Part shown: positions 1 to 63,313 of the stretch, piece after piece
Position numbering within the stretch: position 1 is the first letter of the stretch
Layout of the letters: each line of letters opens with the position of its first letter
NCBI GenBank assembly: GCA_002633275.1
Contig: NWBO01000101.1
Location: forward strand, 68,340-131,652
Reading direction: 5' to 3'
Source of the DNA: Bacteroidales bacterium Phil12
GTDB taxonomy: Bacteria > Bacteroidota > Bacteroidia > Bacteroidales > P3
DNA length: 63,313 nucleotides
Notes under the pieces: generated by a model
What the model was told of the DNA's origin: nothing
The model's input: only the letters and a program-made list of their open reading frames with translations
Database searches by the model: none
Translations under genes and position numbers: made by a program

Positions 1-34
1 TTATCATCGCCGTTGCAGGATATAAGGACGCAAA

Positions 35-76
35 CGATAAAGAGGAAAACGATTGTTTTCGTTATCCTCTTTATCG
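35..76 (-). terminator. Hairpin terminator of the fimbrial operon
   Basis: A 12-bp perfect inverted repeat (CGATAAAGAGGA at 35-46 and its complement at 65-76) with a partly paired loop lies about 50 nt past the stop codon of the last leftward fimbrial gene. The run of T after the stem is weak, so termination is inferred from stem strength and position. Confidence 0.6.
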
Positions 77-127
77 CTTTTCTGCTTTCGCAGATATGAT
101 GCTTTGATATTATCTTCATTTATTATT

Positions 128-2206
128 TTATTTCTTACGAACAGCACGAACATGAATTACACTATTTCTGTCTTCCGCAGAAGTACTTCCTCCTGCTGTG
201 TATTTATAGGCAGTTGTTCCAGGACTTGTTATACATGTTGAGGTCCAATAATCTCCCGACAAATTATCATTCATACTTGTCGCTTCATTCTGAGCCGGAA
301 GATACCACACCATATTTGCTTTGTCAAGTACAGGTTTATAAATAGTCTGACCGCTTTCCGTTTTAGTTTCAATACTGAACTTATTCTTCATAGCACAAGC
401 ACGAGCAGCAAACTCTGCCGGATTTGTTGGAAGTGTTTTATCCGGTGTTCCTCCCCAAGATTCCAACTGGCTCATAATAGTCTGTGATTCATTAACACCA
501 TCAAAATTATATATATCCCAAGTATTTGCAAGACCATCGGTAGAACTTGTAGCGGTGTTTATCGCAGGTACTTTGCTAAAATCTACTATTACTTTCCATG
601 TTCCCGCTAAAGCCCAACCTGATTGCGTCACAAAAGATTTATCACCAAAAATTGAAAATAATATGTGTAAGATTCCACTTTCCCAACCTCCTGGCATCGA
701 ATATGTAATTTTCATCTGAGAATCCCAATTAAAGCCCCAAGGGTAGTCTTTATCTTGAATACGCTCTACACCAAGATTGCCGTTCCATGCAGGACAATAT
801 TGTTTGAAATTGAATGTAGTTGTGGCAGTAGGGTCAGTTTTAGGAGCAAGACTTAATTCAATATTTCTATCAGAATTAGCAATATTCTCCGTAAGAAATA
901 CATATACGACAATATCATTCCCCGTTGTTGTGCTTGTCAATGTACTTGTTCCATTATAACCGTCAAGCCAATAGCCTGCATCAACAAGTGCCTGCACATC
1001 TTCACCTCCCTTGAATTTACCACTCTCTACGAAAGTTACATTTGCAGGGTCATTCGATGTTAGCGTCCAACCACCTGACGGTAATTTATCGGCTTTAATT
1101 TTAATAGGATAAATAACGTAATGAGCATCCTGCATTGCCGGTTCGGAAACAAATTCCAAAGTGTAGTCTGGTTTGATGCTTAGTTTATATGTTACGGTTT
1201 TGCCCATAACCCATTGGGTGTTTTCGATTTTAGCGGTAAGATGCTTTTCAGCACCACCGTTAGGTGCGAATACAACTTCGATTTCTGCATTTGCAGGCAA
1301 AGTCTGTGGCAACATCATAAAAGTAGCCTCGCCGGTGATAATATCCGTGCCGTCAGTTTCGCTACCCGTAGTAGTTTGGTTCAACTCTTGCGTAAAATCC
1401 TTTACTCCGTTGTTAAGAGTCCATTGACCATTATCCATATCGTATGAACCGCTGTTCTTTACTCCTTTTATAGCCACACTTTTGATTTGTCCGGGTTGCA
1501 TCTGACTGCCTACAACAAAACGGACTGCCGTGCAGATATGCTTGAATTGAAGATTGACAGAAGCATTATGGTCGCCGCCGACCTGTGGTCTTGAAGCAAC
1601 GACAATGTCCTTTTGCTCCGTTGCATTGTCAGGAACGGTATATGAAAGAATCTTGCTTTTGGTATCGGTCGGAGCGGAGACAGGAGCATCGGCAGGAGCA
1701 TAAGCGTAGAAGTCAAATATATAATCCGCACCCGGCCAATAATATGTATGGTCAGTTTTATAAACATCGCCGTTTTTCGTCGCATTCTCGTTCATAAAAA
1801 AGTTTTCTACATACTCACTGCTGCCACTACCAACGTATCTATAAGCGAAAACCTTGAATTTATTGTAAAAGTTATCATTATTGACAGGGTTGCCGCGTGT
1901 TATAGGCTTGTCGGAGCGAGAAAGATTTATTCCGTCGGAAACAATGGTACGCACGCAAAGAGTGTCTTTGGAATTCTTTGAACGCAAAACAAAACGATTT
2001 GTAGTGCGTCCGTTATCGCTGCCATAAGCCGCCCCGCTCTTCTGCATATTATTGTCGGGAGCAACACCAAAACAAATATAATCACAAGGCTGCTCCAAAC
2101 TTCTTTTTTCGAGCATCTCGTCGTCATTGCAAGACACAGCCAACATTCCAAAAAGCATTGCCATAACGCCTGCCTTGATAATGTTTTTATTCTTCATAGT
2201 ATTCAT
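128..2206 (-). CDS. Large fimbrillin-family lipoprotein, probable fimbrial tip or accessory subunit
   Basis: This is the last gene of the leftward fimbrial operon, 692 residues. I start it at the Met-Asn-Thr-Met-Lys pair of ATGs because the signal peptide follows directly and ends in a lipobox (LAVSC); the open frame runs 46 codons further upstream without signal-like features. The first 330 residues after the signal resemble the Mfa-like/fimbrillin fold (ITRG, YYWPGADYIFDFYAYAP). A middle Ig-like/BACON-like stretch ends in FNFKQYCPAW. The C-terminus (WYLPAQNEA...YWTST...HVRAVRKK) resembles the DUF1566/FISUMP lectin-like module found on tip fimbrillins. A tip or adhesin role is inferred from size and modular end. 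Confidence 0.75.
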   Translation of the reverse strand: MNTMKNKNIIKAGVMAMLFGMLAVSCNDDEMLEKRSLEQPCDYICFGVAPDNNMQKSGAAYGSDNGRTTNRFVLRSKNSKDTLCVRTIVSDGINLSRSDKPITRGNPVNNDNFYNKFKVFAYRYVGSGSSEYVENFFMNENATKNGDVYKTDHTYYWPGADYIFDFYAYAPADAPVSAPTDTKSKILSYTVPDNATEQKDIVVASRPQVGGDHNASVNLQFKHICTAVRFVVGSQMQPGQIKSVAIKGVKNSGSYDMDNGQWTLNNGVKDFTQELNQTTTGSETDGTDIITGEATFMMLPQTLPANAEIEVVFAPNGGAEKHLTAKIENTQWVMGKTVTYKLSIKPDYTLEFVSEPAMQDAHYVIYPIKIKADKLPSGGWTLTSNDPANVTFVESGKFKGGEDVQALVDAGYWLDGYNGTSTLTSTTTGNDIVVYVFLTENIANSDRNIELSLAPKTDPTATTTFNFKQYCPAWNGNLGVERIQDKDYPWGFNWDSQMKITYSMPGGWESGILHILFSIFGDKSFVTQSGWALAGTWKVIVDFSKVPAINTATSSTDGLANTWDIYNFDGVNESQTIMSQLESWGGTPDKTLPTNPAEFAARACAMKNKFSIETKTESGQTIYKPVLDKANMVWYLPAQNEATSMNDNLSGDYWTSTCITSPGTTAYKYTAGGSTSAEDRNSVIHVRAVRKK

Positions 2207-2413
2207 ATCCGTTTTTATCGTTTTGTTATTTATAATCGTTAAATTCTTTTCTTTGATTATTTTTTTAATGTCAGAGATTATTTTATTTATCTGTGTTATT
2301 AATTTTTCTTTTCTCCGACTGTTAGCGACTGTAAGGGAACTCAATCCCTTACAGCCAAAATTTAGTCTATAACATCTAAATAAATTAATTATCGGTTACG
2401 ACGCATAAATTAA

Positions 2414-3364
2414 TTATTCCTCAGGAATAACAACCTCACCGAAACCTTCCCACTCTTCAACAGTTGGTTGGAATTCAATTGGTTTCAATTGAGTATCTGG
2501 GTTGATATTAGTTGCGTCAAGAGATGCAGTGTAGTTGTAGCTCTTACCCATTAACATGTTATCAGTGATTTCAACAGAGTGGTTGTAAAACTTTGAAACA
2601 CCATTTTGAATGAACTCAACTGTAAATGTTAAAGTATATTTAGCACCTTGTGCAGGGATAAGGTATTTGTGGTCAGTATCACCATTACCGGTACCGGCAA
2701 CTATTCCGTTAAGATTTGCATTTTCTGCGAAATCAATAGCAGGAAGTTTTTCTGTTGTAGTAGTCCAAGTAGTACCTGCATTTGGAGTTACAGAACCGCT
2801 TTTGTAAGCATCAGCAAGTGCTACATCAGTAACATTGATTGTTACAGGAGAGTTCTCAGGGAAAGCGTTTTTGAAAGTAAATTTAACACGTGATAATAAG
2901 TGTTTGAAAGTTAAACCAACTTTTGGCATACCTTCAACGTCAGCAGTAGCAGTTGAATTTACAGTTGCTGATTTTGCATATAACAAATCTGTTTCAGTGT
3001 CGTTAGTGAATGTGATAGTACCACCGTTTTTTGCAGCCTCCATAGATACACTACCACCTTCTACTACTTGTGGATAAACAGCTTCAAATTTATAAACCTG
3101 ATCTGAAGTCCAATACTGTAATGGAGAATATGTACCATCGCCAGCAACCATTTGGTTGTCGAAAATCTGTGCAGTACCCATCCAACCATACAATGAAAAG
3201 TTTCCAAGGTTTGCAGTTGAGATGTCAGCACCACGTGTGCTTTTTCCTACGAATGTTGAGAAGCCTATTGCCTTTGTGTTTTGAGTCTTCTCCAATGTCT
3301 TGTCTTGGTTACAAGCCGAAAGCATAGCAGCTGCGGCTAAACCGATTAAAAAAATTTTTTTCAT
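2414..3364 (-). CDS. Fimbrillin family protein, probable main fimbrial subunit
   Basis: A 316-residue lipoprotein precursor with a short signal ending LSAC. Bacteroidetes type V pilins are made as lipoproteins, moved to the outer membrane, trimmed by an Arg-gingipain-like protease and polymerised by donor-strand exchange. The sequence has the fimbrillin pattern: an early KSTRGADI stretch that could hold the trimming Arg, a mid-domain FKHLLSRVKFTFKN motif typical of Mfa-like proteins, and a hydrophobic C-terminal strand (IEFQPTVEEWEGF) suited to strand exchange. It lies between the Mfa2-like anchor and the large tip-like protein, the usual order. The final 22 residues could be the donor strand. 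Confidence 0.8.
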   Translation of the reverse strand: MKKIFLIGLAAAAMLSACNQDKTLEKTQNTKAIGFSTFVGKSTRGADISTANLGNFSLYGWMGTAQIFDNQMVAGDGTYSPLQYWTSDQVYKFEAVYPQVVEGGSVSMEAAKNGGTITFTNDTETDLLYAKSATVNSTATADVEGMPKVGLTFKHLLSRVKFTFKNAFPENSPVTINVTDVALADAYKSGSVTPNAGTTWTTTTEKLPAIDFAENANLNGIVAGTGNGDTDHKYLIPAQGAKYTLTFTVEFIQNGVSKFYNHSVEITDNMLMGKSYNYTASLDATNINPDTQLKPIEFQPTVEEWEGFGEVVIPEE

Positions 3365-3424
3365 TTTAATTAAAATTTTAAATTAAACAATAATAAATTA
3401 AATGGTATTTTCTTTTTAGAAAAT

Positions 3425-4465
3425 TTACAAGTCAAGTTCAACGTCCTCGTATTCGCCCCAATCATCTACATCTACACCGAAGCCCGAACTACCTTCTTTT
3501 CCGTCTTCATCGGATATTTCAATGCCTTTGACAACTATAACTCCTCCTTGCGGCTGAGCCATAACCTGATCGGTTACATCAAAGTTGAACGAAAATATCT
3601 TACCGTTTTTCAAACGTACTTCCAAATTCAAACCATATTTGCCGCTTGATTTTGAACCATAGTGATTGTTAGGGAAGTCCGGCACACCAAACGAACGAAC
3701 AACAGCCTGCGTTCCGAAATCCTCTACCGTACAGTCAAACAATACCGTTGCAGCATCCGACGACGTATGTCCGTTATATATATACACCGATGAAGCCATA
3801 CCTGCAAGAGCGCCACGTGCCAAAGATACGTATTCCAAGCCATGAGCGAACTCGTAACGTACCAAATATTTGAACACCAAAGGCTGCATCTTAACGTCCA
3901 AAATCTGTGTTTGTAAAGAACGCTCGACGTCGTAAGACTCTATATAATGACCGTAAAGCATATCGGGCTGATTAACCGTTGTCTCACCCTTAGTCTCCAT
4001 ATAAGGATTGCCAAGATATGAAGCACGAGTACGGGTACGCGTGGTTGCTCTTGCCCTCGATATGGATTGCAATTCATCAAACTCAATATATTCCGTATCA
4101 TTATTATAGAATAGCAATGAGTGATTTCCCGGAATCATCTTCACAACCTCTCTTTCAGGAGCAATATTCATCATTGTGATAGTTCCGTCCGTATTGGAAA
4201 TCATCACACGCAAACCCTCAGGAATACCGGGACGCAACTCATCATAAGCCATACCGAAAGACTGTTGGAAAGGATAATTAACCCAATCGGTTGCGTCTGC
4301 GAAAGTATATTGCCATTCTTTTTCGTATTGTACCTCTATACGCACATCCGATGTAGGAGCATGACTGTCGTGATCAAAACATAACTCCTTCTGCTCACAG
4401 GAAGCAAACAACATCGTTACAGCAGCAAGCAATAAACTATATGGTTTTGTTATCATTCTTTTCAT
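3425..4465 (-). CDS. FimB/Mfa2 family fimbrial anchor lipoprotein
   Basis: 346 residues with a lipoprotein signal (LFASCEQ). The N-terminal part (LCFDHDSHAPTSDVRIEV...W) is characteristic of the FimB/Mfa2 (DUF1812) family, whose members stay anchored in the outer membrane and limit fimbrial length. The ATG overlaps the stop of the upstream DUF3575 gene by 4 nt (ATGA), so the two are translationally coupled, helped by an unusually strong Shine-Dalgarno. The order anchor, fimbrillin, tip-like protein downstream supports the assignment. Confidence 0.85.
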   Translation of the reverse strand: MKRMITKPYSLLLAAVTMLFASCEQKELCFDHDSHAPTSDVRIEVQYEKEWQYTFADATDWVNYPFQQSFGMAYDELRPGIPEGLRVMISNTDGTITMMNIAPEREVVKMIPGNHSLLFYNNDTEYIEFDELQSISRARATTRTRTRASYLGNPYMETKGETTVNQPDMLYGHYIESYDVERSLQTQILDVKMQPLVFKYLVRYEFAHGLEYVSLARGALAGMASSVYIYNGHTSSDAATVLFDCTVEDFGTQAVVRSFGVPDFPNNHYGSKSSGKYGLNLEVRLKNGKIFSFNFDVTDQVMAQPQGGVIVVKGIEISDEDGKEGSSGFGVDVDDWGEYEDVELDL

Positions 4466-5964
4466 TTCTCACCTCCTTTCATCTTGTTGGTATTACCATT
4501 GCCAATAAGCCAAATCAACGAAATTTCAGCCTTGGTAGGACCGAACCAATGACGCTCCTTGGTAGTCTGCCATACATAGTGGCCGTCCAAAGGAATATAT
4601 TCGTAATATTTTCCTCCCCAATAGCCGAGACCAAGAGTAAAATCGATATTAAATCTGCGGGCAACAGGCAAAGAGTATCCGTATTCCAAACCTGCCGCAT
4701 AATTGGTGTTATCCAAGATAGTTCCACCGGGTTCGCCACCAAGGTAACCTTTATCACCCCATTCAAAGTCGTAGATAAACGCCTGTCCGTATATACCTAC
4801 ATGGTGTCCGGTAAGAGGTTTTTCTTTGGCTTTCTTGCCAAACCAATAACGTACGAAAGCATCGCCACCATAAACACGCCAATAACGGTTATGTCTGTCG
4901 CTCTTCCACCAACCATACATATAATCGGCTCCAAGTGAGAAATTGTTTCCCAAATAGAACTCAACCCCGATATTAGGTACTGCCAAAACATCGGAAAGCA
5001 TATTGGTTTTTATTGCAGCATAGAAAGGACTGCAATTCTGCATAAATAAAGTATCATGAACATAAAGCGTATCGGTAACCAAAACAGTGTCGCCGCCGTT
5101 TGCACCATTTGCCAACGAATCTACGACAGAAGATTTGCCATTGTCATTATTATCGCCGACACCTTTAACGGATTTCTGACGTGATGTTACTGAAATCATT
5201 CCTGCATAACGTACTTGCGGGAAAAGGTTTTCAAGCATATAATTCCACGTTCTGCCGTAATTGAAATCCATCAGTTGTTTTTTACGGCTGTCTATCAATG
5301 CACCACGTTTGTCGTAAGTAAATTCGGGAACCTCTCTTATAATGCGTAACACATCTTCCTTGTACTGCATATCGGAAGCCTCGACCAACTCCGCAAGACG
5401 ATCCCACGCAATATAGGTCTCCTCGTGGCGAGTGATAAGACTGTCTGCAATCTCAACACGGCTACGGATGTATTTTTCCAAAGCATTACGACGTTTCTTT
5501 GCCAAGCCTTGATTCAACTTAGGACCGCCCTCAGGCGAAGCAGAACCACGGAAAGAAACACCCGTAAGTTCGATGGTGGTGTCCTGCTGAACATCTGTCA
5601 AAAACGAAACAATCTCTGACAAACGCTCGGCATTGTCTCCAAAATTAAGATCCAATACTGTACGCGAAACAGGAAAACCTACATAAACTTCTTTGCGAAT
5701 TTCTTGATTTGTACCCGAAGTGTCGGAAACGGTGGTAGGACGACCAAAAGAGACGGTTGTGTCGGTATGAGCATTTGCATATAAAGGAGCAAAAAAAATC
5801 GCAACCGCAAGGAATATACCCTTAAAACCGTTTAAGGAACAATTAGAATTCCCCCCCCCCGTCAAGGTTGCAGGAATGCGTTGCGACAATGCTCTGACGC
5901 TATTCAACGTCGCCTTGGCTGCCGACTTACTCAAATCGTCATTCAATTTATCAAAAAACATCAT
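4462..5964 (-). CDS. DUF3575 outer-membrane protein with OmpA-like N-terminal region, first gene of the fimbrial operon
   Basis: 500 residues. After an odd 45-residue pre-region comes a signal-like segment (IFLAVAIFFAPLYANA). The middle region (TGVSFRGSASPEGG...LAKKRRNALEKYI) is OmpA-like. The C-terminal half (FYAAIKTNMLSDVLAVPNIG...DYMYGWW...GLGYWGGKYYEY) is a DUF3575 beta-barrel, a family that often opens Mfa-type fimbrial operons. A run of ten G (5851-5860) codes the Gly-Gly-Gly just before the signal: ten keeps the frame open, while nine or eleven give a stop within a few codons. The gene should therefore be phase variable, currently ON. The start is uncertain; two ATGs stand in tandem, and no start codon exists between the G-tract and the signal. 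Confidence 0.8.
   Translation of the reverse strand: MMFFDKLNDDLSKSAAKATLNSVRALSQRIPATLTGGGNSNCSLNGFKGIFLAVAIFFAPLYANAHTDTTVSFGRPTTVSDTSGTNQEIRKEVYVGFPVSRTVLDLNFGDNAERLSEIVSFLTDVQQDTTIELTGVSFRGSASPEGGPKLNQGLAKKRRNALEKYIRSRVEIADSLITRHEETYIAWDRLAELVEASDMQYKEDVLRIIREVPEFTYDKRGALIDSRKKQLMDFNYGRTWNYMLENLFPQVRYAGMISVTSRQKSVKGVGDNNDNGKSSVVDSLANGANGGDTVLVTDTLYVHDTLFMQNCSPFYAAIKTNMLSDVLAVPNIGVEFYLGNNFSLGADYMYGWWKSDRHNRYWRVYGGDAFVRYWFGKKAKEKPLTGHHVGIYGQAFIYDFEWGDKGYLGGEPGGTILDNTNYAAGLEYGYSLPVARRFNIDFTLGLGYWGGKYYEYIPLDGHYVWQTTKERHWFGPTKAEISLIWLIGNGNTNKMKGGEK
4471..4479 (-). promoter_or_regulatory. Strong Shine-Dalgarno of the FimB/Mfa2 gene
   Basis: AAAGGAGGT, a near-perfect anti-16S match, ends 5 nt before the ATG at 4465. 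Strong SD sites are uncommon in Bacteroidetes, and this one lies inside the end of the upstream coding region, which supports the chosen start and efficient coupled translation of the anchor. Confidence 0.8.
5851..5860 (-). repeat. G10 homopolymer inside the DUF3575 gene
   Basis: Ten G on the coding strand (C on the given strand) fall at about codon 36 of the gene, upstream of its signal peptide. Homopolymeric G tracts of this length are known slippage hot spots. Only lengths equal to 10 modulo 3 keep this frame open. Confidence 0.9.
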
Positions 5965-5973
5965 CGTAAATAA

Positions 5974-6081
5974 TTAAAGATAAAAGAAGATTTTGCTCGA
6001 TTTCAAAATCCCCCCCCCGTGCAAATTCACAGAGAAAGGTTTTTCCTTACAAAATTCTATTTTAGTAGAAATAAATCTCAC
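5974..6081 (-). CDS. Possible 35-residue leader peptide with a G9 tract ahead of the fimbrial operon
   Basis: A GTG start is preceded at exactly 7 nt by AAAAGGAGA (6089-6097), one of the best Shine-Dalgarno sites in the window. The reading frame crosses a run of nine G (6010-6018, giving HGGGILKS) and stops 9 nt before the tandem ATG of the DUF3575 gene, a spacing suited to translational reinitiation. Slippage in the G9 tract would move the stop and change this coupling. No homologue is recognised and the peptide has no clear signal. Translation is inferred from the ribosome site only. Confidence 0.45.
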   Translation of the reverse strand: MRFISTKIEFCKEKPFSVNLHGGGILKSSKIFFYL

Positions 6082-6127
6082 AACAAAATCTCCTTTTAAT
6101 AATTTATAACTTCCAAGTTTTGTGCGG

Positions 6128-6158
6128 CAAAATTATATAAACTTTTAATACTGACAAA
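6128..6158 (-). promoter_or_regulatory. Bacteroidetes-type promoter of the fimbrial operon
   Basis: On the coding strand TTTG (6158-6155), exactly 19 nt, then TAATTTTG (6135-6128). This matches the Bacteroides -33/-7 consensus TTTG-N19-TAnnTTTG. It predicts a transcript start near 6121 and a leader of about 155 nt that contains the leader ORF and its G9 tract. Confidence 0.75.
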
Positions 6159-6225
6159 ACTTTTTCTAAAAAATTTTCAAAAAAATCGACAGACTTTTAA
6201 CGAAAAACATTTGTGGGCTTACATT

Positions 6226-6236
6226 CCCCCCCCCCC
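6226..6236. repeat. C11/G11 homopolymer upstream of the fimbrial promoter
   Basis: Eleven C on the given strand lie 68 bp upstream of the -33 box of the fimbrial promoter. No ORF crosses it. It could alter promoter spacing to an upstream site. It is the third long G/C run in 390 bp. Confidence 0.85.
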
Positions 6237-6423
6237 TAAAATTTTTTCAAAAAAAGACCGATATTTTCAAAAAAAAACCTTTTTTGCAAAGAATTTATGA
6301 TTGTGTTACGCCAAAATTTCATATTTGTTTCAAAAATTTCACAGAAAAACAAAAAAAAAGAAAAAATCAATTTTTTGTTCTTTCATAATAGCAAAAAAAT
6401 AAAGAAAAACACTTGGCATTTTA

Positions 6424-6528
6424 CCGATGTTTAACATCGGCAAATTAGTGTGAGACATTAGCAAATTAGTGTGGGACATTAATAAATTAGTGTTAAACAC
6501 TAATTTTTTAATTTGTGATATTATTTTT
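6424..6528. repeat. 21-bp-period intergenic repeat array
   Basis: Five degenerate units with exact 21-bp spacing (GATGTTTAACATC, then AATTAGTGTGAGACATTA, AATTAGTGTGGGACATTA and AATTAGTGTTAAACACTA). A small leftward ORF read through it (SHTNLLM repeated) is a product of the period being a multiple of three. The rest of 5965-6648 holds the fimbrial promoter, the G tracts and a terminator. Confidence 0.85.
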
Positions 6529-6557
6529 ATGGCAAATAAAAACAAGAAAATAAACAA

Positions 6558-6590
6558 CAAGCGGACTAAGTTTTTTTCTTAGTCCGCTTG
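6558..6590 (-). terminator. Terminator after the M6 protease gene
   Basis: A perfect 13-bp stem (CAAGCGGACTAAG and its complement) with a 7-nt T loop lies about 60 nt past the stop of the leftward protease gene and is followed on that strand by a T-rich stretch. Confidence 0.75.
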
Positions 6591-6648
6591 TAAAATAAAA
6601 CTATATATTAAAATTATATCAAATCAAAACTTTGTCTTTCACAAAAAA

Positions 6649-9222
6649 CTATTTCTTGATAAATTTCTTTATCTGTGTCGAATCGCCATTGGTTGCTTTG
6701 ATATAATAAATGCCGCTTGCAAATGTGGATGTCGGAAGGACGATTTGGCTGTCAGTCGTAGTAGTTTCCATAACCTGTCTTCCCATTGCATCGGTAACAG
6801 TAACGGTTACATTTCCCGTAATTCCGTTCAATGTCAATGTTGCATCACCCATTGCAGGGTTAGGCATAATTGCGATATTTACACCATTTTCCGCATCTTC
6901 CAAAGAAGAAGATTTAACACCCGTAATTGTGATTCCGTCCAAACAAACGCCGTAACCTTGATTGTCTTGTCCGACAAATGACAATTGATAAGAACCGTTG
7001 ATATCAGGCAAATCAATACTTACACTCTTCCAAGAAACAGATGAACCGGAAACTGTGTTGCTATATGACGAAATCTTCGTCCAAGAACCCGTTTCAGAAG
7101 TTCTGTAATATATCGTCAAAGGATTACTTACACCTGAATAGATTGCATACGAGAAATTAATCTTTGCCGACTCGTAACCGGACAAATCAAACATCGGAGA
7201 AACCAATCGTGCAGATCTTGTAGAATAACCTTGATTGAATTTCATTGCAGCCATATAAGAACCTTTCTTTGGAGAGATGTATCCACCCATTGCTGTTTTT
7301 GTTTTTTCCCAAGAAGCATTTGATGAACTTTCAACAGTCCAACAATTCAAACCGCTTTCAAAACTTTCCGTCCAAGATAATGTGCTTATCGCTCCGTCAT
7401 AACATGAGGTTGTGATTGTTTGAACGGCACTATAATAAGTCTTACCCTCTATCGTTACACCCAAACGGATATTGTAAGTAGTATTCTTTTGCAAATTGCC
7501 GAGTACATAGGAAACATTGTTGTCTGTCAAATCAACTGTATTATATGTATTTGATGAAGTCTTTTTATATTGAAGGACTTTGTCCGTCATAACCTTGTCG
7601 CTCGTAAATGCACCTACAACAGTAATTGTATTGGCTGTAATATCGGAAACAGATAAATCGAAATCAATCTCGTCATAAGACTTGGTGAATGTAAATACTA
7701 TTGAAGAATCTGCTGCATAATGAATATTGTTTATATGACCTTCGACTTGGTTTCCATTCTTCAATGAGAAATAATCAATATCCGTTTTGTTCAAACTACC
7801 AGGATATGGAGTGGATTTACTTTCCAAATTGCTTTCGCTTCCTGCACATTCGATGAAATAACCTCTGTCGTTAGGATCATTATTCAAATCGTTTGAGTTT
7901 TCCCAATTTACAAATTTACTTGTATCTGCGTGCCAAACTATCATACCTATGCCAGGAGTATATGCGTCCCATTTGTCATGGTTACGATATTCGAACATAA
8001 GGTATTCATCGGTATTCAAATGGATTTTATATGCTGTGTTGCTATCTGCAATAGGATAAAGAGTTTTTTGACCGTTAGTCAAATCCTCAACATTACCCCA
8101 ACCCAACATATCTCTTTCTATCATTGAGTAATAAGGAGGCGTTTTTGAGTCGTTATTATATGAGCCTGCGTCCATAACGTCCCATGAACCCGGAGTAATG
8201 GCGTCCGTGTAGCTTGTTGCATACATATCGGGCAAACCGAAAGCGTGTCCCATTTCGTGGCATACCGCACCTATACCGTCCATTGACTGTCCATACCAAC
8301 CGGTAGATTTTGTCTCGGAAGAACAAGCATAACGATAGAATCCTTTACCGTCGATATTGGTGTTACCTTGAAAATAAAACATGTGTGGCCAAACCTGTGA
8401 GTCTTTTTGATTTGTGGAATTGGAACCTATACCTGCATAAATAACATGTACCAAATCGACATAGCCGTCATTATCGTTATCAAATTCCGTAAAATTGACG
8501 CTGTACATTGTATCTATTATCTTAACGGCATCACGAGCCATTTCCCACGCTTTTGCATTGCCGTTGGAAGCATAATAAGAACGAGTACGAGGCAGTGTAA
8601 TCGGTCCATAGACAACAAACTGCGGATCAATTTCTCCGAATGATTGGTCAGCGAAATAATCTCTTACAGAACCCGTATAACCGTATTGAGTATAGTTGCT
8701 ATCTTGTATTTGATGCTTAAATCTATCTGCGTTATCGCTATCAAACTCAACATCGCTATAATTAACCAATACAACAAGAAGTTTAGGTTTGTCGGTAGTG
8801 AATTTCTTTAATGGGAGCGTTTTATTCTTACTATCTCTTAACGCTCTCTTACTTTCAAATTCTTTTGTCTGAGCAACGGAATAGAAAATAGTCTTATCCA
8901 AAGACGCAACAAACTTCTTTTCTTTCGCTGAACGAACATCGCTGTTACATGCAAGTATTTGAGAAGGCACCATATTGCCTTGTTCATCGGCAATAGCGTA
9001 AGTAAAATCACCATTGGCTAACGGCATAATCATATATCCGTCCAACGTTTTCGCCCAAGAGGCATGCTCGTCGCCATAAATGAAATAAGTTAATTCTTTT
9101 CCATTAGATTGCTTTACGGTTACTGCTTTCGGAAATGCAGGTACAGCCCACGCATTTGAGAACAGCATCATTGAAAACACCATTGCAATCAATAGTCTTA
9201 AATGTTTTGTTGTCCTTTTCAT
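6649..9222 (-). CDS. M6-family secreted metalloprotease with T9SS sorting domain
   Basis: 857 residues with an N-terminal signal (LLIAMVFSMMLFSNAWA). The zinc site HEMGH is at residues 322-326 (CHEMGHAFGLPDMY), as in immune inhibitor A-like M6 peptidases, preceded by a propeptide of about 100 residues. A fibronectin type III-like region (about 540-630) and a cleaved-adhesin/MAM-like region (about 640-770) follow. The last 80 residues (IMPNPAMGDATLTL...GIYYIKATNGDSTQIKKFIKK) are a type A T9SS C-terminal domain, so the enzyme is expected to cross the outer membrane by type IX secretion and be surface bound or released. It stands alone with its own terminator. Confidence 0.9.
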   Translation of the reverse strand: MKRTTKHLRLLIAMVFSMMLFSNAWAVPAFPKAVTVKQSNGKELTYFIYGDEHASWAKTLDGYMIMPLANGDFTYAIADEQGNMVPSQILACNSDVRSAKEKKFVASLDKTIFYSVAQTKEFESKRALRDSKNKTLPLKKFTTDKPKLLVVLVNYSDVEFDSDNADRFKHQIQDSNYTQYGYTGSVRDYFADQSFGEIDPQFVVYGPITLPRTRSYYASNGNAKAWEMARDAVKIIDTMYSVNFTEFDNDNDGYVDLVHVIYAGIGSNSTNQKDSQVWPHMFYFQGNTNIDGKGFYRYACSSETKSTGWYGQSMDGIGAVCHEMGHAFGLPDMYATSYTDAITPGSWDVMDAGSYNNDSKTPPYYSMIERDMLGWGNVEDLTNGQKTLYPIADSNTAYKIHLNTDEYLMFEYRNHDKWDAYTPGIGMIVWHADTSKFVNWENSNDLNNDPNDRGYFIECAGSESNLESKSTPYPGSLNKTDIDYFSLKNGNQVEGHINNIHYAADSSIVFTFTKSYDEIDFDLSVSDITANTITVVGAFTSDKVMTDKVLQYKKTSSNTYNTVDLTDNNVSYVLGNLQKNTTYNIRLGVTIEGKTYYSAVQTITTSCYDGAISTLSWTESFESGLNCWTVESSSNASWEKTKTAMGGYISPKKGSYMAAMKFNQGYSTRSARLVSPMFDLSGYESAKINFSYAIYSGVSNPLTIYYRTSETGSWTKISSYSNTVSGSSVSWKSVSIDLPDINGSYQLSFVGQDNQGYGVCLDGITITGVKSSSLEDAENGVNIAIMPNPAMGDATLTLNGITGNVTVTVTDAMGRQVMETTTTDSQIVLPTSTFASGIYYIKATNGDSTQIKKFIKK

Positions 9223-9345
9223 TTTAGTATAGTTTAATTGTTTTTAATATCAAATCAATCTCTTCAATAGTTTAGACAAAATTTATTGTCATTTGTTTAA
9301 TATTTGTATTAAAGTTGTAAGTAATTTCTCAATTTATATCAGTTT

Positions 9346-9930
9346 TTATTTTACTAAACTTATCGGGACGTTGTTAAATACTATTTTAACAGTGTGAGTA
9401 GTTGATTTCATAATATTAGTAATCGTTCCCTCGAAAACACCACTCATATTTTTACCGTCATTATGGGTAATAGCAAGAGTACCTTTCGGATTTGTAAGAT
9501 ACATTTCGTATGTTACGTGAGCATCTTCGACGTGTTTGCCCTCGCTATATATGATTTTCAATCCTGTCGAAAAGGTTTTGATTGTATCAAAACAAAAATC
9601 TTTTGTTTGCGGCATATCCGTATGGACAAACAAATAATTGTCGGCACATGCACTCGATGAAGTCAATTGATTTTCTTCTGCCATAAACAATATATCGAAC
9701 CACTGAGGATTATCGTTTGTCGGAATTTTGGCATAGCAGGTCGAAAACTTATTTGCTTTCCACAATACATTATCGTCCAAAACAATCATCACATTTGTTC
9801 CGGTATTTGTATAAGGTTTTTGCACTGTATCAGATGCCCATTTATCAAAATCATCGCCACCATTATCACAAGCGACGAAACATAAGGCAAGAGCCGATAA
9901 AACAAAAAGATGATAAAATAACTTTTTCAT
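9346..9930 (-). CDS. Hypothetical lipoprotein
   Basis: 194 residues with a lipoprotein signal ending CFVACDN. The mature part is rich in beta-strand-like segments (NVMIVLDDNVLWKANKF, GTLAITHNDGKNMSGVFEGTI), like small Bacteroidetes lipoproteins that take an immunoglobulin or lipocalin-like fold. No family is recognised with confidence. It lies upstream of the M6 protease on the same strand, but the 120-nt gap does not prove an operon. Confidence 0.7.
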   Translation of the reverse strand: MKKLFYHLFVLSALALCFVACDNGGDDFDKWASDTVQKPYTNTGTNVMIVLDDNVLWKANKFSTCYAKIPTNDNPQWFDILFMAEENQLTSSSACADNYLFVHTDMPQTKDFCFDTIKTFSTGLKIIYSEGKHVEDAHVTYEMYLTNPKGTLAITHNDGKNMSGVFEGTITNIMKSTTHTVKIVFNNVPISLVK

Positions 9931-9995
9931 AATTCTTCAATTAACCAAAAAAATGGCGGAGACTATTATCCCCACCATTTTCAATTATTATAATA

Positions 9996-11249
9996 CTATT
10001 GCAATTCGTGTATTACAAGACCGCTTCTTAGTTTAGGTTCAAACCAAGTAGATTTAGGCGGCATAATATTACCGGTATCGGCGATTTCCATTAATTGGTT
10101 CATCGAAACAGGGTATAAAGCAAACGCAACTTTCATCTCGCCGCTATCAACTCTGCGTTTCAATTCGCCAAGACCACGAATACCTCCTACGAAATCGATA
10201 CGCTTGTCAGTTCTCAAATCTTTAATGCCTAAAACTTTGTCCAAAACATTGTTTGACAAGATGCTTACGTCCAAAACTCCGATAGGGTCGTTTGCATCGT
10301 ATGTACCTTGTTTTGCAGTCAAGCGATACCATTCTCCGTTTAAGTACATAGAATACTCGTGTAATTTAGCAGGAGCGTAATTATCCTTACCCATTTTCTC
10401 AACAGTGAATGTCTGTTCAACGGCTTTGATGAAATCTTCTTCCGATAAGCCATTCAAATCCTTAACAACACGGTTGTAATCTATGATATGCAATTGAGAC
10501 GCAGGGAATATGACAGCCATAAAGTAGTTGTATTCTTCTTCTCCCGTGTGATTAGGATTCTTTGCTCTTCTCTCCTGTCCGACTCTTGCTGCTGCGGCTG
10601 TACGATGATGACCGTCGGCAACATAAAGATATTTGATATCGTTAGCAAATATTTCTTCCAAACGTTTTACTTTTGCTTGGTCGTTGATTACCCAAAATGT
10701 ATGACCGAAACCGTCTTCCTTAGCAACAAAATCGTAGATAGGTTTTTCATTCTTTACAACGCTATTAACGATTTCGTCTATTTCGTTGTTATCCGGATAA
10801 GCAAAGAAAACAGGCTCAACATTAGCGTTAGTGATATTGACATGAACCATTCTGCCGTCTTCTTTATCCTTACGGGTCAATTCGTGTTTCTTGATAATTC
10901 CGTTGAAGTAATCATCAACGTGAGTACAACCAACTATACCGTATTGAGTTCTGCCGTCCATAGTCTGAGCATAGATGTATAGTTTTGGCTCACTGTCTTG
11001 AACCAACCAACCTTGTTTTTTGAAATTGTTGTAGTTCTCGACAACTTTCTCAAACACCTCAGGAGCGTTGTCCGCTGTACCCGGAGCCAAATCTATTTCG
11101 GCTTTGGTAACGTGAAGTAATGAATAAGGATTACCTTTTGCTTCTTCTCTTGCTTCTTCCGAGTTCATAACATCGTATGGACGAGAAGCCAATTTCTCTA
11201 CTATTTCAACAGGAGGACGAAGTCCCTTGAAAGCTCTAACTCTTGCCAT
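9996..11249 (-). CDS. DUF1015 family protein
   Basis: 417 residues, soluble, with the hallmark N-terminus of DUF1015 (FKGLRPP...ASRPYDVMNSEEAREEAKGNPYSLLHV) and the conserved YVADGHHRTAAA motif in the middle. The family is widespread in Bacteroidetes and related in fold to ParB/SerK-type proteins; some members are linked by context to serine metabolism, but no serA or serC neighbour is present here. Its length is normal. A TAATTTTG -7-like box lies about 60 nt upstream of the ATG. Its biochemical role is unknown. Confidence 0.85.
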   Translation of the reverse strand: MARVRAFKGLRPPVEIVEKLASRPYDVMNSEEAREEAKGNPYSLLHVTKAEIDLAPGTADNAPEVFEKVVENYNNFKKQGWLVQDSEPKLYIYAQTMDGRTQYGIVGCTHVDDYFNGIIKKHELTRKDKEDGRMVHVNITNANVEPVFFAYPDNNEIDEIVNSVVKNEKPIYDFVAKEDGFGHTFWVINDQAKVKRLEEIFANDIKYLYVADGHHRTAAAARVGQERRAKNPNHTGEEEYNYFMAVIFPASQLHIIDYNRVVKDLNGLSEEDFIKAVEQTFTVEKMGKDNYAPAKLHEYSMYLNGEWYRLTAKQGTYDANDPIGVLDVSILSNNVLDKVLGIKDLRTDKRIDFVGGIRGLGELKRRVDSGEMKVAFALYPVSMNQLMEIADTGNIMPPKSTWFEPKLRSGLVIHELQ

Positions 11250-11378
11250 AAAATTTTATTCTTATTAAAAAACGTTATTATTTATGTTAAATTCATTTTC
11301 CTAAACTTCGTGCAAAATTACAATTTTTTTGCATACGATAAAGCAAAGCATATCAAAATTTTTACAAATCCGTTGATT

Positions 11379-12563
11379 TTAATCCTCCATACTGCTTGCA
11401 ATTCCTTTTGCCGCGACAAAAGCCGTAGTCCAAGCCGCTTGAAAATTATATCCTCCCGTAACACCGTCTATATCTAACACCTCACCGGCAAAAAACAACC
11501 TTTTATCGTTTTTCAAACTCATCGTATTCAAATCTACCCCGTTCAAAGAAATTCCTCCACAGGTAACAAACTCGTCTTTACCCGTAATTCTGCCGCTTAT
11601 CGTAATTTCGTCATTGCAAAGAGCGTTAATAATTCGGTTAATCTCCTTTTGTGTAATATTCTTCCACTTTATATCCATACGATTGGGCATTGTTTTTCTT
11701 AGAATATACTCCCAAAAACGTTGCGGTAAGGAAAACGGATTTTGATTAGTGATAAGTTTATTGCCATTATCTTTGACGGATTGTTTAATATTACACAAAA
11801 CTTCTTCGTCCTTACTACTCACCCAATTCATAAGTAACGAAAATTTATAATCTCTTTCATTCAAAACCTTAGCACCAAAAGACGATAACTTTAATATACA
11901 AGGACCGCTAAGCCCTCTATGAGTCAAAAGCACATCGTCCGTTACCTTGAACTTGGTCTTTGTAATCGCTGCCGTAACATCTTTGATGCTTGTACCCGAT
12001 AATGATGTCAGGTTTTTGTTTTCGCACCTAAAAGAAAACAATGACGGCAAGGGTTTATTCAATAAATCATTCCCTACAACGGATACATTGTTTTTATTAT
12101 GCAACATACCTCCCGTTGTTATGGCGATACAATCAAAATCGCCAAGTTCCGACAAGGAGTTTATGGCGTATGAAGTCTTTATCTTTACATTATATTTCTT
12201 TGCGAGATTGACGAACATATTTATTATGGTATGTGAATCGTCCGTTATGGGAAATACTCTGCCGTTGTCCTCTACTTTTAATCTTACTCCGTGAGCCTCA
12301 AACCAAGCGTAGGCATCGGAATACGAAAAGGTATTGAATAGTTTGCTTATCGTTCTTGCCCCTCTCGGATAAACCTTTGATAAATCTTTTACATATTGAA
12401 ATGTATTTGTACAATTGCAACGTCCTCCTCCCGACACTTCGAGTTTGGAGAGTAATCTGTTTGACTTTTCAAAAACAGTTACGTCAATTTTGCGATTTAT
12501 TTCTTTAAGATTTATTGCCAAAAACATTCCTGCCGCTCCGCCGCCTATTATTGCCACTTTCAT
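11379..12563 (-). CDS. BaiN/HI0933 (YhiN) family FAD-dependent oxidoreductase
   Basis: 394 residues. The N-terminal Rossmann motif GGGAAGMFLA at residues 7-16 binds FAD, followed by VFEKSNRLLSKLEVSGGGRCNCTN, the signature of this family. The C-terminus (FFAGEVLDIDGVTGGYNFQAAWTTAFVAAKGIA) completes the FAD site. Members are soluble flavoproteins of mostly unknown substrate; one clostridial member acts in bile acid metabolism. It is transcribed toward the DUF1015 gene with a gap of about 130 nt. Confidence 0.88.
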   Translation of the reverse strand: MKVAIIGGGAAGMFLAINLKEINRKIDVTVFEKSNRLLSKLEVSGGGRCNCTNTFQYVKDLSKVYPRGARTISKLFNTFSYSDAYAWFEAHGVRLKVEDNGRVFPITDDSHTIINMFVNLAKKYNVKIKTSYAINSLSELGDFDCIAITTGGMLHNKNNVSVVGNDLLNKPLPSLFSFRCENKNLTSLSGTSIKDVTAAITKTKFKVTDDVLLTHRGLSGPCILKLSSFGAKVLNERDYKFSLLMNWVSSKDEEVLCNIKQSVKDNGNKLITNQNPFSLPQRFWEYILRKTMPNRMDIKWKNITQKEINRIINALCNDEITISGRITGKDEFVTCGGISLNGVDLNTMSLKNDKRLFFAGEVLDIDGVTGGYNFQAAWTTAFVAAKGIASSMED

Positions 12564-12666
12564 TTTTCTACAATTCCTTATCGTTTATCGTTACAAATGC
12601 AAAATTACATAAAAACTCACAAAATTAAATATAATATTGATAATCATCATCAATGATATACCAAAA

Positions 12667-12750
12667 ATAGTGTTTAACATCAGTGAAATAATGTTTAACA
12701 CTGTTTTGCTAATGTTTAACACTAATTTCACAGTTTGTGATATTAATTTT
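12667..12750. repeat. 21-bp-period intergenic repeat array
   Basis: Four units at 21-bp spacing (ATAGTGTTTAACATCAGTGA, ATAATGTTTAACACTGTTTT, CTAATGTTTAACACTAATTT, then a decayed unit) between the divergent oxidoreductase and leuS genes, just upstream of the leuS promoter. Confidence 0.85.
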
Positions 12751-12818
12751 TTGAATACTTATTATAGAAATTTTTTATACGCTTTTATGTTTTATTGACG
12801 CTATTTGTTTTCTTATTT

Positions 12819-12849
12819 TTTGGCGACAAAGTTTTTTTTCGTAATTTTG
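12819..12849 (+). promoter_or_regulatory. Promoter of leuS
   Basis: TTTG at 12819-12822, 19 nt, TAATTTTG at 12842-12849: an exact Bacteroidetes -33/-7 promoter about 50 nt before the leuS start codon. Confidence 0.8.
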
Positions 12850-12901
12850 CAACCTCTTATTATATATGTACAATAATTAACAGTCTTAAACAATATATAA
12901 C

Positions 12902-15691
12902 GTGGAATATAATTTTAATGATATTGAAAGAAAGTGGCAGCAATACTGGAAAACAAACCGCACTTTCAAGGTAGAGATTAACGAGAGCAAACCTAAGTAT
13001 TATGTCTTGGATATGTTCCCTTATCCTTCGGGAGCCGGTTTGCATGTCGGACATCCTTTGGGATATATTGCCTCAGATATTTTTTCGAGATACAAGAGAT
13101 TGAAAGGTTTTAACGTATTGCACCCTATGGGTTTCGATGCTTACGGTCTTCCTGCCGAACAATACGCTATCCAAACGGGACAACACCCTGCCATAACCAC
13201 TCAAACAAATATCGAACGCTATAAAAAACAATTGGATTTGATAGGTCTGTCTTACGATTGGGATAGAGAAGTCCGCACTTGCGATGCTCAGTATTACAAA
13301 TGGACACAATGGACTTTTATCAAGTTGTTTAACTCTTATTATTGTTATGACTGCAATTCTGCACGCCCTATCGAAGAACTTGTGGAGGCTTTTGAACAAG
13401 GCAAGGCGAAAGATTTGAATGTTGCCTGCACAAAAAAACTTGATTTTACGGCTGAGCAATGGGCTTCTTTCGACGAAAAAGAAAAATCGGATGTGCTGAT
13501 GAATTACCGATTGGCGTATTTATCAAATTCAATGGTGAATTGGTGTCCGAAATTAGGCACGGTGCTTGCCAATGATGAGGTGGTAAATGGCGTTAGTGTA
13601 AGGGGCGGTTATCCTGTCGAGAGAAAACCAATGCAACAATGGTCTTTAAGAATAACAGCCTATGCGGAAAGATTGTTGGACGGATTAGACAATGTTCAAT
13701 GGAGCGACAGCATAAAAGAAATTCAACGATATTGGATAGGAAAATCAAAGGGCTGCGTTGTCAATTTTACATTGTCAAACAAGGATAATGACCTTTTGGA
13801 AGTATTTACCACCCGTGCCGATACGATTTTTGGTGTTACTTTTATGGTATTATCTCCCGAACACCCGTTAGTTAATAAGATTGTAACGAAAAACTACGAA
13901 AACGAAGTAAAACGATACGTTGAAGCCGCAAAACATAAATCCGAATTGGAGAGAACGTCAGAAACAAAAATCGTATCGGGTATCTTTACAGGAGGATATG
14001 CAATCAATCCTTTGACTAAGAAACAAATTCCGGTGTATGTAAGCGACTATGTTCTTATGGGCTATGGTACGGGAGCGATTATGGCTGTTCCTGCTCACGA
14101 TTCACGAGATTTTGCTTTTGCAAAACGATTTATGTTACCTATTGTACAAGTTGTTTTACCCGAAGGCGAAGAAGAATCCAACACTTACACTTGGAAAGAA
14201 AGCAAAGACGCTAAAAACGGCAAAATTATCAATAGCGGTTTTCTTAACGGCTTAGATGTAAAAGACGCTATCACTTCCGCTATAAAATATATAGAAGAAC
14301 ATAATTTGGGATACGGCACAACCAATTACCGTTTGCGTGATGCCATTTTTTCAAGGCAAAGATATTGGGGCGAACCGTTCCCTGTGTATTACAAAGACGG
14401 CATTCCATACACTTTAAGCGAAGAAGATTTGCCGCTTATGTTACCCGAAATCGATAAGTTCCTACCAACCGAAACGGGTGAGCCGCCATTGGCTCGTGCC
14501 AACAATTGGCATACCGCCGAAGGCTATCCTTACGAAACCAATACCATGCCGGGATTTGCAGGCTCCAATGCTTACTCACTTCGATATATGAGTCCGAATT
14601 GCGATACGGCTCTTGTGGATAAGGAAGCTAATGATTATTGGCAGAATGTTGATTTATACGTTGGTGGAGCGGAACACGCGACAGGTCATTTGCTTTATTC
14701 AAGATTTATTACCAAATTCCTGTTTGATATAGGTGCTATATGCAAAGACGAACCTTATCAACGTTTAGTTAATCAGGGAATGATTCAAGGCAAAAGCTCT
14801 TTTGTATATCGTATCAAGGGAGAAAACAAATATGTTTCCTTTAACCTGAAAGACGAATACGAAACAGACGCCATTCATATTGATATTTCTTTGATTGAAA
14901 ACGGTAACGAAGTCAATATCGAAGGACTTCGACAGTGGCGTGAGGAGTTTAAGGACGCTGAATTTATATTGGAAGAGGGAAAATACATTTGCGGCTTTGA
15001 GGTTGAGAAGATGAGCAAAAGTCTTTACAATGTTATCAACCCTGATGCCTTGATTGAAAAATACGGTGCGGACACTCTTCGTTTGTATGAGATGTTTCTT
15101 GGCCCTATCGAGCAGTCCAAACCTTGGGACGTGCAAGGAATAGAAGGTGTTTCGCGTTTTATGAAAAAGTTTTGGAGACTTTACTGCAACGAAGAAGGCT
15201 TATGCGTTACCAACGACGCACCTGACCATGAGGAGATGAAAATTCTTCACCGCACTATCAAGAAAATCGAAGACGACATAGAAAGATTTTCTTTGAATAC
15301 CTGCGTTTCGGAATTTATGATTATAACAAATTTCCTTACCGAGAGAAAATGCCACAAGAGAGATATTGTTGAGCCTCTTTGTGTGCTTATCGCTCCTTTT
15401 GCACCCCATATTGCGGAAGAACTTTGGCAACTTTTGGGACACGAAGACACTATCACTTACGCACAGTTCCCTGTTTTTGATGAAAAAATGTTGATTGACA
15501 CCGATTACAAGTATCCTGTTTCTATCAACGGCAAGACTCGTGCTTTTGTTTCCTATTCTTTGGATAAGGACGTTAAAGAAATAGAAAGCGAAGTGGTTCT
15601 TCTGCCTGAGTTGGCGGCTCATTTGGAAGGCAAACAGATTATGAAAATAATTTTTGTCAAAGGTAAAATCATCAATATTGTTGCAAAATAA
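12902..15691 (+). CDS. leuS: Leucyl-tRNA synthetase
   Basis: 929 residues, full length for the bacterial enzyme that charges tRNA-Leu. Class I motifs are intact: HVGH at residues 48-51 ([12 protein letters not shown]) and KMSKS at 703-707. The CP1 editing domain is recognisable ([35 protein letters not shown]). The start is a GTG that gives [16 protein letters not shown], the usual LeuRS N-terminus. It stands alone, with its own promoter upstream and terminator downstream. Confidence 0.97.
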
Positions 15692-15717
15692 TTTTTCAAG
15701 ATTTTAATGAAATTTTT

Positions 15718-15750
15718 AAGGCGACATCATTTATTTGTCGCCTTTTTATT
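15718..15750 (+). terminator. Terminator of leuS
   Basis: A 9-bp stem (AAGGCGACA and complement) followed by TTTTTATTTTTT lies 27 nt past the leuS stop codon. This is a standard intrinsic terminator. Confidence 0.85.
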
Positions 15751-15837
15751 TTTTATTCTTATCAATTGAAAAAGCATCATTATCATATATAAAAACATCG
15801 CTGTTACTTAAACAAAAATTCTTATCTCATATCACAA

Positions 15838-15922
15838 AATTAGTGTTTAACACTATTTGATTAATGTTTAACACTAATTTGCTAATGTTAAACATTAATT
15901 TTCTAATATCACTGATTATTTT
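15838..15922. repeat. 21-bp-period intergenic repeat array
   Basis: Four units at exact 21-bp spacing (TTAGTGTTTAACACTATTTG, TTAATGTTTAACACTAATTT, CTAATGTTAAACATTAATTT, CTAATATCACTGATTATTTT) between the leuS terminator and the hydG operon promoter. Confidence 0.9.
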
Positions 15923-15995
15923 TTTCTTTTGTGCAATAGTTTTTTTTCTTACCACTCCCCTATTGTTTTATTTCAACTTTAACGAGATTTATTTC

Positions 15996-16024
15996 TTTGC
16001 TTTGAAAATTTATCACTAATTTTG
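15996..16024 (+). promoter_or_regulatory. Probable promoter of the TM1266-hydG operon
   Basis: TTTG at 15996-15999 and TAATTTTG at 16017-16024, spaced 17 nt, slightly short of the usual 19. It predicts a leader of about 100 nt before the first start codon. That leader contains short inverted repeats, but I do not recognise a known riboswitch in it. Confidence 0.5.
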
Positions 16025-16125
16025 CAACCGTTAATTCAGAGCAAAGGACTTGGGAAAGATACAAGACGACCTCAACTCGTTTGCAATGAAAAATTATTTG
16101 TAATTCTAATTCAAAAGCAATACTG

Positions 16126-16380
16126 ATGGAAAAGAGAATCGGTATAATCAATATCGTTATCTACGATATTACCGCTGCAAAGCAAGTAAATAACCTGCTT
16201 TCCGCTTACAGCGAATACATACTTTCACGAAACGGCCTGCCTTTAAGAAATAACGGCGTACATATTATTAACATCATAATAGAAACCTCAACAAACAATA
16301 TCAATTCTCTTACAGGCAAATTGGGAAGATTGGAGGGCGTTGAAGTCAAGTGCCTTCTGACAAAAGTGGAATGTAATTAA
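16126..16380 (+). CDS. TM1266-family iron-only hydrogenase system regulator
   Basis: 84 residues with an ACT/NikR-like small-domain pattern (KRIGIINIVIYD...NLLSAYSEYILSRNGLPLRNNGVHIINIIIET...LTGKLGRLEGVEVKCLLTK). This matches the putative regulator family encoded beside hydrogenase maturation genes (TM1266 type). It lies 32 nt upstream of hydG on the same strand, the typical arrangement. The ligand and DNA target of the family are not established. Confidence 0.85.
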   Translation: MEKRIGIINIVIYDITAAKQVNNLLSAYSEYILSRNGLPLRNNGVHIINIIIETSTNNINSLTGKLGRLEGVEVKCLLTKVECN

Positions 16381-16412
16381 ATTTCAGGATTAATATATAA
16401 AAACAAAACGAT

Positions 16413-17837
16413 ATGAATTTACAAGACAGAAACAAGGTTTTTATCGATAGGGATAAGTTATATGGTTTGCTTGACAGGCAAGCTCCGAGCGATCACGAGT
16501 TAAACGAAATTTTGAACAAAGCCTTAAAATTACATGGCTTGAACCTTGAAGATGTTGCAACATTGCTTTGCGTTAATGATTCTTGTCAAATAGAAAAGAT
16601 AATGCACACTGCACATCTTGTAAAGGAAGAAATTTACGGCAAACGCTTGGTTCTTTTTGCTCCTATCTATACCGGCAATGTTTGTATGAACAACTGCACT
16701 TATTGTTCGTTTCGTAAGGACAATCATTTGATAAAACGAAAAATCCTTACTATGGAAGAAATCGAACAAGAAACACGTGCATTGTTGCGTCAGGGACATA
16801 AACGTGTTCTTTTGATTTGTGGAGAAAACAATAAGAACGGTACGGATTATATGTGCCAAGCAATACGAACCACTTACGCCGTCAGAGAAAATCTCATCAA
16901 GCCAAACGGCAGTGTCATCGAAAACTATATTCGTAGAATCAATGTTGAGTTGGCTCCTATGGAAGTCAAGGATTTTGCCCGCTTACACGAAGAAAAGATT
17001 GGTACATATGTATGTTTCCAAGAGACTTACGACCCTATCGAATACAAACGTTTTCACCCTGTCGGCACACCAAAAGCCGATTATGAGTATCGTCTGACCG
17101 TTATGGATAGGGCTCAGGAAGGCGGTATCAATGATGTGGGTATCGGTGCGTTGTTCGGATTAACGGATTACAGGTTTGAGGTTTTGGGTATTATGGAACA
17201 CGCCAAGCATTTGGAAGATTGTTATGGCTGCGGCCCGCATACGGTAAGTATTCCGAGATTGGAGCCTGCCGTTGGGGCTCCCGACGCTCAGAACGTGCCA
17301 CACCCTGTAAGCGATGAGGATTTCAAAAAACTTGTTGCCATTATCCGTATCGCTCTACCTTATACCGGAATGATTCTTTCCACAAGAGAAAACTCCGATA
17401 TGAGAAACACTCTTATCAATTACGGTATTTCTCAAATTTCCGCCGGCTCAAAAACCAACCCCGGTGCATATTCGGAAGAGAAAAGTACAGGTTCGCAATT
17501 TGAATTGGGCGACCACCGAGAAATGGAGGAAGTTATAAATTCTTTTATCGACGAAGGTTATGTCCCTTCGTTTTGTACGGGTTGTTATCGTAAAGGTCGT
17601 GTTGGCGAAGACTTCATGGATTTGGCTAAACCGGGTCTTATCAAACAGTATTGTCTGCCAAACGCTTTATTTACTTTCAAGGAATATTTGGAAGACTTCG
17701 CACACGAAGACACCAAACGCAAAGGAATGGCTATGATTAAGCAGATGATAGAACAATACGACCAAAAACAATTAGTTCCTAAGATAAAAGAAAACCTTGA
17801 CAATATAGAAAAAGGCGGAAGAGACGTTTATTTTTAG
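16413..17837 (+). CDS. hydG: [FeFe] hydrogenase H-cluster radical SAM maturase HydG
   Basis: 474 residues. HydG is a radical SAM tyrosine lyase that makes the CO and CN ligands of the [FeFe]-hydrogenase H-cluster. The CX3CX2C cluster motif (C91-MNN-C95-TY-C98) binds the SAM [4Fe-4S]. The C-terminal region holds the auxiliary cluster cysteines (FCTGCYRKGRVGEDF...IKQYC). It indicates an anaerobic, hydrogen-metabolising organism. HydE, HydF and the hydrogenase itself are not in the window. It forms an operon with the small regulator upstream and ends before a strong bidirectional hairpin. Confidence 0.95.
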   Translation: MNLQDRNKVFIDRDKLYGLLDRQAPSDHELNEILNKALKLHGLNLEDVATLLCVNDSCQIEKIMHTAHLVKEEIYGKRLVLFAPIYTGNVCMNNCTYCSFRKDNHLIKRKILTMEEIEQETRALLRQGHKRVLLICGENNKNGTDYMCQAIRTTYAVRENLIKPNGSVIENYIRRINVELAPMEVKDFARLHEEKIGTYVCFQETYDPIEYKRFHPVGTPKADYEYRLTVMDRAQEGGINDVGIGALFGLTDYRFEVLGIMEHAKHLEDCYGCGPHTVSIPRLEPAVGAPDAQNVPHPVSDEDFKKLVAIIRIALPYTGMILSTRENSDMRNTLINYGISQISAGSKTNPGAYSEEKSTGSQFELGDHREMEEVINSFIDEGYVPSFCTGCYRKGRVGEDFMDLAKPGLIKQYCLPNALFTFKEYLEDFAHEDTKRKGMAMIKQMIEQYDQKQLVPKIKENLDNIEKGGRDVYF

Positions 17838-17856
17838 CAATAACTATTACTAAGAA

Positions 17857-17940
17857 ATCAGTGTTAATGATTAATAAATTGGTTATAATGATTAGCAAAT
17901 TGGTTTCAGTAATTATTTTATTAATCACTATAACCTATAA
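17857..17940. repeat. 21-bp-period intergenic repeat array
   Basis: Four units with 21-bp spacing (ATCAGTGTTAATGATTAATA, ATTGGTTATAATGATTAGCA, ATTGGTTTCAGTAATTATTT, ATTAATCACTATAACCTATA). The units are more diverged than elsewhere, but the period is exact and the first and last units are inverted relative to each other. Confidence 0.75.
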
Positions 17941-17980
17941 ACGACAGTCCGACAAAAATTTTTGTCGGACTGTCGTCTTT
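17941..17980. terminator. Bidirectional terminator between hydG and a convergent gene
   Basis: A perfect 18-bp inverted repeat (ACGACAGTCCGACAAAAA and complement) followed by CTTTT lies between the convergent hydG and carboxypeptidase-regulatory-like genes. It is flush with the 21-bp array. Confidence 0.85.
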
Positions 17981-18025
17981 TAATTCTTTTGTGGTTTAGT
18001 TTTCCTGAATATCCTAAAAATAAAA

Positions 18026-19144
18026 CTATCTAATAAAACTCCTAAAAACATCAGAACGTACCAAATCCTTTATAGGTTTAATGGTTTTTGTGGTTTTGCC
18101 ATCATAAAAGCCCGGTGCATTTTCATAAAACTCTACGGCTTCAAAGATAACTTTTTCTTCGTATTTATCCATAGGTTTTTTAGTAAAGAAATAATTTACC
18201 TTTGAAAAACAATTTGAAAGATAGTATTTGTTATTATATTTTGAGAATTGAACGGTGGTAGTCCAAGAAGTGATACGCTTTTTCTTGTCTTTTTCGCCTT
18301 TTTTTGCTGTTTTGATATTTATTAACCTCGCTTCAATCTTTTGTATCGAGAAATCATCGGCTTGAATATAATATTTGATTTCTTTTATAGGATTGCTATT
18401 GCTTTGTGCATAAAGGGTATCATTTTTTTCAGTCTGCGTAATAATGTAACCTGTCTCAATAGAATCCTGCATAATGATTTTCATTGTATAATCATCGTTT
18501 CGCTGTTTTATAGACTTCCTATACCATTTGTTATTCAACACGGCAATATCATAATAACAAATTATATCGTCCCAATCAAACTCAAAAAATCTCCGAAGCG
18601 AATCATTATTGGATAGAACAATTATACGTTCGTGAGGAACAAAGAGTTTAAGAAAAATAGTTGGAACAACACGCCACATAGCACGTTCGTAAGATAAATT
18701 TACAAATTGTTTGTTTTCTTTTTTATACATATACGAATCCGCTTGAATGGCAAAATCCGACTGATAAAAGTTTTTCTTTACTTTTTTCAACGCAAGATTT
18801 AATATTCCCTTCGGTCCAAGACCGCTAACATTTACAGTATCAAGCGTAGTTTTGATAGGAGTAAGTTTTATTTCGTCTTTAATGTCCTTTACAGCTACAA
18901 CCTTATAAAGATATGCCATGTGCATAATGTACAATGAATCTTTACTGTTTTTTGTCTTTATGGTAAAACGACCGTTGTCGTCAGACATAACTCCTTTTGA
19001 GGAGTTGGCTTTTAGAGCAATGGAAGCAAATTCAACCGGTTGCTTAGAATCTTTGTCAATTAAGGTTGCAGTAATTTTATTTTGTGCAAAAAGATTTCCG
19101 ATGCAAAAGAAAATAAAAATAATCGAGGTAATTTGATTTTTCAT
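18026..19144 (-). CDS. Exported protein with carboxypeptidase regulatory-like N-terminal domain
   Basis: 372 residues with a Sec signal (IIFIFFCIGNLFAQ). Residues about 22-95 (ITATLIDKDSKQPVEFASIAL...SDDNGRFTIKT) are a CarbopepD_reg-like beta-sandwich, common at the start of TonB-dependent receptors, but here no barrel follows. The remaining 270 residues are not recognised; similar stand-alone proteins occur across Bacteroidetes. It is convergent with hydG and divergent from the beta-helix lipoprotein gene. Confidence 0.75.
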   Translation of the reverse strand: MKNQITSIIFIFFCIGNLFAQNKITATLIDKDSKQPVEFASIALKANSSKGVMSDDNGRFTIKTKNSKDSLYIMHMAYLYKVVAVKDIKDEIKLTPIKTTLDTVNVSGLGPKGILNLALKKVKKNFYQSDFAIQADSYMYKKENKQFVNLSYERAMWRVVPTIFLKLFVPHERIIVLSNNDSLRRFFEFDWDDIICYYDIAVLNNKWYRKSIKQRNDDYTMKIIMQDSIETGYIITQTEKNDTLYAQSNSNPIKEIKYYIQADDFSIQKIEARLINIKTAKKGEKDKKKRITSWTTTVQFSKYNNKYYLSNCFSKVNYFFTKKPMDKYEEKVIFEAVEFYENAPGFYDGKTTKTIKPIKDLVRSDVFRSFIR

Positions 19145-19207
19145 AGTGATGATTAAATGTTATATCGTTTTTTTAATTTAATTTTGCAAAGATATAATAA
19201 TTATTTT

Positions 19208-20707
19208 ATGAAAAAAAGGGTTTTAACAATAATATTCGCCGCATTGATTTGTGCTATGAATTTCATTTGTTGCACTAACGAGGAGAAATATTCTTCTTCC
19301 GACAAAATCAATTTACAATTCTCAACAGACACTCTTGCTTTCGATACAATATTCACAACAATCGGAAGCGTAACCAAACAAATCCATGTTTTCAATCCCG
19401 AAAACGAACCCATAAAACTTGATTATATAACCTTAGGCAGTGGCCAAAGTTCTTTCTTTCGGCTTAATGTCGATGGCGATACTTCAATAGTTGCAAAGGA
19501 TGTGGTAATCGGCGCAAAAGACTCCATATTTATCTTTGTCCGTATCGAACTTGACGCCAACAACACGAGCAATCCTCTTTTGATTGAAGACTCCGTGCTT
19601 TTTGCTTTCAACGGAAAAATGCAATCGGTACTCTTGACGGCTTACGGACAAGACGCATACTATCACAAACCTACGCATACACTGAACATTGGTGAGAGTA
19701 AAATACCTTATTGTCTTGCAAACGAAGGCGGAGAAGAGCAAGGCGTAAGCGTGAGTGGTAACTACATAACGTGGAAGAAAGATAAGCCACACGTAATAAT
19801 AGGCACTTGCGTTGTGGATAGTGCTTACACATTGAATTTGGAAGAAAACACATTAATACATTTAGGCAACAATGCCGATTTTTGGGTTTATAGCGGCGGA
19901 ACGTTAAAAGCCAACGGCACGACAACCAATCCCGTTGTTTTCCAATCATTGCGTACCCAAGACAGATATTCAGATATTCCCGGCCAATGGGGAAAGATTT
20001 GGCTGTGGTCGGGAAGTAAGGACAATGTGTTAGAAAACGTCGTTATAAAGAATGCAACCATCGGTTTATTGGCTGACACCTGCGTTAATAACAATCACAC
20101 CGTGGAACTGAAAAACACAAGAATAGAAAACTGTTCCTCTATCGGTTTGTATGCAAGGGGAGCGGATATTTACGCCGAGAATTTATTGGTTCAGAATTGC
20201 GGCTCTTATTGCGTTGCCGCCTCTATGGGGGGACGCTATGAGTTTATCGGCTGCACATTTGCCAATTATTGGTCTTTCGGCAAAACAAGAACAGACGCCG
20301 TTTTGATATTAAACGATTGGTATGAGGCTACCGACGGAAACGTTCAGGAAAGAAAAATCGAGAAATGCGATTTTCATAACACCATAATCTATGGTTCGAT
20401 GTACGAAGACGAAGTTGAGTTGGATTTATTGAAAAATCTTGGCAGCAATTACTCTTTCGACCATTGTTTAATCAAATCCGCCGTTTTGAAAAACAACAAC
20501 CAAAACATTAAAGATTGTATCTTCAATCAAGACCCTTTGTTTGAAAACGTCAGCGAGAATGATTTGCATTTGCAAGACTCCTCTCCTGCTATCGGCAAGG
20601 GCAACGGTATTTACAACAGCACCGTTCCGTATGATATTTTCGGAACTTACCGTTTAGACCCCCCTTGTATTGGTGCTATTGAGAACAGAAACAAAGTCAG
20701 TAAATAA
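19208..20707 (+). CDS. Right-handed beta-helix lipoprotein
   Basis: 499 residues, started at MKKRVLTIIF because a lipoprotein signal (MNFICC) follows at once; the frame extends 17 codons upstream without meaning. After an Ig-like region (about 30-150, QFSTDTLAFDTIFTTIGSVTKQIHVFNPE), the C-terminal two thirds have parallel beta-helix spacing (NVVIKNATIGLLADTC, LKNTRIENCSSIGLYARG, ENLLVQNCGSYCVAAS, CTFANYW), typical of carbohydrate-active or adhesive surface proteins. The substrate is unknown. A TAATTTTG -7 box lies at 19179-19186. Confidence 0.8.
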   Translation: MKKRVLTIIFAALICAMNFICCTNEEKYSSSDKINLQFSTDTLAFDTIFTTIGSVTKQIHVFNPENEPIKLDYITLGSGQSSFFRLNVDGDTSIVAKDVVIGAKDSIFIFVRIELDANNTSNPLLIEDSVLFAFNGKMQSVLLTAYGQDAYYHKPTHTLNIGESKIPYCLANEGGEEQGVSVSGNYITWKKDKPHVIIGTCVVDSAYTLNLEENTLIHLGNNADFWVYSGGTLKANGTTTNPVVFQSLRTQDRYSDIPGQWGKIWLWSGSKDNVLENVVIKNATIGLLADTCVNNNHTVELKNTRIENCSSIGLYARGADIYAENLLVQNCGSYCVAASMGGRYEFIGCTFANYWSFGKTRTDAVLILNDWYEATDGNVQERKIEKCDFHNTIIYGSMYEDEVELDLLKNLGSNYSFDHCLIKSAVLKNNNQNIKDCIFNQDPLFENVSENDLHLQDSSPAIGKGNGIYNSTVPYDIFGTYRLDPPCIGAIENRNKVSK

Positions 20708-20738
20708 TATAAAATTTCTTGAATGTATTTTCACAAAA

Positions 20739-20802
20739 TCAGTGTTAAACATCAGTGAAATAGTGTGAGACATTATTTCACTGATGTTTAATACTAATTT
20801 GA
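20739..20802. repeat. 21-bp-period array forming a near-perfect long palindrome
   Basis: Three 21-bp units between convergent genes. The whole array is palindromic: AAATCAGTGTTAAACATCAG at the left pairs with the right end (CTGATGTTTAATACTAATTT), and ACATCAGTGAAATA pairs with TATTTCACTGATGT-like sequence. It could act as a bidirectional terminator, as no other hairpin lies in this gap. Confidence 0.85.
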
Positions 20803-20843
20803 GGTTATTTAGTTAAATCGTAATATTGTGTATAAGTTGTCGT

Positions 20844-22097
20844 TTAACGATTATATTCCAAAGAATAATAACCTATGATTTCATCGTAATCATCGGAAAA
20901 ATTATGGTAATAAACCATAACGGAATATCTGTTATTGGTTTCGGAAAAATCTCCTTCGGTGGTATTGGTCAGAACAGTGGTATCATTGCCGTGTTTTAAC
21001 ACTATCTGATAATTGTAATAGCCTTGTTTCAAATACAACGCCAACCGATATTTGCCACTATCGTACCACATCTGCGATTGTACGTTGCATCGCCAATCGT
21101 TCATCTGACCGACAACATAATACGCTCCCTCCAAAGTCTGAGCAGCGGGATATGTGAAATGAACCCACGCATAATCGCTCGTTGTGGCGGCATTGTCGTC
21201 GTATTCATTGCGAATAAAAAACGCTCCGTTCAAATCCTTGTCGTACGAATACGGCAATCGATTTTTCAAACGCTCTTCCCTTAAATATACTTGGTTTTCA
21301 TTATTTATAAAATCGAATCGTTCGACATTTTGCGACCTTCTACGCAATGAAGTTATATCAAAAAAACGAAACTCATTGCCTGCACAAAACTGATTGGCAT
21401 CATCAAAAGAATAATCTATCTTCTCGCCCGACATTCCTCGCAACTTTAATGTGTGAGCAGTGTTGTCGTTACCGTTTTGCATAACCTTAACTTTCATATA
21501 CGTGTCGGGAGAAGAGAAAAACTCACCATTCTTTCCGCTTACTCTTACATTGACTTCCTGATGAGTTCTCAAAAGAGAAGCGACACTCGACGGCTTTACC
21601 TCTAATTCTATATTGGTTTTGTCTTCCACCACATACATTCTTCGAGTGAAGATAACATCATCGGAATTTCCCTCGACAAAGACTTTAATGATATAGTTAC
21701 CGCTCTTTATTATGTGCATATCACTTGAAGGAATGCTCTGCGAATAATGAACATAGCGTTGCAAGGTATTAAACGAATTGGCGTAATGTTCTATCGGCTG
21801 CACCTCAAATCCCTCTATATACATATCACTTTGCAAGCCGCTTTGCGTCCAATCGCTGTTGCAATGCACCAATGTATATTCATACCGCAAAGTTTCTTCT
21901 CTTAAATCGTCAAACTCCAAAAGCAAATGCTCTCCTTTGTTAAGATATATAACCGGTTCTTCATTGAGTCTGTCGGCTTTTTTTAGAGTAACGGTTTTTA
22001 TCAACGGCGAATATACTCTGTTTTCATAAACAAATTGGGCGTTGAGTTCATAACAAACCACGCCCAATAATATATACATAAAAATTTTCTTCATCAC
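20844..22097 (-). CDS. DUF5103 protein, type IX secretion system plug-like
   Basis: 417 residues with a signal peptide (FMYILLGVVCYELNA). The mature N-terminus (ENRVYSPLIKTVTLKKAD...PVIYLNKGEHLLLEFDDL) and the middle (LVHCNSDWTQSGLQSDMYIEGF) match the family first called DUF5103 and now linked to the plug that closes the SprA translocon in T9SS. It fits with the T9SS-sorted protease in this window. It follows pepP by 12 nt on the same strand, so the two are probably co-transcribed. Confidence 0.85.
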   Translation of the reverse strand: MMKKIFMYILLGVVCYELNAQFVYENRVYSPLIKTVTLKKADRLNEEPVIYLNKGEHLLLEFDDLREETLRYEYTLVHCNSDWTQSGLQSDMYIEGFEVQPIEHYANSFNTLQRYVHYSQSIPSSDMHIIKSGNYIIKVFVEGNSDDVIFTRRMYVVEDKTNIELEVKPSSVASLLRTHQEVNVRVSGKNGEFFSSPDTYMKVKVMQNGNDNTAHTLKLRGMSGEKIDYSFDDANQFCAGNEFRFFDITSLRRRSQNVERFDFINNENQVYLREERLKNRLPYSYDKDLNGAFFIRNEYDDNAATTSDYAWVHFTYPAAQTLEGAYYVVGQMNDWRCNVQSQMWYDSGKYRLALYLKQGYYNYQIVLKHGNDTTVLTNTTEGDFSETNNRYSVMVYYHNFSDDYDEIIGYYSLEYNR

Positions 22098-22109
22098 AGT
22101 TGCTTTGGC

Positions 22110-23501
22110 TTATAACGCCATTTCATTTTCAACTTCTTGGATTGTCTTAGGTATCGGTTTGCCAAGCAAACGGCAACCATTCTTTGTAATCAATACATCG
22201 TCTTCGATACGGATACCTCCAAAGTCTTTGAACTTCTCTACTTCTGCGTAATTGATAAATGCCTCGCACTTCTTTTCTGCTCTCCACTGGTCTATCAATG
22301 CAGGCACGAAGTAACAGCCGGGCTCGTCCGTGATAACAAATCCTTGCTTCAACTCTCTCCCCAATCGAAGCGATGCCAATCCGAACTGCGTCGAGCGAAC
22401 ATTCTTCTTATCATAGCCCACGTAATTCTCTCCGTAGTTCTCCATATCATGAACGTCCAAGCCCATCATATGTCCCAAACCGTGAGGCATAAACATTCCC
22501 ATCGCTCCTTGCTCTACCGCTTCGTGTATATCACCTTTCATCAAGCCTATTGCCTTCAATCCCTCGCCCAATTTCGCAACTGCTGCCTTATGAACGTCCG
22601 AATACTTCACATTCGGCTTACACAAATCAAACACCAACAATTGTGCGTCCAACACTGCTTGATATATCGCCCTTTGTCTTTCGTCAAATTTGCCTCCGAC
22701 AGGCACCGAACGGGTTATATCCGAACAATAGCCCATTGCATTCTCACAACCTGCGTCCGAAACAATCATTCTGCCTTTTTTGATTTTCAAACTGTGGTCG
22801 TGTCCGTGAAGTATTTCTCCGTGAGTTGTCAATATGATTGGAAAAGATACGGGACCGCCGCCAGCAAGAGCAATACCCTCCATCGTTCCTGCTATCTGAT
22901 ATTCGTATGTACCGACCTTTGCAGCCATGTGCATCATAGTCGTGTGCATATCGTATGCCGTCGAGATTGCTTTTTCTATTTCTGCGATTTCCTCATCTGA
23001 CTTTATCGAACGTTGCTTAACACACGCAGCGATAAGTTCCACCGAAACGTACGCCGATATATACTCACTATCGATATGCAACAAATCTGCAATAAACTCA
23101 ACATTCTCTCTTCTGTACGCAGGAACAAAATGAACCTTTCTTCCACCAAACACCGCTTTGTCTATCAAAGCACGCAAATCCTTTATCGTTCCGCTATGCT
23201 TTACACCGATACCTTTTGCTCTTTGCGACAATGTCGGCACGGGACCTGTCCAAATGATATCGTCCATATCAACTTCTTCACCGAACAAGTACTCATCGCC
23301 CGACTCCACGTCGATAACACCGACCAAGCCTTGCAAATCATAACCGAAGAAGTATCTGAATGTTGAATCTTGTCTGAAAGAATATGTATTTGCCTGATAA
23401 TTGAAAGCCACGTCCGAGTTTCCAACCATAAGAACCAAGCCGCTATTCATATCTTTCATAAGTTGTTTGCGCCTTTGCACATAAGTTTCTTTTGCGAACA
23501 T
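22110..23501 (-). CDS. Xaa-Pro aminopeptidase (M24B, aminopeptidase P family)
   Basis: 463 residues, normal length. The N-terminal creatinase-like domain (YVQRRKQLMKDMNSGLVLMVGN) is followed by the pita-bread catalytic domain with the metal site residues visible in SDAGCENAMGYCSDITRS, the His motif FMPHGLGHMMGLDVHDM, TDEPGCYF and GIRIEDDVLI. It removes N-terminal residues preceding proline in the cytoplasm. It is the first gene of a pair with the T9SS plug protein. A TAATTTTG -7-like box lies at 23545-23552 on the coding strand. Confidence 0.92.
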   Translation of the reverse strand: MFAKETYVQRRKQLMKDMNSGLVLMVGNSDVAFNYQANTYSFRQDSTFRYFFGYDLQGLVGVIDVESGDEYLFGEEVDMDDIIWTGPVPTLSQRAKGIGVKHSGTIKDLRALIDKAVFGGRKVHFVPAYRRENVEFIADLLHIDSEYISAYVSVELIAACVKQRSIKSDEEIAEIEKAISTAYDMHTTMMHMAAKVGTYEYQIAGTMEGIALAGGGPVSFPIILTTHGEILHGHDHSLKIKKGRMIVSDAGCENAMGYCSDITRSVPVGGKFDERQRAIYQAVLDAQLLVFDLCKPNVKYSDVHKAAVAKLGEGLKAIGLMKGDIHEAVEQGAMGMFMPHGLGHMMGLDVHDMENYGENYVGYDKKNVRSTQFGLASLRLGRELKQGFVITDEPGCYFVPALIDQWRAEKKCEAFINYAEVEKFKDFGGIRIEDDVLITKNGCRLLGKPIPKTIQEVENEMAL

Positions 23502-23639
23502 AATATTATATTGTTTAAAATTATCTTTTTCGTTCTTATGCCTGCAAAATTACAACAATTCTTTGGATTTTCAATCAAAACTTTTCAATTGTATTTTCGC
23601 CCTACGAATATATTTAATTTTTTCCTTTCAATCCACTGT

Positions 23640-23840
23640 TCCATATTCACACACGCATTTTTAATATCCTCAATTATCTATCCCGCGTCCTTAACTATTT
23701 ATTTAATATCGATAACCACATATTCAATATGAGTAATTATTTAATCAGTGTCCGTAACTATTTATTTAATGTCCCCTATTATTTATTTAATACCTCTAAT
23801 TATTATATGATGCTTTTAATTAAACATATTACATCTTTGA
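23640..23840. repeat. Long degenerate 21-bp-period repeat array
   Basis: At least eight 21-bp units can be laid end to end (for example TTCAATATGAGTAATTATTT, ATCAGTGTCCGTAACTATTT, TTTAATGTCCCCTATTATTT, TTTAATACCTCTAATTATTA). The period is exact while the sequence drifts, ending in a different consensus from the GTGTTTAACAC arrays. It fills most of the gap between pepP and the LysE-type gene; nothing else is seen there. Confidence 0.75.
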
Positions 23841-23985
23841 TTATATACAAGATAGCCTTAATTTCGTATTTGTCCGCCTTAATTTTTGCGGCGTTATACT
23901 GAAATTCGTACTCAAATCACGGAGATAAAGTCAAAAGAATAATGAAAAATATTCAAATAAAAACAAGAAAAATCAAAAGACAGGC

Positions 23986-24639
23986 TTATGGCAAATCATT
24001 CAAAATACCGATATTGTCGGGAAGAAAAGCGACAATGGCAAGATAAAGACCAAAGGCAATAAGGATTGAACCAACGACACGGTTGATGATTGTTATAACG
24101 TTGTCGGTCATAAATTTCTTCAACTCGTTGCTTATCGCACATTTTATGGTATCCATACAGAAATTGGTAAAAAGAATGGACGCAAGAAAGATTATCTGCT
24201 CGCTTCTTTTGTCATAAACATTGGCAAGTCCTATTGGAATAAGCCAAAACAACCAAGTACCGGGATTGACAATATTGAATAGAAAGCCTTGTCCCAAGTA
24301 TTTCAAGCGGAATTTTGCGCTGTTGATAATGGTTTTTGGGGACTTTGGGGTTATATGACGGCGTGTTGCAGTATAAATTCCAAAACTTATGATAACGATA
24401 CCGCCAATAAGGGAAACGATTTTTCGGGTGGAGCAGTCGTTGAATATACTTGACAAACCATACCACGCAACGAACACCATGATTATGTCGCTCAACGATA
24501 CGCCCAATACCAAGTGCGCTCCCGAACGAAAGCCCTGCGATATGCTCGTTTGAATAAGTTTGAAGAACGCCGGGCCTATCATCAATGACAATGTCAAGCC
24601 AAACAAAATACCTTGCGTTATTATATGGAATACACTCAT
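23986..24639 (-). CDS. LysE/RhtB family amino-acid exporter
   Basis: 217 residues with about six hydrophobic segments. The N-terminus (GILFGLTLSLMIGPAFFKLIQTSISQGFRSGAHLVLGVSLSDI) is the LysE-type signature, with the conserved GPAFF turn, and NPGTWLFWL in the middle fits the family. It is expected in the inner membrane, exporting an amino acid or related metabolite; the substrate is not predictable. It is divergent from ribBA. Confidence 0.87.
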   Translation of the reverse strand: MSVFHIITQGILFGLTLSLMIGPAFFKLIQTSISQGFRSGAHLVLGVSLSDIIMVFVAWYGLSSIFNDCSTRKIVSLIGGIVIISFGIYTATRRHITPKSPKTIINSAKFRLKYLGQGFLFNIVNPGTWLFWLIPIGLANVYDKRSEQIIFLASILFTNFCMDTIKCAISNELKKFMTDNVITIINRVVGSILIAFGLYLAIVAFLPDNIGILNDLP

Positions 24640-24676
24640 TAAATTCAGTTAGTTTTGTACTTTTTTCAATTTTAAG

Positions 24677-24707
24677 TTTGCAAAGATACAAAGTTTTATT
24701 AATTTTG
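24677..24707 (+). promoter_or_regulatory. Promoter of ribBA
   Basis: TTTG at 24677-24680, exactly 19 nt, TAATTTTG at 24700-24707. The transcript should start about 40 nt before the ribBA ATG, leaving no room for an FMN riboswitch. Confidence 0.8.
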
Positions 24708-24755
24708 CAAAATAATTTAGTAAGGAAACTTAAAGTTTAAGATTTGGAAACTGCA

Positions 24756-25961
24756 ATGGAAACTACATTGAATACAATAGAAGAAGCAATAGAAGATATA
24801 AAACAAGGTAAGTTTGTGATAGTTGTCGATGATCAAGATAGGGAAAATGAAGGCGATTTGATTATTGCGGCTGAGAAGATAACTCCCGATAAAGTTAATT
24901 TTATGTTGAAAAACGCTCGCGGAGTGTTATGCACACCTATAACGATATCGCGTTGCAAGGAATTGGATTTACCGCATCAAGTTACGGACAACACATCTAT
25001 GTTGGGTACTCCTTTTACGGTAACCATCGATAAATTGGAGGGCTGCTCTACGGGAGTTTCCACTCACGATAGATGCGAGACTATAAAGCATTTGGCCAAT
25101 CCTAACGCAAAACCTTTGGATTTTGGCAGACCCGGACACATCAATCCTTTGTATGCACAAGACGAAGGTGTATTGAAACGTGCAGGACATACGGAAGCTG
25201 CGGTTGATTTATGCCGTCTTGCGGGTCTTTATCCTGTGGGAGCGTTAATGGAGATTATGGACGACGACGGCACAATGGCGAGATTGCCGTTTTTGATGAA
25301 GTTCGCAAAAGAACATGATTTGAAGATAATTTCCATTGAGGACTTGATAGCGTATAGATTGAAGCACGAAACATTGATAGAAAAGCACGATGAAGTTGAT
25401 TTTCCGACAAAGTGGGGACATTTCCGCTTGATTGCATACACACAAAAGAATGACGGAATGACACATCTTGTCATAAAGAAAGGCGAGTGGGAAAAAGACG
25501 AGCCGATACTTGTCAGAGTTCATTCATGCTGTGCTACGGGAGATATTTTCGGCTCTATGCGTTGTGATTGTGGCGACCAACTGCACCAAGCAATGCAGAA
25601 CATAGAGAAAGAAGGCAAGGGTATGATTGTTTATATGAATCAAGAGGGCAGAGGTATAGGTTTAGTAAATAAATTGCAAGCCTACAAATTGCAAGATGAG
25701 GGCATGGACACCGTTCAAGCGAATTTGGCTCTTGGATTTAAGGCTGACGAAAGAAACTACGGCATAGGGGCTCAGATACTAAGGGATATGAACGCAACAA
25801 GAATACGCTTGATGACCAACAATCCTCAAAAACGAATAGGCTTGGAAGGATTTGACATCAAGATTGTGGAGACGGTACCTATCGTTATCGAGCCTAACGA
25901 ATACGATATAAACTATCTTAAAACCAAGAAAGAAAAAATGGGACACAACCTGCCGATGTAA
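24756..25961 (+). CDS. ribBA: Bifunctional 3,4-dihydroxy-2-butanone 4-phosphate synthase / GTP cyclohydrolase II
   Basis: 401 residues from the ATG; a TTG four codons upstream is a poorer start. Residues 1-205 form the RibB domain ([43 protein letters not shown]), and the rest form RibA with zinc cysteines in [20 protein letters not shown] and the motif [14 protein letters not shown]. The enzyme supplies both riboflavin precursors. The other rib genes are not adjacent. A normal full-length fusion. Confidence 0.95.
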
Positions 25962-26054
25962 TAAAATTTTCATCAAAGCATAGTTATTTTGAAAAAATAT
26001 ATTAACTTTGCGATGTGATAAGTTGAGTCGGTTTCGGAGTCGGAAGGAATGGAT

Positions 26055-26360
26055 ATGGAGCGTAGAGATATAAATAGTGTGATTGAGGGCATTGAAGTCA
26101 GCGTAAAGAAATTGGTTGCAGACAAACACAACCTTCAACATAACTTAAAGAAAAAAGATGAGGAGATTGAAAGCCTGAAAACTCAAATCAAAGACTTGAC
26201 ATTGGAGATTGATAGATTAAAACGAGATAAACAAATAAATAATTTAACAAATATAATAACTAACAATTCAAACGATTTTGACACGAAAGTTTTGATAAAC
26301 GATTTGTTGAAAAAGATTAATAGAAGTATTTCAATTATTTCAAAGGATGACGGACAATAG
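26055..26360 (+). CDS. Small coiled-coil protein upstream of zapA (ZapB-like position)
   Basis: 101 residues, started at the second of two close ATGs because GGAAGGA lies at better spacing before it. Residues about 20-70 are a continuous charged coiled coil (KKDEEIESLKTQIKDLTLEIDRLKRD). The final 30 residues resemble the tail of small Bacteroidetes proteins encoded before ZapA. The gene overlaps zapA by 14 nt, so they are coupled. A role with the division ring is inferred from position only. A TAACTTTG -7 box is at 26003-26010. Confidence 0.7.
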   Translation: MERRDINSVIEGIEVSVKKLVADKHNLQHNLKKKDEEIESLKTQIKDLTLEIDRLKRDKQINNLTNIITNNSNDFDTKVLINDLLKKINRSISIISKDDGQ

Positions 26361-26655
26361 TTTGACAATAAAGATTGAGATTTTGCAACGTCCATATAAG
26401 GTAAGAGTGCAGAAAGAAGACGAGGAGATTTTTCGTCTTGCGGGACAGACTATTGAACAATCTGTACAAAAATATGCAACTAAGGATATATTCTCCACAG
26501 ATAAGCAGGATTTATTGGCAATGACGCTGTTGGAGACTATGGTAACTGCTCTGAGAAACGAAAGAAAGATAAAACATATTGCTGAATTGGAACAGATACA
26601 AGATAAGTTAATAAGTATAGAAGACTATATCACCAAAGAAAATATTGATAACTGA
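26347..26655 (+). CDS. zapA: Cell division protein ZapA
   Basis: 102 residues. The pattern SLTIKIEILQRPYKVRVQKEDEEIFRLAGQTIEQSVQKYA followed by DLLAMTLLETM and a C-terminal coil is that of ZapA, which crosslinks FtsZ filaments. It overlaps the preceding coiled-coil gene and is followed by a 6S-like RNA and rny, an arrangement that supports the call. Confidence 0.87.
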   Translation: MTDNSLTIKIEILQRPYKVRVQKEDEEIFRLAGQTIEQSVQKYATKDIFSTDKQDLLAMTLLETMVTALRNERKIKHIAELEQIQDKLISIEDYITKENIDN

Positions 26656-26696
26656 TTGACAAGAAAGAAAAGTTTTTTGACATACATATCAATATA

Positions 26697-26916
26697 AGGC
26701 TGCATTCGTTTTGCGAGAGTAACAGTTCGCAAACTCAACAGTAATAATACAGAAACGGGTGCATTTGGCGGAGTAAAGCAGGCCCCAATTCATACATTCG
26801 TATGGGTCTTGTCTTTGGACAAGCGGCGGAAACTTGATACCGTTTAAAACCCAAAACCTTCATATAGGAGTTTTGCAGATACTCCAATGCTCTTTGCTCG
26901 GATGCGGTCTTTTTCT
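26697..26916 (+). ncRNA. ssrS: 6S RNA (ssrS) candidate
   Basis: The 320-nt gap between zapA and rny folds as a 6S-like rod. GGCTGCATTCG near 26698 pairs with CGGATGCGGTC near 26900-26909, inner strands pair (AAACGG with CCGTTT), and hairpins lie at the tip (ATACATTCGTAT; TTGTCTTTGGACAA), leaving large unpaired bulges. A T-rich run (26909-26920) ends it. The length of about 215 nt and the zapA neighbour fit 6S RNA, which sequesters RNA polymerase. The open frame of rny runs back through this RNA but is not coding there. Confidence 0.7.
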
Positions 26917-26977
26917 TTTTCAACATAAGTTTTACGAACTTAAACTTCAAAAAAGTTTGGTAAAACAAAACAACATA

Positions 26978-28519
26978 ATGAATATAGCATTATACATAAT
27001 TATTGCAATTGCATTTTGTGGTATCGGAATACTCTTAGCAACCACCAAGATGCGAGAAAAACTCTTAAAAAAGAGTCAGGATTTAATCAAAGAAGCGGAA
27101 GACAAGGCTGAAATCATCAAAAAAGAGAAGATTTTGCAAGCAAAAGAAAAATTCTTGCAAATGAAAGCCGACAACGAAAAAGAATGCCGCGAAAGAACCA
27201 ACAAAGTTATTCAAAACGAACAAAAACTGCGTCAAAAAGAACAAGCGTTCAACAAAGAAGTCGAAGAACTGAAAAGAAAGAACGCCGAAGTGAATAACGC
27301 AAAAGAAACACTCAAAAGACAAGCCGACAAATTAGCCGAACGCCAACAAGAAGTAGAGAAAACTTATCAAGAAAGTTTGGTTAAATTGGAACAAATCGCA
27401 GGACTTTCCGCCGAAGAAGCCAAGTCGCAACTTATAGAGACTCTTACCGAAGAAGCACGCTCCGATGCTATGGGCAAAATAATGGAAATCGTCGAAGAAG
27501 CCAAGATGACTGCCAACCAACAAGCCAAGAAAATCGTTATCGAATCCATACAAAGAACGGCTGCCGAAACGGCAATAGAAAACACCGTATCCGTTTTCAA
27601 TTTGGAGAACGAAGAAATCAAAGGCCGTATCATTGGTAGAGAAGGAAGAAACATACGCACTTTGGAGAACCTAACGGGTGTTGAAATCATTATCGACGAT
27701 TCACCTGACGCCATATTGCTTTCCTGCTTCGACCCTATAAGAAGAGAGACTGCCCGTTTGGCTTTGCATAAATTGGTTACCGACGGCAGAATCCACCCTG
27801 CAAGAATCGAAGAAGTTGTTGCCAAAACCAAGAAACAAGTTGAGCAAGAGGTTATGGAAGTCGGCAAGAGAACTTGTATAGATTTGGGTATTGTCAATCT
27901 GCATCACGAATTGGTTCGTATGGTCGGTAAAATGAAATTCCGTTCTTCTTACGGACAAAACCTTTTACAACACTCTCGCGAAGTTGCCAACCTTTGTGCA
28001 ACTATGGCTGCCGAATTGGGATTGAACCCTAAGATTGCCAAACGTGCCGGACTGCTACACGATATAGGCAAAGTACCTGACGACGAACCGGAACTACCAC
28101 ACGCAATTCACGGTATGAAGATGGCAGAGAAATTCAAAGAAAAGGCTGAAATCTGCAACGCCATAGGTGCTCACCATGACGAGATAGAAATGACAAGTCT
28201 TTATGCTCCTATCGTTCAAGTGTGTGATGCCATTTCGGGTGCAAGACCTGGTGCAAGACGTGAGGTCGTTGAGGCCTATATCAATCGTTTGAACAAATTG
28301 GAAGATATGGCTATGAGTTACAATGGCGTTGTCAAAACTTACGCTATTCAAGCCGGAAGAGAGTTGCGTGTCATCGTTGCAGCCGATAAGATTAGCGACA
28401 CCGAGGCTAACCAACTTTCTATTGACTTATCAAAGAAAATTCAAACGGAAATGGTATTCCCGGGTATGATCAAAGTTACCGTTATCCGCGAAACCCGTGC
28501 TGTAAATTATGCCAAATAA
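26978..28519 (+). CDS. rny: Ribonuclease Y
   Basis: 513 residues from the ATG that begins the membrane anchor ([21 protein letters not shown]); this is the usual RNase Y length. A long coiled coil (about 30-190) leads to a KH domain ([25 protein letters not shown]) and an HD domain ([17 protein letters not shown]...AGLLHDIGK). The enzyme is a membrane-bound endonuclease that starts mRNA decay. It lies directly downstream of the 6S candidate and has its own terminator. Confidence 0.96.
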
Positions 28520-28570
28520 CAAACGAACATCATTAAAAACAACGTTTGTTTGTCTATTGAAATAAACAAA

Positions 28571-28610
28571 AGATGCTGTCCCAAAACAAACGGGACAGTA
28601 TCTTATTTTT
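28571..28610 (+). terminator. Terminator of rny
   Basis: A 12-bp stem (AGATGCTGTCCC with GGGACAGTATCT, one wobble pair) followed by TATTTTTTT lies 50 nt past the rny stop. Confidence 0.88.
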
Positions 28611-28651
28611 TTACAAAAAACCCTACTCCGACACTCTTATCACTTACCGCA

Positions 28652-28717
28652 AAATTAATGTTTAACACTATTTTTCCAATCACTCACACTGTTTCACTAA
28701 TCACTCACATCAATAGA
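28652..28717. repeat. 21-bp-period intergenic repeat array
   Basis: Three units at 21-bp spacing (TTAATGTTTAACACTATTTT, CCAATCACTCACACTGTTTC, CTAATCACTCACATCAATAG) between the rny terminator and the glycosyltransferase gene. Confidence 0.8.
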
Positions 28718-28787
28718 CCCGCAACACCTCAACAATAATTTTTAACAAACAATAACGACAATAAACCATATAACACCAACAAAGAAG

Positions 28788-30269
28788 ATGAAGACGTTGA
28801 AACTTTATTACGAAAAACATCCGCTAACGCTGATAATCATCGTTGCGTTCTTGGTTAGAATGCTTAGTGTTTTGTTTGCCAAAGGCTATGGTATGCACGA
28901 CGACCATTTTCTTATCATCGAAACATCACGTTCTTGGGCAAGCGGATGGGACTTTCAAGGCTGGCTGAACTCTGTTCCGCAAGGGCATTCCTTTACTTAC
29001 CCGTTGTTGATGTTTTTCCTGTTCAAAGGCTTGGCGTTTATTGGTATCGAGAGTTTGGATATACAGATGTATTTCGTAAGATTAATACACGCTTTGTTCT
29101 CATTGCTGACTATTTATTTCTCACATAAGATTGTTTTTCGCATTACCAACGACAAGAAACCCGCCAATATAACGGCGTGGATTTTATCTTTGCTTTGGTG
29201 TATGCCGTGGCTTAGCGTAAGAAATTTGGTTGAAACAGTCTGTATGCCGCTGCTTGTTTGGAGTACATGGCTTTATATCCGCAACAAAGAGCCGAGAGTT
29301 AAAGACGTTATTCTCAGCGGTGCCGTTATGGGCTTGGCTGTCGCTTTCCGCTTTCAGGTTCTGTTCTTTATCGGCGGCTTCGGTCTTGCGATGCTTATCT
29401 ACAAACAATGGAAAAACGCCGTTATCTGGTCGCTCGCCGTCATTGTTGTCTTCTCCATTACTCAAATATCTGACATTTTCATCTGGCACAAACCTTTTGC
29501 CGAGATGCAGGAATACTTCGCCTACAATCTGACGCACTCGGGACAGTATCCGCAAGGCGGCTTTTTCAAATACTTCGGCGTGCTGCTCGGTGTGTTGGTT
29601 CCGCCTGTCAGCGTTCTGTTGATGTTCGGCTTCTTTTACGGATACAAACAATTGTTTTTGTTTCTTCCTTCGTTCTGTTTCCTATTCTTCCACAGCATCT
29701 TCCCCAACAAACAAGAGAGATTTATTTTCCCGATAATACCCTTTATCGTTCTTTTGGGAATAATAGGTTGCAATGCCTTTTACACAAAATCATTTAATTC
29801 CAAATGGCGAAAAACCGTCCACACCTGCATCATTATCTCTATTGTTATCAACACCATAATGCTTGTTCCCGTTACGTTTCACTATTCGAAACGTTCCCGC
29901 GTGGAGACCATGACTTATATGTACAAATACCGTCCCGATGTCAAGACTTTTGTTTATGAGGACACGCCGCACCGCGATTGGGAACATATGCCACGCACCT
30001 ATGCCGTCCAAGACTGCAAACAACTCAACTATATTTCCGACACTATCGATATAAACAAATGGAATATGAACTACGAACCGGCCTTTGTTGTGTTTGCCCA
30101 AGAGACCGATTTGGACAAAAGAGTAAAGAATATGCAACAATACTTCCCTCACCTGACCTACGAAACAACGATAAAACCGAGTTTCTTGGACGCATTAATG
30201 ACTAAAATCAACCGCCACAACCACAACTACACATATATAATATATAGAAACACGGAGGTTATCAAGTAA
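28788..30269 (+). CDS. GT-C fold integral membrane glycosyltransferase
   Basis: 493 residues with about ten membrane segments. The first periplasmic loop has an acidic motif (GYGMHDDHFLIIE) of the kind used by GT-C enzymes (GT39/Alg9-like) that take sugars from lipid-phosphate carriers. The C-terminal 130 residues are soluble. It is a single gene with its own terminator. The acceptor, possibly a surface glycan or glycoprotein, cannot be deduced; protein O-glycosylation is known in Bacteroidetes, but assigning it here would be a guess. Confidence 0.8.
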   Translation: MKTLKLYYEKHPLTLIIIVAFLVRMLSVLFAKGYGMHDDHFLIIETSRSWASGWDFQGWLNSVPQGHSFTYPLLMFFLFKGLAFIGIESLDIQMYFVRLIHALFSLLTIYFSHKIVFRITNDKKPANITAWILSLLWCMPWLSVRNLVETVCMPLLVWSTWLYIRNKEPRVKDVILSGAVMGLAVAFRFQVLFFIGGFGLAMLIYKQWKNAVIWSLAVIVVFSITQISDIFIWHKPFAEMQEYFAYNLTHSGQYPQGGFFKYFGVLLGVLVPPVSVLLMFGFFYGYKQLFLFLPSFCFLFFHSIFPNKQERFIFPIIPFIVLLGIIGCNAFYTKSFNSKWRKTVHTCIIISIVINTIMLVPVTFHYSKRSRVETMTYMYKYRPDVKTFVYEDTPHRDWEHMPRTYAVQDCKQLNYISDTIDINKWNMNYEPAFVVFAQETDLDKRVKNMQQYFPHLTYETTIKPSFLDALMTKINRHNHNYTYIIYRNTEVIK

Positions 30270-30273
30270 ATAA

Positions 30274-30311
30274 ACAGCGAGGGACGGATTTTTCAATCCG
30301 TCCCTCGCTGT
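30274..30311. terminator. Terminator of the GT-C gene
   Basis: A perfect 17-bp stem (ACAGCGAGGGACGGATT and complement) with a 4-nt loop immediately follows the stop codon; one of the strongest hairpins here. The T-run is short. Confidence 0.85.
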
Positions 30312-30357
30312 GTTGTTAATCACCCCCTTTGCTTTTAAGTCCCTACTTTACAAAAAC

Positions 30358-30391
30358 AAAAAGTCCGCCGTTTATTCGGCTGACTTTTCTC
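30358..30391 (-). terminator. Terminator of the first Sel1 gene
   Basis: A stem of AAAGTCcGCCG with CGGCtGACTTT lies just past the stop of the leftward Sel1 gene, and a TTTTTGTTTT-like run follows on that strand. Confidence 0.75.
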
Positions 30392-30404
30392 GGTTAATTG
30401 CCGG

Positions 30405-30992
30405 CTACCAACTTATACCTTCGCTCCTTAAATTATCTTGCGACTCTTTGCTTCCGTGTTCTGCCGCTTTTTTGTACCAATAAATCGCTTGAGCTTTACT
30501 CTTCTCTACGCCATGTCCATAATCATAGCACAGACCAAGATTGTTCATCGAATCTACGTGTCCTTGTTTTGCCGCTTTACTCCACCAATACGCCGCACGT
30601 TCATAATCCTGCCGAACACCATCGCCATTATAACAGCACAGTCCGAGGTTGTACATCGACTCTAAATCTCCTTGTTCTGCCGCTTTACTCCACCAATGCG
30701 CCGCACGTTCATAATCCTGTCGAACGCCCTCGCCGTTATAATAGCACAGTCCGAAGTTATACTGCCCATATTGGTCTCCTTGTTCTGCCGCTTTCCCCCA
30801 CCAATACGCTGCACGTTCATAATCCTGCCGAACGCCCTCGCCGTTATAATAGCACAGTCCAAGGTCGCACTGCGCCTCTGAATCTCCTTGTTGCGCCAAT
30901 GTCTTAACTCCGTTTATGTCCAAATTCTGCCCCACTGCCGACAGACCTATGCCCAAACAAAGGAGAATGGTTGTTAAAATTTTTATTTTCAT
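30405..30992 (-). CDS. Exported Sel1-repeat protein
   Basis: 195 residues with a Sec signal (ILTTILLCLGIGLSAVGQ). The mature protein is four to five Sel1 repeats of 36 residues (AxxG....xxxLGLCYYNGEGVRQDYERAAYWWxKA). Repeats 1-3 are nearly identical in DNA with a 108-bp period, which suggests recent unit duplication and length variation by recombination. Sel1 solenoids mediate protein-protein contacts; the partner is unknown. A second Sel1 protein lies at 60512-61015. The upstream 500 nt are the 21-bp repeat field. Confidence 0.9.
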   Translation of the reverse strand: MKIKILTTILLCLGIGLSAVGQNLDINGVKTLAQQGDSEAQCDLGLCYYNGEGVRQDYERAAYWWGKAAEQGDQYGQYNFGLCYYNGEGVRQDYERAAHWWSKAAEQGDLESMYNLGLCCYNGDGVRQDYERAAYWWSKAAKQGHVDSMNNLGLCYDYGHGVEKSKAQAIYWYKKAAEHGSKESQDNLRSEGISW

Positions 30993-31039
30993 CTACGTTC
31001 TTTTTTATTTATTAATAATTATTCCTTTTACACGTGTTT

Positions 31040-31460
31040 CAAATTCAAATTAATCTTTCTGAATTTGGCTGTTTTCAACTGCTTATTCATATTTATTTTT
31101 GTTAATTGATTTAATTTCTTATTTATTAGTCCTGATTTTCTGTTTATATGTTTGAATTTTCTATTTATCAGTCCCAAATTCGTGTCAAAATAATTGAAGT
31201 TTTCGTCCAAATAAGCCGAACTTTCGTCCAAAACACACAGAAACGTCATTGCGAGTTGTACAACTCAGAGCCTTTGAGTTGTACAATCCACGACATTTGA
31301 GTTGTACAATCCAAAACATCGTTTCTGTGCGTTTTGGACAGCCGCTTGTGATTTTTAGACAACCACATAAGTTTTTTACACAAAAGTCTCAAACCATTAA
31401 ACATAAAATTCAAACTGTTATTCATAAATCTCTAATATTAAAAATCATTTTTTCGCTACA
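31040..31460. repeat. Long repeat field: 21-bp period flanking three 23-bp GAGTTGTACAA units
   Basis: From about 31080 to 31245, units such as TTATATGTTTGAATTTTCTA and TTATCAGTCCCAAATTCGTG recur every 21 bp. Three copies of a 23-bp unit with the dyad GAGTTGTACAACTC follow (starting at 31253, 31276 and 31299). From about 31345 the 21-bp period resumes (ATTTTTAGACAACCACATAA, TTTTTTACACAAAAGTCTCA, ACCATTAAACATAAAATTCA). Open frames across this field on both strands are products of the period. No gene is seen between 30993 and 31493. Confidence 0.75.
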
Positions 31461-31493
31461 TAAAAACATATTTCTTACCGCCGAAAGGCAGAT

Positions 31494-31531
31494 AAAAAAA
31501 TATACAGACGAACTCATTAAAAGTTCATCTG
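31494..31531 (-). terminator. Intrinsic terminator of G-tract mini-unit A
   Basis: On the minus strand CAGATGAACT pairs with AGTTCGTCTG (31531-31505) and is followed by TATATTTTTTTA. The hairpin is a covarying relative of the one at 55111-55153: a G-C pair here is A-U there. It ends a short transcript from the promoter at 31694-31724. Confidence 0.8.
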
Positions 31532-31547
31532 CATACCTTATTATATA

Positions 31548-31670
31548 TTATGTATTATCAAATCGCTTACAAAAAGAAACGTTTTTGCCCTTTTTTCCCC
31601 CCCCCCTACACGGAGAACCGAATAAGGCTGTTAGGTTTTTGCTTGTGATATTTGCGATTGTTTTGGTCAT
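31548..31670 (-). CDS. Small ORF A (40 codons) with a G10 tract in a mini transcription unit
   Basis: The ATG lies 24 nt from the -7 box, exactly as in the paralogous unit at 55212-55298. The first residues (MTKTIANITSKNLTALF) align with MVRINANINIFNVTPLF of that unit. A run of ten G (31597-31606) follows, then a lysine-rich tail. G10 ends 17 nt before the terminator stem; G9 would end about 8 nt before it; G11 would stop early. The product, if any, is uncharacterised. It may serve as a translated leader and not as a functional protein. Confidence 0.4.
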   Translation of the reverse strand: MTKTIANITSKNLTALFGSPCRGGGKKGKNVSFCKRFDNT

Positions 31671-31693
31671 TGTTTCAATTCGTTTAACTGATG

Positions 31694-31724
31694 CAAAGGT
31701 ATAAAGTTTTAATAAACTGACAAA
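31694..31724 (-). promoter_or_regulatory. Promoter of G-tract mini-unit A
   Basis: On the minus strand TTTG (31724-31721), exactly 19 nt, then TACCTTTG (31701-31694). It matches the Bacteroidetes consensus and predicts a transcript of about 190 nt ending at the hairpin at 31494-31531. Confidence 0.75.
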
Positions 31725-31878
31725 TTTTTAGGACGAAAAAGTTTATTTCTCCTTTCATTTATTTACGTCGTTTCTGACAGGACTATTGACTGTGCAACTA
31801 CGCACCCCCGTGCAGGAAGCACAAAAGAAATATGTGCGAAGCACGGAGATTTAGAGCAAAAATCGAGTGGATGCACTC

Positions 31879-33216
31879 TTAATCCAATTCAATTTTGAAT
31901 ATTGTTTTGGTTTTGTTGGTTATGCGGTATCTGTCGTCGATGCGTTCGCCCATAACCCAGATGATGTCTTTGCCGCTGCACAGCAGCCATTGTCTCTCTT
32001 TATCCAAAAGAGAATATTTATTACGGGTGAAGAAATCCGACAGTTTCTGCTTACCTCTCAGTCCGAAAGGGAAGAACAAGTCGCCCTGTTTCCAGTGTCT
32101 TATAGTTAAAGGAAACTGCAACAAATCGTAATCGAACATCGCTATATTCTTACTCTTTGGTATCTTGATAAAATTCAAGTCTCGCAAAATCTCACAGTGC
32201 ATTCTCAAAGGCAAAGTCAGATTGGTTTGATAGGCACTCAACGTATAGTCTTGCTTTGTTGCGTTGCCGTCATCTCTTTGTGCGATAAGCAAATGCTTTC
32301 TGTCGATAATCAGACGATATTTCTCACTGTAAAACTGCGTCCCCGAAGCCGTCCCCTCTTCCAATGCCTTACCTATTGAATTGATATTGGTTTCATTGAA
32401 ACCGTATTCCGAAAAGATTTCATAGAGATATATGTGCAATGGCGACAGTTTTTTGAGTTTTTCCAACTCTATCTCAATAACGCCGTTATTGTTTATAAGC
32501 AGTTCTTGTTTGGTTTTGTCGATAACGGTTCTGAATACCTGCTCGGTCTGTCTCAAACGTTCGATGTCCTTACGGATAATGGTCTCGTAGTTGGGCGATA
32601 TTTCCCTAAGCAACGGCACGATTTCGTTACGAATTTTGTTACGTGTGAATTTGTTGTCGCTGTTGGTGGAATCCTCAACGTAAGAGATGTTATGTTTTTT
32701 TGAATACTCGACAATCTTGCTTCTATATGTGAAAAGCATAGGACGGATAATTTTATTGCTCTTGGGAAGTATGCCGTGCAGTCCCGCAATACCCGTTCCA
32801 CGCAAAAGGTTGATAAGAAAAGTTTCGGCACTGTCGTCGCCGTGATGAGCCGTTGCCAAAAGAGTAAATCCGTTTTCCGCCATAACTTTGTCAAACCACT
32901 CATAACGCAAATCCCTTGCGGACATCTCCAAACTCTTTTTGTTTTCGGACATATAAGAATAGGTATCGAAAGACTGTTTGAACAATGGGATATTGTTTTT
33001 GGTCGCATAGTCGGTTACAAACTGCTCATCTCTGTCGGATTCTTCGCCACGAAGATGAAAATTGCAGTGTGCAACGGCGTAGTTGCAGCCAAGACGAGCA
33101 AACAAATCCGCCATAACCATCGAATCGACGCCGCCGCTGACGGCAAGTAATATCTTATCGGTTTTAATATTGAAAAGAGAATTATCCTTGTTGTATTGCA
33201 AAAATTCCTGATACAT
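31879..33216 (-). CDS. tilS: tRNA(Ile)-lysidine synthase
   Basis: 445 residues from MYQEFLQYN; the frame runs 22 codons further upstream, but the family starts near the PP-loop. The ATP-binding PP-loop SGGVDSM is intact, followed by HCNFHLRGEESDRDEQFV and ATAHHGDDSAETFLINLLRGTG. The enzyme modifies C34 of tRNA-Ile(CAU) so that it reads AUA. The C-terminal TilS domain is present (IRHWKQGDLFFPFGLRGKQKLSDFF). It is upstream of nothing obvious and has the same orientation as the DPP-IV gene, 100 nt away. Confidence 0.95.
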   Translation of the reverse strand: MYQEFLQYNKDNSLFNIKTDKILLAVSGGVDSMVMADLFARLGCNYAVAHCNFHLRGEESDRDEQFVTDYATKNNIPLFKQSFDTYSYMSENKKSLEMSARDLRYEWFDKVMAENGFTLLATAHHGDDSAETFLINLLRGTGIAGLHGILPKSNKIIRPMLFTYRSKIVEYSKKHNISYVEDSTNSDNKFTRNKIRNEIVPLLREISPNYETIIRKDIERLRQTEQVFRTVIDKTKQELLINNNGVIEIELEKLKKLSPLHIYLYEIFSEYGFNETNINSIGKALEEGTASGTQFYSEKYRLIIDRKHLLIAQRDDGNATKQDYTLSAYQTNLTLPLRMHCEILRDLNFIKIPKSKNIAMFDYDLLQFPLTIRHWKQGDLFFPFGLRGKQKLSDFFTRNKYSLLDKERQWLLCSGKDIIWVMGERIDDRYRITNKTKTIFKIELD

Positions 33217-33319
33217 CTCAATAAATCGTTTTATCAAAAAAATAATGTAAAGTCTCTTGTCGCTTCGGTTAAGATTAAACAAAAAACTTTACATTACATT
33301 ATTATCAAACATTAATCCG

Positions 33320-35491
33320 TTACAAATTTTTATCCAAGAAGTTTGTCATCATCTGATACAAGTGATAACGAACATTGCCTCCGTATATAGAGTGATTTTT
33401 ATCGGGATAAGTGAATTGAAGGAACTGTTTATTGTTCTTGATTAAGGCGTCGGTGAATTTCATCGTGTTTTGCAAATGAACGTTGTCGTCCGCACTGCCG
33501 TGAATCAGAAGATAGTTGCCTTCAAGTTGGTCTGCAAAGTTTATAGGGCAGTTCTTGTCGTAACCGTCTGCGTTTTCCTTAGGAGTACGCATAAATCTCT
33601 CGGTATATACGTTGTCGTATGTTCTCCAATTGGTAACGGGAGCAACTGCGATTGCGGTCTTGAAGTACTCGTGTCCCCTTGTAATACACAAAGAAGACAT
33701 ATAACCGCCGTAACTCCAACCGAAAATTCCTATTCTGTCTTTATCGATGTACGGCAATGAGCCGAAATATTTGGCACTCTCGATTTGGTCGGTACATTCT
33801 TTGTCGCCAAGGTTAAGGTAAGTGCATTTCTTGAAGGCTGCACCTCTTTTGCCAGTGCCTCTGCCATCGACACAAGCAACGATATAGCCTTTTTGTGTCA
33901 AATATCTGAACCACATATAATCGTAGAAGCGAGCCTGTGAGTTCAAAACCTCTTGGCTTCCGGGTCCGCCATAAACATAGAACAAAACAGGGTATTTCTT
34001 GTTGGCATTAAAGTTCTGCGGTTTCAAAATCCAGTAATGCAGCGTGTCGCCCAACGTGGTAACGAAACTGCCGAACTCTTTGTTAGGTACGTTGTAGTCG
34101 GCCAATTGGTCTTTCAATGTTTTGTTGTCTTCCAATGTTACAAGAGTTTTGCCTTTGTTGTCGTTGATTGTATAAACGGTTGGCGTGGAAGCATCGGAAT
34201 AGGAACAGATGTAATACTTACCGTTGTCGGAAAATGCGGCAGTGTATGTACCTATTTTGTTTTTGTCGGAAATCTGTTCGAGTTTCTTGCCATTCAGATT
34301 TACCTTGAATAACTCTCTATTATATGAGTATGTGCTTGCCGCAATAAAGTATAAGCACTTGTCTTTCTCATCGACATAACACAATTCGGTTACATCGTAA
34401 TTACCTTTGGTTATCGGGGTTAATTGCTTGGTCTTTATATTCAACAGATACAAATTCATAAAACCGTTTCTTTCGCTCTTGACAATGGCGTTTTGCTTAT
34501 CGTTAAGGAAATAAACGTAATCGGGTTCTTCAATATAGCAGTCGTCTTTGTCAGTCCAAATGTTTTCGCTTTGCATTTTCTTGGTATCGACCAAATACAA
34601 CTTCAATTCGTTCTGATGTCTGTTCATCCAAGTGTAGCATAACTCATTATCGTTTTTCGTCCAAGACATACGAGGCAAATAAATATCGTTATGGTCTTCG
34701 ATATTAATTCTTTTTGCCTTTCCCTCCGCCAAATTATATACATATATATCTACAAAAGAATTATCCTCGCCTGCCTTAGGGTATTTGTAAGTGTAGTTGT
34801 TCGGATAAATGGAATCGACCAAATAAAAAGGTATGGTATATTCCTTAACATTAGATTCATCAAAACGGTAGTAAGCGATTTCTTCGCCATTGTTACTCCA
34901 ATAAAAGCCTTTTGTTATTGCAAACTCTTCTTCATACACCCAATCGGTAGTTCCGTTGATGACTTGATTTTTCTTGCCGTCAAAAGTTATCTGCTTTTCG
35001 GTCATAGTGTTCAAATCCGTAACATAAAGATTGTTATCCATAACGAAAGCGACCTTGTCTGCCTTTGGAGAAAACTCCGCCAATCTAACCTTGTTTTTTC
35101 TCAACTTGATAACGCTTTTGTCTTTGATATTGTAGATATAGTAATCGGCAATGTAGGAACGACGATAAATGTATTCGGGATTGGCAGCCAAAAGTATTTT
35201 CTGATTATCCTTACTTATGGCATAATCGAACACAACACTGTTTTTGTCCAACGAAAGAGTTGAGAAATCAACCAAATAACCGATTTTCTTACCGCTTTTG
35301 TACTCGTATTGTTCAATACCGCTGCGGGTAAGTATGCAATACCGCTCGCCATCTGCCATTGAACGTATCTCACTTATACCTTTAAGGCGGAATGTATAAT
35401 TCTGCCAAATGTCTTCCAACGTAATATTTTTCTGAGCATTGACACCATAACAACAAATCAATGCAAGTAACGAAAGGATTATTTTTTTCAT
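33320..35491 (-). CDS. S9B dipeptidyl peptidase IV family exported protease
   Basis: 723 residues, started at MKKIILSLLALICC because a signal peptide follows (ending GVNA). The N-terminal beta-propeller (about 40-470, many YxxDlxT/ITk blades) precedes an alpha/beta hydrolase domain with the nucleophile in GWSYGGYMS, the acid in GSADDNVH and the His in YPDKNHSIYG. DPP-IV enzymes release X-Pro dipeptides in the periplasm of peptide-fermenting Bacteroidales, which fits with the Xaa-Pro aminopeptidase and the peptide-binding lipoprotein in this window. Confidence 0.95.
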   Translation of the reverse strand: MKKIILSLLALICCYGVNAQKNITLEDIWQNYTFRLKGISEIRSMADGERYCILTRSGIEQYEYKSGKKIGYLVDFSTLSLDKNSVVFDYAISKDNQKILLAANPEYIYRRSYIADYYIYNIKDKSVIKLRKNKVRLAEFSPKADKVAFVMDNNLYVTDLNTMTEKQITFDGKKNQVINGTTDWVYEEEFAITKGFYWSNNGEEIAYYRFDESNVKEYTIPFYLVDSIYPNNYTYKYPKAGEDNSFVDIYVYNLAEGKAKRINIEDHNDIYLPRMSWTKNDNELCYTWMNRHQNELKLYLVDTKKMQSENIWTDKDDCYIEEPDYVYFLNDKQNAIVKSERNGFMNLYLLNIKTKQLTPITKGNYDVTELCYVDEKDKCLYFIAASTYSYNRELFKVNLNGKKLEQISDKNKIGTYTAAFSDNGKYYICSYSDASTPTVYTINDNKGKTLVTLEDNKTLKDQLADYNVPNKEFGSFVTTLGDTLHYWILKPQNFNANKKYPVLFYVYGGPGSQEVLNSQARFYDYMWFRYLTQKGYIVACVDGRGTGKRGAAFKKCTYLNLGDKECTDQIESAKYFGSLPYIDKDRIGIFGWSYGGYMSSLCITRGHEYFKTAIAVAPVTNWRTYDNVYTERFMRTPKENADGYDKNCPINFADQLEGNYLLIHGSADDNVHLQNTMKFTDALIKNNKQFLQFTYPDKNHSIYGGNVRYHLYQMMTNFLDKNL

Positions 35492-35577
35492 ATTTTCAAT
35501 ATGTATTTTGTGATTTTCTTTCATAAAAACAATGTTATTCTACATAACTTGATTAAACCAATATGTGATACTGCAAA

Positions 35578-35662
35578 ATCAGTGTTAAACATTATCAAAT
35601 CAGTATTAAACACCGGTAAAATAGTGTTAAACATCGGTAAAACGATGTTTAACACTGATTTT
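35578..35662. repeat. 21-bp-period array with perfect terminal inverted repeats
   Basis: Four units at 21-bp spacing. The array opens with AAAATCAGTGTTAAACA and closes with its exact complement TGTTTAACACTGATTTT, so the whole can form a 17-bp stem. It lies between the DPP-IV gene and the next leftward gene, immediately after the latter's stop codon. Confidence 0.9.
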
Positions 35663-35665
35663 GTA

Positions 35666-36616
35666 TTAATCCATTAAATTATCTATAAGAATGTCTTCGT
35701 ATTTCAGAAGCGGGTCGATGTTTTTTCTGCCCTCAGGGAAAAGTTGGCTTAAAACCCATTTATCTATATCGTTGGAGAAACGATATTTGTTCAAAGCCAA
35801 ACGATGTACAAATTCGGTCATATACTTACCCCAAACAGTCTCGGTATGGGCGCGGTAATATGTTTGCAAAGCGTCTTTGTATTCTTTCTTTATCACACCT
35901 TTGTCATCGTAAATACTTGTATTCTCCAAACCTTTGGTAACAATGAAACAAAGTTCTTCAATCTCGCGTGTAACCAAATCGTTTCTTGAAAAATCTTTCA
36001 CTCTGTCCAACAATTCATCACGCCATTGAATACGAGCCATAAGTTCTTTGGTACTTATGGTTTGTTTTGCGTGCCAATAAGGAGGGAACAATTGCCAATC
36101 GGCAGGATAATCGTGTTCTTTTATCCAACGAGAGCGATAAAACCGATAATCGTCAGTAAGATATTTCTCTAATTTGTCAAACAAAAATCCAGGTTGCACT
36201 TCCACTGCATAAGAAGTATCTTCGTACGAACGAACACGGTAACCGTATTTTCCGTATTCTTTTTCAAAGGATTTCATTCCGCTGCGAATACCGCCGATAA
36301 CCTCTATATCGTTTATTCTCAATGCACGGATTTGTTCATCAGACCAATGAACATGAAGAGTATTGGTTTTGTCTTCGCAAGAAAGTTCGTGATAATAATA
36401 AAGTAATTGATAAGCCCAGTCGGCACATTGTTTATCGTCTTTGAACTGGGATTCAAACAAGGCTATTGCTTTATGGATAACGTCTCTTTCGGTAAAAGGA
36501 AGTTTTGTTAAATCTTCTGCGAATTTTGTTAATTTGGCATCATCAAGGTATTTGGTATTCTGACAATAAGAACAAACACTGATGAACATTATCAAGGCAA
36601 AAAATATCTTTTTCAT
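35666..36616 (-). CDS. Hypothetical exported protein
   Basis: 316 residues with a Sec signal (FALIMFISVCSYCQ). The mature protein is alpha-helical and rich in Trp, Tyr and charged residues (CADWAYQLLYYYHELSCED; DDYRFYRSRWIKEHDYPADWQLFPPYWHAKQ). No family is recognised. No repeat or membrane segment is seen beyond the signal. A TATCTTTG -7-like box lies about 45 nt upstream (36660-36667). Its stop codon abuts a 21-bp array. Confidence 0.7.
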   Translation of the reverse strand: MKKIFFALIMFISVCSYCQNTKYLDDAKLTKFAEDLTKLPFTERDVIHKAIALFESQFKDDKQCADWAYQLLYYYHELSCEDKTNTLHVHWSDEQIRALRINDIEVIGGIRSGMKSFEKEYGKYGYRVRSYEDTSYAVEVQPGFLFDKLEKYLTDDYRFYRSRWIKEHDYPADWQLFPPYWHAKQTISTKELMARIQWRDELLDRVKDFSRNDLVTREIEELCFIVTKGLENTSIYDDKGVIKKEYKDALQTYYRAHTETVWGKYMTEFVHRLALNKYRFSNDIDKWVLSQLFPEGRKNIDPLLKYEDILIDNLMD

Positions 36617-36791
36617 ATCTTTGTTGTCGTATTTGCGTATTACATACTTCTTTCAGCCTGCAAAGATAAGAAAATATTTGTTTATAAATAAAAAGTTTAA
36701 GGAAATTAAACGTTTTTTCACTTAGTCGTAGAAAAAGTTACCACAAAAATTAGATTTTTAACAGCCGTTGTAAGGCGAAAATATGAAAAAC

Positions 36792-36823
36792 TTTGGAGGA
36801 TTAAAAAAATAATTGTAACTTTG
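36792..36823 (+). promoter_or_regulatory. Promoter of the small membrane protein-efp operon
   Basis: TTTG at 36792-36795, 20 nt, TAACTTTG at 36816-36823, about 28 nt before the first ATG. Confidence 0.75.
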
Positions 36824-36851
36824 CAACTCCATATTATACTTTTTATAAGAG

Positions 36852-37115
36852 ATGAATAAACTTAGTTTATCAAAAATTTTAGACATTCTCGCAATGATTG
36901 CCATTGTTGTAATCTTTGCAGTTTATATCTTCAAGAAGCCTGCGTTTGAAATCACAGCTATTTCGTTGATAGTTATTGCCATTTTGAAGATGGTGGCTTC
37001 GATGTTAAAAGCTTCGTATTTCGGCAGATTATATAATGAAACGAAACAAGAGAATGATATTTTGAAAACTAAGATTGAGTACTTGGAAAAAGGTATTGAT
37101 AAAGAAAATAAATAA
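36852..37115 (+). CDS. Small two-span membrane protein
   Basis: 87 residues with two hydrophobic helices (ILAMIAIVVIFAVYIF and ITAISLIVIAILKMVASML) and a short charged coiled C-terminus (NETKQENDILKTKIEYLEK). It lies 22 nt before efp and is probably co-transcribed. No family is recognised. Small membrane proteins are often encoded beside efp in related genomes, but I cannot state a function. Confidence 0.7.
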   Translation: MNKLSLSKILDILAMIAIVVIFAVYIFKKPAFEITAISLIVIAILKMVASMLKASYFGRLYNETKQENDILKTKIEYLEKGIDKENK

Positions 37116-37137
37116 TAATTAAAACAAAAATCATTTT

Positions 37138-37701
37138 ATGGCAACAACAGCTGACATTAAGAAAGGACTTTGCATTGAAATGAACGGTGATTTACTTACC
37201 GTTGTTGATTTTTTACACGTTAAACCGGGAAAAGGCAGTGCTTTTGTACGTACAACTTTGAAATCTTTCAAGACAGGAAGAACGATTGAGCATACATTCC
37301 CTTCCGGAACGAGAATAGAGACTGCAAGAATAGAAAGAAGACCATATACATTTTCTTACAAAGACGATTTGGGCTATCATTTTATGCACTCCGAGACTTG
37401 GGAAGAAGTTACGATACAAGAGGATATAATCAACGCTCCTCAATTTCTTATGGAAGGTCAGGCAGTGGAAATGATTGTTCATGCCGACACGGAGACACCA
37501 TTGACTTGTGAATTGCCTGCATTTGTTGAGATGACAGTTACTTATACCGAACCTGGTGTTAAAGGTAACACTGCAACCAATGCTATGAAAGACGCAACGG
37601 TTGATACAGGCGCAACAATCCGTGTTCCTTTGTTTATCAACGAAGGTGAAAGAATAAAAGTTGATACACGTACCGCAGAATATTCTGAAAGAATAAGATA
37701 A
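37138..37701 (+). CDS. efp: Elongation factor P
   Basis: 187 residues, the normal three-domain length. The N-terminal KOW-like domain (ADIKKGLCIEMNGDLLTVVDFLHVKPGKGSAFVRT) has Lys at the tip loop (KPGKGSAF). The C-terminal OB domain ends YSERIR. EF-P relieves ribosome stalling at polyproline. A terminator follows. Confidence 0.96.
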   Translation: MATTADIKKGLCIEMNGDLLTVVDFLHVKPGKGSAFVRTTLKSFKTGRTIEHTFPSGTRIETARIERRPYTFSYKDDLGYHFMHSETWEEVTIQEDIINAPQFLMEGQAVEMIVHADTETPLTCELPAFVEMTVTYTEPGVKGNTATNAMKDATVDTGATIRVPLFINEGERIKVDTRTAEYSERIR

Positions 37702-37725
37702 TCGATTACAGAAAACACAAATAAG

Positions 37726-37757
37726 AAGACCGAGAATTTTTGACTCGGTCTTTTTTG
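37726..37757 (+). terminator. Terminator of efp
   Basis: A 9-bp stem (AAGACCGAG and complement) followed by TTTTTTG lies 24 nt past the efp stop. Confidence 0.88.
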
Positions 37758-37866
37758 TTTCCATTGCTTTTGTGTTTAACACAACTCTACCAATGATAAC
37801 AATTCGAAAAGATTTGACATAAATTTTGTAAATCTCACTATTGATTTTCCAATACCTCAAATCGTC

Positions 37867-37931
37867 AAATTAGTGTTAAACATTAATAAATTAATGTTTA
37901 ACATCCGTAAAATTATATTCAACACTAATTT
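37867..37931. repeat. 21-bp-period intergenic repeat array
   Basis: Three units with 21-bp spacing (ATTAGTGTTAAACATTAATA, ATTAATGTTTAACATCCGTA, AATTATATTCAACACTAATT). The ends are inverted (AAATTAGTGTT and AACACTAATTT). The rest of the 327-nt gap shows nothing else. Confidence 0.85.
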
Positions 37932-38028
37932 CATAAAAATCCTTTTTATTTTTAGCAAATATATTTTTGAGTTTGGTTTTAATGTTAAAAAGATACTAAA
38001 ACCTTGATTTCTGCGTTTTTTTAACGAT

Positions 38029-38661
38029 ATGAATTTTTACAAAACACAGAAAATATTTACGACATTTGCTTTGGCAATGTTTTTTATAATTGGTATCACT
38101 TATAATTCAAACGCACAACAGATTATGGAAACAAGAAAAAGTTTGCGGCAAATGGGATTTCAACGCATATCCGCCACAGAGATAAAAGACAATACATTCA
38201 AAATGTTTGACAAAGATTGGGCATTGGTAACCTCCGGCACAAAAGAAAAGTGGAATACAATGACAATTTCATGGGGAAGTTTCGGAATTTTGTGGAATAA
38301 ACCCATTGTTACCGTATATGTTTCCTCTTCCCGCTATACCAAAGAGTTTTTGGACAAAAATGAATTCTTTACCGTGGAGTTTTTCAATGAAAATTTCCGA
38401 AAAGATTTGGCTTATTTGGGTTCCCACTCGGGAAGAGAAGAAGATAAAGTAAGCAAAACAAACCTAACGCCAATACTTACGGACAATGACAACCCGACAT
38501 TCAAAGAAAGCAAGATAATAATAGAAGCAAAAAAGATTTACTGTCAAGAATTTGACGCAAAATCTTTACCGAAAGATATCTCGGATTGGTACAAAGAACG
38601 AAAAATAGGATTGCATACAATGTATATAGGCGAGATAGAGAATATTTGGATAAAAGAATAA
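38029..38661 (+). CDS. Flavin reductase-like split-barrel protein with a signal peptide
   Basis: 210 residues. Residues 40-205 resemble the FMN-binding flavin reductase domain (DWALVTSGTKEKWNTMTISWGSFGILWNKPIVTVYVSSSRYTKEFLDKN; GSHSGREEDK). What is odd is the N-terminus: a clear Sec signal (FALAMFFIIGITYNSNAQQ), whereas relatives are cytosolic. An internal ATG at codon 33 could give a cytosolic form. An exported redox role is possible but inferred. Confidence 0.75.
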   Translation: MNFYKTQKIFTTFALAMFFIIGITYNSNAQQIMETRKSLRQMGFQRISATEIKDNTFKMFDKDWALVTSGTKEKWNTMTISWGSFGILWNKPIVTVYVSSSRYTKEFLDKNEFFTVEFFNENFRKDLAYLGSHSGREEDKVSKTNLTPILTDNDNPTFKESKIIIEAKKIYCQEFDAKSLPKDISDWYKERKIGLHTMYIGEIENIWIKE

Positions 38662-38742
38662 ATTACTTTGTTTAGAACAATACATATAAAAGTATTGGCT
38701 CTATTGATAATAATAAAAGTTATATAATCACAAACAACAAAA

Positions 38743-39084
38743 ATGAAAAAGTTTTTTTGCGAAATAATTGCTTCGGAAAAGGGATTCTCGGCAGGGTTGA
38801 AGATTGTATTTGATTTTGGTGATAGTCAAGTATATTCCTCTTGTGGAAATTTGAAAGACGACCACAAACTTGTTGATGTATTTGGCAATGACATTAAATT
38901 TGTGAGTATAATTGATGCAGCAAATTTCCTATCGGAAAGAGGTTGGGAATTCGTGCAGGCATACTCCACAACATATAATTCGTTAGGCGTAAATCATTGG
39001 ATTTTTTCTAAACTGGCAAATAACAAAAGTGAGGCGATGAAAGGTCTTATAACAAAAGAAATCTATCAAAGAAACAGATGTTAA
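38743..39084 (+). CDS. Conserved-type hypothetical protein
   Basis: 113 residues, soluble, no signal. The pattern (VFDFGD...LKDDHKLVDVFGNDIKFVSIIDAANFLSERGWEFVQAYSTTYNSLGVNHWIFSK) is like small Bacteroidetes proteins in which a domain for a gene-product copy is repeated, often annotated as hypothetical. It follows the flavin reductase-like gene by about 80 nt. No function is proposed. Confidence 0.65.
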   Translation: MKKFFCEIIASEKGFSAGLKIVFDFGDSQVYSSCGNLKDDHKLVDVFGNDIKFVSIIDAANFLSERGWEFVQAYSTTYNSLGVNHWIFSKLANNKSEAMKGLITKEIYQRNRC

Positions 39085-39149
39085 TAAATTCAATTGACAT
39101 ATAGCGGCAAATCATACCACAAAATTCTTATACAACAGAAGAAAAGATA

Positions 39150-41009
39150 TCAATCCTTACGAACTTTTTTCAGTGTTAAGAGATTCATTGCATTGGAAGA
39201 AAGTCCGTGTATTGTTTTTTGTGTAAAACGCAGCACCTCATCGTAATACAAGACAACGACAGGGCTTTGCTCGATTATTATATCATTCATCTGTTTATAC
39301 AACTCTCTTCTCTTGGTTTCGTTAGTCTCCTTGATACTTTGCTCGTAAAGAAAATCATATTTTTTATTTGAAAAATGAGTGTAATTGGGTCCCATCGGAG
39401 CAAAATTCTTGGAATAGAAAAGAGAAAGATAGTTCTCCGCATCAGGATAATCGGCAATCCACGAACCACGAAACCAAAGAGTTTTTCCATGAGCCATACG
39501 CTCTCTTAGTTCTGCGGGCGGCACTATCTCCAACTTGACATTCATTCCCAACAATCCCAATTGCTGCTGAATATATTTACACAAATCCAAATAAGCACTC
39601 GTTGTCGAAAGAGTGATTGTGGGTTTGGTCTTATAATAACCGGACTTGATTAACAATTCTTTTGCTTTCTGCGGATTGTATTCATAACCCCTGCTCTGCA
39701 AATCCACAGCCAATAACGACGGCGGCACAATACCATTCTCCCCTGCAATGCCTACGTTGTTTCGCAAATACTTTATCATCTTCTTTCTATCGAAACCATA
39801 ATTGATAGCCTGCCGAATAAGTTTATTGTTTAATGGATTAGTTTCGGAATTATCCATATAAAAACCAAAATATTCGGTATTCAAATACGGCTGCGTTAAA
39901 AGATTGATTTTGTCTTTATACTTTGGCTGCAAAGTTCCCTTACGAGTAAGAATTTCGTCTTTGTAATTTGGGTCTATACCCGACAAGAAATCTATATTAC
40001 CCTTGACAAATTCCAAAAACACACTCTGTTTATCAACAATAAACGAAATATTGACAGCGTCCAAATAAGGTAACGGCTTGCCACTATCGTCTTTTTCAAA
40101 GTAGTTTTCGTTTTTAACAAATACAAGTTTCACGCCCTCTTTCCAAAACTTGAAGCGAAAAGCCCCCGTGCCGACAGGATTTTTACGAAAATCCGCTCCA
40201 TAGAACTCCACAGCCTCTTTCGGCACAACGTATGCGTATGGCATAGTCAATAATCCCAAAAAAGGAGCAAAAGCTTCTTTCAACTCTATAACAAAAGTCG
40301 TATCATCTTTCGCAAAAAACGAATATTTTAATTTGCCTTTTGACGAAATTTTATTATTAATTGGAGAGTTTTTATCATTACTTAAAGACTTGGTTCTATC
40401 AGTTGAGGACTTAGTATTATTGTTTAAAGATTTTTTATCACTAACTGAAAAATTAGTGTCAATAATTAGTGAATTAGTGTTAAACACTAACGAATCAGTA
40501 TCAGTGATTATTTTAATATGTTCAAATATCCACGCACCGGGCGATGCTACCTTTTCGTCCAAGATACGGTTGAACGAATAAACAAAGTCATTTGCCGTTA
40601 CCTTACGAGGCTTTGAGAAGCATTTGTCATTATGAAAATAAACGTCATCACGCAAGAAAAAAGTGTAAGTCTTTTTGTCTTCGCTTATCTGCCACGATTT
40701 GGCAATGCAAGGTATGATATTCAAATCATCATCTAACTGTACAAGACCGTTATATAGTTGATTGCAAGCCCATATTAATGCTTGGTCTTTCGCAAATGCA
40801 GGGTCAAGAGTGGAAATACCTGCACTTTCGTTATATTTGAAAATCTTTTTTGCCTTATCGCTTGGAGTTGTGGTCTTATTGCAAGAAAAAAACAAAACGA
40901 TTATAATAACAAACAGGCAATAAGACAAAAGAAAATTGAAGTGCAAAAAATGCGTTCCAACCGCCCTCTTACACTTCGATTTTCTAATATGTGGCAAATG
41001 TTCTTGCAA
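39150..41009 (-). CDS. Peptide ABC transporter substrate-binding lipoprotein (SBP_bac_5) with an in-frame heptad insertion
   Basis: 619 residues with a long basic N-terminus, a hydrophobic segment and a lipobox Cys at about 43 (VLFFSCNK). The fold is DppA/OppA-like (STLDPAFAKDQALIW; DFVYSFNRILDEKVASPGAWIFEHI; PVGTGAFRFKFW; IRQAINYGFDRKKMI). Between residues 168 and 224, where relatives have a short loop, lies a low-complexity run of seven-residue units (DSLVFNT, NSLIIDT, NFSVSDK, KSLNNNT, KSSTDRT, KSLSNDK, NSPINNK). In DNA this is the 21-bp repeat seen between genes. No permease genes are adjacent. Confidence 0.87.
   Translation of the reverse strand: MQEHLPHIRKSKCKRAVGTHFLHFNFLLSYCLFVIIIVLFFSCNKTTTPSDKAKKIFKYNESAGISTLDPAFAKDQALIWACNQLYNGLVQLDDDLNIIPCIAKSWQISEDKKTYTFFLRDDVYFHNDKCFSKPRKVTANDFVYSFNRILDEKVASPGAWIFEHIKIITDTDSLVFNTNSLIIDTNFSVSDKKSLNNNTKSSTDRTKSLSNDKNSPINNKISSKGKLKYSFFAKDDTTFVIELKEAFAPFLGLLTMPYAYVVPKEAVEFYGADFRKNPVGTGAFRFKFWKEGVKLVFVKNENYFEKDDSGKPLPYLDAVNISFIVDKQSVFLEFVKGNIDFLSGIDPNYKDEILTRKGTLQPKYKDKINLLTQPYLNTEYFGFYMDNSETNPLNNKLIRQAINYGFDRKKMIKYLRNNVGIAGENGIVPPSLLAVDLQSRGYEYNPQKAKELLIKSGYYKTKPTITLSTTSAYLDLCKYIQQQLGLLGMNVKLEIVPPAELRERMAHGKTLWFRGSWIADYPDAENYLSLFYSKNFAPMGPNYTHFSNKKYDFLYEQSIKETNETKRRELYKQMNDIIIEQSPVVVLYYDEVLRFTQKTIHGLSSNAMNLLTLKKVRKD
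40338..40514 (-). repeat. 21-bp repeat array inside a coding region
   Basis: Eight units with 21-bp period lie in frame inside the substrate-binding protein gene. The unit TTAGTGTTAAACACTAACGA (about 40475-40494) is identical in core to intergenic arrays. Because 21 is a multiple of three the insertion adds heptapeptides without breaking the frame. Confidence 0.85.
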
Positions 41010-41021
41010 CCTTGTGGATTT

Positions 41022-41945
41022 TTATTTCTTTAACGCATCGAAATTCTTACCGAACACGCCTTCGGTTTTTTCAACCGTCATAAAAGCTTCCGGGTCTATC
41101 GTTTTTATGTAGTGCATAATTTGCACTTTCTCGCTTTTATGCACAACAACCATAAGAATATCCGTATCCTGCTTGCTATACCAACCGGTAGCTTTTAAGA
41201 ATGTTACTCCTCTTTTTATCTTGTTGCCAATCAAATCGGCAATCTCGGTATTTTTCTTTGAGAAAACCAAAATCTTATAAGTCTGCTTTCGTCCGTCAAT
41301 AATATAGTCTATCGAGAAAGTAAATGTTACCAGCATCAAAAAGCCATAAATGATTTCCGTAATATCATTGCCCGGAATTATTATTGAAGAACAAATAACG
41401 ACTGCATCGACAATCATAATAACTGTTCCTAACGATACATTATAATATTTATTCAATATTAACGCAATAACATCGCTTCCTCCCGAATTGCCACCGTTGG
41501 AAAGAACGATACCAATACCTATTCCAGATACAACACCGCCGAGAATAGAACATATTGCAGGATCCAAACCACCTTTGGCTGCATTACCCAATTTAACCAA
41601 CGCCGGAATGTCTTGTATAACCAATATTTGCTGCATTAACAAAAATATCAAAGATGTAACAACGATACCATAGATATTGTTTATTGCGAATTTCTTTCCT
41701 AAGAAATAAAATCCGAAACAAAACAAAACAGCGTTGATAACAAAGTTCGTTATACCCACAGGAATACCCGTAATGATATATACAATTGAAGCCACACCGA
41801 CAACACCGCCACCGACAATGTGATTAGGTATCAAAAATATTGTCCATGCAATAACGTACAGCGTAATACCAATTGCTATGGAAAGATAACTCCACAATGT
41901 TTTCCAAACAGTCATCTTGAATTTTTCTAACTTTAAGTCTGTCAT
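41022..41945 (-). CDS. YitT family membrane protein
   Basis: 307 residues from MTDLKLEKF; the frame continues 8 codons upstream. Five to six membrane segments (IAIGITLYVIAWTIFLIPNHIVGGGVVGVASIVYIITGIPVG) are typical of the YitT/DUF161 family, and the C-terminal DUF2179 domain (YKILVFSKKNTEIADLI...GVTFLKATGWYSKQDTDILMVVV) is present. The conserved GGSDVIALIL segment is intact. The family's transport role is unknown. It ends 12 nt before the peptide-binding lipoprotein gene, so they may be co-transcribed. Confidence 0.88.
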   Translation of the reverse strand: MTDLKLEKFKMTVWKTLWSYLSIAIGITLYVIAWTIFLIPNHIVGGGVVGVASIVYIITGIPVGITNFVINAVLFCFGFYFLGKKFAINNIYGIVVTSLIFLLMQQILVIQDIPALVKLGNAAKGGLDPAICSILGGVVSGIGIGIVLSNGGNSGGSDVIALILNKYYNVSLGTVIMIVDAVVICSSIIIPGNDITEIIYGFLMLVTFTFSIDYIIDGRKQTYKILVFSKKNTEIADLIGNKIKRGVTFLKATGWYSKQDTDILMVVVHKSEKVQIMHYIKTIDPEAFMTVEKTEGVFGKNFDALKK

Positions 41946-42069
41946 CACAATATTGTTTAAGTTTAACAATTTAAGTTTGATTAAATCGAATATGTTCTAT
42001 ATTATTGTTATGTTACTTTTCTGTGTTCTTATATCTTATCAAAAGATTGCCCTACGTAAAAATATGTTT

Positions 42070-44031
42070 TTAATTATGGATAATATCTATTATCTCATTG
42101 ACCGACAAATTCTCTCCAAGTATATTGCCTTGCTTATCCAACAAAACATTTGCAGGAATAGACTTCAAATTATAAAGACGTACCACACTCGAAGACCAAC
42201 GTCTCAAATCGGATAAATTATAAAACTTATTCATTCCGTCAGTCTTGACCGCATTTTCCCAAGCAGTAAAACTATCGTCCAAAGATACAGCAACTACATT
42301 GAATTTGTTTTTACCTTTGTAATTGTTGTATAATCTCACATAATCCAAATTACGATTTCTTGAAATATTATCCCACGACGCCCAAAAGATAACTAATGTG
42401 TATTCATTGTGAGGTAATATGGAATAAAGGTTTATATCATCTTTATTCAAATCCTTTAATGTAAAATCTTTGGCTTTACCACTCTGCTCATCTTTGGCGG
42501 CTTGTTCGCCATCGATTTGAGTTTTCAACAGATGGTATTGATACATCGTCTTTGCCTGACCGTCCAAAGCATTAACGGCTGCCGTTCTGTCTTCCTCAGA
42601 CATATAAGGATACAAATAGTTGCTTATGATAAACGGAGAATAAATACTGTTTGGGTGAATACGGACATAATCACTTAAAGCCTGCATAGGATTTTTGTTT
42701 CTGTTGCAAGAAGCTGCTATATCCACAAAGTCGTTCTGAACTTTGGAACCTTTTATAGAAACATTGGCAAGATTCTTTTTATCGCCGTTTATTGTTATGT
42801 TGTCATTACCCATAAAGAATGACAAGACTCCGTCTTTCATCGGCAATGTTATCATACCCATACAGGTTTTATCTACCGTTCCCGAAAAAACAAATCTACT
42901 GTTCTTTATGCGTGTGGTGTATGATTCTTTTTTGCCATTCTCCAAAAGAATATCCAATTTAACTATTCCCTCATTGATACCCTTTATCGAACCATTTATC
43001 GTGTAACCTTGGTAATCCAAAAACTCACCAAGTTTTTGTCTAATCTGATTTGTAGTCAAATTGCGTGCAACGATAATTCCGTTTTCATCGACCAAGACAT
43101 TGTCGGGTATGGCAGTAATCATATAATCTTTAACAGGAGCGGATTCCCATTTCTTGAAATCACAGACATTATCCCAAGTTATATTGTCTTCCTTGACGGC
43201 TTGCTTCCATTCTTTGGCGTTATCGTCCAACGAAACGGTATAAATTCCAAAGCCTTTATCTTTATACACATCATATATGGCAGCAAGTTTAGGAGTATTG
43301 TCTCTGCATTCGCTGCACCACGATGCCCAAAAATCTATCAACGTATATTTGTTTTTGCGTATTATCTTGCTTAAATCCGCAGTCTTTCCCTCAACGCTTT
43401 TACCAGTTATCTTTACCACCTGTTTGCCAATAGCAGTTTTACTCAACTCCTCTTCTCTTTTACGCAAGTGAAAATAATAATAACACTTCGTTGCCTTACC
43501 TTTTAATACGTTAAGATGCTTGTACAATGCGTCATAATCCCACTGATGTGCCAAATACGAAGACATAATATCGGGAGAAAAAATATCCTCAGGATTATTC
43601 AACGCCCAATTATCCAAACGCGACAAAAACACATCATTGTCTTCTATTCCCTGCGGATTGACAATAGAATACCAACGATTGGTCATTGGAGCATCTTTTA
43701 CCTCGAACTTATTTTTCTTTTCATTTATGGTAAGTTTCATATTCATTGCAGGCTCCAAGTACAATCTGTAAAACTTCATTCCATTGATGTTCAACAACGC
43801 CGGCAAAGGCTCTTCGGTATAACCTCTGAAAACAAACCTGCCTTTTTTATCCATTAAAACAGAGTCTAATCTCTCGTTTCCGTCCGCCAAATACGTCCTA
43901 AGTGTAACATATCCCTCACCTTTTGCTATTTCGCCGTTGATAACATAACCTTTTGAAGTCATCACATATTGCTGACAAAAAGCGACGCAACCTAACAAAA
44001 TCAATATTACAAATGAAGTTATTTTTCTCAT
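42070..44031 (-). CDS. Exported duplicated TlpA-like thioredoxin protein, second domain without catalytic cysteines
   Basis: 653 residues with a signal peptide (VILILLGCVAFC). Two copies of the same module are fused: DUF4369-like N-terminal beta domain then thioredoxin fold, residues about 25-345 and 350-653. The first thioredoxin keeps the active site WCSEC (FWASWCSECRDNTP). The second reads FWASWDNISRNRN at the same place, so both cysteines are gone. Both keep the trailing IP-x-NVLVDENG / IPANVLLDKQG loop with cis-proline. The first half may be a periplasmic disulfide reductase, the second a non-catalytic partner-binding copy. Confidence 0.87.
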   Translation of the reverse strand: MRKITSFVILILLGCVAFCQQYVMTSKGYVINGEIAKGEGYVTLRTYLADGNERLDSVLMDKKGRFVFRGYTEEPLPALLNINGMKFYRLYLEPAMNMKLTINEKKNKFEVKDAPMTNRWYSIVNPQGIEDNDVFLSRLDNWALNNPEDIFSPDIMSSYLAHQWDYDALYKHLNVLKGKATKCYYYFHLRKREEELSKTAIGKQVVKITGKSVEGKTADLSKIIRKNKYTLIDFWASWCSECRDNTPKLAAIYDVYKDKGFGIYTVSLDDNAKEWKQAVKEDNITWDNVCDFKKWESAPVKDYMITAIPDNVLVDENGIIVARNLTTNQIRQKLGEFLDYQGYTINGSIKGINEGIVKLDILLENGKKESYTTRIKNSRFVFSGTVDKTCMGMITLPMKDGVLSFFMGNDNITINGDKKNLANVSIKGSKVQNDFVDIAASCNRNKNPMQALSDYVRIHPNSIYSPFIISNYLYPYMSEEDRTAAVNALDGQAKTMYQYHLLKTQIDGEQAAKDEQSGKAKDFTLKDLNKDDINLYSILPHNEYTLVIFWASWDNISRNRNLDYVRLYNNYKGKNKFNVVAVSLDDSFTAWENAVKTDGMNKFYNLSDLRRWSSSVVRLYNLKSIPANVLLDKQGNILGENLSVNEIIDIIHN

Positions 44032-44094
44032 ATCCGCTTATCTATTTTAATCAATTCGTTTTTATTTACTTTCATCATCAACGGCTTTCGCTGT

Positions 44095-44559
44095 TTATCT
44101 CAACAATTGTCGTTGCATATCTCTTTTAACGTCTTTGTCTTTAATACTTTCTCGTTTGTCGTACGAATGTTTTCCTTTTGCCAACGCTATCTGCAATTTG
44201 GCATAACCTCTTTCATCTATAAACAACATAACAGGCACTATCGTATAACCTTTTTCCTTGCTTTTGGCTTCCAACTTTCTCAACTCTTTGCGTTGCAAAA
44301 GCAATTTCCTGTCTCTTTTAACGTCAAACTTACCATAGGAAGAAAACCTGTACTCGGCAATATGCATCTGATTGACCCACAACTCTCCGTTGATAAACGT
44401 ACACCACGCATCGGACAAATTGGCTTTACCTGCACGGATACTTTTTATCTCGCTACCGCATAAAACAATACCCGCAGTGTATTCCTGCATAAGGAAATAC
44501 AAGAAAGAAGCCTTTTTGTTCTTAATCTCCACAATATTTTTGCTTATATCTTTCTTCAT
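44095..44559 (-). CDS. smpB: SsrA-binding protein SmpB
   Basis: 154 residues, normal length. The family core is clear ([102 protein letters not shown]). SmpB brings tmRNA to stalled ribosomes. The tmRNA gene is not seen in this window. It marks the left border of the phosphosignalling island. Confidence 0.95.
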
Positions 44560-44736
44560 ACGACGTGCAAAGATACAATTTTTTTCCGATATGATAACGA
44601 TTTTTATTTAACTTTGTCTCTTATCTATTGTACAAAAAACAAAAGCGAGACGCAAGTACTCCTACACCTCGCTGATATTAGCAATGAATCTTATTCTTTA
44701 TGTTTTTCACAAGTAACAATAAGATTAAATTTTCTA

Positions 44737-45183
44737 TTATTTGTCTTTATTACGATTTAACAAATTACTTAGATCTTTTTTTGTAAAATTCACTTCAAAA
44801 TAATGGTTATTAGAACTAACATTGTATATTAACTTTGTATTATTTGCAATAAGTGTAGTTAATAAAGTTACAAGAGATTTTTCTTCCTGCATTGATTCAT
44901 ATATAATATTTTTTAATTCTTGCTTATTCTCCAAATAATAGGAATAGACAGAGGGTCTAAGAACCCAAAACATAGTAAATTCATTTTTTTCAACATTGTG
45001 AATAAAATCTGCCCCTATTATAATAATTTCGTCACTAACTTTTTGAAAAGGTATGTTTTCCGCTATTTCTGTTAATATTTTATCATAGTTCTTTCCCTCT
45101 GTTAAGTTAACTGCCGAAACTCCGCACGAACCCATATTCATCATCATAACAACAATTATGCTTATTAATATTTTTCTTTTCAT
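44737..45183 (-). CDS. Small exported lipoprotein, paralogue of its upstream neighbour
   Basis: 148 residues, started at MKRKILISIIVVMMMNMGSC because it gives a clean lipoprotein signal; earlier in-frame ATGs exist. The mature part aligns with the neighbouring 157-residue protein (GADFIHNVEKNEFTMFWV against GVEFVHNDEKNRLYYFYV; LIANNTKLIYN against LIENNSELVYS). No family is recognised. The last gene of the phosphosignalling island, 19 nt after its paralogue. AT-rich, like the rest of the island. Confidence 0.7.
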   Translation of the reverse strand: MKRKILISIIVVMMMNMGSCGVSAVNLTEGKNYDKILTEIAENIPFQKVSDEIIIIGADFIHNVEKNEFTMFWVLRPSVYSYYLENKQELKNIIYESMQEEKSLVTLLTTLIANNTKLIYNVSSNNHYFEVNFTKKDLSNLLNRNKDK

Positions 45184-45202
45184 AAATTTTCTCCTCATTA
45201 TT

Positions 45203-45676
45203 TTATTTTCCGACAATAATCTCTTTAAGTTCTTTTACACTGAAAACGATTGTAAAACAATTTCTTTTTTCACAATACGAATAAACCAATTCACTATTAT
45301 TCTCAATAAGATTAGATAATATAATTGCCCAACCAATTGACTGATCCTTATTTGGTGTATTCAAGAGATGTTTAATATTATTTAATGTTTCGTTTTTTAG
45401 TATCTGTTTTGATTCTGAATTATTTACACGTTGATACATTGTAGGATCTACGACATAGAAGTAGTACAACCTATTCTTTTCATCATTATGTACAAATTCT
45501 ACACCTACCGATATAGTGTAATCATCAACCATATTACCAAACACCTCATCACTTATTTCATGTGCCATTGCTTCCAAAAACTCATCTTCTTCTTTATCAT
45601 CCATCTCATTAGCGAAAATAGATTGAACGAATAAAAAAGAGAATATAAGCATTAATAAAAATTTTATTTTTTTCAT
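45203..45676 (-). CDS. Small exported protein, paralogue of the next gene
   Basis: 157 residues with a Sec signal (FLLMLIFSFLFVQSIFANE), started at MKKIKF; an earlier ATG at 45709 would overlap a hairpin. The mature protein starts with an acidic stretch (DDKEEDEFLEAM), then the shared domain (SVGVEFVHNDEKN...LIENNSELVYSYCEKRNCFTIVFSVKELKEI). The end of the large kinase upstream has a comparable strand-helix-strand ending (IISIDYSSSFIRMIIKFV...IYVLITFVDKNGKYIASV), so all three may carry one domain; that last link is tentative. Confidence 0.7.
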   Translation of the reverse strand: MKKIKFLLMLIFSFLFVQSIFANEMDDKEEDEFLEAMAHEISDEVFGNMVDDYTISVGVEFVHNDEKNRLYYFYVVDPTMYQRVNNSESKQILKNETLNNIKHLLNTPNKDQSIGWAIILSNLIENNSELVYSYCEKRNCFTIVFSVKELKEIIVGK

Positions 45677-45694
45677 TTTTCTACAAATTTTATT

Positions 45695-45728
45695 CATAAA
45701 GGTTGGCACTATTACTCCAACCTTTATG
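45695..45728 (-). terminator. Hairpin between the YD-repeat kinase and the small exported protein
   Basis: A perfect 12-bp stem (CATAAAGGTTGG and complement, 10-nt loop) lies between the two genes, with no long T-run. It may be a partial terminator or an mRNA processing or stability element that sets the ratio of kinase to small exported protein. Confidence 0.6.
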
Positions 45729-45740
45729 AATGATTAACAA

Positions 45741-48700
45741 CTACTGCTGCACAGATGCAATATATTTTCCATTCTTATCCACAAATGTTATCAAAACATA
45801 AATAGATGACGGGATACCGATCTCCTTTACAAAATTTTTAATAGTTTCCTTTCCAGACTCTCCCTTTAAGTCTCTAATTTGTTCTTGCGAAAAATCATTT
45901 TCAGACATTCTAACAAACTTTATGATCATACGAATAAAAGATGAAGAATAATCAATACTTATAATATTTGCACCACTCCAATAATACGGAACTGGTAGAT
46001 TACGTTTTAAATCATTTAAATAATCTCGCCAATTCTTATAAGAGCTATGAGTATTATGATTTTGATTTGTAATAACTTTATAATTACCATTATTATCATA
46101 TTTCAATTTTAGTAAAAGCTTACCTACAACAGAATAATACGATTCCATATCCGTATCACCATTATTTTTATATGTTTTTACTATCTTATGATATCCTTGT
46201 GATTTACACGTAGCAGGTTTGCCTTGTGTATCATAAAATGCCCATTCTATAGGTCTATTATAATTGTCATATTTTACCACAGATTTATGATAACCATCTG
46301 TTAATACTGGTTTATCTTTTACATCATAATACAACTCTTCAACAAGATAATTTCTTTCATTATATTTGAAACGCTCTATGGACCAAGTCTGACCTTTATA
46401 ACATATAAATTGACCATTAACATCTTGAGCGGCTCTATAAATCATATTACCTCTATTGTCATATTGACAAATAGCCATAGGTGGCATTTCTTTAGGGTCT
46501 GTCGGTTTGCCATCAACATCAAAATACATTTCTTTAGTAACAAAACCATATTGATTATATTCTCGGCGGAACACACTAAAACCTTCGGATTTCTTTATAG
46601 GTTTCTCATCCTCTCCGTAAAATGAAGTTTCAGTACATAGGCCCCGTTCATCGTATTTATATTTGACTATTGCAAAATTACCTACACAAAGAATTAATTT
46701 ACCATCTGTGCCATAATAACGCTCTTCCGTTATGTCATTTTTAGAATTATATACATATGTGCATTTATGAATATTATTTGAATTTAATGCAGCTGCTCCG
46801 GAGGCTTTATGTAGAGAACTTTCTATAACATTTCCATATTTATCATATTTAAATCTTTGTATCAATCTATTATGAGCAAGTTCTCCATTAGGCCCAATTG
46901 GCTTATTTTCCAATATATTTCCACTTTTATCACAAGTAAAATCTTCTCCTGATATACCTCTAACAAGAACTAATTTATTGTTTAAATCAAAATACCTATA
47001 CCTCACTAAATTATTACTTTGATCATATTCATATACGACTTTTGCATATCCAAGTGGTGGCAATATAGGTTGTCCTTCTATTCCAAAGAAATTTCGCTCA
47101 ATATGATTACCCCTATCATCATAAACATCATTCCATCCTGCAATACCTTCATCACTGAGTCTCAAATTTTTCTTTGCAGCACCCATAAATGACGTTTTTA
47201 TATTATTACCCTTTGCATCATATTCACGCACAACGCTAATAATATTATGTATATCTGCCATAGGATGTAAATCTTTTCCTAAATTGGTAAAAGTAATTAT
47301 TTGATTCTTATCATTAAAGGTTTGCTTAAATCCAGCATTACCTTCTTTAGAGACTGTAGGTTGTTTATCTTTCCCATAGAAGACGGTTTTAATATTATTA
47401 CCGATTGAATCATATTCAAATTTAATACCCGCATAGCCTTCAAGGTTATTTACCAAATTATTTTTATCGTCATAAAACCATGCTTCAAGAATATTACCAT
47501 TCTCATCATTTTTCATTTCTTGAACAGAATTTCCTGATGTAGATACGACTTTTTTATCACGAGTATCGTAATAAGACGTTTTAACAACATATCCATTCTT
47601 ATCGTATTCTTCTTTAGTTATAGCTACACCTGTGTTTTGAACAAACATAGGTTTCTTGTCAAGTCCTAGAAATTCGGTAGTAACTTTAAAACCTTTATCA
47701 TTATAAATATTATGTACTCCTGCAATTCCATTATACTTCGGAATCATCGGATTACCTTTACCATCTTGGTGTAATTGATAGATAACATTGGAATATTTAT
47801 CGTACTCCAAGCAATAGATAGATGTTCCTTCAGAAATATCAAAGGCTGGCTTCCTATCAATAGTCAAATAAACAGACTTAACCCAATTATCATGTTTATC
47901 ATAAGAAAACCGCTTGATACTTAATCCCCATTTAGTAGAAGTCGGTTGTTCATCAATGTTTAAATATTGAAGTTCCGTCACTCTACCTTTGTCGTCTCTC
48001 TTATATTGCACACCATAAATACCATTCTCATCACTTGCGGGTGAACTATCTAAACTCTTATATTTTACTGTTTTTACATATCCGTTTTCATCATATACAA
48101 TCCAATAACGAGATATTCTACTTTTTTGCGAACCTTCATCTTCCAAAACTCTATTATACTCAAATGTATTAGTAGCAATAAATCTTTCTGTACCATGTTC
48201 ATCGTCATATTGAAAACACATCGTGTTTAATTTATCATTGTATGCTTTAACATACAACACCTTACCATTTCTATCCTTAACTTTTATTCTGGAAACATTA
48301 CCATTTTCTGCATAATAAAACTGTTGGTCTATAGGTCTTTCTGCTCTTTCACTTTCTCCGTCATCAATAATTTTATCCAAACTATTAACATGAGAAACAC
48401 GTTGAAGTTTGCGTTTCCTATATTCAAACTTATAAGAACGCTGCATATGAGAATGTTTACTCTTACTTACTTTACCTACTCCCTGAGGTATGCCCCATTG
48501 TTCTACATAATCTTTATAGTAGTATATTTTTGTACGATTATAGTCCCAAATATATAAACTTACCGCAACTATAAGCAACATTGTTATTGCTGCAACAATT
48601 TTTGTCCTTAAAGAAAACATAGGACGCAATGCTTTTATATAAGATTCTTTGAACTCCGTACAATTCTTATATCTTGATTGTTTATCTTTACTTGTTGCTT

Positions 48701-49475
48701 TATCTACAATAGCTTGTATTTTAGCTGATATATATGGATAATATTCTTTCATTCTTTTCAATGGATATGCCACTACAGATTCTTCTATCTGTTGTTCCGT
48801 CATTGTAGAGGTATCATAAGGAGGTTTACCTGTAAGTATATGATACAACAATACGCCCAAAGAATAGACATCAGAACGTTCATCCAAATCTTCCATCTTT
48901 ATCTGTTCTGGAGACATATAAGATGGTGTTCCCATAAATAATTCTTCTTTGGCAACATTATCCTTTGAAAATATTTTTGCAATACCAAAATCCAAAATTT
49001 TTGGTACTATAATTTTTTTACCATCTTTATCTTCTGTTTCTGTAATAATGATATTTGATGGTTTTATATCTCTATGAAGAACGCCTTGTTTATGAGCATA
49101 CGCGAAAGCATCCAATATAGGTGCAAAAATTTCTTCAGAATCCTTTTCAACAACAAGTCCATGTTTTTTTCTAATATAATCTTCCAACGTAAGACCTTCA
49201 GCATATTCCATAATAAGATAGACATTATCGTCTTTATCAATATGAAATGTTTTGAAACCAACAATATTTGTATGCGAAAGTTTTTGCAATATCTCTGCTT
49301 CTTCTTTCAATCTTTGCTTGGTAAAATCATTGACCATAGATGAATTTATCATCTTGATAGCAACTTTATCTGCTTGCATATTTTTGTTTTGGGCCAGATA
49401 AACTGTACCCATACCACCCTTTCCTATTTCGGATGTTATTAAGTAATTTAATACTTCTTTTCCTATAATACTCAT
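45741..49475 (-). CDS. Transmembrane Ser/Thr kinase with a long exported YD-type repeat domain
   Basis: 1244 residues, started at MSIIGKEVLNYLI. Residues 10-285 are a complete Hanks-type kinase: glycine loop IGKGGMG (17-23), Lys 41, catalytic HRD (134-136) in HRDIKPSN, DFG (162-164), SPE and DVYSLGVLLY. One membrane helix (292-310) follows. The rest, over 850 residues, is about 18-20 repeats of roughly 48 residues of the form YD-xx-GN-xx-xxxYYDxxGKPxxxxxGxxxxxxxYD, the YD/Rhs-like beta pattern. A periplasmic sensor or binding surface linked to a cytoplasmic kinase is inferred. The final 90 residues form a separate domain. Strongly AT-rich. Confidence 0.88.
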   Translation of the reverse strand: MSIIGKEVLNYLITSEIGKGGMGTVYLAQNKNMQADKVAIKMINSSMVNDFTKQRLKEEAEILQKLSHTNIVGFKTFHIDKDDNVYLIMEYAEGLTLEDYIRKKHGLVVEKDSEEIFAPILDAFAYAHKQGVLHRDIKPSNIIITETEDKDGKKIIVPKILDFGIAKIFSKDNVAKEELFMGTPSYMSPEQIKMEDLDERSDVYSLGVLLYHILTGKPPYDTSTMTEQQIEESVVAYPLKRMKEYYPYISAKIQAIVDKATSKDKQSRYKNCTEFKESYIKALRPMFSLRTKIVAAITMLLIVAVSLYIWDYNRTKIYYYKDYVEQWGIPQGVGKVSKSKHSHMQRSYKFEYRKRKLQRVSHVNSLDKIIDDGESERAERPIDQQFYYAENGNVSRIKVKDRNGKVLYVKAYNDKLNTMCFQYDDEHGTERFIATNTFEYNRVLEDEGSQKSRISRYWIVYDENGYVKTVKYKSLDSSPASDENGIYGVQYKRDDKGRVTELQYLNIDEQPTSTKWGLSIKRFSYDKHDNWVKSVYLTIDRKPAFDISEGTSIYCLEYDKYSNVIYQLHQDGKGNPMIPKYNGIAGVHNIYNDKGFKVTTEFLGLDKKPMFVQNTGVAITKEEYDKNGYVVKTSYYDTRDKKVVSTSGNSVQEMKNDENGNILEAWFYDDKNNLVNNLEGYAGIKFEYDSIGNNIKTVFYGKDKQPTVSKEGNAGFKQTFNDKNQIITFTNLGKDLHPMADIHNIISVVREYDAKGNNIKTSFMGAAKKNLRLSDEGIAGWNDVYDDRGNHIERNFFGIEGQPILPPLGYAKVVYEYDQSNNLVRYRYFDLNNKLVLVRGISGEDFTCDKSGNILENKPIGPNGELAHNRLIQRFKYDKYGNVIESSLHKASGAAALNSNNIHKCTYVYNSKNDITEERYYGTDGKLILCVGNFAIVKYKYDERGLCTETSFYGEDEKPIKKSEGFSVFRREYNQYGFVTKEMYFDVDGKPTDPKEMPPMAICQYDNRGNMIYRAAQDVNGQFICYKGQTWSIERFKYNERNYLVEELYYDVKDKPVLTDGYHKSVVKYDNYNRPIEWAFYDTQGKPATCKSQGYHKIVKTYKNNGDTDMESYYSVVGKLLLKLKYDNNGNYKVITNQNHNTHSSYKNWRDYLNDLKRNLPVPYYWSGANIISIDYSSSFIRMIIKFVRMSENDFSQEQIRDLKGESGKETIKNFVKEIGIPSSIYVLITFVDKNGKYIASVQQ

Positions 49476-49701
49476 CACTATGTTATTTTTTAAAATTTTC
49501 AATAATTAATATATAATATTTAACACTACAGCTGCTAATTCCACTTATCCTACTATTTTCGCTGCAATATTTTTTATCATTCCATCCAAAGCATAAAACT
49601 ACACCTTCTATGTATAAGTACAATACACCTAATCCACAATCCAAATTTTCATTATCAGCACGATAATCCACTTGGTAATTTTAAGATAAGCCTTTTATTA
49701 T

Positions 49702-49910
49702 AACGTGAGTTCGACAAAAATTAATCAAAAGATTATCAGGAGATTAAATATTTGTAACACTCCAATATGAATGATGTTTATGAATTTATATGATTGATAT
49801 CTCCTATATTTTGTTCAAATGCTAAAACCTCTTGAAGAATTATTCTAATATTTTTTGAAAAGATGTATAATTCACTTATTTCCAATAATTAAATTCGTCG
49901 GACTCACGTT
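49702..49910. mobile_element. MITE-like element, 209 bp, with terminal inverted repeats and ATTAT target duplication
   Basis: AACGTGAGTTCGAC at the left end (49702-49715) is matched inverted at the right end (GTCGGACTCACGTT, 49897-49910), one mismatch, with similarity continuing inward. ATTAT directly flanks both ends (49697-49701 and 49911-49915). It has no ORF of use, so it would move with a transposase from elsewhere. It lies in the 740-nt gap between the two kinase genes; the rest of that gap (49476-49696, 49916-50214) shows no gene I can support. Confidence 0.6.
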
Positions 49911-50214
49911 ATTATATGTATTATTTATATACTGTTATTATGTCCTGAATTTATAGAACGTAATTTCAACTATAATTGCCCTCACGATAAAGAAAATTTG
50001 CCTACTAACAATATTATGCCATAAGTTTCTTCTATTACTGATTTCCTATTATTTTAGCATTAAGATGTGAAACATTAGTAATAATACCTATATAATACTA
50101 CCTGCCGTATAAAATGTATTTTATCTCAACTGCGTACCGAAAACATAGTTATTATTTGTAACTATGTCATTATATTACTTCTACTTATTGTTATTATTTT
50201 CATTTCTCTATTTT

Positions 50215-51405
50215 TTAATTACTAAATACAATAAATGCTATTAAACAAATGGTCGCCACAATAATAAATAAAACTTTCCAAATAACAATAGGATGAGGAT
50301 CTGGAGGAACAATATTAAGTTTAGATATAACTTCTTTCCAATCTATGGAATATTTCCCCACAAGTAGTACATCAGGCAGAGTGTTCGTTTCTCCTGGCAT
50401 ATAAGGGAATGATGCAGTTTCTTTACAAATTTTCCTTCCATTGAATCCAGTACCATTAGTTGATACATCTTCTATTACAATTTCTTTTTTCATGCTATCA
50501 TATCTTACACGAAGATGCTCGCGTGAAATACAATTATCCATATCCTTCATAACAATATCATTATTGTCTGATGAACCAATTGTAATATAATCTTTTGGGA
50601 ACGAATCTCCCCCCTGCAATGCAAGTTTGAACTCTTCTGCTGTTTGATAACGTTTTCTCATATCTTTATCAACAGCCTTATATATTATATCTTCCGTTGC
50701 TTTACTTATATTGTTATTAGATAGTTTCACAGATGGAAAATTACTATGTAAAATAGACATTCTCGTATCAAAATCATTCGATTTTTTTGCTATTGCATCG
50801 TGTCCAGTCAGCAAATAAAAAAGCACACACCCCAATGAATAAATATCTGTTCTTGTATCAATATTCAATCCACCAACTTGTTCTGGGGACATATATCCGT
50901 CGGTACCTATTATAGTACCGACAGTATGCCCTGTTGAACCTATTTTAGCATCTTTTGCAATACCAAAATCTATGATACAGATTGAACCATTGGGACGAAT
51001 CATTATATTGCTTGGCTTTATATCCCTATGAATACATCCTTGATTATGTATATATGTAAAAGCATCCAATATTTTACACATCAATTCTTTTGCTTCATCT
51101 TCTGTGTAAGGACCACATCCATGTATTCTTTGTGAAATAGTTTCTCCTTCAATAAACTCCATAGGAATACAAAGATTACCTTCTGTATCTTTATAAGGTT
51201 CTCCCAAAATATGAACAACATTATTGCTTCTCATTTTTTTAAGTGCTTCAACTTCACTTATAAAAAGTTCTCTATATACAGGATAACAAGCAACACTATT
51301 ATTCATCTTCTTCAAAGCAACTCTACGCCCCGTATTAGAATCAATGGCAGAGAATACCGATCCCATACCACCACTGCCAATCTTTCTTTCAATAGTATAA
51401 GCCAT
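50215..51405 (-). CDS. Membrane Ser/Thr kinase with C-terminal FHA domain
   Basis: 396 residues. Kinase residues: GSGGMG (10-15), Lys 32, HRD 126-128 (HRDIKPSN), DFG 146-148, SPE and DIYSLGCVLFY. An FHA domain spans about 275-355 with the phosphothreonine-binding pattern IGSS...NCISREHLRV...STNGTGFNG. A single C-terminal helix (374-394) tail-anchors the protein, so both kinase and FHA face the cytoplasm. The FHA may read a phosphothreonine made by this or the neighbouring kinase. It follows the PP2C gene by 22 nt. Confidence 0.92.
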   Translation of the reverse strand: MAYTIERKIGSGGMGSVFSAIDSNTGRRVALKKMNNSVACYPVYRELFISEVEALKKMRSNNVVHILGEPYKDTEGNLCIPMEFIEGETISQRIHGCGPYTEDEAKELMCKILDAFTYIHNQGCIHRDIKPSNIMIRPNGSICIIDFGIAKDAKIGSTGHTVGTIIGTDGYMSPEQVGGLNIDTRTDIYSLGCVLFYLLTGHDAIAKKSNDFDTRMSILHSNFPSVKLSNNNISKATEDIIYKAVDKDMRKRYQTAEEFKLALQGGDSFPKDYITIGSSDNNDIVMKDMDNCISREHLRVRYDSMKKEIVIEDVSTNGTGFNGRKICKETASFPYMPGETNTLPDVLLVGKYSIDWKEVISKLNIVPPDPHPIVIWKVLFIIVATICLIAFIVFSN

Positions 51406-51427
51406 ATGTATATAATTTTAGTTTACT

Positions 51428-52891
51428 TTACTTCTGTTTTTTTTGTTGCTTCGGAATCGCTTTAGCCGCACCTACTCCACCATTTGTTTTATTTATTTTC
51501 CCACGAGTAGAGTCTGTTTTTGAAGAGTTAGTAGAATCGTTAGTAGAAGTATTTCCATCATGACTGCTTTGATTATTTTTGGCGGTTGAGCTGGATTTTT
51601 TTTCAGAATTTTTATTATCATTAGTAGTAACTCCCACTCGATTATTGCTTTCAGAATCTCTCTGGATCGTTACTTTTATTGAACATTTATAGATATTATC
51701 TTTAGTTATTATATTAAAATAAAATTTCTCATTCTTATAAGGTTCGTTCGTCCAACGAAAATCGCCGTTAGCAAATGTAGCATACTCCGGCTGATAACCT
51801 TCTATTGTGTCAATTTTACCCTTACTACTCCAAATTAATTTTTCACCGCTGTTAATCTTAATATCACTATTCGTATTAGTTATCCTCAAAAATTGAGCAC
51901 CTGGTTCCCAAGTAACATTTTGAGGTAATTTCGATTCTAAAACATTTGGTTTATGTTCTTCTGGTGATACCACAACACTTTGAAATCCTTTTAGTTGACC
52001 ATCTTCATTGTCAGCAACCTTCACCTGGTTAGTTTTTCCTCCGCCAATAAATATAAATAATGCAGCAACTACACAAAGAATGACTAATCCTATTATGATA
52101 TACATTTTCTTTAGATCTAATTTCTTCTGTATAGGTGTAACTGGAAATTCAACTATCTGTACAGTTATATTGTCAGTACCACCGTTTTTGTTTGCTTCAT
52201 CAATAAGCATTTGGGCTCTTTGAGTGATATTTATATCGTATTTGCTAACAATTCGACCTATTCTCTCATCATCTACCATTCCGGTTAAACCATCGGAACA
52301 AAGTAAGAAACAGTCTCCTGCCTTTGTTGAAATAGGATTTTGTGTAAGAACCGTTGCAGGTTTCATACCCTGCATTCCTAAAGCATTGGTAATTTCATTT
52401 CTTCTTGGATGAGTTCTCGCTTCTTGAACAGAAATACGATGCTCATCAACTAACATCTGAACATAAGACTGATCTTTTGTAAGTTGACTTGCATGATGGT
52501 TTTGTATAATATAAACCCTACTGTCTCCCACAGAACCTATATACACTCTACCATTTCTGACAATCAACAAAACACAAGTCGTGCCCATGCCCTGCAATTT
52601 GACATCACGTTGTCCCTCTGCTATAATAGCCAGATTTGCTGCATCTATCGCCCTTATAATGGCTTCATTTACATCTTCTATATATTCATTGGAAAGAAAA
52701 TCTAAAATTGTGTTTACCGCAATAGATGATGCTATGGCTCCACCTACTGCACCGCCCATTCCATCGCAAACTGTTACTACACGACCATTTATTGTGTCTC
52801 TATGACCACAACAATCTTCATTAGCTTGTCGTTTTCTCCCTATATCCGAAAGTTCCGCTATCTGGCAATAATCAAATTTTTCTATTTCCAT
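51428..52891 (-). CDS. Membrane PP2C (PPM) Ser/Thr phosphatase
   Basis: 487 residues. Residues 8-250 are a PP2C phosphatase with the metal-binding aspartates in NED (24-26), VCDGMGG (D43), CSDGLTG (D200) and GGTDNITV (D240). A membrane helix at 263-283 is followed by about 200 exported residues, first a beta-rich Ig-like region (QFLRITNTNSDIKINSGEKLIWSS...) and then a Ser/Thr/Asn/Lys-rich tail. The likely job is to remove the phosphates placed by the two kinases. It is 12 nt from the zinc-ribbon-FHA gene and clearly in the same operon. Confidence 0.92.
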   Translation of the reverse strand: MEIEKFDYCQIAELSDIGRKRQANEDCCGHRDTINGRVVTVCDGMGGAVGGAIASSIAVNTILDFLSNEYIEDVNEAIIRAIDAANLAIIAEGQRDVKLQGMGTTCVLLIVRNGRVYIGSVGDSRVYIIQNHHASQLTKDQSYVQMLVDEHRISVQEARTHPRRNEITNALGMQGMKPATVLTQNPISTKAGDCFLLCSDGLTGMVDDERIGRIVSKYDINITQRAQMLIDEANKNGGTDNITVQIVEFPVTPIQKKLDLKKMYIIIGLVILCVVAALFIFIGGGKTNQVKVADNEDGQLKGFQSVVVSPEEHKPNVLESKLPQNVTWEPGAQFLRITNTNSDIKINSGEKLIWSSKGKIDTIEGYQPEYATFANGDFRWTNEPYKNEKFYFNIITKDNIYKCSIKVTIQRDSESNNRVGVTTNDNKNSEKKSSSTAKNNQSSHDGNTSTNDSTNSSKTDSTRGKINKTNGGVGAAKAIPKQQKKQK

Positions 52892-52903
52892 AGCTTAAAT
52901 AAA

Positions 52904-53476
52904 TTAAAAATTAGAAGAAATCTCTATAAACTGCAATTTTGTCTTTCCTATCACGATAACATCCTTATCATGTAATGGATATGGTTGATGTTTATAACAT
53001 TTTTGACCTTGTATATATGCAAAATGATTATTCGAAAGATTATAAGCTATGTACTCATGCTCGTCTGCAATATACTGTATTTCCAAATGTTCTCCTGATA
53101 GTTCGTCATCTTCAGGAATTGAAATATCACACGATGAAGAACGTCCTATTTTATTGCTTCCTGCATAGATATCATAAGACTTTCCCCTTTGATTATTAGT
53201 ATACGTTATCAACATTCCTGCAAGAAGTTTACCTTGATTATCTCCGCCAATAATATTTCCATTGGCATCACGGATAATTGTTTTCCTTCCTGCCGCAGGC
53301 TCACTTTGATTCCATGGATCAGTAGGCCCTGTTGAAGAATAATTACCGTCATTCATTGGTCGTGTTTTCTCTTCTGTTGACACTTGCGTTTTATTGACCG
53401 TAGGACAAAAAGGACAATTATCTCCATAGATATCGCCATCATATTGATGACCATTTGCACATTTTCTTGTTGCCAT
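52904..53476 (-). CDS. Zinc-ribbon plus FHA domain adaptor
   Basis: 190 residues, cytoplasmic, no membrane segment. A short N-terminal zinc-ribbon-like motif (C6-ANGH10-QYDGDIYGDN-C21-PF-C24) is followed by a disordered linker with TRP, TGPTDP and RKT sites that could be kinase targets, then an FHA domain (about 95-190; KIGRSSSCDISIPEDDELSGEHLEIQY). Such proteins are phosphothreonine adaptors. The ribbon resembles those of Ter-associated phosphosignalling proteins, an inference from pattern only. Confidence 0.88.
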   Translation of the reverse strand: MATRKCANGHQYDGDIYGDNCPFCPTVNKTQVSTEEKTRPMNDGNYSSTGPTDPWNQSEPAAGRKTIIRDANGNIIGGDNQGKLLAGMLITYTNNQRGKSYDIYAGSNKIGRSSSCDISIPEDDELSGEHLEIQYIADEHEYIAYNLSNNHFAYIQGQKCYKHQPYPLHDKDVIVIGKTKLQFIEISSNF

Positions 53477-53507
53477 AATATTTGCTTATTTATTAAATTA
53501 TTATTAA

Positions 53508-55019
53508 TTAGTTTTGAGTCTTTACAAAATTTGCCACTGGTACAGGCTTAATTGCTTGATTGTGTTGTGCAGGTATGGTTGTTATATTCCCATCAGAAGT
53601 TAGTGTACGATATTCATACCCCGAAACAATAACACCTGCGAATTTTCCTTTTGTATCAAACACTGGCGAACCACTTGCACCATGTGTTATGTTAATATTG
53701 TGTCCGTACAAGAACTCACTGACATTTTGATTAACCGTCCCACTTTCGTTTGTAGCCTGCAAACCTTGTTGAGTTTGTCCCCAAGACAGACCGCGAGGAA
53801 AACCTATTGTATAAAGTTTTTTGCCAATTGCAATATCATTATCTGTCGACACATTACTAATATCCACAATATTTTCCACAGCAGAAGGAGTTTGCTTTGT
53901 GTTTATCTGAATTACAGCAACATCCAAATCATTATTATCACTTGCTTTAAGAAGTGTACAAGGAATTAAATCCTTTTCACTCTGTAAATATGCATCATTC
54001 ATTGCTATTGACAATGAACTTACATATCTTACTCTCATCGCATTAACAATATTTCTTGCTTTATCACCATAAGTTTTAAGAATTGCGTTAGAAAGGCTTA
54101 ACCTAATAAAATCAGCTATTTCTTGTTCGTGCCCCATCAAGGTTACAACATGCTTATTCGTTACAATCTTTCCATCCGTTGATACAAAAAATCCTGTTCC
54201 TGTCATTCCTTGCACTCCAGTACATATTTCACCTTTTTCGTTAATATTATATTGATCTTCAACATTTTTAATAACATCACTTAAATTATATTCTCCAATA
54301 GTAACTCTAAATGTATATTGATTATGTATCAATACTACACTTTTTTTATATTTGGCGTAAATTTCTTCTGCTGACAATTCAATCGGAGTTTCTGGTTGTG
54401 GATGACTAATCTTATTGTATAAAAAATATCCACCACCTAATATTATAAAGATTCCTATAAAAACAGCAACGTATTTAGCTATAATATTAACATTTTTAAC
54501 TGGAAGCAATTTTTCCCAATCTACATTTACAATTCTAGCTAAACTTACCACATCGCCCTTATGTAAAACAGCATGAGACACTCTTTTCCCATTAACATAT
54601 GTACCATTAGTTGAATTATTATCTACAATTCCTCTAATACCATCTTGCGTTCGATACAACGTTGCATGTTTTGACGATACCTCCTTTTGTGAATATATTT
54701 TACCTGATTCTGCTCCACGTCCTAATAATACTTTCTTGACTGTATTAGATGGAAAAGTAGGAGTAAAATCAATAATACCATTTATTATAGAACACCAGTC
54801 AATCTGCTCATTAGCCAATTTAACAATATCGCCCTTATATAGCACTGTCTCCGTTGATATTCTTTTACCATTAACATAAGTACCATTCATTGAATTTAAA
54901 TCTCGAACAGTAACTTTTGAATCATTATATTGTATCAATTCAGCATGATTAGACGATATAATTGATTTACTTATTATAAAATCATTATCTTTTGAACGTC
55001 CTATTCTAACTCTCTTCAT
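53508..55019 (-). CDS. FHA-FHA-transmembrane-trypsin-like protease
   Basis: 503 residues. Two FHA domains (1-80: IGRSKDNDFIISKSIISSNHAEL...NSMNGTYVNGKR; 95-165: LGRGAESGKIYS..VSSKHATLY...NSTNGTYVNGKR) face the cytoplasm. A membrane helix spans 182-203. The exported part is a chymotrypsin-fold serine protease with His290 (GTGFFVSTDGKIVTNKHVV), Asp366 (DNNDLDVAVI) and Ser449 (THGASGSPVFD). No PDZ domain follows. The layout could pass phosphothreonine recognition inside the cell to proteolysis outside. It is the first gene of the operon, 130 nt after the terminator of a small G-tract unit. Confidence 0.9.
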   Translation of the reverse strand: MKRVRIGRSKDNDFIISKSIISSNHAELIQYNDSKVTVRDLNSMNGTYVNGKRISTETVLYKGDIVKLANEQIDWCSIINGIIDFTPTFPSNTVKKVLLGRGAESGKIYSQKEVSSKHATLYRTQDGIRGIVDNNSTNGTYVNGKRVSHAVLHKGDVVSLARIVNVDWEKLLPVKNVNIIAKYVAVFIGIFIILGGGYFLYNKISHPQPETPIELSAEEIYAKYKKSVVLIHNQYTFRVTIGEYNLSDVIKNVEDQYNINEKGEICTGVQGMTGTGFFVSTDGKIVTNKHVVTLMGHEQEIADFIRLSLSNAILKTYGDKARNIVNAMRVRYVSSLSIAMNDAYLQSEKDLIPCTLLKASDNNDLDVAVIQINTKQTPSAVENIVDISNVSTDNDIAIGKKLYTIGFPRGLSWGQTQQGLQATNESGTVNQNVSEFLYGHNINITHGASGSPVFDTKGKFAGVIVSGYEYRTLTSDGNITTIPAQHNQAIKPVPVANFVKTQN

Positions 55020-55110
55020 ATTTTTTATTTAATTTAGACTGACTAATTGTTCATATAAGCAAACTTTACTTTCTAATAGCCCTATCCTACTTACTTTCAT
55101 ATAGTTTCTT

Positions 55111-55153
55111 AAAATAAAAAAATATACAGACAAACTCATTACGAGTCTATCTG
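55111..55153 (-). terminator. Intrinsic terminator of G-tract mini-unit B
   Basis: On the minus strand CAGATAGACTC pairs fully with GAGTTTGTCTG and is followed by TATATTTTTTTATTTT. The stem is the covarying relative of the one at 31494-31531. It lies about 90 nt upstream of the FHA-protease gene, where it could act as an attenuator. Confidence 0.8.
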
Positions 55154-55211
55154 TATACCTTAATTGTATATAATGTTATTATTATATTCTTTACATTTTC
55201 AAATGTTCTAC

Positions 55212-55298
55212 TTAAAATCCCCCCCCCATCACCACCATAAGGTCTATGAATAAAGGAGTTACGTTAAAAATATTAATATTAGCGTTTATTCTTACCAT
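55212..55298 (-). CDS. Small ORF B (28 codons in the present register) with a G9 tract
   Basis: The ATG lies 24 nt after the -7 box, as in unit A, and the first 17 residues align with that unit (MVRINANINIFNVTPLF). A run of nine G (55219-55227) then gives Gly-Gly-Gly-Phe-stop. One more G would keep the frame open for 50 codons with the stop inside the 5' arm of the terminator hairpin. I suspect a translated leader; a functional peptide is possible. The plus strand here holds a hydrophobic 22-codon frame that I regard as its shadow. Confidence 0.4.
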   Translation of the reverse strand: MVRINANINIFNVTPLFIDLMVVMGGGF

Positions 55299-55321
55299 TA
55301 TTTCGCTTTGTTAATGGATTG

Positions 55322-55352
55322 CAAAAATATAAATTATTTTTCAATTGACAAT
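55322..55352 (-). promoter_or_regulatory. Promoter of G-tract mini-unit B and probably of the phosphosignalling operon
   Basis: On the minus strand ATTG (-33), 19 nt, then TATTTTTG (55329-55322). One mismatch to TTTG. Reading through the terminator at 55111-55153 would bring this transcript into the FHA-protease gene. Confidence 0.6.
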
Positions 55353-55448
55353 ATTTATGAAAGAAAAAAATATCTGTTTAATAGTATTTTAATCTTATTT
55401 CAAAATAATTATTTGCGGTTTTGTGTTATAGTCAAATGATTTGTTTTT

Positions 55449-55952
55449 TTATTTTCTTTCCAATGTTATAAATTGAAATTTTAATCCGCTTTCTCTATCA
55501 GTATGTATCTCGCTTTTTTCTGTCTTGACCCATTGGCTTTCGTCTATGATTGGGAAGAAAGTATCGGCATCGGAGAATTTTTTATAAACCTTTGTGATAT
55601 AGAGTTTGTCGGCTATCGGCAGAAACTCTTTGTAAATAGTGCCGCCACCTATAATAAAAATATCCTGTTCATACAAAGGCAAGTTTTTTATCTCCTCTAT
55701 GGAATGCAAAACTTTCACACCTTCAAAAGAGAAATCCTTGTTGTTTGTTATAACTATATTATCTCGCTTTGGCAACGGGCGTACCTGTAACGAGTCCCAG
55801 GTCTTTCGCCCCATAACAACGGGGTGCCCACGCGTGGTATTGCGGAAAAACACCATATCGTCGTGCAAATGCCACAGCAAATTGCCGTCCTTTCCAATTT
55901 CATCAGCCTGTCCCAAAGCAACAATAATGGCAAACGTATTTTTTGTCTTCAT
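55449..55952 (-). CDS. folA: Dihydrofolate reductase
   Basis: 167 residues, normal length. The N-terminus (FAIIVALGQADEIGKDGNLLWHLHDDMVFFRNTTRGHPVVMGRKTW) carries the substrate and NADPH-binding motifs, and IFIIGGGTIYKEFLPIADKLYIT completes the site. It lies 32 nt downstream of thyA in the common purD-thyA-folA order, and makes tetrahydrofolate after ThyA oxidises it. It marks the right border of the phosphosignalling island. Confidence 0.96.
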   Translation of the reverse strand: MKTKNTFAIIVALGQADEIGKDGNLLWHLHDDMVFFRNTTRGHPVVMGRKTWDSLQVRPLPKRDNIVITNNKDFSFEGVKVLHSIEEIKNLPLYEQDIFIIGGGTIYKEFLPIADKLYITKVYKKFSDADTFFPIIDESQWVKTEKSEIHTDRESGLKFQFITLERK

Positions 55953-55984
55953 CTTCTTTCTGTTATATGTCTGTGATTATCGTA

Positions 55985-56779
55985 CTATACCGCCACATCG
56001 GCTTTGATATGCGGATGAGCCTGATAGTTTTCAACGGAAATATCCTCATATTTGAAATCAAATATATTTTTCACCTCAGGATTAAGTTTCAGTGTCGGCA
56101 AATCGTACGGACGGCGGGTCAGTTGCAGTTTGGCTTGCTCTATATGGTTGCTGTACAGGTGTGCATCGCCCAAAGTATGGATAAAATCGCCACACTGCAA
56201 GCCCGTAACCTGTGCCACCATGACAAGAAGTATTGCGTATGAGGCTATATTGAAAGGCACTCCAAGGAAAATATCCGCCGAACGCTGATATAATTGCAAC
56301 GATAACTTACCATTGGCAACATAGAACTGAAACAAACAATGGCAAGGCGGAAGTCCCATAGCGTCTATCTGTCCCACGTGCCACGAAGAAACAATCAATC
56401 GCCGCGAATCGGGATTGGTCTTTATCTGATTGATGACCTCGCTGATTTGATCCACAAAACCGCCGTTCTCCGTATCCCAATGTCGCCACTGACGACCGTA
56501 AATAGGCCCCAAATCACCGTTATCGTCCGCCCATTCGTCCCATATTGTAACTTTGTTGTCGTGAAGATATTTGATGTTTGTGTCTCCTTTCAAAAACCAA
56601 AGCAGTTCATGAACGATACTTCTTATATGCAGTTTCTTTGTTGTCAGAAGCGGAAAACCTTTGCTTAAATCAAAACGCATCTGATAGCCGAACACACTTC
56701 GTGTTCCCGTACCCGTTCTGTCGTCTTTGACGGTTCCGTTATCCAAAACGTGCTGTAACAAATCAAGATATTGTTTCAT
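55985..56779 (-). CDS. thyA: Thymidylate synthase
   Basis: 264 residues, exact family length. The catalytic Cys is in [12 protein letters not shown], and [19 protein letters not shown]-type motifs (here [20 protein letters not shown]) bind dUMP. It converts dUMP to dTMP with methylene-tetrahydrofolate. The ATG overlaps the purD stop (TAATG), so translation is coupled; folA follows. Confidence 0.97.
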
Positions 56780-58050
56780 TACAACAAATCCTTTCCAATG
56801 TCTTTTCTGAAATACATCTTGTCGAAAGAGATGTTTTCGATTGTTTTATAACATTTATCCAACGCTTCTTGTATTCCGTCGCCCAAACAAGTAACAGCCA
56901 GCACCCTGCCGCCAGAAGTTATAATCTGATTATCGGCATTTTCTTTCGTTCCTGCGTGATAGATAATGGCATCGGAAACATTGTTCAAGCCACTGATGAC
57001 TTTGTTTTTCTCATAACTTTCGGGATAACCGCCGCTGCAAAGCATAACAGTCGTTGCCGTCAATGGATTTATCTTTATATTGTATTCGTTAAGGCGTTTA
57101 TCTTTTACCAATGTGAATGCCTCGACAATATCGCTGTCAAAACGAGCAAAGACGCTCTCACTCTCGGGGTCTCCCATACGAACATTGTATTCTATTACGT
57201 ATGGTTCGCCGCCGACATTCATAAGACCAAAGAAAATAAAGCCTTGATAATTGATATCTTCGGCTTTCAAGCCCTGTATTGTACGCTCAATGATATTGGT
57301 TTTTACTTTCTGCATAAACTCTTCATTGCAGAATGGAACGGGTGAAATGCTTCCCATACCGCCTGTGTTCAAACCCGTATCGCCCTCGCCTATGCGTTTG
57401 TAGTCTTTTGCTTCGGGAAGCAATACGTAATTATCTCCGTCCGTTAGAACAAATACGCTGCACTCTATACCCGACAAAAACTCTTCTATTACAACTTTGC
57501 TTGAAGCCTCGCCGAATTTCTCGTTTTTAAGCATATCTTCCAATTCCTTTTCGGCTTGCTTCAAATCGTCTAATATAAGAACGCCTTTACCAGCAGCCAA
57601 TCCGTCCGCTTTAAGAACATACGGAGAAGAAAGTGTGCGTAAAAATTCTTTGCCTTGTTCAAGAGTTTGCGATGTGAATGTTGCATATTTGGCAGTGGGG
57701 ATATTATGTCTTTGCATAAAATGTTTGGAAAAATCCTTACTACCTTCCAACTGTGCAGCAACTTTATTAGGTCCTATGACGATAATATCTTTCAAATCTT
57801 CTTTTCCGGCAAAATAATCGCTGATACCATCGACCAACGGTTGTTCGGGGCCAACCACCAAAATTTTCACGTCATTTGTTTTACAAAAATCCCCAATTTG
57901 GTCGAAACCTTTCAAATCCACGCAATCGCCATATTGTTTCATTCCGGGATTACCGGGAGTTATAAAAAACTTATCTGTCTTTGAACTTTGGGCTATAACT
58001 CTTGCAAGTGCAGACTCTCTTCCGCCACTGCCTAAAAGAAGTATATTCAT
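56779..58050 (-). CDS. purD: Phosphoribosylamine-glycine ligase
   Basis: 423 residues, normal ATP-grasp enzyme of purine synthesis. Motifs seen: [13 protein letters not shown] at the N-terminus, [39 protein letters not shown] and [12 protein letters not shown]. It starts a purD-thyA-folA operon that links purine, thymidine and folate supply. A TAACTTTG -7-like box lies about 45 nt upstream (58091-58098). Confidence 0.97.
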
Positions 58051-58215
58051 AATGTTTATTTATTATTATCGTTTTATTACTTTGGATTTGCAAAGTTATG
58101 AATTTTTCCTCAAATCCTACATATAATCAAAAGAAACGACTGAATTATCACACACAATTAATTTCTTTTTACATTCTCAGAGTTTTAATTTTTAGAATTT
58201 TCCCGTTTATAAAAA

Positions 58216-58246
58216 AATCCCAATTTCAACGTTTGAAATTGGGATT
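58216..58246 (-). terminator. Terminator of the barrel protein gene
   Basis: A perfect 14-bp stem (AATCCCAATTTCAA and complement, 3-nt loop) with TTTTTTTATAAA following on the minus strand, 15 nt past the stop codon. Confidence 0.88.
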
Positions 58247-58260
58247 TAAAGTGAATTGAA

Positions 58261-59025
58261 TTACTTTTTCCACCACATTTTCGGATGAAAACTTATTCCT
58301 ATACCATAATATGTTCCGCTTTGCTCTATGCTATAAATTGTGGCATCTGAATTGCTCCTATATGTACGATGCATAAATTGTCCAAGACTAAAATTACCTA
58401 CAAAATTAAAATCTATCAAAGCAAATTTGCAAGCATAACTTAAACCTAACGACAACAATACACTCGGATTGTATCTCTCCGAAGCATCTATCGTAGTATA
58501 GTGAACTATGTCTACTTCATCTTTATATAGCACATCACTGTATGAATTTCCTAAGATTTTTAATCCAGCCTTTGCATTAAGATATAATTTGGGTATAAGA
58601 TTTTGTCTGTATTGCATAAGAAAAGAAAATGAAGGATATATAGCACTTGCCCATTTGTCAACATCATATATTGTATGATCAGCAGAGACAGAAAAATTAT
58701 TCAACTCATGCGTATTTATCACATCAACCGATGCGTTCAATATAAAAGACAATTTGTTTGCTCTGTAAAAGGTGTAATCTATCCCTATTGAGTACGAAAA
58801 AGTTTTATTATTCTCTAAGTCAATTGCATTTTTACTGCACGTATAAAATTCTCCATTATATTGACAATAATGTGAATATATTTTATTGTAAAACACTCCC
58901 TGTGCACTTATTCCCAATGGCGAATAATTTTTCAATTGAGGGTAATCGTATTTTTGTTGTGCTTGCGAAGTGAATGCAGCCAACGTAATAATGACTGCTA
59001 ATGATACTACTTTTAACGTTTTCAT
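58261..59025 (-). CDS. Probable outer-membrane beta-barrel protein
   Basis: 254 residues with a Sec signal (SLAVIITLAAFTSQAQQ). The mature sequence alternates amphipathic strands with aromatic girdles (SYSIGIDYTFYRANKLSFILNASVDV; LNAKAGLKILGNSY; VLLSLGLSYACKFALIDFNFVGNFSLGQF; GTYYGIGISFHPKMWW), which suggests an 8-10 strand barrel. No family is named. It lies 12 nt after a lipoprotein gene and is probably co-transcribed with it. Confidence 0.72.
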   Translation of the reverse strand: MKTLKVVSLAVIITLAAFTSQAQQKYDYPQLKNYSPLGISAQGVFYNKIYSHYCQYNGEFYTCSKNAIDLENNKTFSYSIGIDYTFYRANKLSFILNASVDVINTHELNNFSVSADHTIYDVDKWASAIYPSFSFLMQYRQNLIPKLYLNAKAGLKILGNSYSDVLYKDEVDIVHYTTIDASERYNPSVLLSLGLSYACKFALIDFNFVGNFSLGQFMHRTYRSNSDATIYSIEQSGTYYGIGISFHPKMWWKK

Positions 59026-59037
59026 TGTTGTATTTTT

Positions 59038-60171
59038 TTAATTATTAACTATATCATACTGGATACCATTACCTACATAATCCCAAAACTTTATATAGTA
59101 AGAGCAATTAGATGAATTTATTCTATACCTTACCCCTGTATCCCACTGATGTATTCGATAATGATTAACCAATTCTAATGTCGATGACGACACTTCTATC
59201 TTATGCTTACATTTGCTTTCCGTTTTTGAACTTAATATTTTTGATAAATGATTACACTCTCCTCTATCATACAATTTGGTTTCAAATAAAATTAATTTTT
59301 GGTTCATACCTGCCTTTTCATATTTATGCTTTTTACCATTCCAAACACAAACTTTTGCATCAGATTTCATTCTTGCATAGAACCAACAGTTATAAAAAGA
59401 AGAATGTATTTTTGTTTTACAAAACGGAATAAAGACAATATCTCCATTGTGAAGCAATCCAAATGGTTTTTCTATTATTACAGTTTCTTGTTTTTCATTC
59501 TGACAATCCAAAGTTTCTTCATGAAATTTGAGAGATGATTCTATTTCAGAATTATTCAATACTGAATTATCCCCATTATTATACCTGACTAAACTAACCG
59601 TATCACAATTCTTAAAGACGACATAATCCCCTTTTATCATTTTTAGAATAACATCTCCAATCTTTACTTCTCCATATTCGTTGAATAATGTCTGCTCTTC
59701 TGTCGTATATGGAAATAATCTATCAGGACATGTAGCGGTATCTCTTAAATCTTCTCTTGACAACCATTCTGATTCAAGGCTATCATAAACACTTCTCATT
59801 GATTTGTAATCAAACTGTCTTTCAAAATCTTTATAGATTCTTTGATTATCAAAATTATAATCCTCTTCTATAACGAAAAACATGGAATCTCTTTCAAAAT
59901 TTTCCGCAAACTGAGAATAAAATCTTTCATTATATTCTTCATCGTCAGCTTTTAACCTATCAACAGCAGCAAGAAAATCATCAATACTATTAAATGACAA
60001 CATCTTAACTATATTTCCATTGTTATAATATGAGAACTCTTGAATATCTCTCAAGGCAACTGTTTTCGCGTTGGGTTTAGAGGTATCCTCTTCATTTGTA
60101 CATGAACAATAGAATGCTGATGCTAATACACACATCACAATAACATTAAGTTTTTTAATAATTTTTTTCAT
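59038..60171 (-). CDS. Hypothetical lipoprotein
   Basis: 377 residues with a lipoprotein signal (VLASAFYCSCTNEE). The N-terminal half resembles lipoproteins of Bacteroidetes with a conserved NIVKMLSFNSIDDFLAAVDRLKADDEE...FYSQF opening (an SFxSxxD pattern), while the C-terminal half (CWFYARMKSDAKVCVWNGKKHKYE...YRIHQWDTGVRYRINSSNCSYYIKF) looks beta-rich. No function is known. First gene of a two-gene unit with the barrel protein. Confidence 0.72.
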   Translation of the reverse strand: MKKIIKKLNVIVMCVLASAFYCSCTNEEDTSKPNAKTVALRDIQEFSYYNNGNIVKMLSFNSIDDFLAAVDRLKADDEEYNERFYSQFAENFERDSMFFVIEEDYNFDNQRIYKDFERQFDYKSMRSVYDSLESEWLSREDLRDTATCPDRLFPYTTEEQTLFNEYGEVKIGDVILKMIKGDYVVFKNCDTVSLVRYNNGDNSVLNNSEIESSLKFHEETLDCQNEKQETVIIEKPFGLLHNGDIVFIPFCKTKIHSSFYNCWFYARMKSDAKVCVWNGKKHKYEKAGMNQKLILFETKLYDRGECNHLSKILSSKTESKCKHKIEVSSSTLELVNHYRIHQWDTGVRYRINSSNCSYYIKFWDYVGNGIQYDIVNN

Positions 60172-60470
60172 ATTTACTAAATTTTAAGTTAATAACTTTG
60201 GCAATATTACAACAATTTTGCGGAAAAACAATAGTAAATAGTAAAAAAATTCAGTTAATTTTCATATTTAACTTACAAACAAAATGTTGCAAGTATTTTA
60301 AATAAAAATTGAGCTTTTGGGTTCTGTTAAAAAAACATATATTTAAGTACAAAATATTCTAAAAGACTGTATAAACAGAGAAAAACACAATAAAATAACA
60401 CAAATTCAATAAAAATACTTTAACACAACTATATTATAAACACCTATATTTAAAGTAAATAATTTTCGTT
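60172..60470. other. Intergenic region with no gene recognised
   Basis: About 300 nt upstream of the lipoprotein gene, very AT-rich. Apart from a possible leftward promoter near 60200 I see no ORF, RNA or strong hairpin. A 21-bp array follows at 60471-60515. Confidence 0.5.
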
Positions 60471-60515
60471 TATCAGTGTTTAACATTATTTTATCAATGT
60501 GAGTGATTATTTTAC
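60471..60515. repeat. Short 21-bp-period array overlapping a stop codon
   Basis: Two units with 21-bp spacing (ATCAGTGTTTAACATTATTT, ATCAATGTGAGTGATTATTT) that run into the stop codon of the Sel1 gene at 60512. Confidence 0.8.
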
Positions 60516-61015
60516 AGATTAATGATTTCGTCTTCGTCTTTTTTGAAACGAATTTTGTCGTATTTGATTTTAGCTTTTTTATATCCTTTTTTTGCGGCAA
60601 GATTGTAGTAATACCTTGCACGTATAACGTCTCTTTCTACCGCAATGCCGTAATAATAACAATCGCCTAAGGCGTCCATAGCCAAAGAAGCATCGCAACC
60701 AGCCGCCGTTTCGTACAACTCAAAGGCTTTCAAAGTGTCTTTTTCGACACCTCTGCCCTCTCTGTAACAGTTTCCTAAAAGCACCTGAGCTTCTGCCAAA
60801 CCTTGATTTGCCGCTTTTTGAAACCAATACACAGCCAACGAATCGTTTTGCTCAACTCTCTTACCCTCTTGATACAATAAACCAAGATAAAGTCGTGCGG
60901 CAGGATCGTATTTCTTTGCTTTGGCTTTCAATTGCTCTACGCTTTGTGCATTTATCAGGGTTGTTGCAAACAATAAAAAGATAAGTATAATTATATATTT
61001 GCTTTGTATTTTCAT
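60512..61015 (-). CDS. Exported Sel1-repeat protein
   Basis: 167 residues with a signal peptide (YIIILIFLLFATTLINA). Three Sel1 repeats follow (AKKYDPAARLYLGLLYQEGKRVEQNDSLAVYWFQKAANQG; LAEAQVLLGNCYREGRGVEKDTLKAFELYETAAG; CDASLAMDALGDCYYYGIAVERDVIRARYYYNLAAKKG) and a basic-acidic tail. Repeats are diverged, unlike the near-identical ones of the Sel1 protein at 30405-30992. A TACTTTTG -7 box is at 61040-61047 on the coding strand, 25 nt upstream. It borders the CRISPR array. Confidence 0.87.
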   Translation of the reverse strand: MKIQSKYIIILIFLLFATTLINAQSVEQLKAKAKKYDPAARLYLGLLYQEGKRVEQNDSLAVYWFQKAANQGLAEAQVLLGNCYREGRGVEKDTLKAFELYETAAGCDASLAMDALGDCYYYGIAVERDVIRARYYYNLAAKKGYKKAKIKYDKIRFKKDEDEIINL

Positions 61016-61047
61016 ATTTCTATAATCCTTTTAAGGCTGCAAAAGTA

Positions 61048-61383
61048 CTATATTTTTATAAACCGATAACGATTTTGCAATATTTTGTTTAATGATAAGT
61101 TTTTTAACGTCTTTTTTCACCAAAATGAAAAAAACAATAGGTTTTTGAAATACCGAACTAAAAAAACGAAATTATCCGCATCACCTCCAAATTCCCGTCC
61201 CTGTTTTTCAAACAGCAGAAAACAGAAACTTTGCTCTCAGTGAATATAGCAATTATTATTTGTAATATTTTTAATGAACACTATAAGATTACAACAATTT
61301 TCACTAATCACCAATCTTACTGATAATGAAAATTCATCGTAGTCTCGTTATGTTATAATTGTAATTATTCCAATTGAATGAAC
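61048..61383. other. Trailer-side gap between the Sel1 gene and the CRISPR array
   Basis: About 335 nt, AT-rich, with no gene, RNA or repeat that I can support. It is downstream of the array in crRNA orientation, so the leader is not here. Confidence 0.5.
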
Positions 61384-63313
61384 ACGATACATGAGTAGAA
61401 ATTCAAATGGTTTTACATCGCAAACGAGGAGGTGTCTGTAAAACGTAGGATCTACATGAGTAGAAATTCAAATGGTTTTACATCTGGCACTATGCTGCCT
61501 TATCTTTTGAAACGGATCTACATGAGTAGAAATTCAAATGGTTTTACATCGTGTTTGTTTCATCATGGTTGATGGCAGCAGATCTACATGAGTAGAAATT
61601 CAAATGGTTTTACATCTATCGGCACCACGTGAAACTTTACCTGTCGGATCTACATGAGTAGAAATTCAAATGGTTTTACATCTATCCGTTAAGTACATAC
61701 TGCTCAACGACGGATCTACATGAGTAGAAATTCAAATGGTTTTACATCCGGTGATAAGTTGTTTGGTTCTATTAAATTGATCTACATGAGTAGAAATTCA
61801 AATGGTTTTACATCTTTTGTAATACAGATACATAACGTAATTGTGATCTACATGAGTAGAAATTCAAATGGTTTTACATCTGGTTTGAGTGTTTGCTTCA
61901 TAATGGTTGGATCTACATGAGTAGAAATTCAAATGGTTTTACATCATGAAAACATTAAATCACAAAACATTTGTTGATCTACATGAGTAGAAATTCAAAT
62001 GGTTTTACATCTTTTAGGTTGTTTTTTTAACCAATCATCGTGATCTACATGAGTAGAAATTCAAATGGTTTTACATCTAAAAATTATGATTAATTTGTTG
62101 AAAAAACGATCTACATGAGTAGAAATTCAAATGGTTTTACATCACTATTTCAAAATGGGCTTCTCTCAGGTGGGATCTACATGAGTAGAAATTCAAATGG
62201 TTTTACATCCGCGAAACGTTCGTTAGGTTCGTATCATTGATCTACATGAGTAGAAATTCAAATGGTTTTACATCAATTTTGAATAGGTAACTTATTCAAA
62301 TCCGATCTACATGAGTAGAAATTCAAATGGTTTTACATCTACGGCTCTCGCCGTCTAATGGTAACTGAGGATCTACATGAGTAGAAATTCAAATGGTTTT
62401 ACATCCGCTCCATTTGTTCCAAGAACCTGTTACCCGATCTACATGAGTAGAAATTCAAATGGTTTTACATCTTAACAAACATTGTTAAGAACACATACAA
62501 GGATCTACATGAGTAGAAATTCAAATGGTTTTACATCTTGTTTGATGAAGACGAAAAATTCTTAACAGATCTACATGAGTAGAAATTCAAATGGTTTTAC
62601 ATCGTGCCAGAGGAAGGAGTAACCGAAAGACCTGATCTACATGAGTAGAAATTCAAATGGTTTTACATCGTCGAGTGCCTGCTGTCCTGAGCCGCCCTGG
62701 ATCTACATGAGTAGAAATTCAAATGGTTTTACATCACATACGACCTTATACCCGATGGAAAAGGGATCTACATGAGTAGAAATTCAAATGGTTTTACATC
62801 CGGCAATAAGCGATTTAGGTCGAGCAGCAGGATCTACATGAGTAGAAATTCAAATGGTTTTACATCGATATATCTTTGCTCCCGACAACGAAGTTGGATC
62901 TACATGAGTAGAAATTCAAATGGTTTTACATCTCTTTGTTTTGGGGAAGCAATTGAGAAAAGATCTACATGAGTAGAAATTCAAATGGTTTTACATCTCG
63001 TCAATAAACTTCTCTCCGACTTCTTGGATCTACATGAGTAGAAATTCAAATGGTTTTACATCCGACAATTGGTTAAAAAAACAACCAAAAAGATCTACAT
63101 GAGTAGAAATTCAAATGGTTTTACATCTCCACCGAGGACGTTTTGAATACGTCCTCAGATCTACATGAGTAGAAATTCAAATGGTTTTACATCTATCGGC
63201 AAAGACGGAAAAATAAATGCAGAGGATCTACATGAGTAGAAATTCAAATGGTTTTACATCTATAGGCAAAGATGGAAAAATTAGTGCAGAGATCTACATG
63301 AGTAGAAATTCAA
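61384..63313 (-). CRISPR. Type V-A (Cas12a-like) CRISPR array, truncated by the window edge
   Basis: Thirty repeats are visible, 36 nt each, with 29 spacers of 29-31 nt (unit 65-67 bp). In crRNA orientation (minus strand) the repeat ends in AATTTCTACTCATGTAGATC: the stem TCTAC/GTAGA with loop TCAT is the Cas12a handle. The repeat at 61384-61419 has lost its last four handle bases (ACGA in place of GATC on the given strand), which marks the distal end; the last repeat (63291-63313) is cut by the window. The leader and any cas12a, cas4, cas1, cas2 genes must lie beyond 63313. Confidence 0.97.

What the first reader, a model, noticed from the sequence alone, without database searches (positions are those of the whole stretch)
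44737..55352. A membrane-centred phosphothreonine signalling island with a protease output
Seen: seven leftward genes between smpB and folA encode two Hanks kinases, one PP2C phosphatase, four FHA domains in three proteins, a transmembrane trypsin-like protease and two small exported paralogues. Known: kinase, PP2C and FHA sets drive T6SS regulation and Ter-type (TerY-P) stress modules, but no vWA, T6SS or ter gene is present. Inferred: kinase and phosphatase set a phosphothreonine mark in the cytoplasm, FHA domains read it, and the linked protease and YD-repeat surface act outside. Every catalytic site seems intact. I know of no described system with this exact set.
Basis: partly seen in the sequence, partly recalled or inferred. 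Interest (0 to 1): 0.85.

Follow-up and report, generated by a model that had tools for sequence, protein, structure and literature searches.

The report
Phosphothreonine-to-membrane-protease signalling module in Bacteroidota
A sporadic gene island encodes two kinases, a phosphatase, phospho-binding domains and a membrane-anchored protease; related sets recur in other bacteria of the same phylum, sometimes beside a type VI secretion machine, and point to a signalling system whose target is unknown.

Summary
In detail: seven leftward genes lie between folA and smpB with the stated domains and intact enzyme motifs.

It is not a one-off. I examined 19 genes that fuse FHA domain(s), a membrane helix and a trypsin-like protease. 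A kinase gene lies near all 19. PP2C and further FHA genes lie near 17; in the other two (one genus) I saw none. The window, three MAGs of its family and one Prevotellaceae MAG share the order protease, zinc-ribbon-FHA, PP2C, kinase-FHA, YD-kinase. Another class of the phylum keeps the first three in order. In two genomes a cousin module runs into a Bacteroidota T6SS operon; the window's genome has no TssC match. The closest relative lacks the island at the same site.

The two small exported paralogues are not core: relatives occur without the module.

Best reading: a kinase with an exchangeable exported domain senses an envelope or surface state, FHA domains read threonine phosphate, and a DegS/HtrA-like periplasmic protease is the output; PP2C, where present, resets it. 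Anatomy and linkage are shown. Signal, phosphorylation, protease control and target are inferred. Nine paper searches found no description of it.

The parts
53508..55019 (-). FHA-FHA-TM-trypsin-like protease, 503 aa; FHA domains at the cytoplasmic N-terminus, protease predicted periplasmic
   Evidence: Pfam FHA 2 stretches, Trypsin_2 6.8e-16; TM 176-202; triad H290, D366, S449; Foldseek best matches Deg1, DegS, HtrA1 for a medium-confidence model (pLDDT 72.5)
52904..53476 (-). zinc-ribbon-like plus FHA protein, 190 aa, soluble
   Evidence: FHA 4.8e-12; C-x3-H...C-x2-C kept in 10 of 10 aligned; no TM
51428..52891 (-). Stp1-type PP2C phosphatase with TM and a C-terminal extracytoplasmic tail, 487 aa
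50215..51405 (-). Ser/Thr kinase - FHA - C-terminal TM, 396 aa
   Evidence: Pkinase 7e-54, FHA 5.4e-10; TM 369-396
45741..49475 (-). Ser/Thr kinase - TM - Rhs/YD-like beta-hairpin repeat ectodomain with a small C-terminal domain, 1244 aa from the likely ATG
   Evidence: Pkinase 2.6e-56; TM 286-312; model and Foldseek
49696..49916 (.). MITE-like repeat in the gap before the YD-kinase gene; not part of the module, may affect its transcription
   Evidence: 23-nt inverted arms; 23 matches in the genome, itself included
45203..45676 (-). small exported protein, paralogue 1; accessory, not core
   Evidence: absent from the other loci
44737..45198 (-). small exported protein, paralogue 2; accessory, not core (start ATG 45198 or 45183)

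Best explanation
A transmembrane phospho-signalling module with a protease output. Shown: gene linkage, domain content, predicted membrane topology, intact enzyme motifs. Inferred: the exported ectodomain of a TM kinase (Rhs/YD-like repeats here; other repeat or adhesion-like domains elsewhere) senses an envelope or surface state; the kinase phosphorylates threonines on itself, on the kinase-FHA protein or on another target; FHA domains bind that mark and gather the FHA-FHA-TM-trypsin protein; clustering or a conformational change switches on its periplasmic, DegS/HtrA-like protease, which cuts an envelope substrate; the membrane-bound PP2C turns the signal off. The tightest unit may be TM kinase plus FHA-TM-protease.
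For: 19 of 19 FHA-TM-trypsin genes have a kinase gene near, 17 of 19 also PP2C and further FHA genes; by one fixed criterion all kinase, PP2C and FHA genes within 10 kb are co-directional in 16 of 17 loci, the 17th (L043) failing only because its divergent protease was not recognised at that threshold, while 10 control loci hold none. In 16 carrier genomes 17 of 26 PP2C genes lie in the module and 9 genomes have no other. Triad kept in 17 of 17. In G187 the kinase and protease genes overlap by 4 nt. The domain attached to the kinase or beside it varies: YD-like repeats, Sel1, Lcl_C, separate WG repeats, SH3_3 (SH3_3, one Lcl_C and the Sel1 of L010 are below cut-off). Protease fold nearest Deg/HtrA in sequence and model.
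Against: No experiment. G187 and G355 show no PP2C and no further FHA gene in what I saw, so reset by PP2C is not general (G355 seen over 3.6 kb only). The window's kinase-FHA lacks the canonical Arg and its zinc-ribbon FHA lacks Asn-Gly. L008 and L043 have one FHA, not two, on the protease. The MITE gap could uncouple the YD-kinase gene. The protease model is of medium confidence with a poor 408-447 stretch around the active-site serine loop. Topology rests on hydropathy, and no TM reached the threshold in the YD-kinase of L009 or one kinase of L023.
Confidence: 0.5

Rival explanations
1. A T6SS-type threonine-phosphorylation pathway (PpkA/PppA/Fha-like) adapted to Bacteroidota, with the window's copy an orphan that now serves another envelope machine.
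For: In SW299/G292 and G307 the cousin module runs directly into ClpV, TssB, TssC and (G292) TssD genes; TssC found in both genomes (G307's match is cut off by the contig end). Two more kinases lie at the far side of the G292 T6SS cluster.
Against: No TssC in the window's genome, L006-L009, G174, G187 or the three chromosomal class C genomes tested; class D was not tested. On the tree the T6SS-linked pair is one clade apart from the window's. G276 and G055 have TssC without an FHA-trypsin hit.
Confidence: 0.15
2. An anti-phage or anti-competitor defence device like KKP: PP2C restrains toxic kinases, and infection releases kinase and protease activity.
For: Sporadic: 1 of 14 genomes of the genus, present/absent at one site, one copy of a cousin on a plasmid record; two kinases plus PP2C plus FHA as in KKP (PMC11341870, passages).
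Against: Large exported ectodomains and an extracytoplasmic protease suit envelope sensing better; no cold-shock domain, gene order differs; no hit in phage records or viral contigs; PADLOC hits are to generic kinase domains or weak protease models.
Confidence: 0.2
3. A loose cluster of ordinary kinase, phosphatase and FHA genes without joint function.
For: Such genes often cluster; the window's copy shows gaps and altered FHA sites.
Against: Order and strand kept across families and a second class; architecture follows the protease tree (B, C, D one change each; A two changes; all four together 3 changes, as low in 0 of 200 shuffles).
Confidence: 0.1

Closest known systems
T6SS threonine-phosphorylation pathway (PpkA, PppA, Fha)
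   Same: kinase, PP2C and FHA reader at the membrane; cousin modules adjoin T6SS genes
   Different: the window has no T6SS and adds a membrane protease and zinc-ribbon-FHA protein; I recall no protease in PpkA/PppA/Fha
KKP (kinase-kinase-phosphatase) prophage module, PMC11341870 (passages)
   Same: two kinases, one with FHA, plus PP2C
   Different: KKP is defined there by a cold-shock domain on PfkA and conserved triplet order, mostly in prophages; here no such domain, membrane ectodomains and a protease
TerY-P triad (recalled)
   Same: kinase and PP2C linked
   Different: no vWA domain in any of the seven proteins
PASTA kinase / Stp pair (PrkC, PknB, Stp1)
   Same: TM kinase with exported sensor repeats, Stp1-type PP2C
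   Different: ectodomain is not PASTA (kinase hits NF033483 at 239.5 and 222.9 against a cut-off of 450); FHA-protease added
DegS/HtrA envelope proteases
   Same: trypsin fold, TM-anchored, predicted periplasmic
   Different: no PDZ domain reported by Pfam; cytoplasmic FHA domains instead

Membership tests
T6SS threonine-phosphorylation pathway | T6SS genes in the genome | tested here: not met
   no TssC (PF17541) match in the window's genome, 97.45% complete
T6SS threonine-phosphorylation pathway | kinase, PP2C and FHA genes linked | tested here: met
KKP | cold-shock domain on one kinase | tested here: not met
   no such Pfam hit at E 0.1 in either kinase
KKP | FHA on the other kinase, PP2C in the cluster | tested here: met
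KKP | growth arrest by kinases, countered by phosphatase | not testable with these tools
   needs expression assay
TerY-P triad | vWA protein with kinase and PP2C | tested here: not met
   no vWA hit in the seven proteins
PASTA kinase (PrkC/PknB) | PASTA ectodomain | tested here: not met
   no PASTA hit; NF033483 far below cut-off
Stp1/IreP PP2C | NCBIfam equivalog cut-off | tested here: met
   230.3 against 230 bits: a bare pass
Rhs/YD-repeat proteins | sequence match to RHS/YD repeat models | tested here: not met
   RHS_repeat E 1.7
Rhs/YD-repeat proteins | beta-hairpin repeat fold of Rhs shells | tested here: inconclusive
   Foldseek E down to 4.9e-30 but low TM-score; no closed shell shown
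HtrA/Deg proteases | trypsin fold with catalytic triad | tested here: met
HtrA/Deg proteases | PDZ domain | tested here: not met
   no PDZ hit at E 0.1

The most novel reading that the evidence does not exclude
Bacteroidota hold an undescribed class of inside-out signalling device: a constant core (TM kinase, FHA reader fused through the membrane to a periplasmic protease, usually a zinc-ribbon-FHA or similar FHA protein and PP2C) with exchangeable exported sensor domains, deployed on its own, on a plasmid, or to drive a T6SS; cytoplasmic phosphothreonine would control proteolysis outside the cytoplasm.
Probability: 0.3. Interest if true: 0.75.

Novelty: new variant of a known kind. Interest (0 to 1): 0.56.

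Why it matters
If true, a cytoplasmic phosphothreonine mark would be wired through one polypeptide to proteolysis in the envelope, a link I do not know from any described bacterial kinase system (recall, plus the nine searches). The T6SS-linked cousins suggest that some Bacteroidota T6SS have a phosphorylation control; the one survey of gut Bacteroidales T6SS that I searched inside has no occurrence of kinase, FHA or phosphatase in its main text (PMC4714493). Both claims can be tested by deletion and phosphoproteomics.

Tried and rejected
1) Small exported proteins as copies of the YD-kinase's C-terminal domain: hhalign probability 19% with two rows fell to 0.6% with five. Rejected.

2) A decayed FHA-TM or YbjN-like gene in the 739-bp gap: no tblastn match better than E 0.66. 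Not found; the gap holds a MITE-like repeat instead.

3) Phage or viral origin: no match in phage records or viral contigs (79 pattern matches, none confirmed). One plasmid record matched at 25.8% identity.

G187 (L026) and G355 (L019) carry FHA-FHA-TM-trypsin next to a kinase with no PP2C or further FHA gene seen (17.4-kb contig and 3.6 kb).

Rows dropped before counting 19: G206 and G761 (FHA-ABC transporters), G578 (FHA only), G783, G895 and G046 (trypsin without FHA), G022 (kinase, PP2C, FHA, no trypsin). L021 is the same locus as L010 and L064-L066 the same contigs as L006-L008; each counted once.

Limits: in the order and phylum searches only three candidates per genome were scored, and the divergent G174 gene was missed there, so those frequencies are lower bounds. 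Class D genomes were not tested for TssC.
Full report
OBSERVATION. Seven leftward ORFs fill 44737-55019 between folA and smpB. The island is AT-rich (29-36% G+C per 2-kb bin between 44 and 56 kb; bins elsewhere in the window 30-43%), so composition alone does not mark it as foreign. Spacing suggests two transcription blocks: protease, zinc-ribbon-FHA, PP2C and kinase-FHA are 12-31 nt apart; then a 739-bp gap; then the YD-kinase and the two small genes.

PRESENCE AND ABSENCE. In G005, the closest genome of the genus by folA (92% identity), the same purD-thyA-folA and smpB-TlpA genes flank 1.7 kb with two unrelated short ORFs: no island. None of the other 13 genomes of the genus has an FHA-trypsin hit. 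Counting E <= 1e-30 hits, then those that truly join FHA and protease: family 6 of 190, 5 true; order 9 of 393, 8 true; phylum 10 of 395, 7 true (sorted). These samples overlap, and the searches scored few candidates per genome, so they are lower bounds.

RELATED LOCI. Class A (window, L006, L007, L008, L009): protease, zinc-ribbon-FHA, PP2C, kinase-FHA, YD-kinase, all in this order and on one strand. L006-L008 add an FHA-TM gene, and L006, L007 and L009 a small exported gene I call YbjN-like (weak: E 0.27 for L006 and 4.9e-4 for the L043 homologue, both below cut-off). L006-L008 are the contigs of G469, G551 and G452, same family as the window. L043 (G174) is a divergent version whose YD-kinase is interrupted by a stop. 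Class B (L010/G292 and L022/G307): FHA, kinase, PP2C, FHA, protease, a 415-aa protein, kinase, WG repeats, then ClpV, TssB, TssC and, in G292, TssD. Class C (L023, L024, L025 and L087 on a Phocaeicola massiliensis plasmid record): similar, with WG repeats and no T6SS genes seen; L023 has an outer-membrane beta-barrel gene inside. Class D (five genomes of one genus, same phylum but not same class): kinase(s), protease, zinc-ribbon-FHA, PP2C. A two-gene form, kinase overlapping FHA-FHA-TM-trypsin by 4 nt, stands in G187 and abuts the same way in G355, without PP2C in the DNA seen. It runs against the claim of a fixed four-part set, and for the kinase-protease pair as the heart of it.

IS IT MORE THAN CHANCE? 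By one fixed criterion, 16 of 17 loci show kinase, PP2C and other FHA genes within 10 kb, each such gene on the protease's strand; the 17th, L043, was missed because its protease fell under the threshold, though one search shows the same neighbours. Ten control loci (six from same-genus genomes, four with YD-like repeats) have none of the three. Across 16 carrier genomes, 26 PP2C genes were found, 17 in the module; 9 genomes have none elsewhere. Three same-genus genomes without the module have 0, 0 and 2. In a tree of 17 proteases, classes B, C and D are each one side of a branch (support 100/100, 99/99, 100/100); class A needs two changes because L009 is not placed with the rest, and L043 is a long branch of unsure place.

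WHAT VARIES. The exported part linked to the kinase differs: Rhs/YD-like hairpin repeats in class A, a separate WG-repeat protein in B and C, Sel1 repeats or an Lcl_C domain in D, a weak SH3_3 hit in G187. Hydropathy puts a TM between kinase and that part in most kinases tested, though not in L009's YD-kinase nor in one kinase of L023. A constant core with changing sensors is the simplest reading, and it is an inference.

SMALL PARALOGUES. Relatives of the two small exported proteins occur in G007, G008 and G013 of the same genus, which lack the module, with no kinase, PP2C or FHA gene within the 16 kb fetched. They are absent from the other loci. I count them as accessory or as passengers.

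T6SS LINK. The window's genome has no TssC match. Of genomes with FHA-trypsin tested, TssC is found in G292 and G307 (the latter a fragment at a contig end) and not in G000, the four genomes of L006-L009, G174, G382, G271, G146 or G187. G276 and G055 have TssC but no FHA-trypsin hit. So T6SS is one use of the module family at most.

LITERATURE. Nine answered paper searches gave no paper describing an FHA-TM-trypsin gene with kinase and PP2C in Bacteroidota. I saw listings and abstract starts for these, and searched passages of PMC7159879, PMC12088040, PMC11341870, PMC4714493 and PMC8195603. The library holds open-licence PMC papers only, so this does not show that none exists. Kaur et al. (PMC7159879) describe GTPase-centred systems with a kinase linked to PP2C and a vWA gene; no vWA is present here.

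VERDICT. A real, conserved, sporadic module; not a member of T6SS-TPP, KKP, TerY-P or PASTA-kinase systems by the tests in Membership tests, though it may work like the first two. Mechanism as under Best explanation, confidence 0.5.

Noticed in passing
window 49696-49916: MITE-like repeat: 23-nt inverted arms 87% complementary, 175 nt apart; 23 matches in the genome including itself, ten others at least 186 bp long at 74-86% identity.
   Followed up: partly
window 17941-17976: Palindromic pair of a 16-nt motif with two mismatches to the MITE arm.
   Followed up: no
L010 / L100 (G292, Bacteroidales bacterium SW299): A Bacteroidota T6SS cluster with kinases on both sides, a WG-repeat protein and a DUF4280 protein with a C-terminal toxin-domain hit.
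   Followed up: partly
L026:9674-12729 (G187) and L019 (G355): Two-gene form: TM kinase overlapping FHA-FHA-TM-trypsin, no PP2C seen.
   Followed up: partly
L087 (OY726067.1, Phocaeicola massiliensis, 140-kb plasmid record): Class C module on a record typed as a non-mobilizable plasmid.
   Followed up: partly
L069 (G798): Kinase, FHA and PP2C genes repeated in tandem around one protease: five kinases and two PP2C within 10 kb.
   Followed up: no
L002 (G046): TM-trypsin protein without FHA beside a gene that begins with a P-loop-like motif (my reading, no family search).
   Followed up: no
L043 (G174): YD-kinase gene interrupted by a TAG stop.
   Followed up: no
L009:10661-11119: smpB also lies near the Prevotellaceae copy, but on the opposite strand relative to the module and several genes away.
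   Followed up: no
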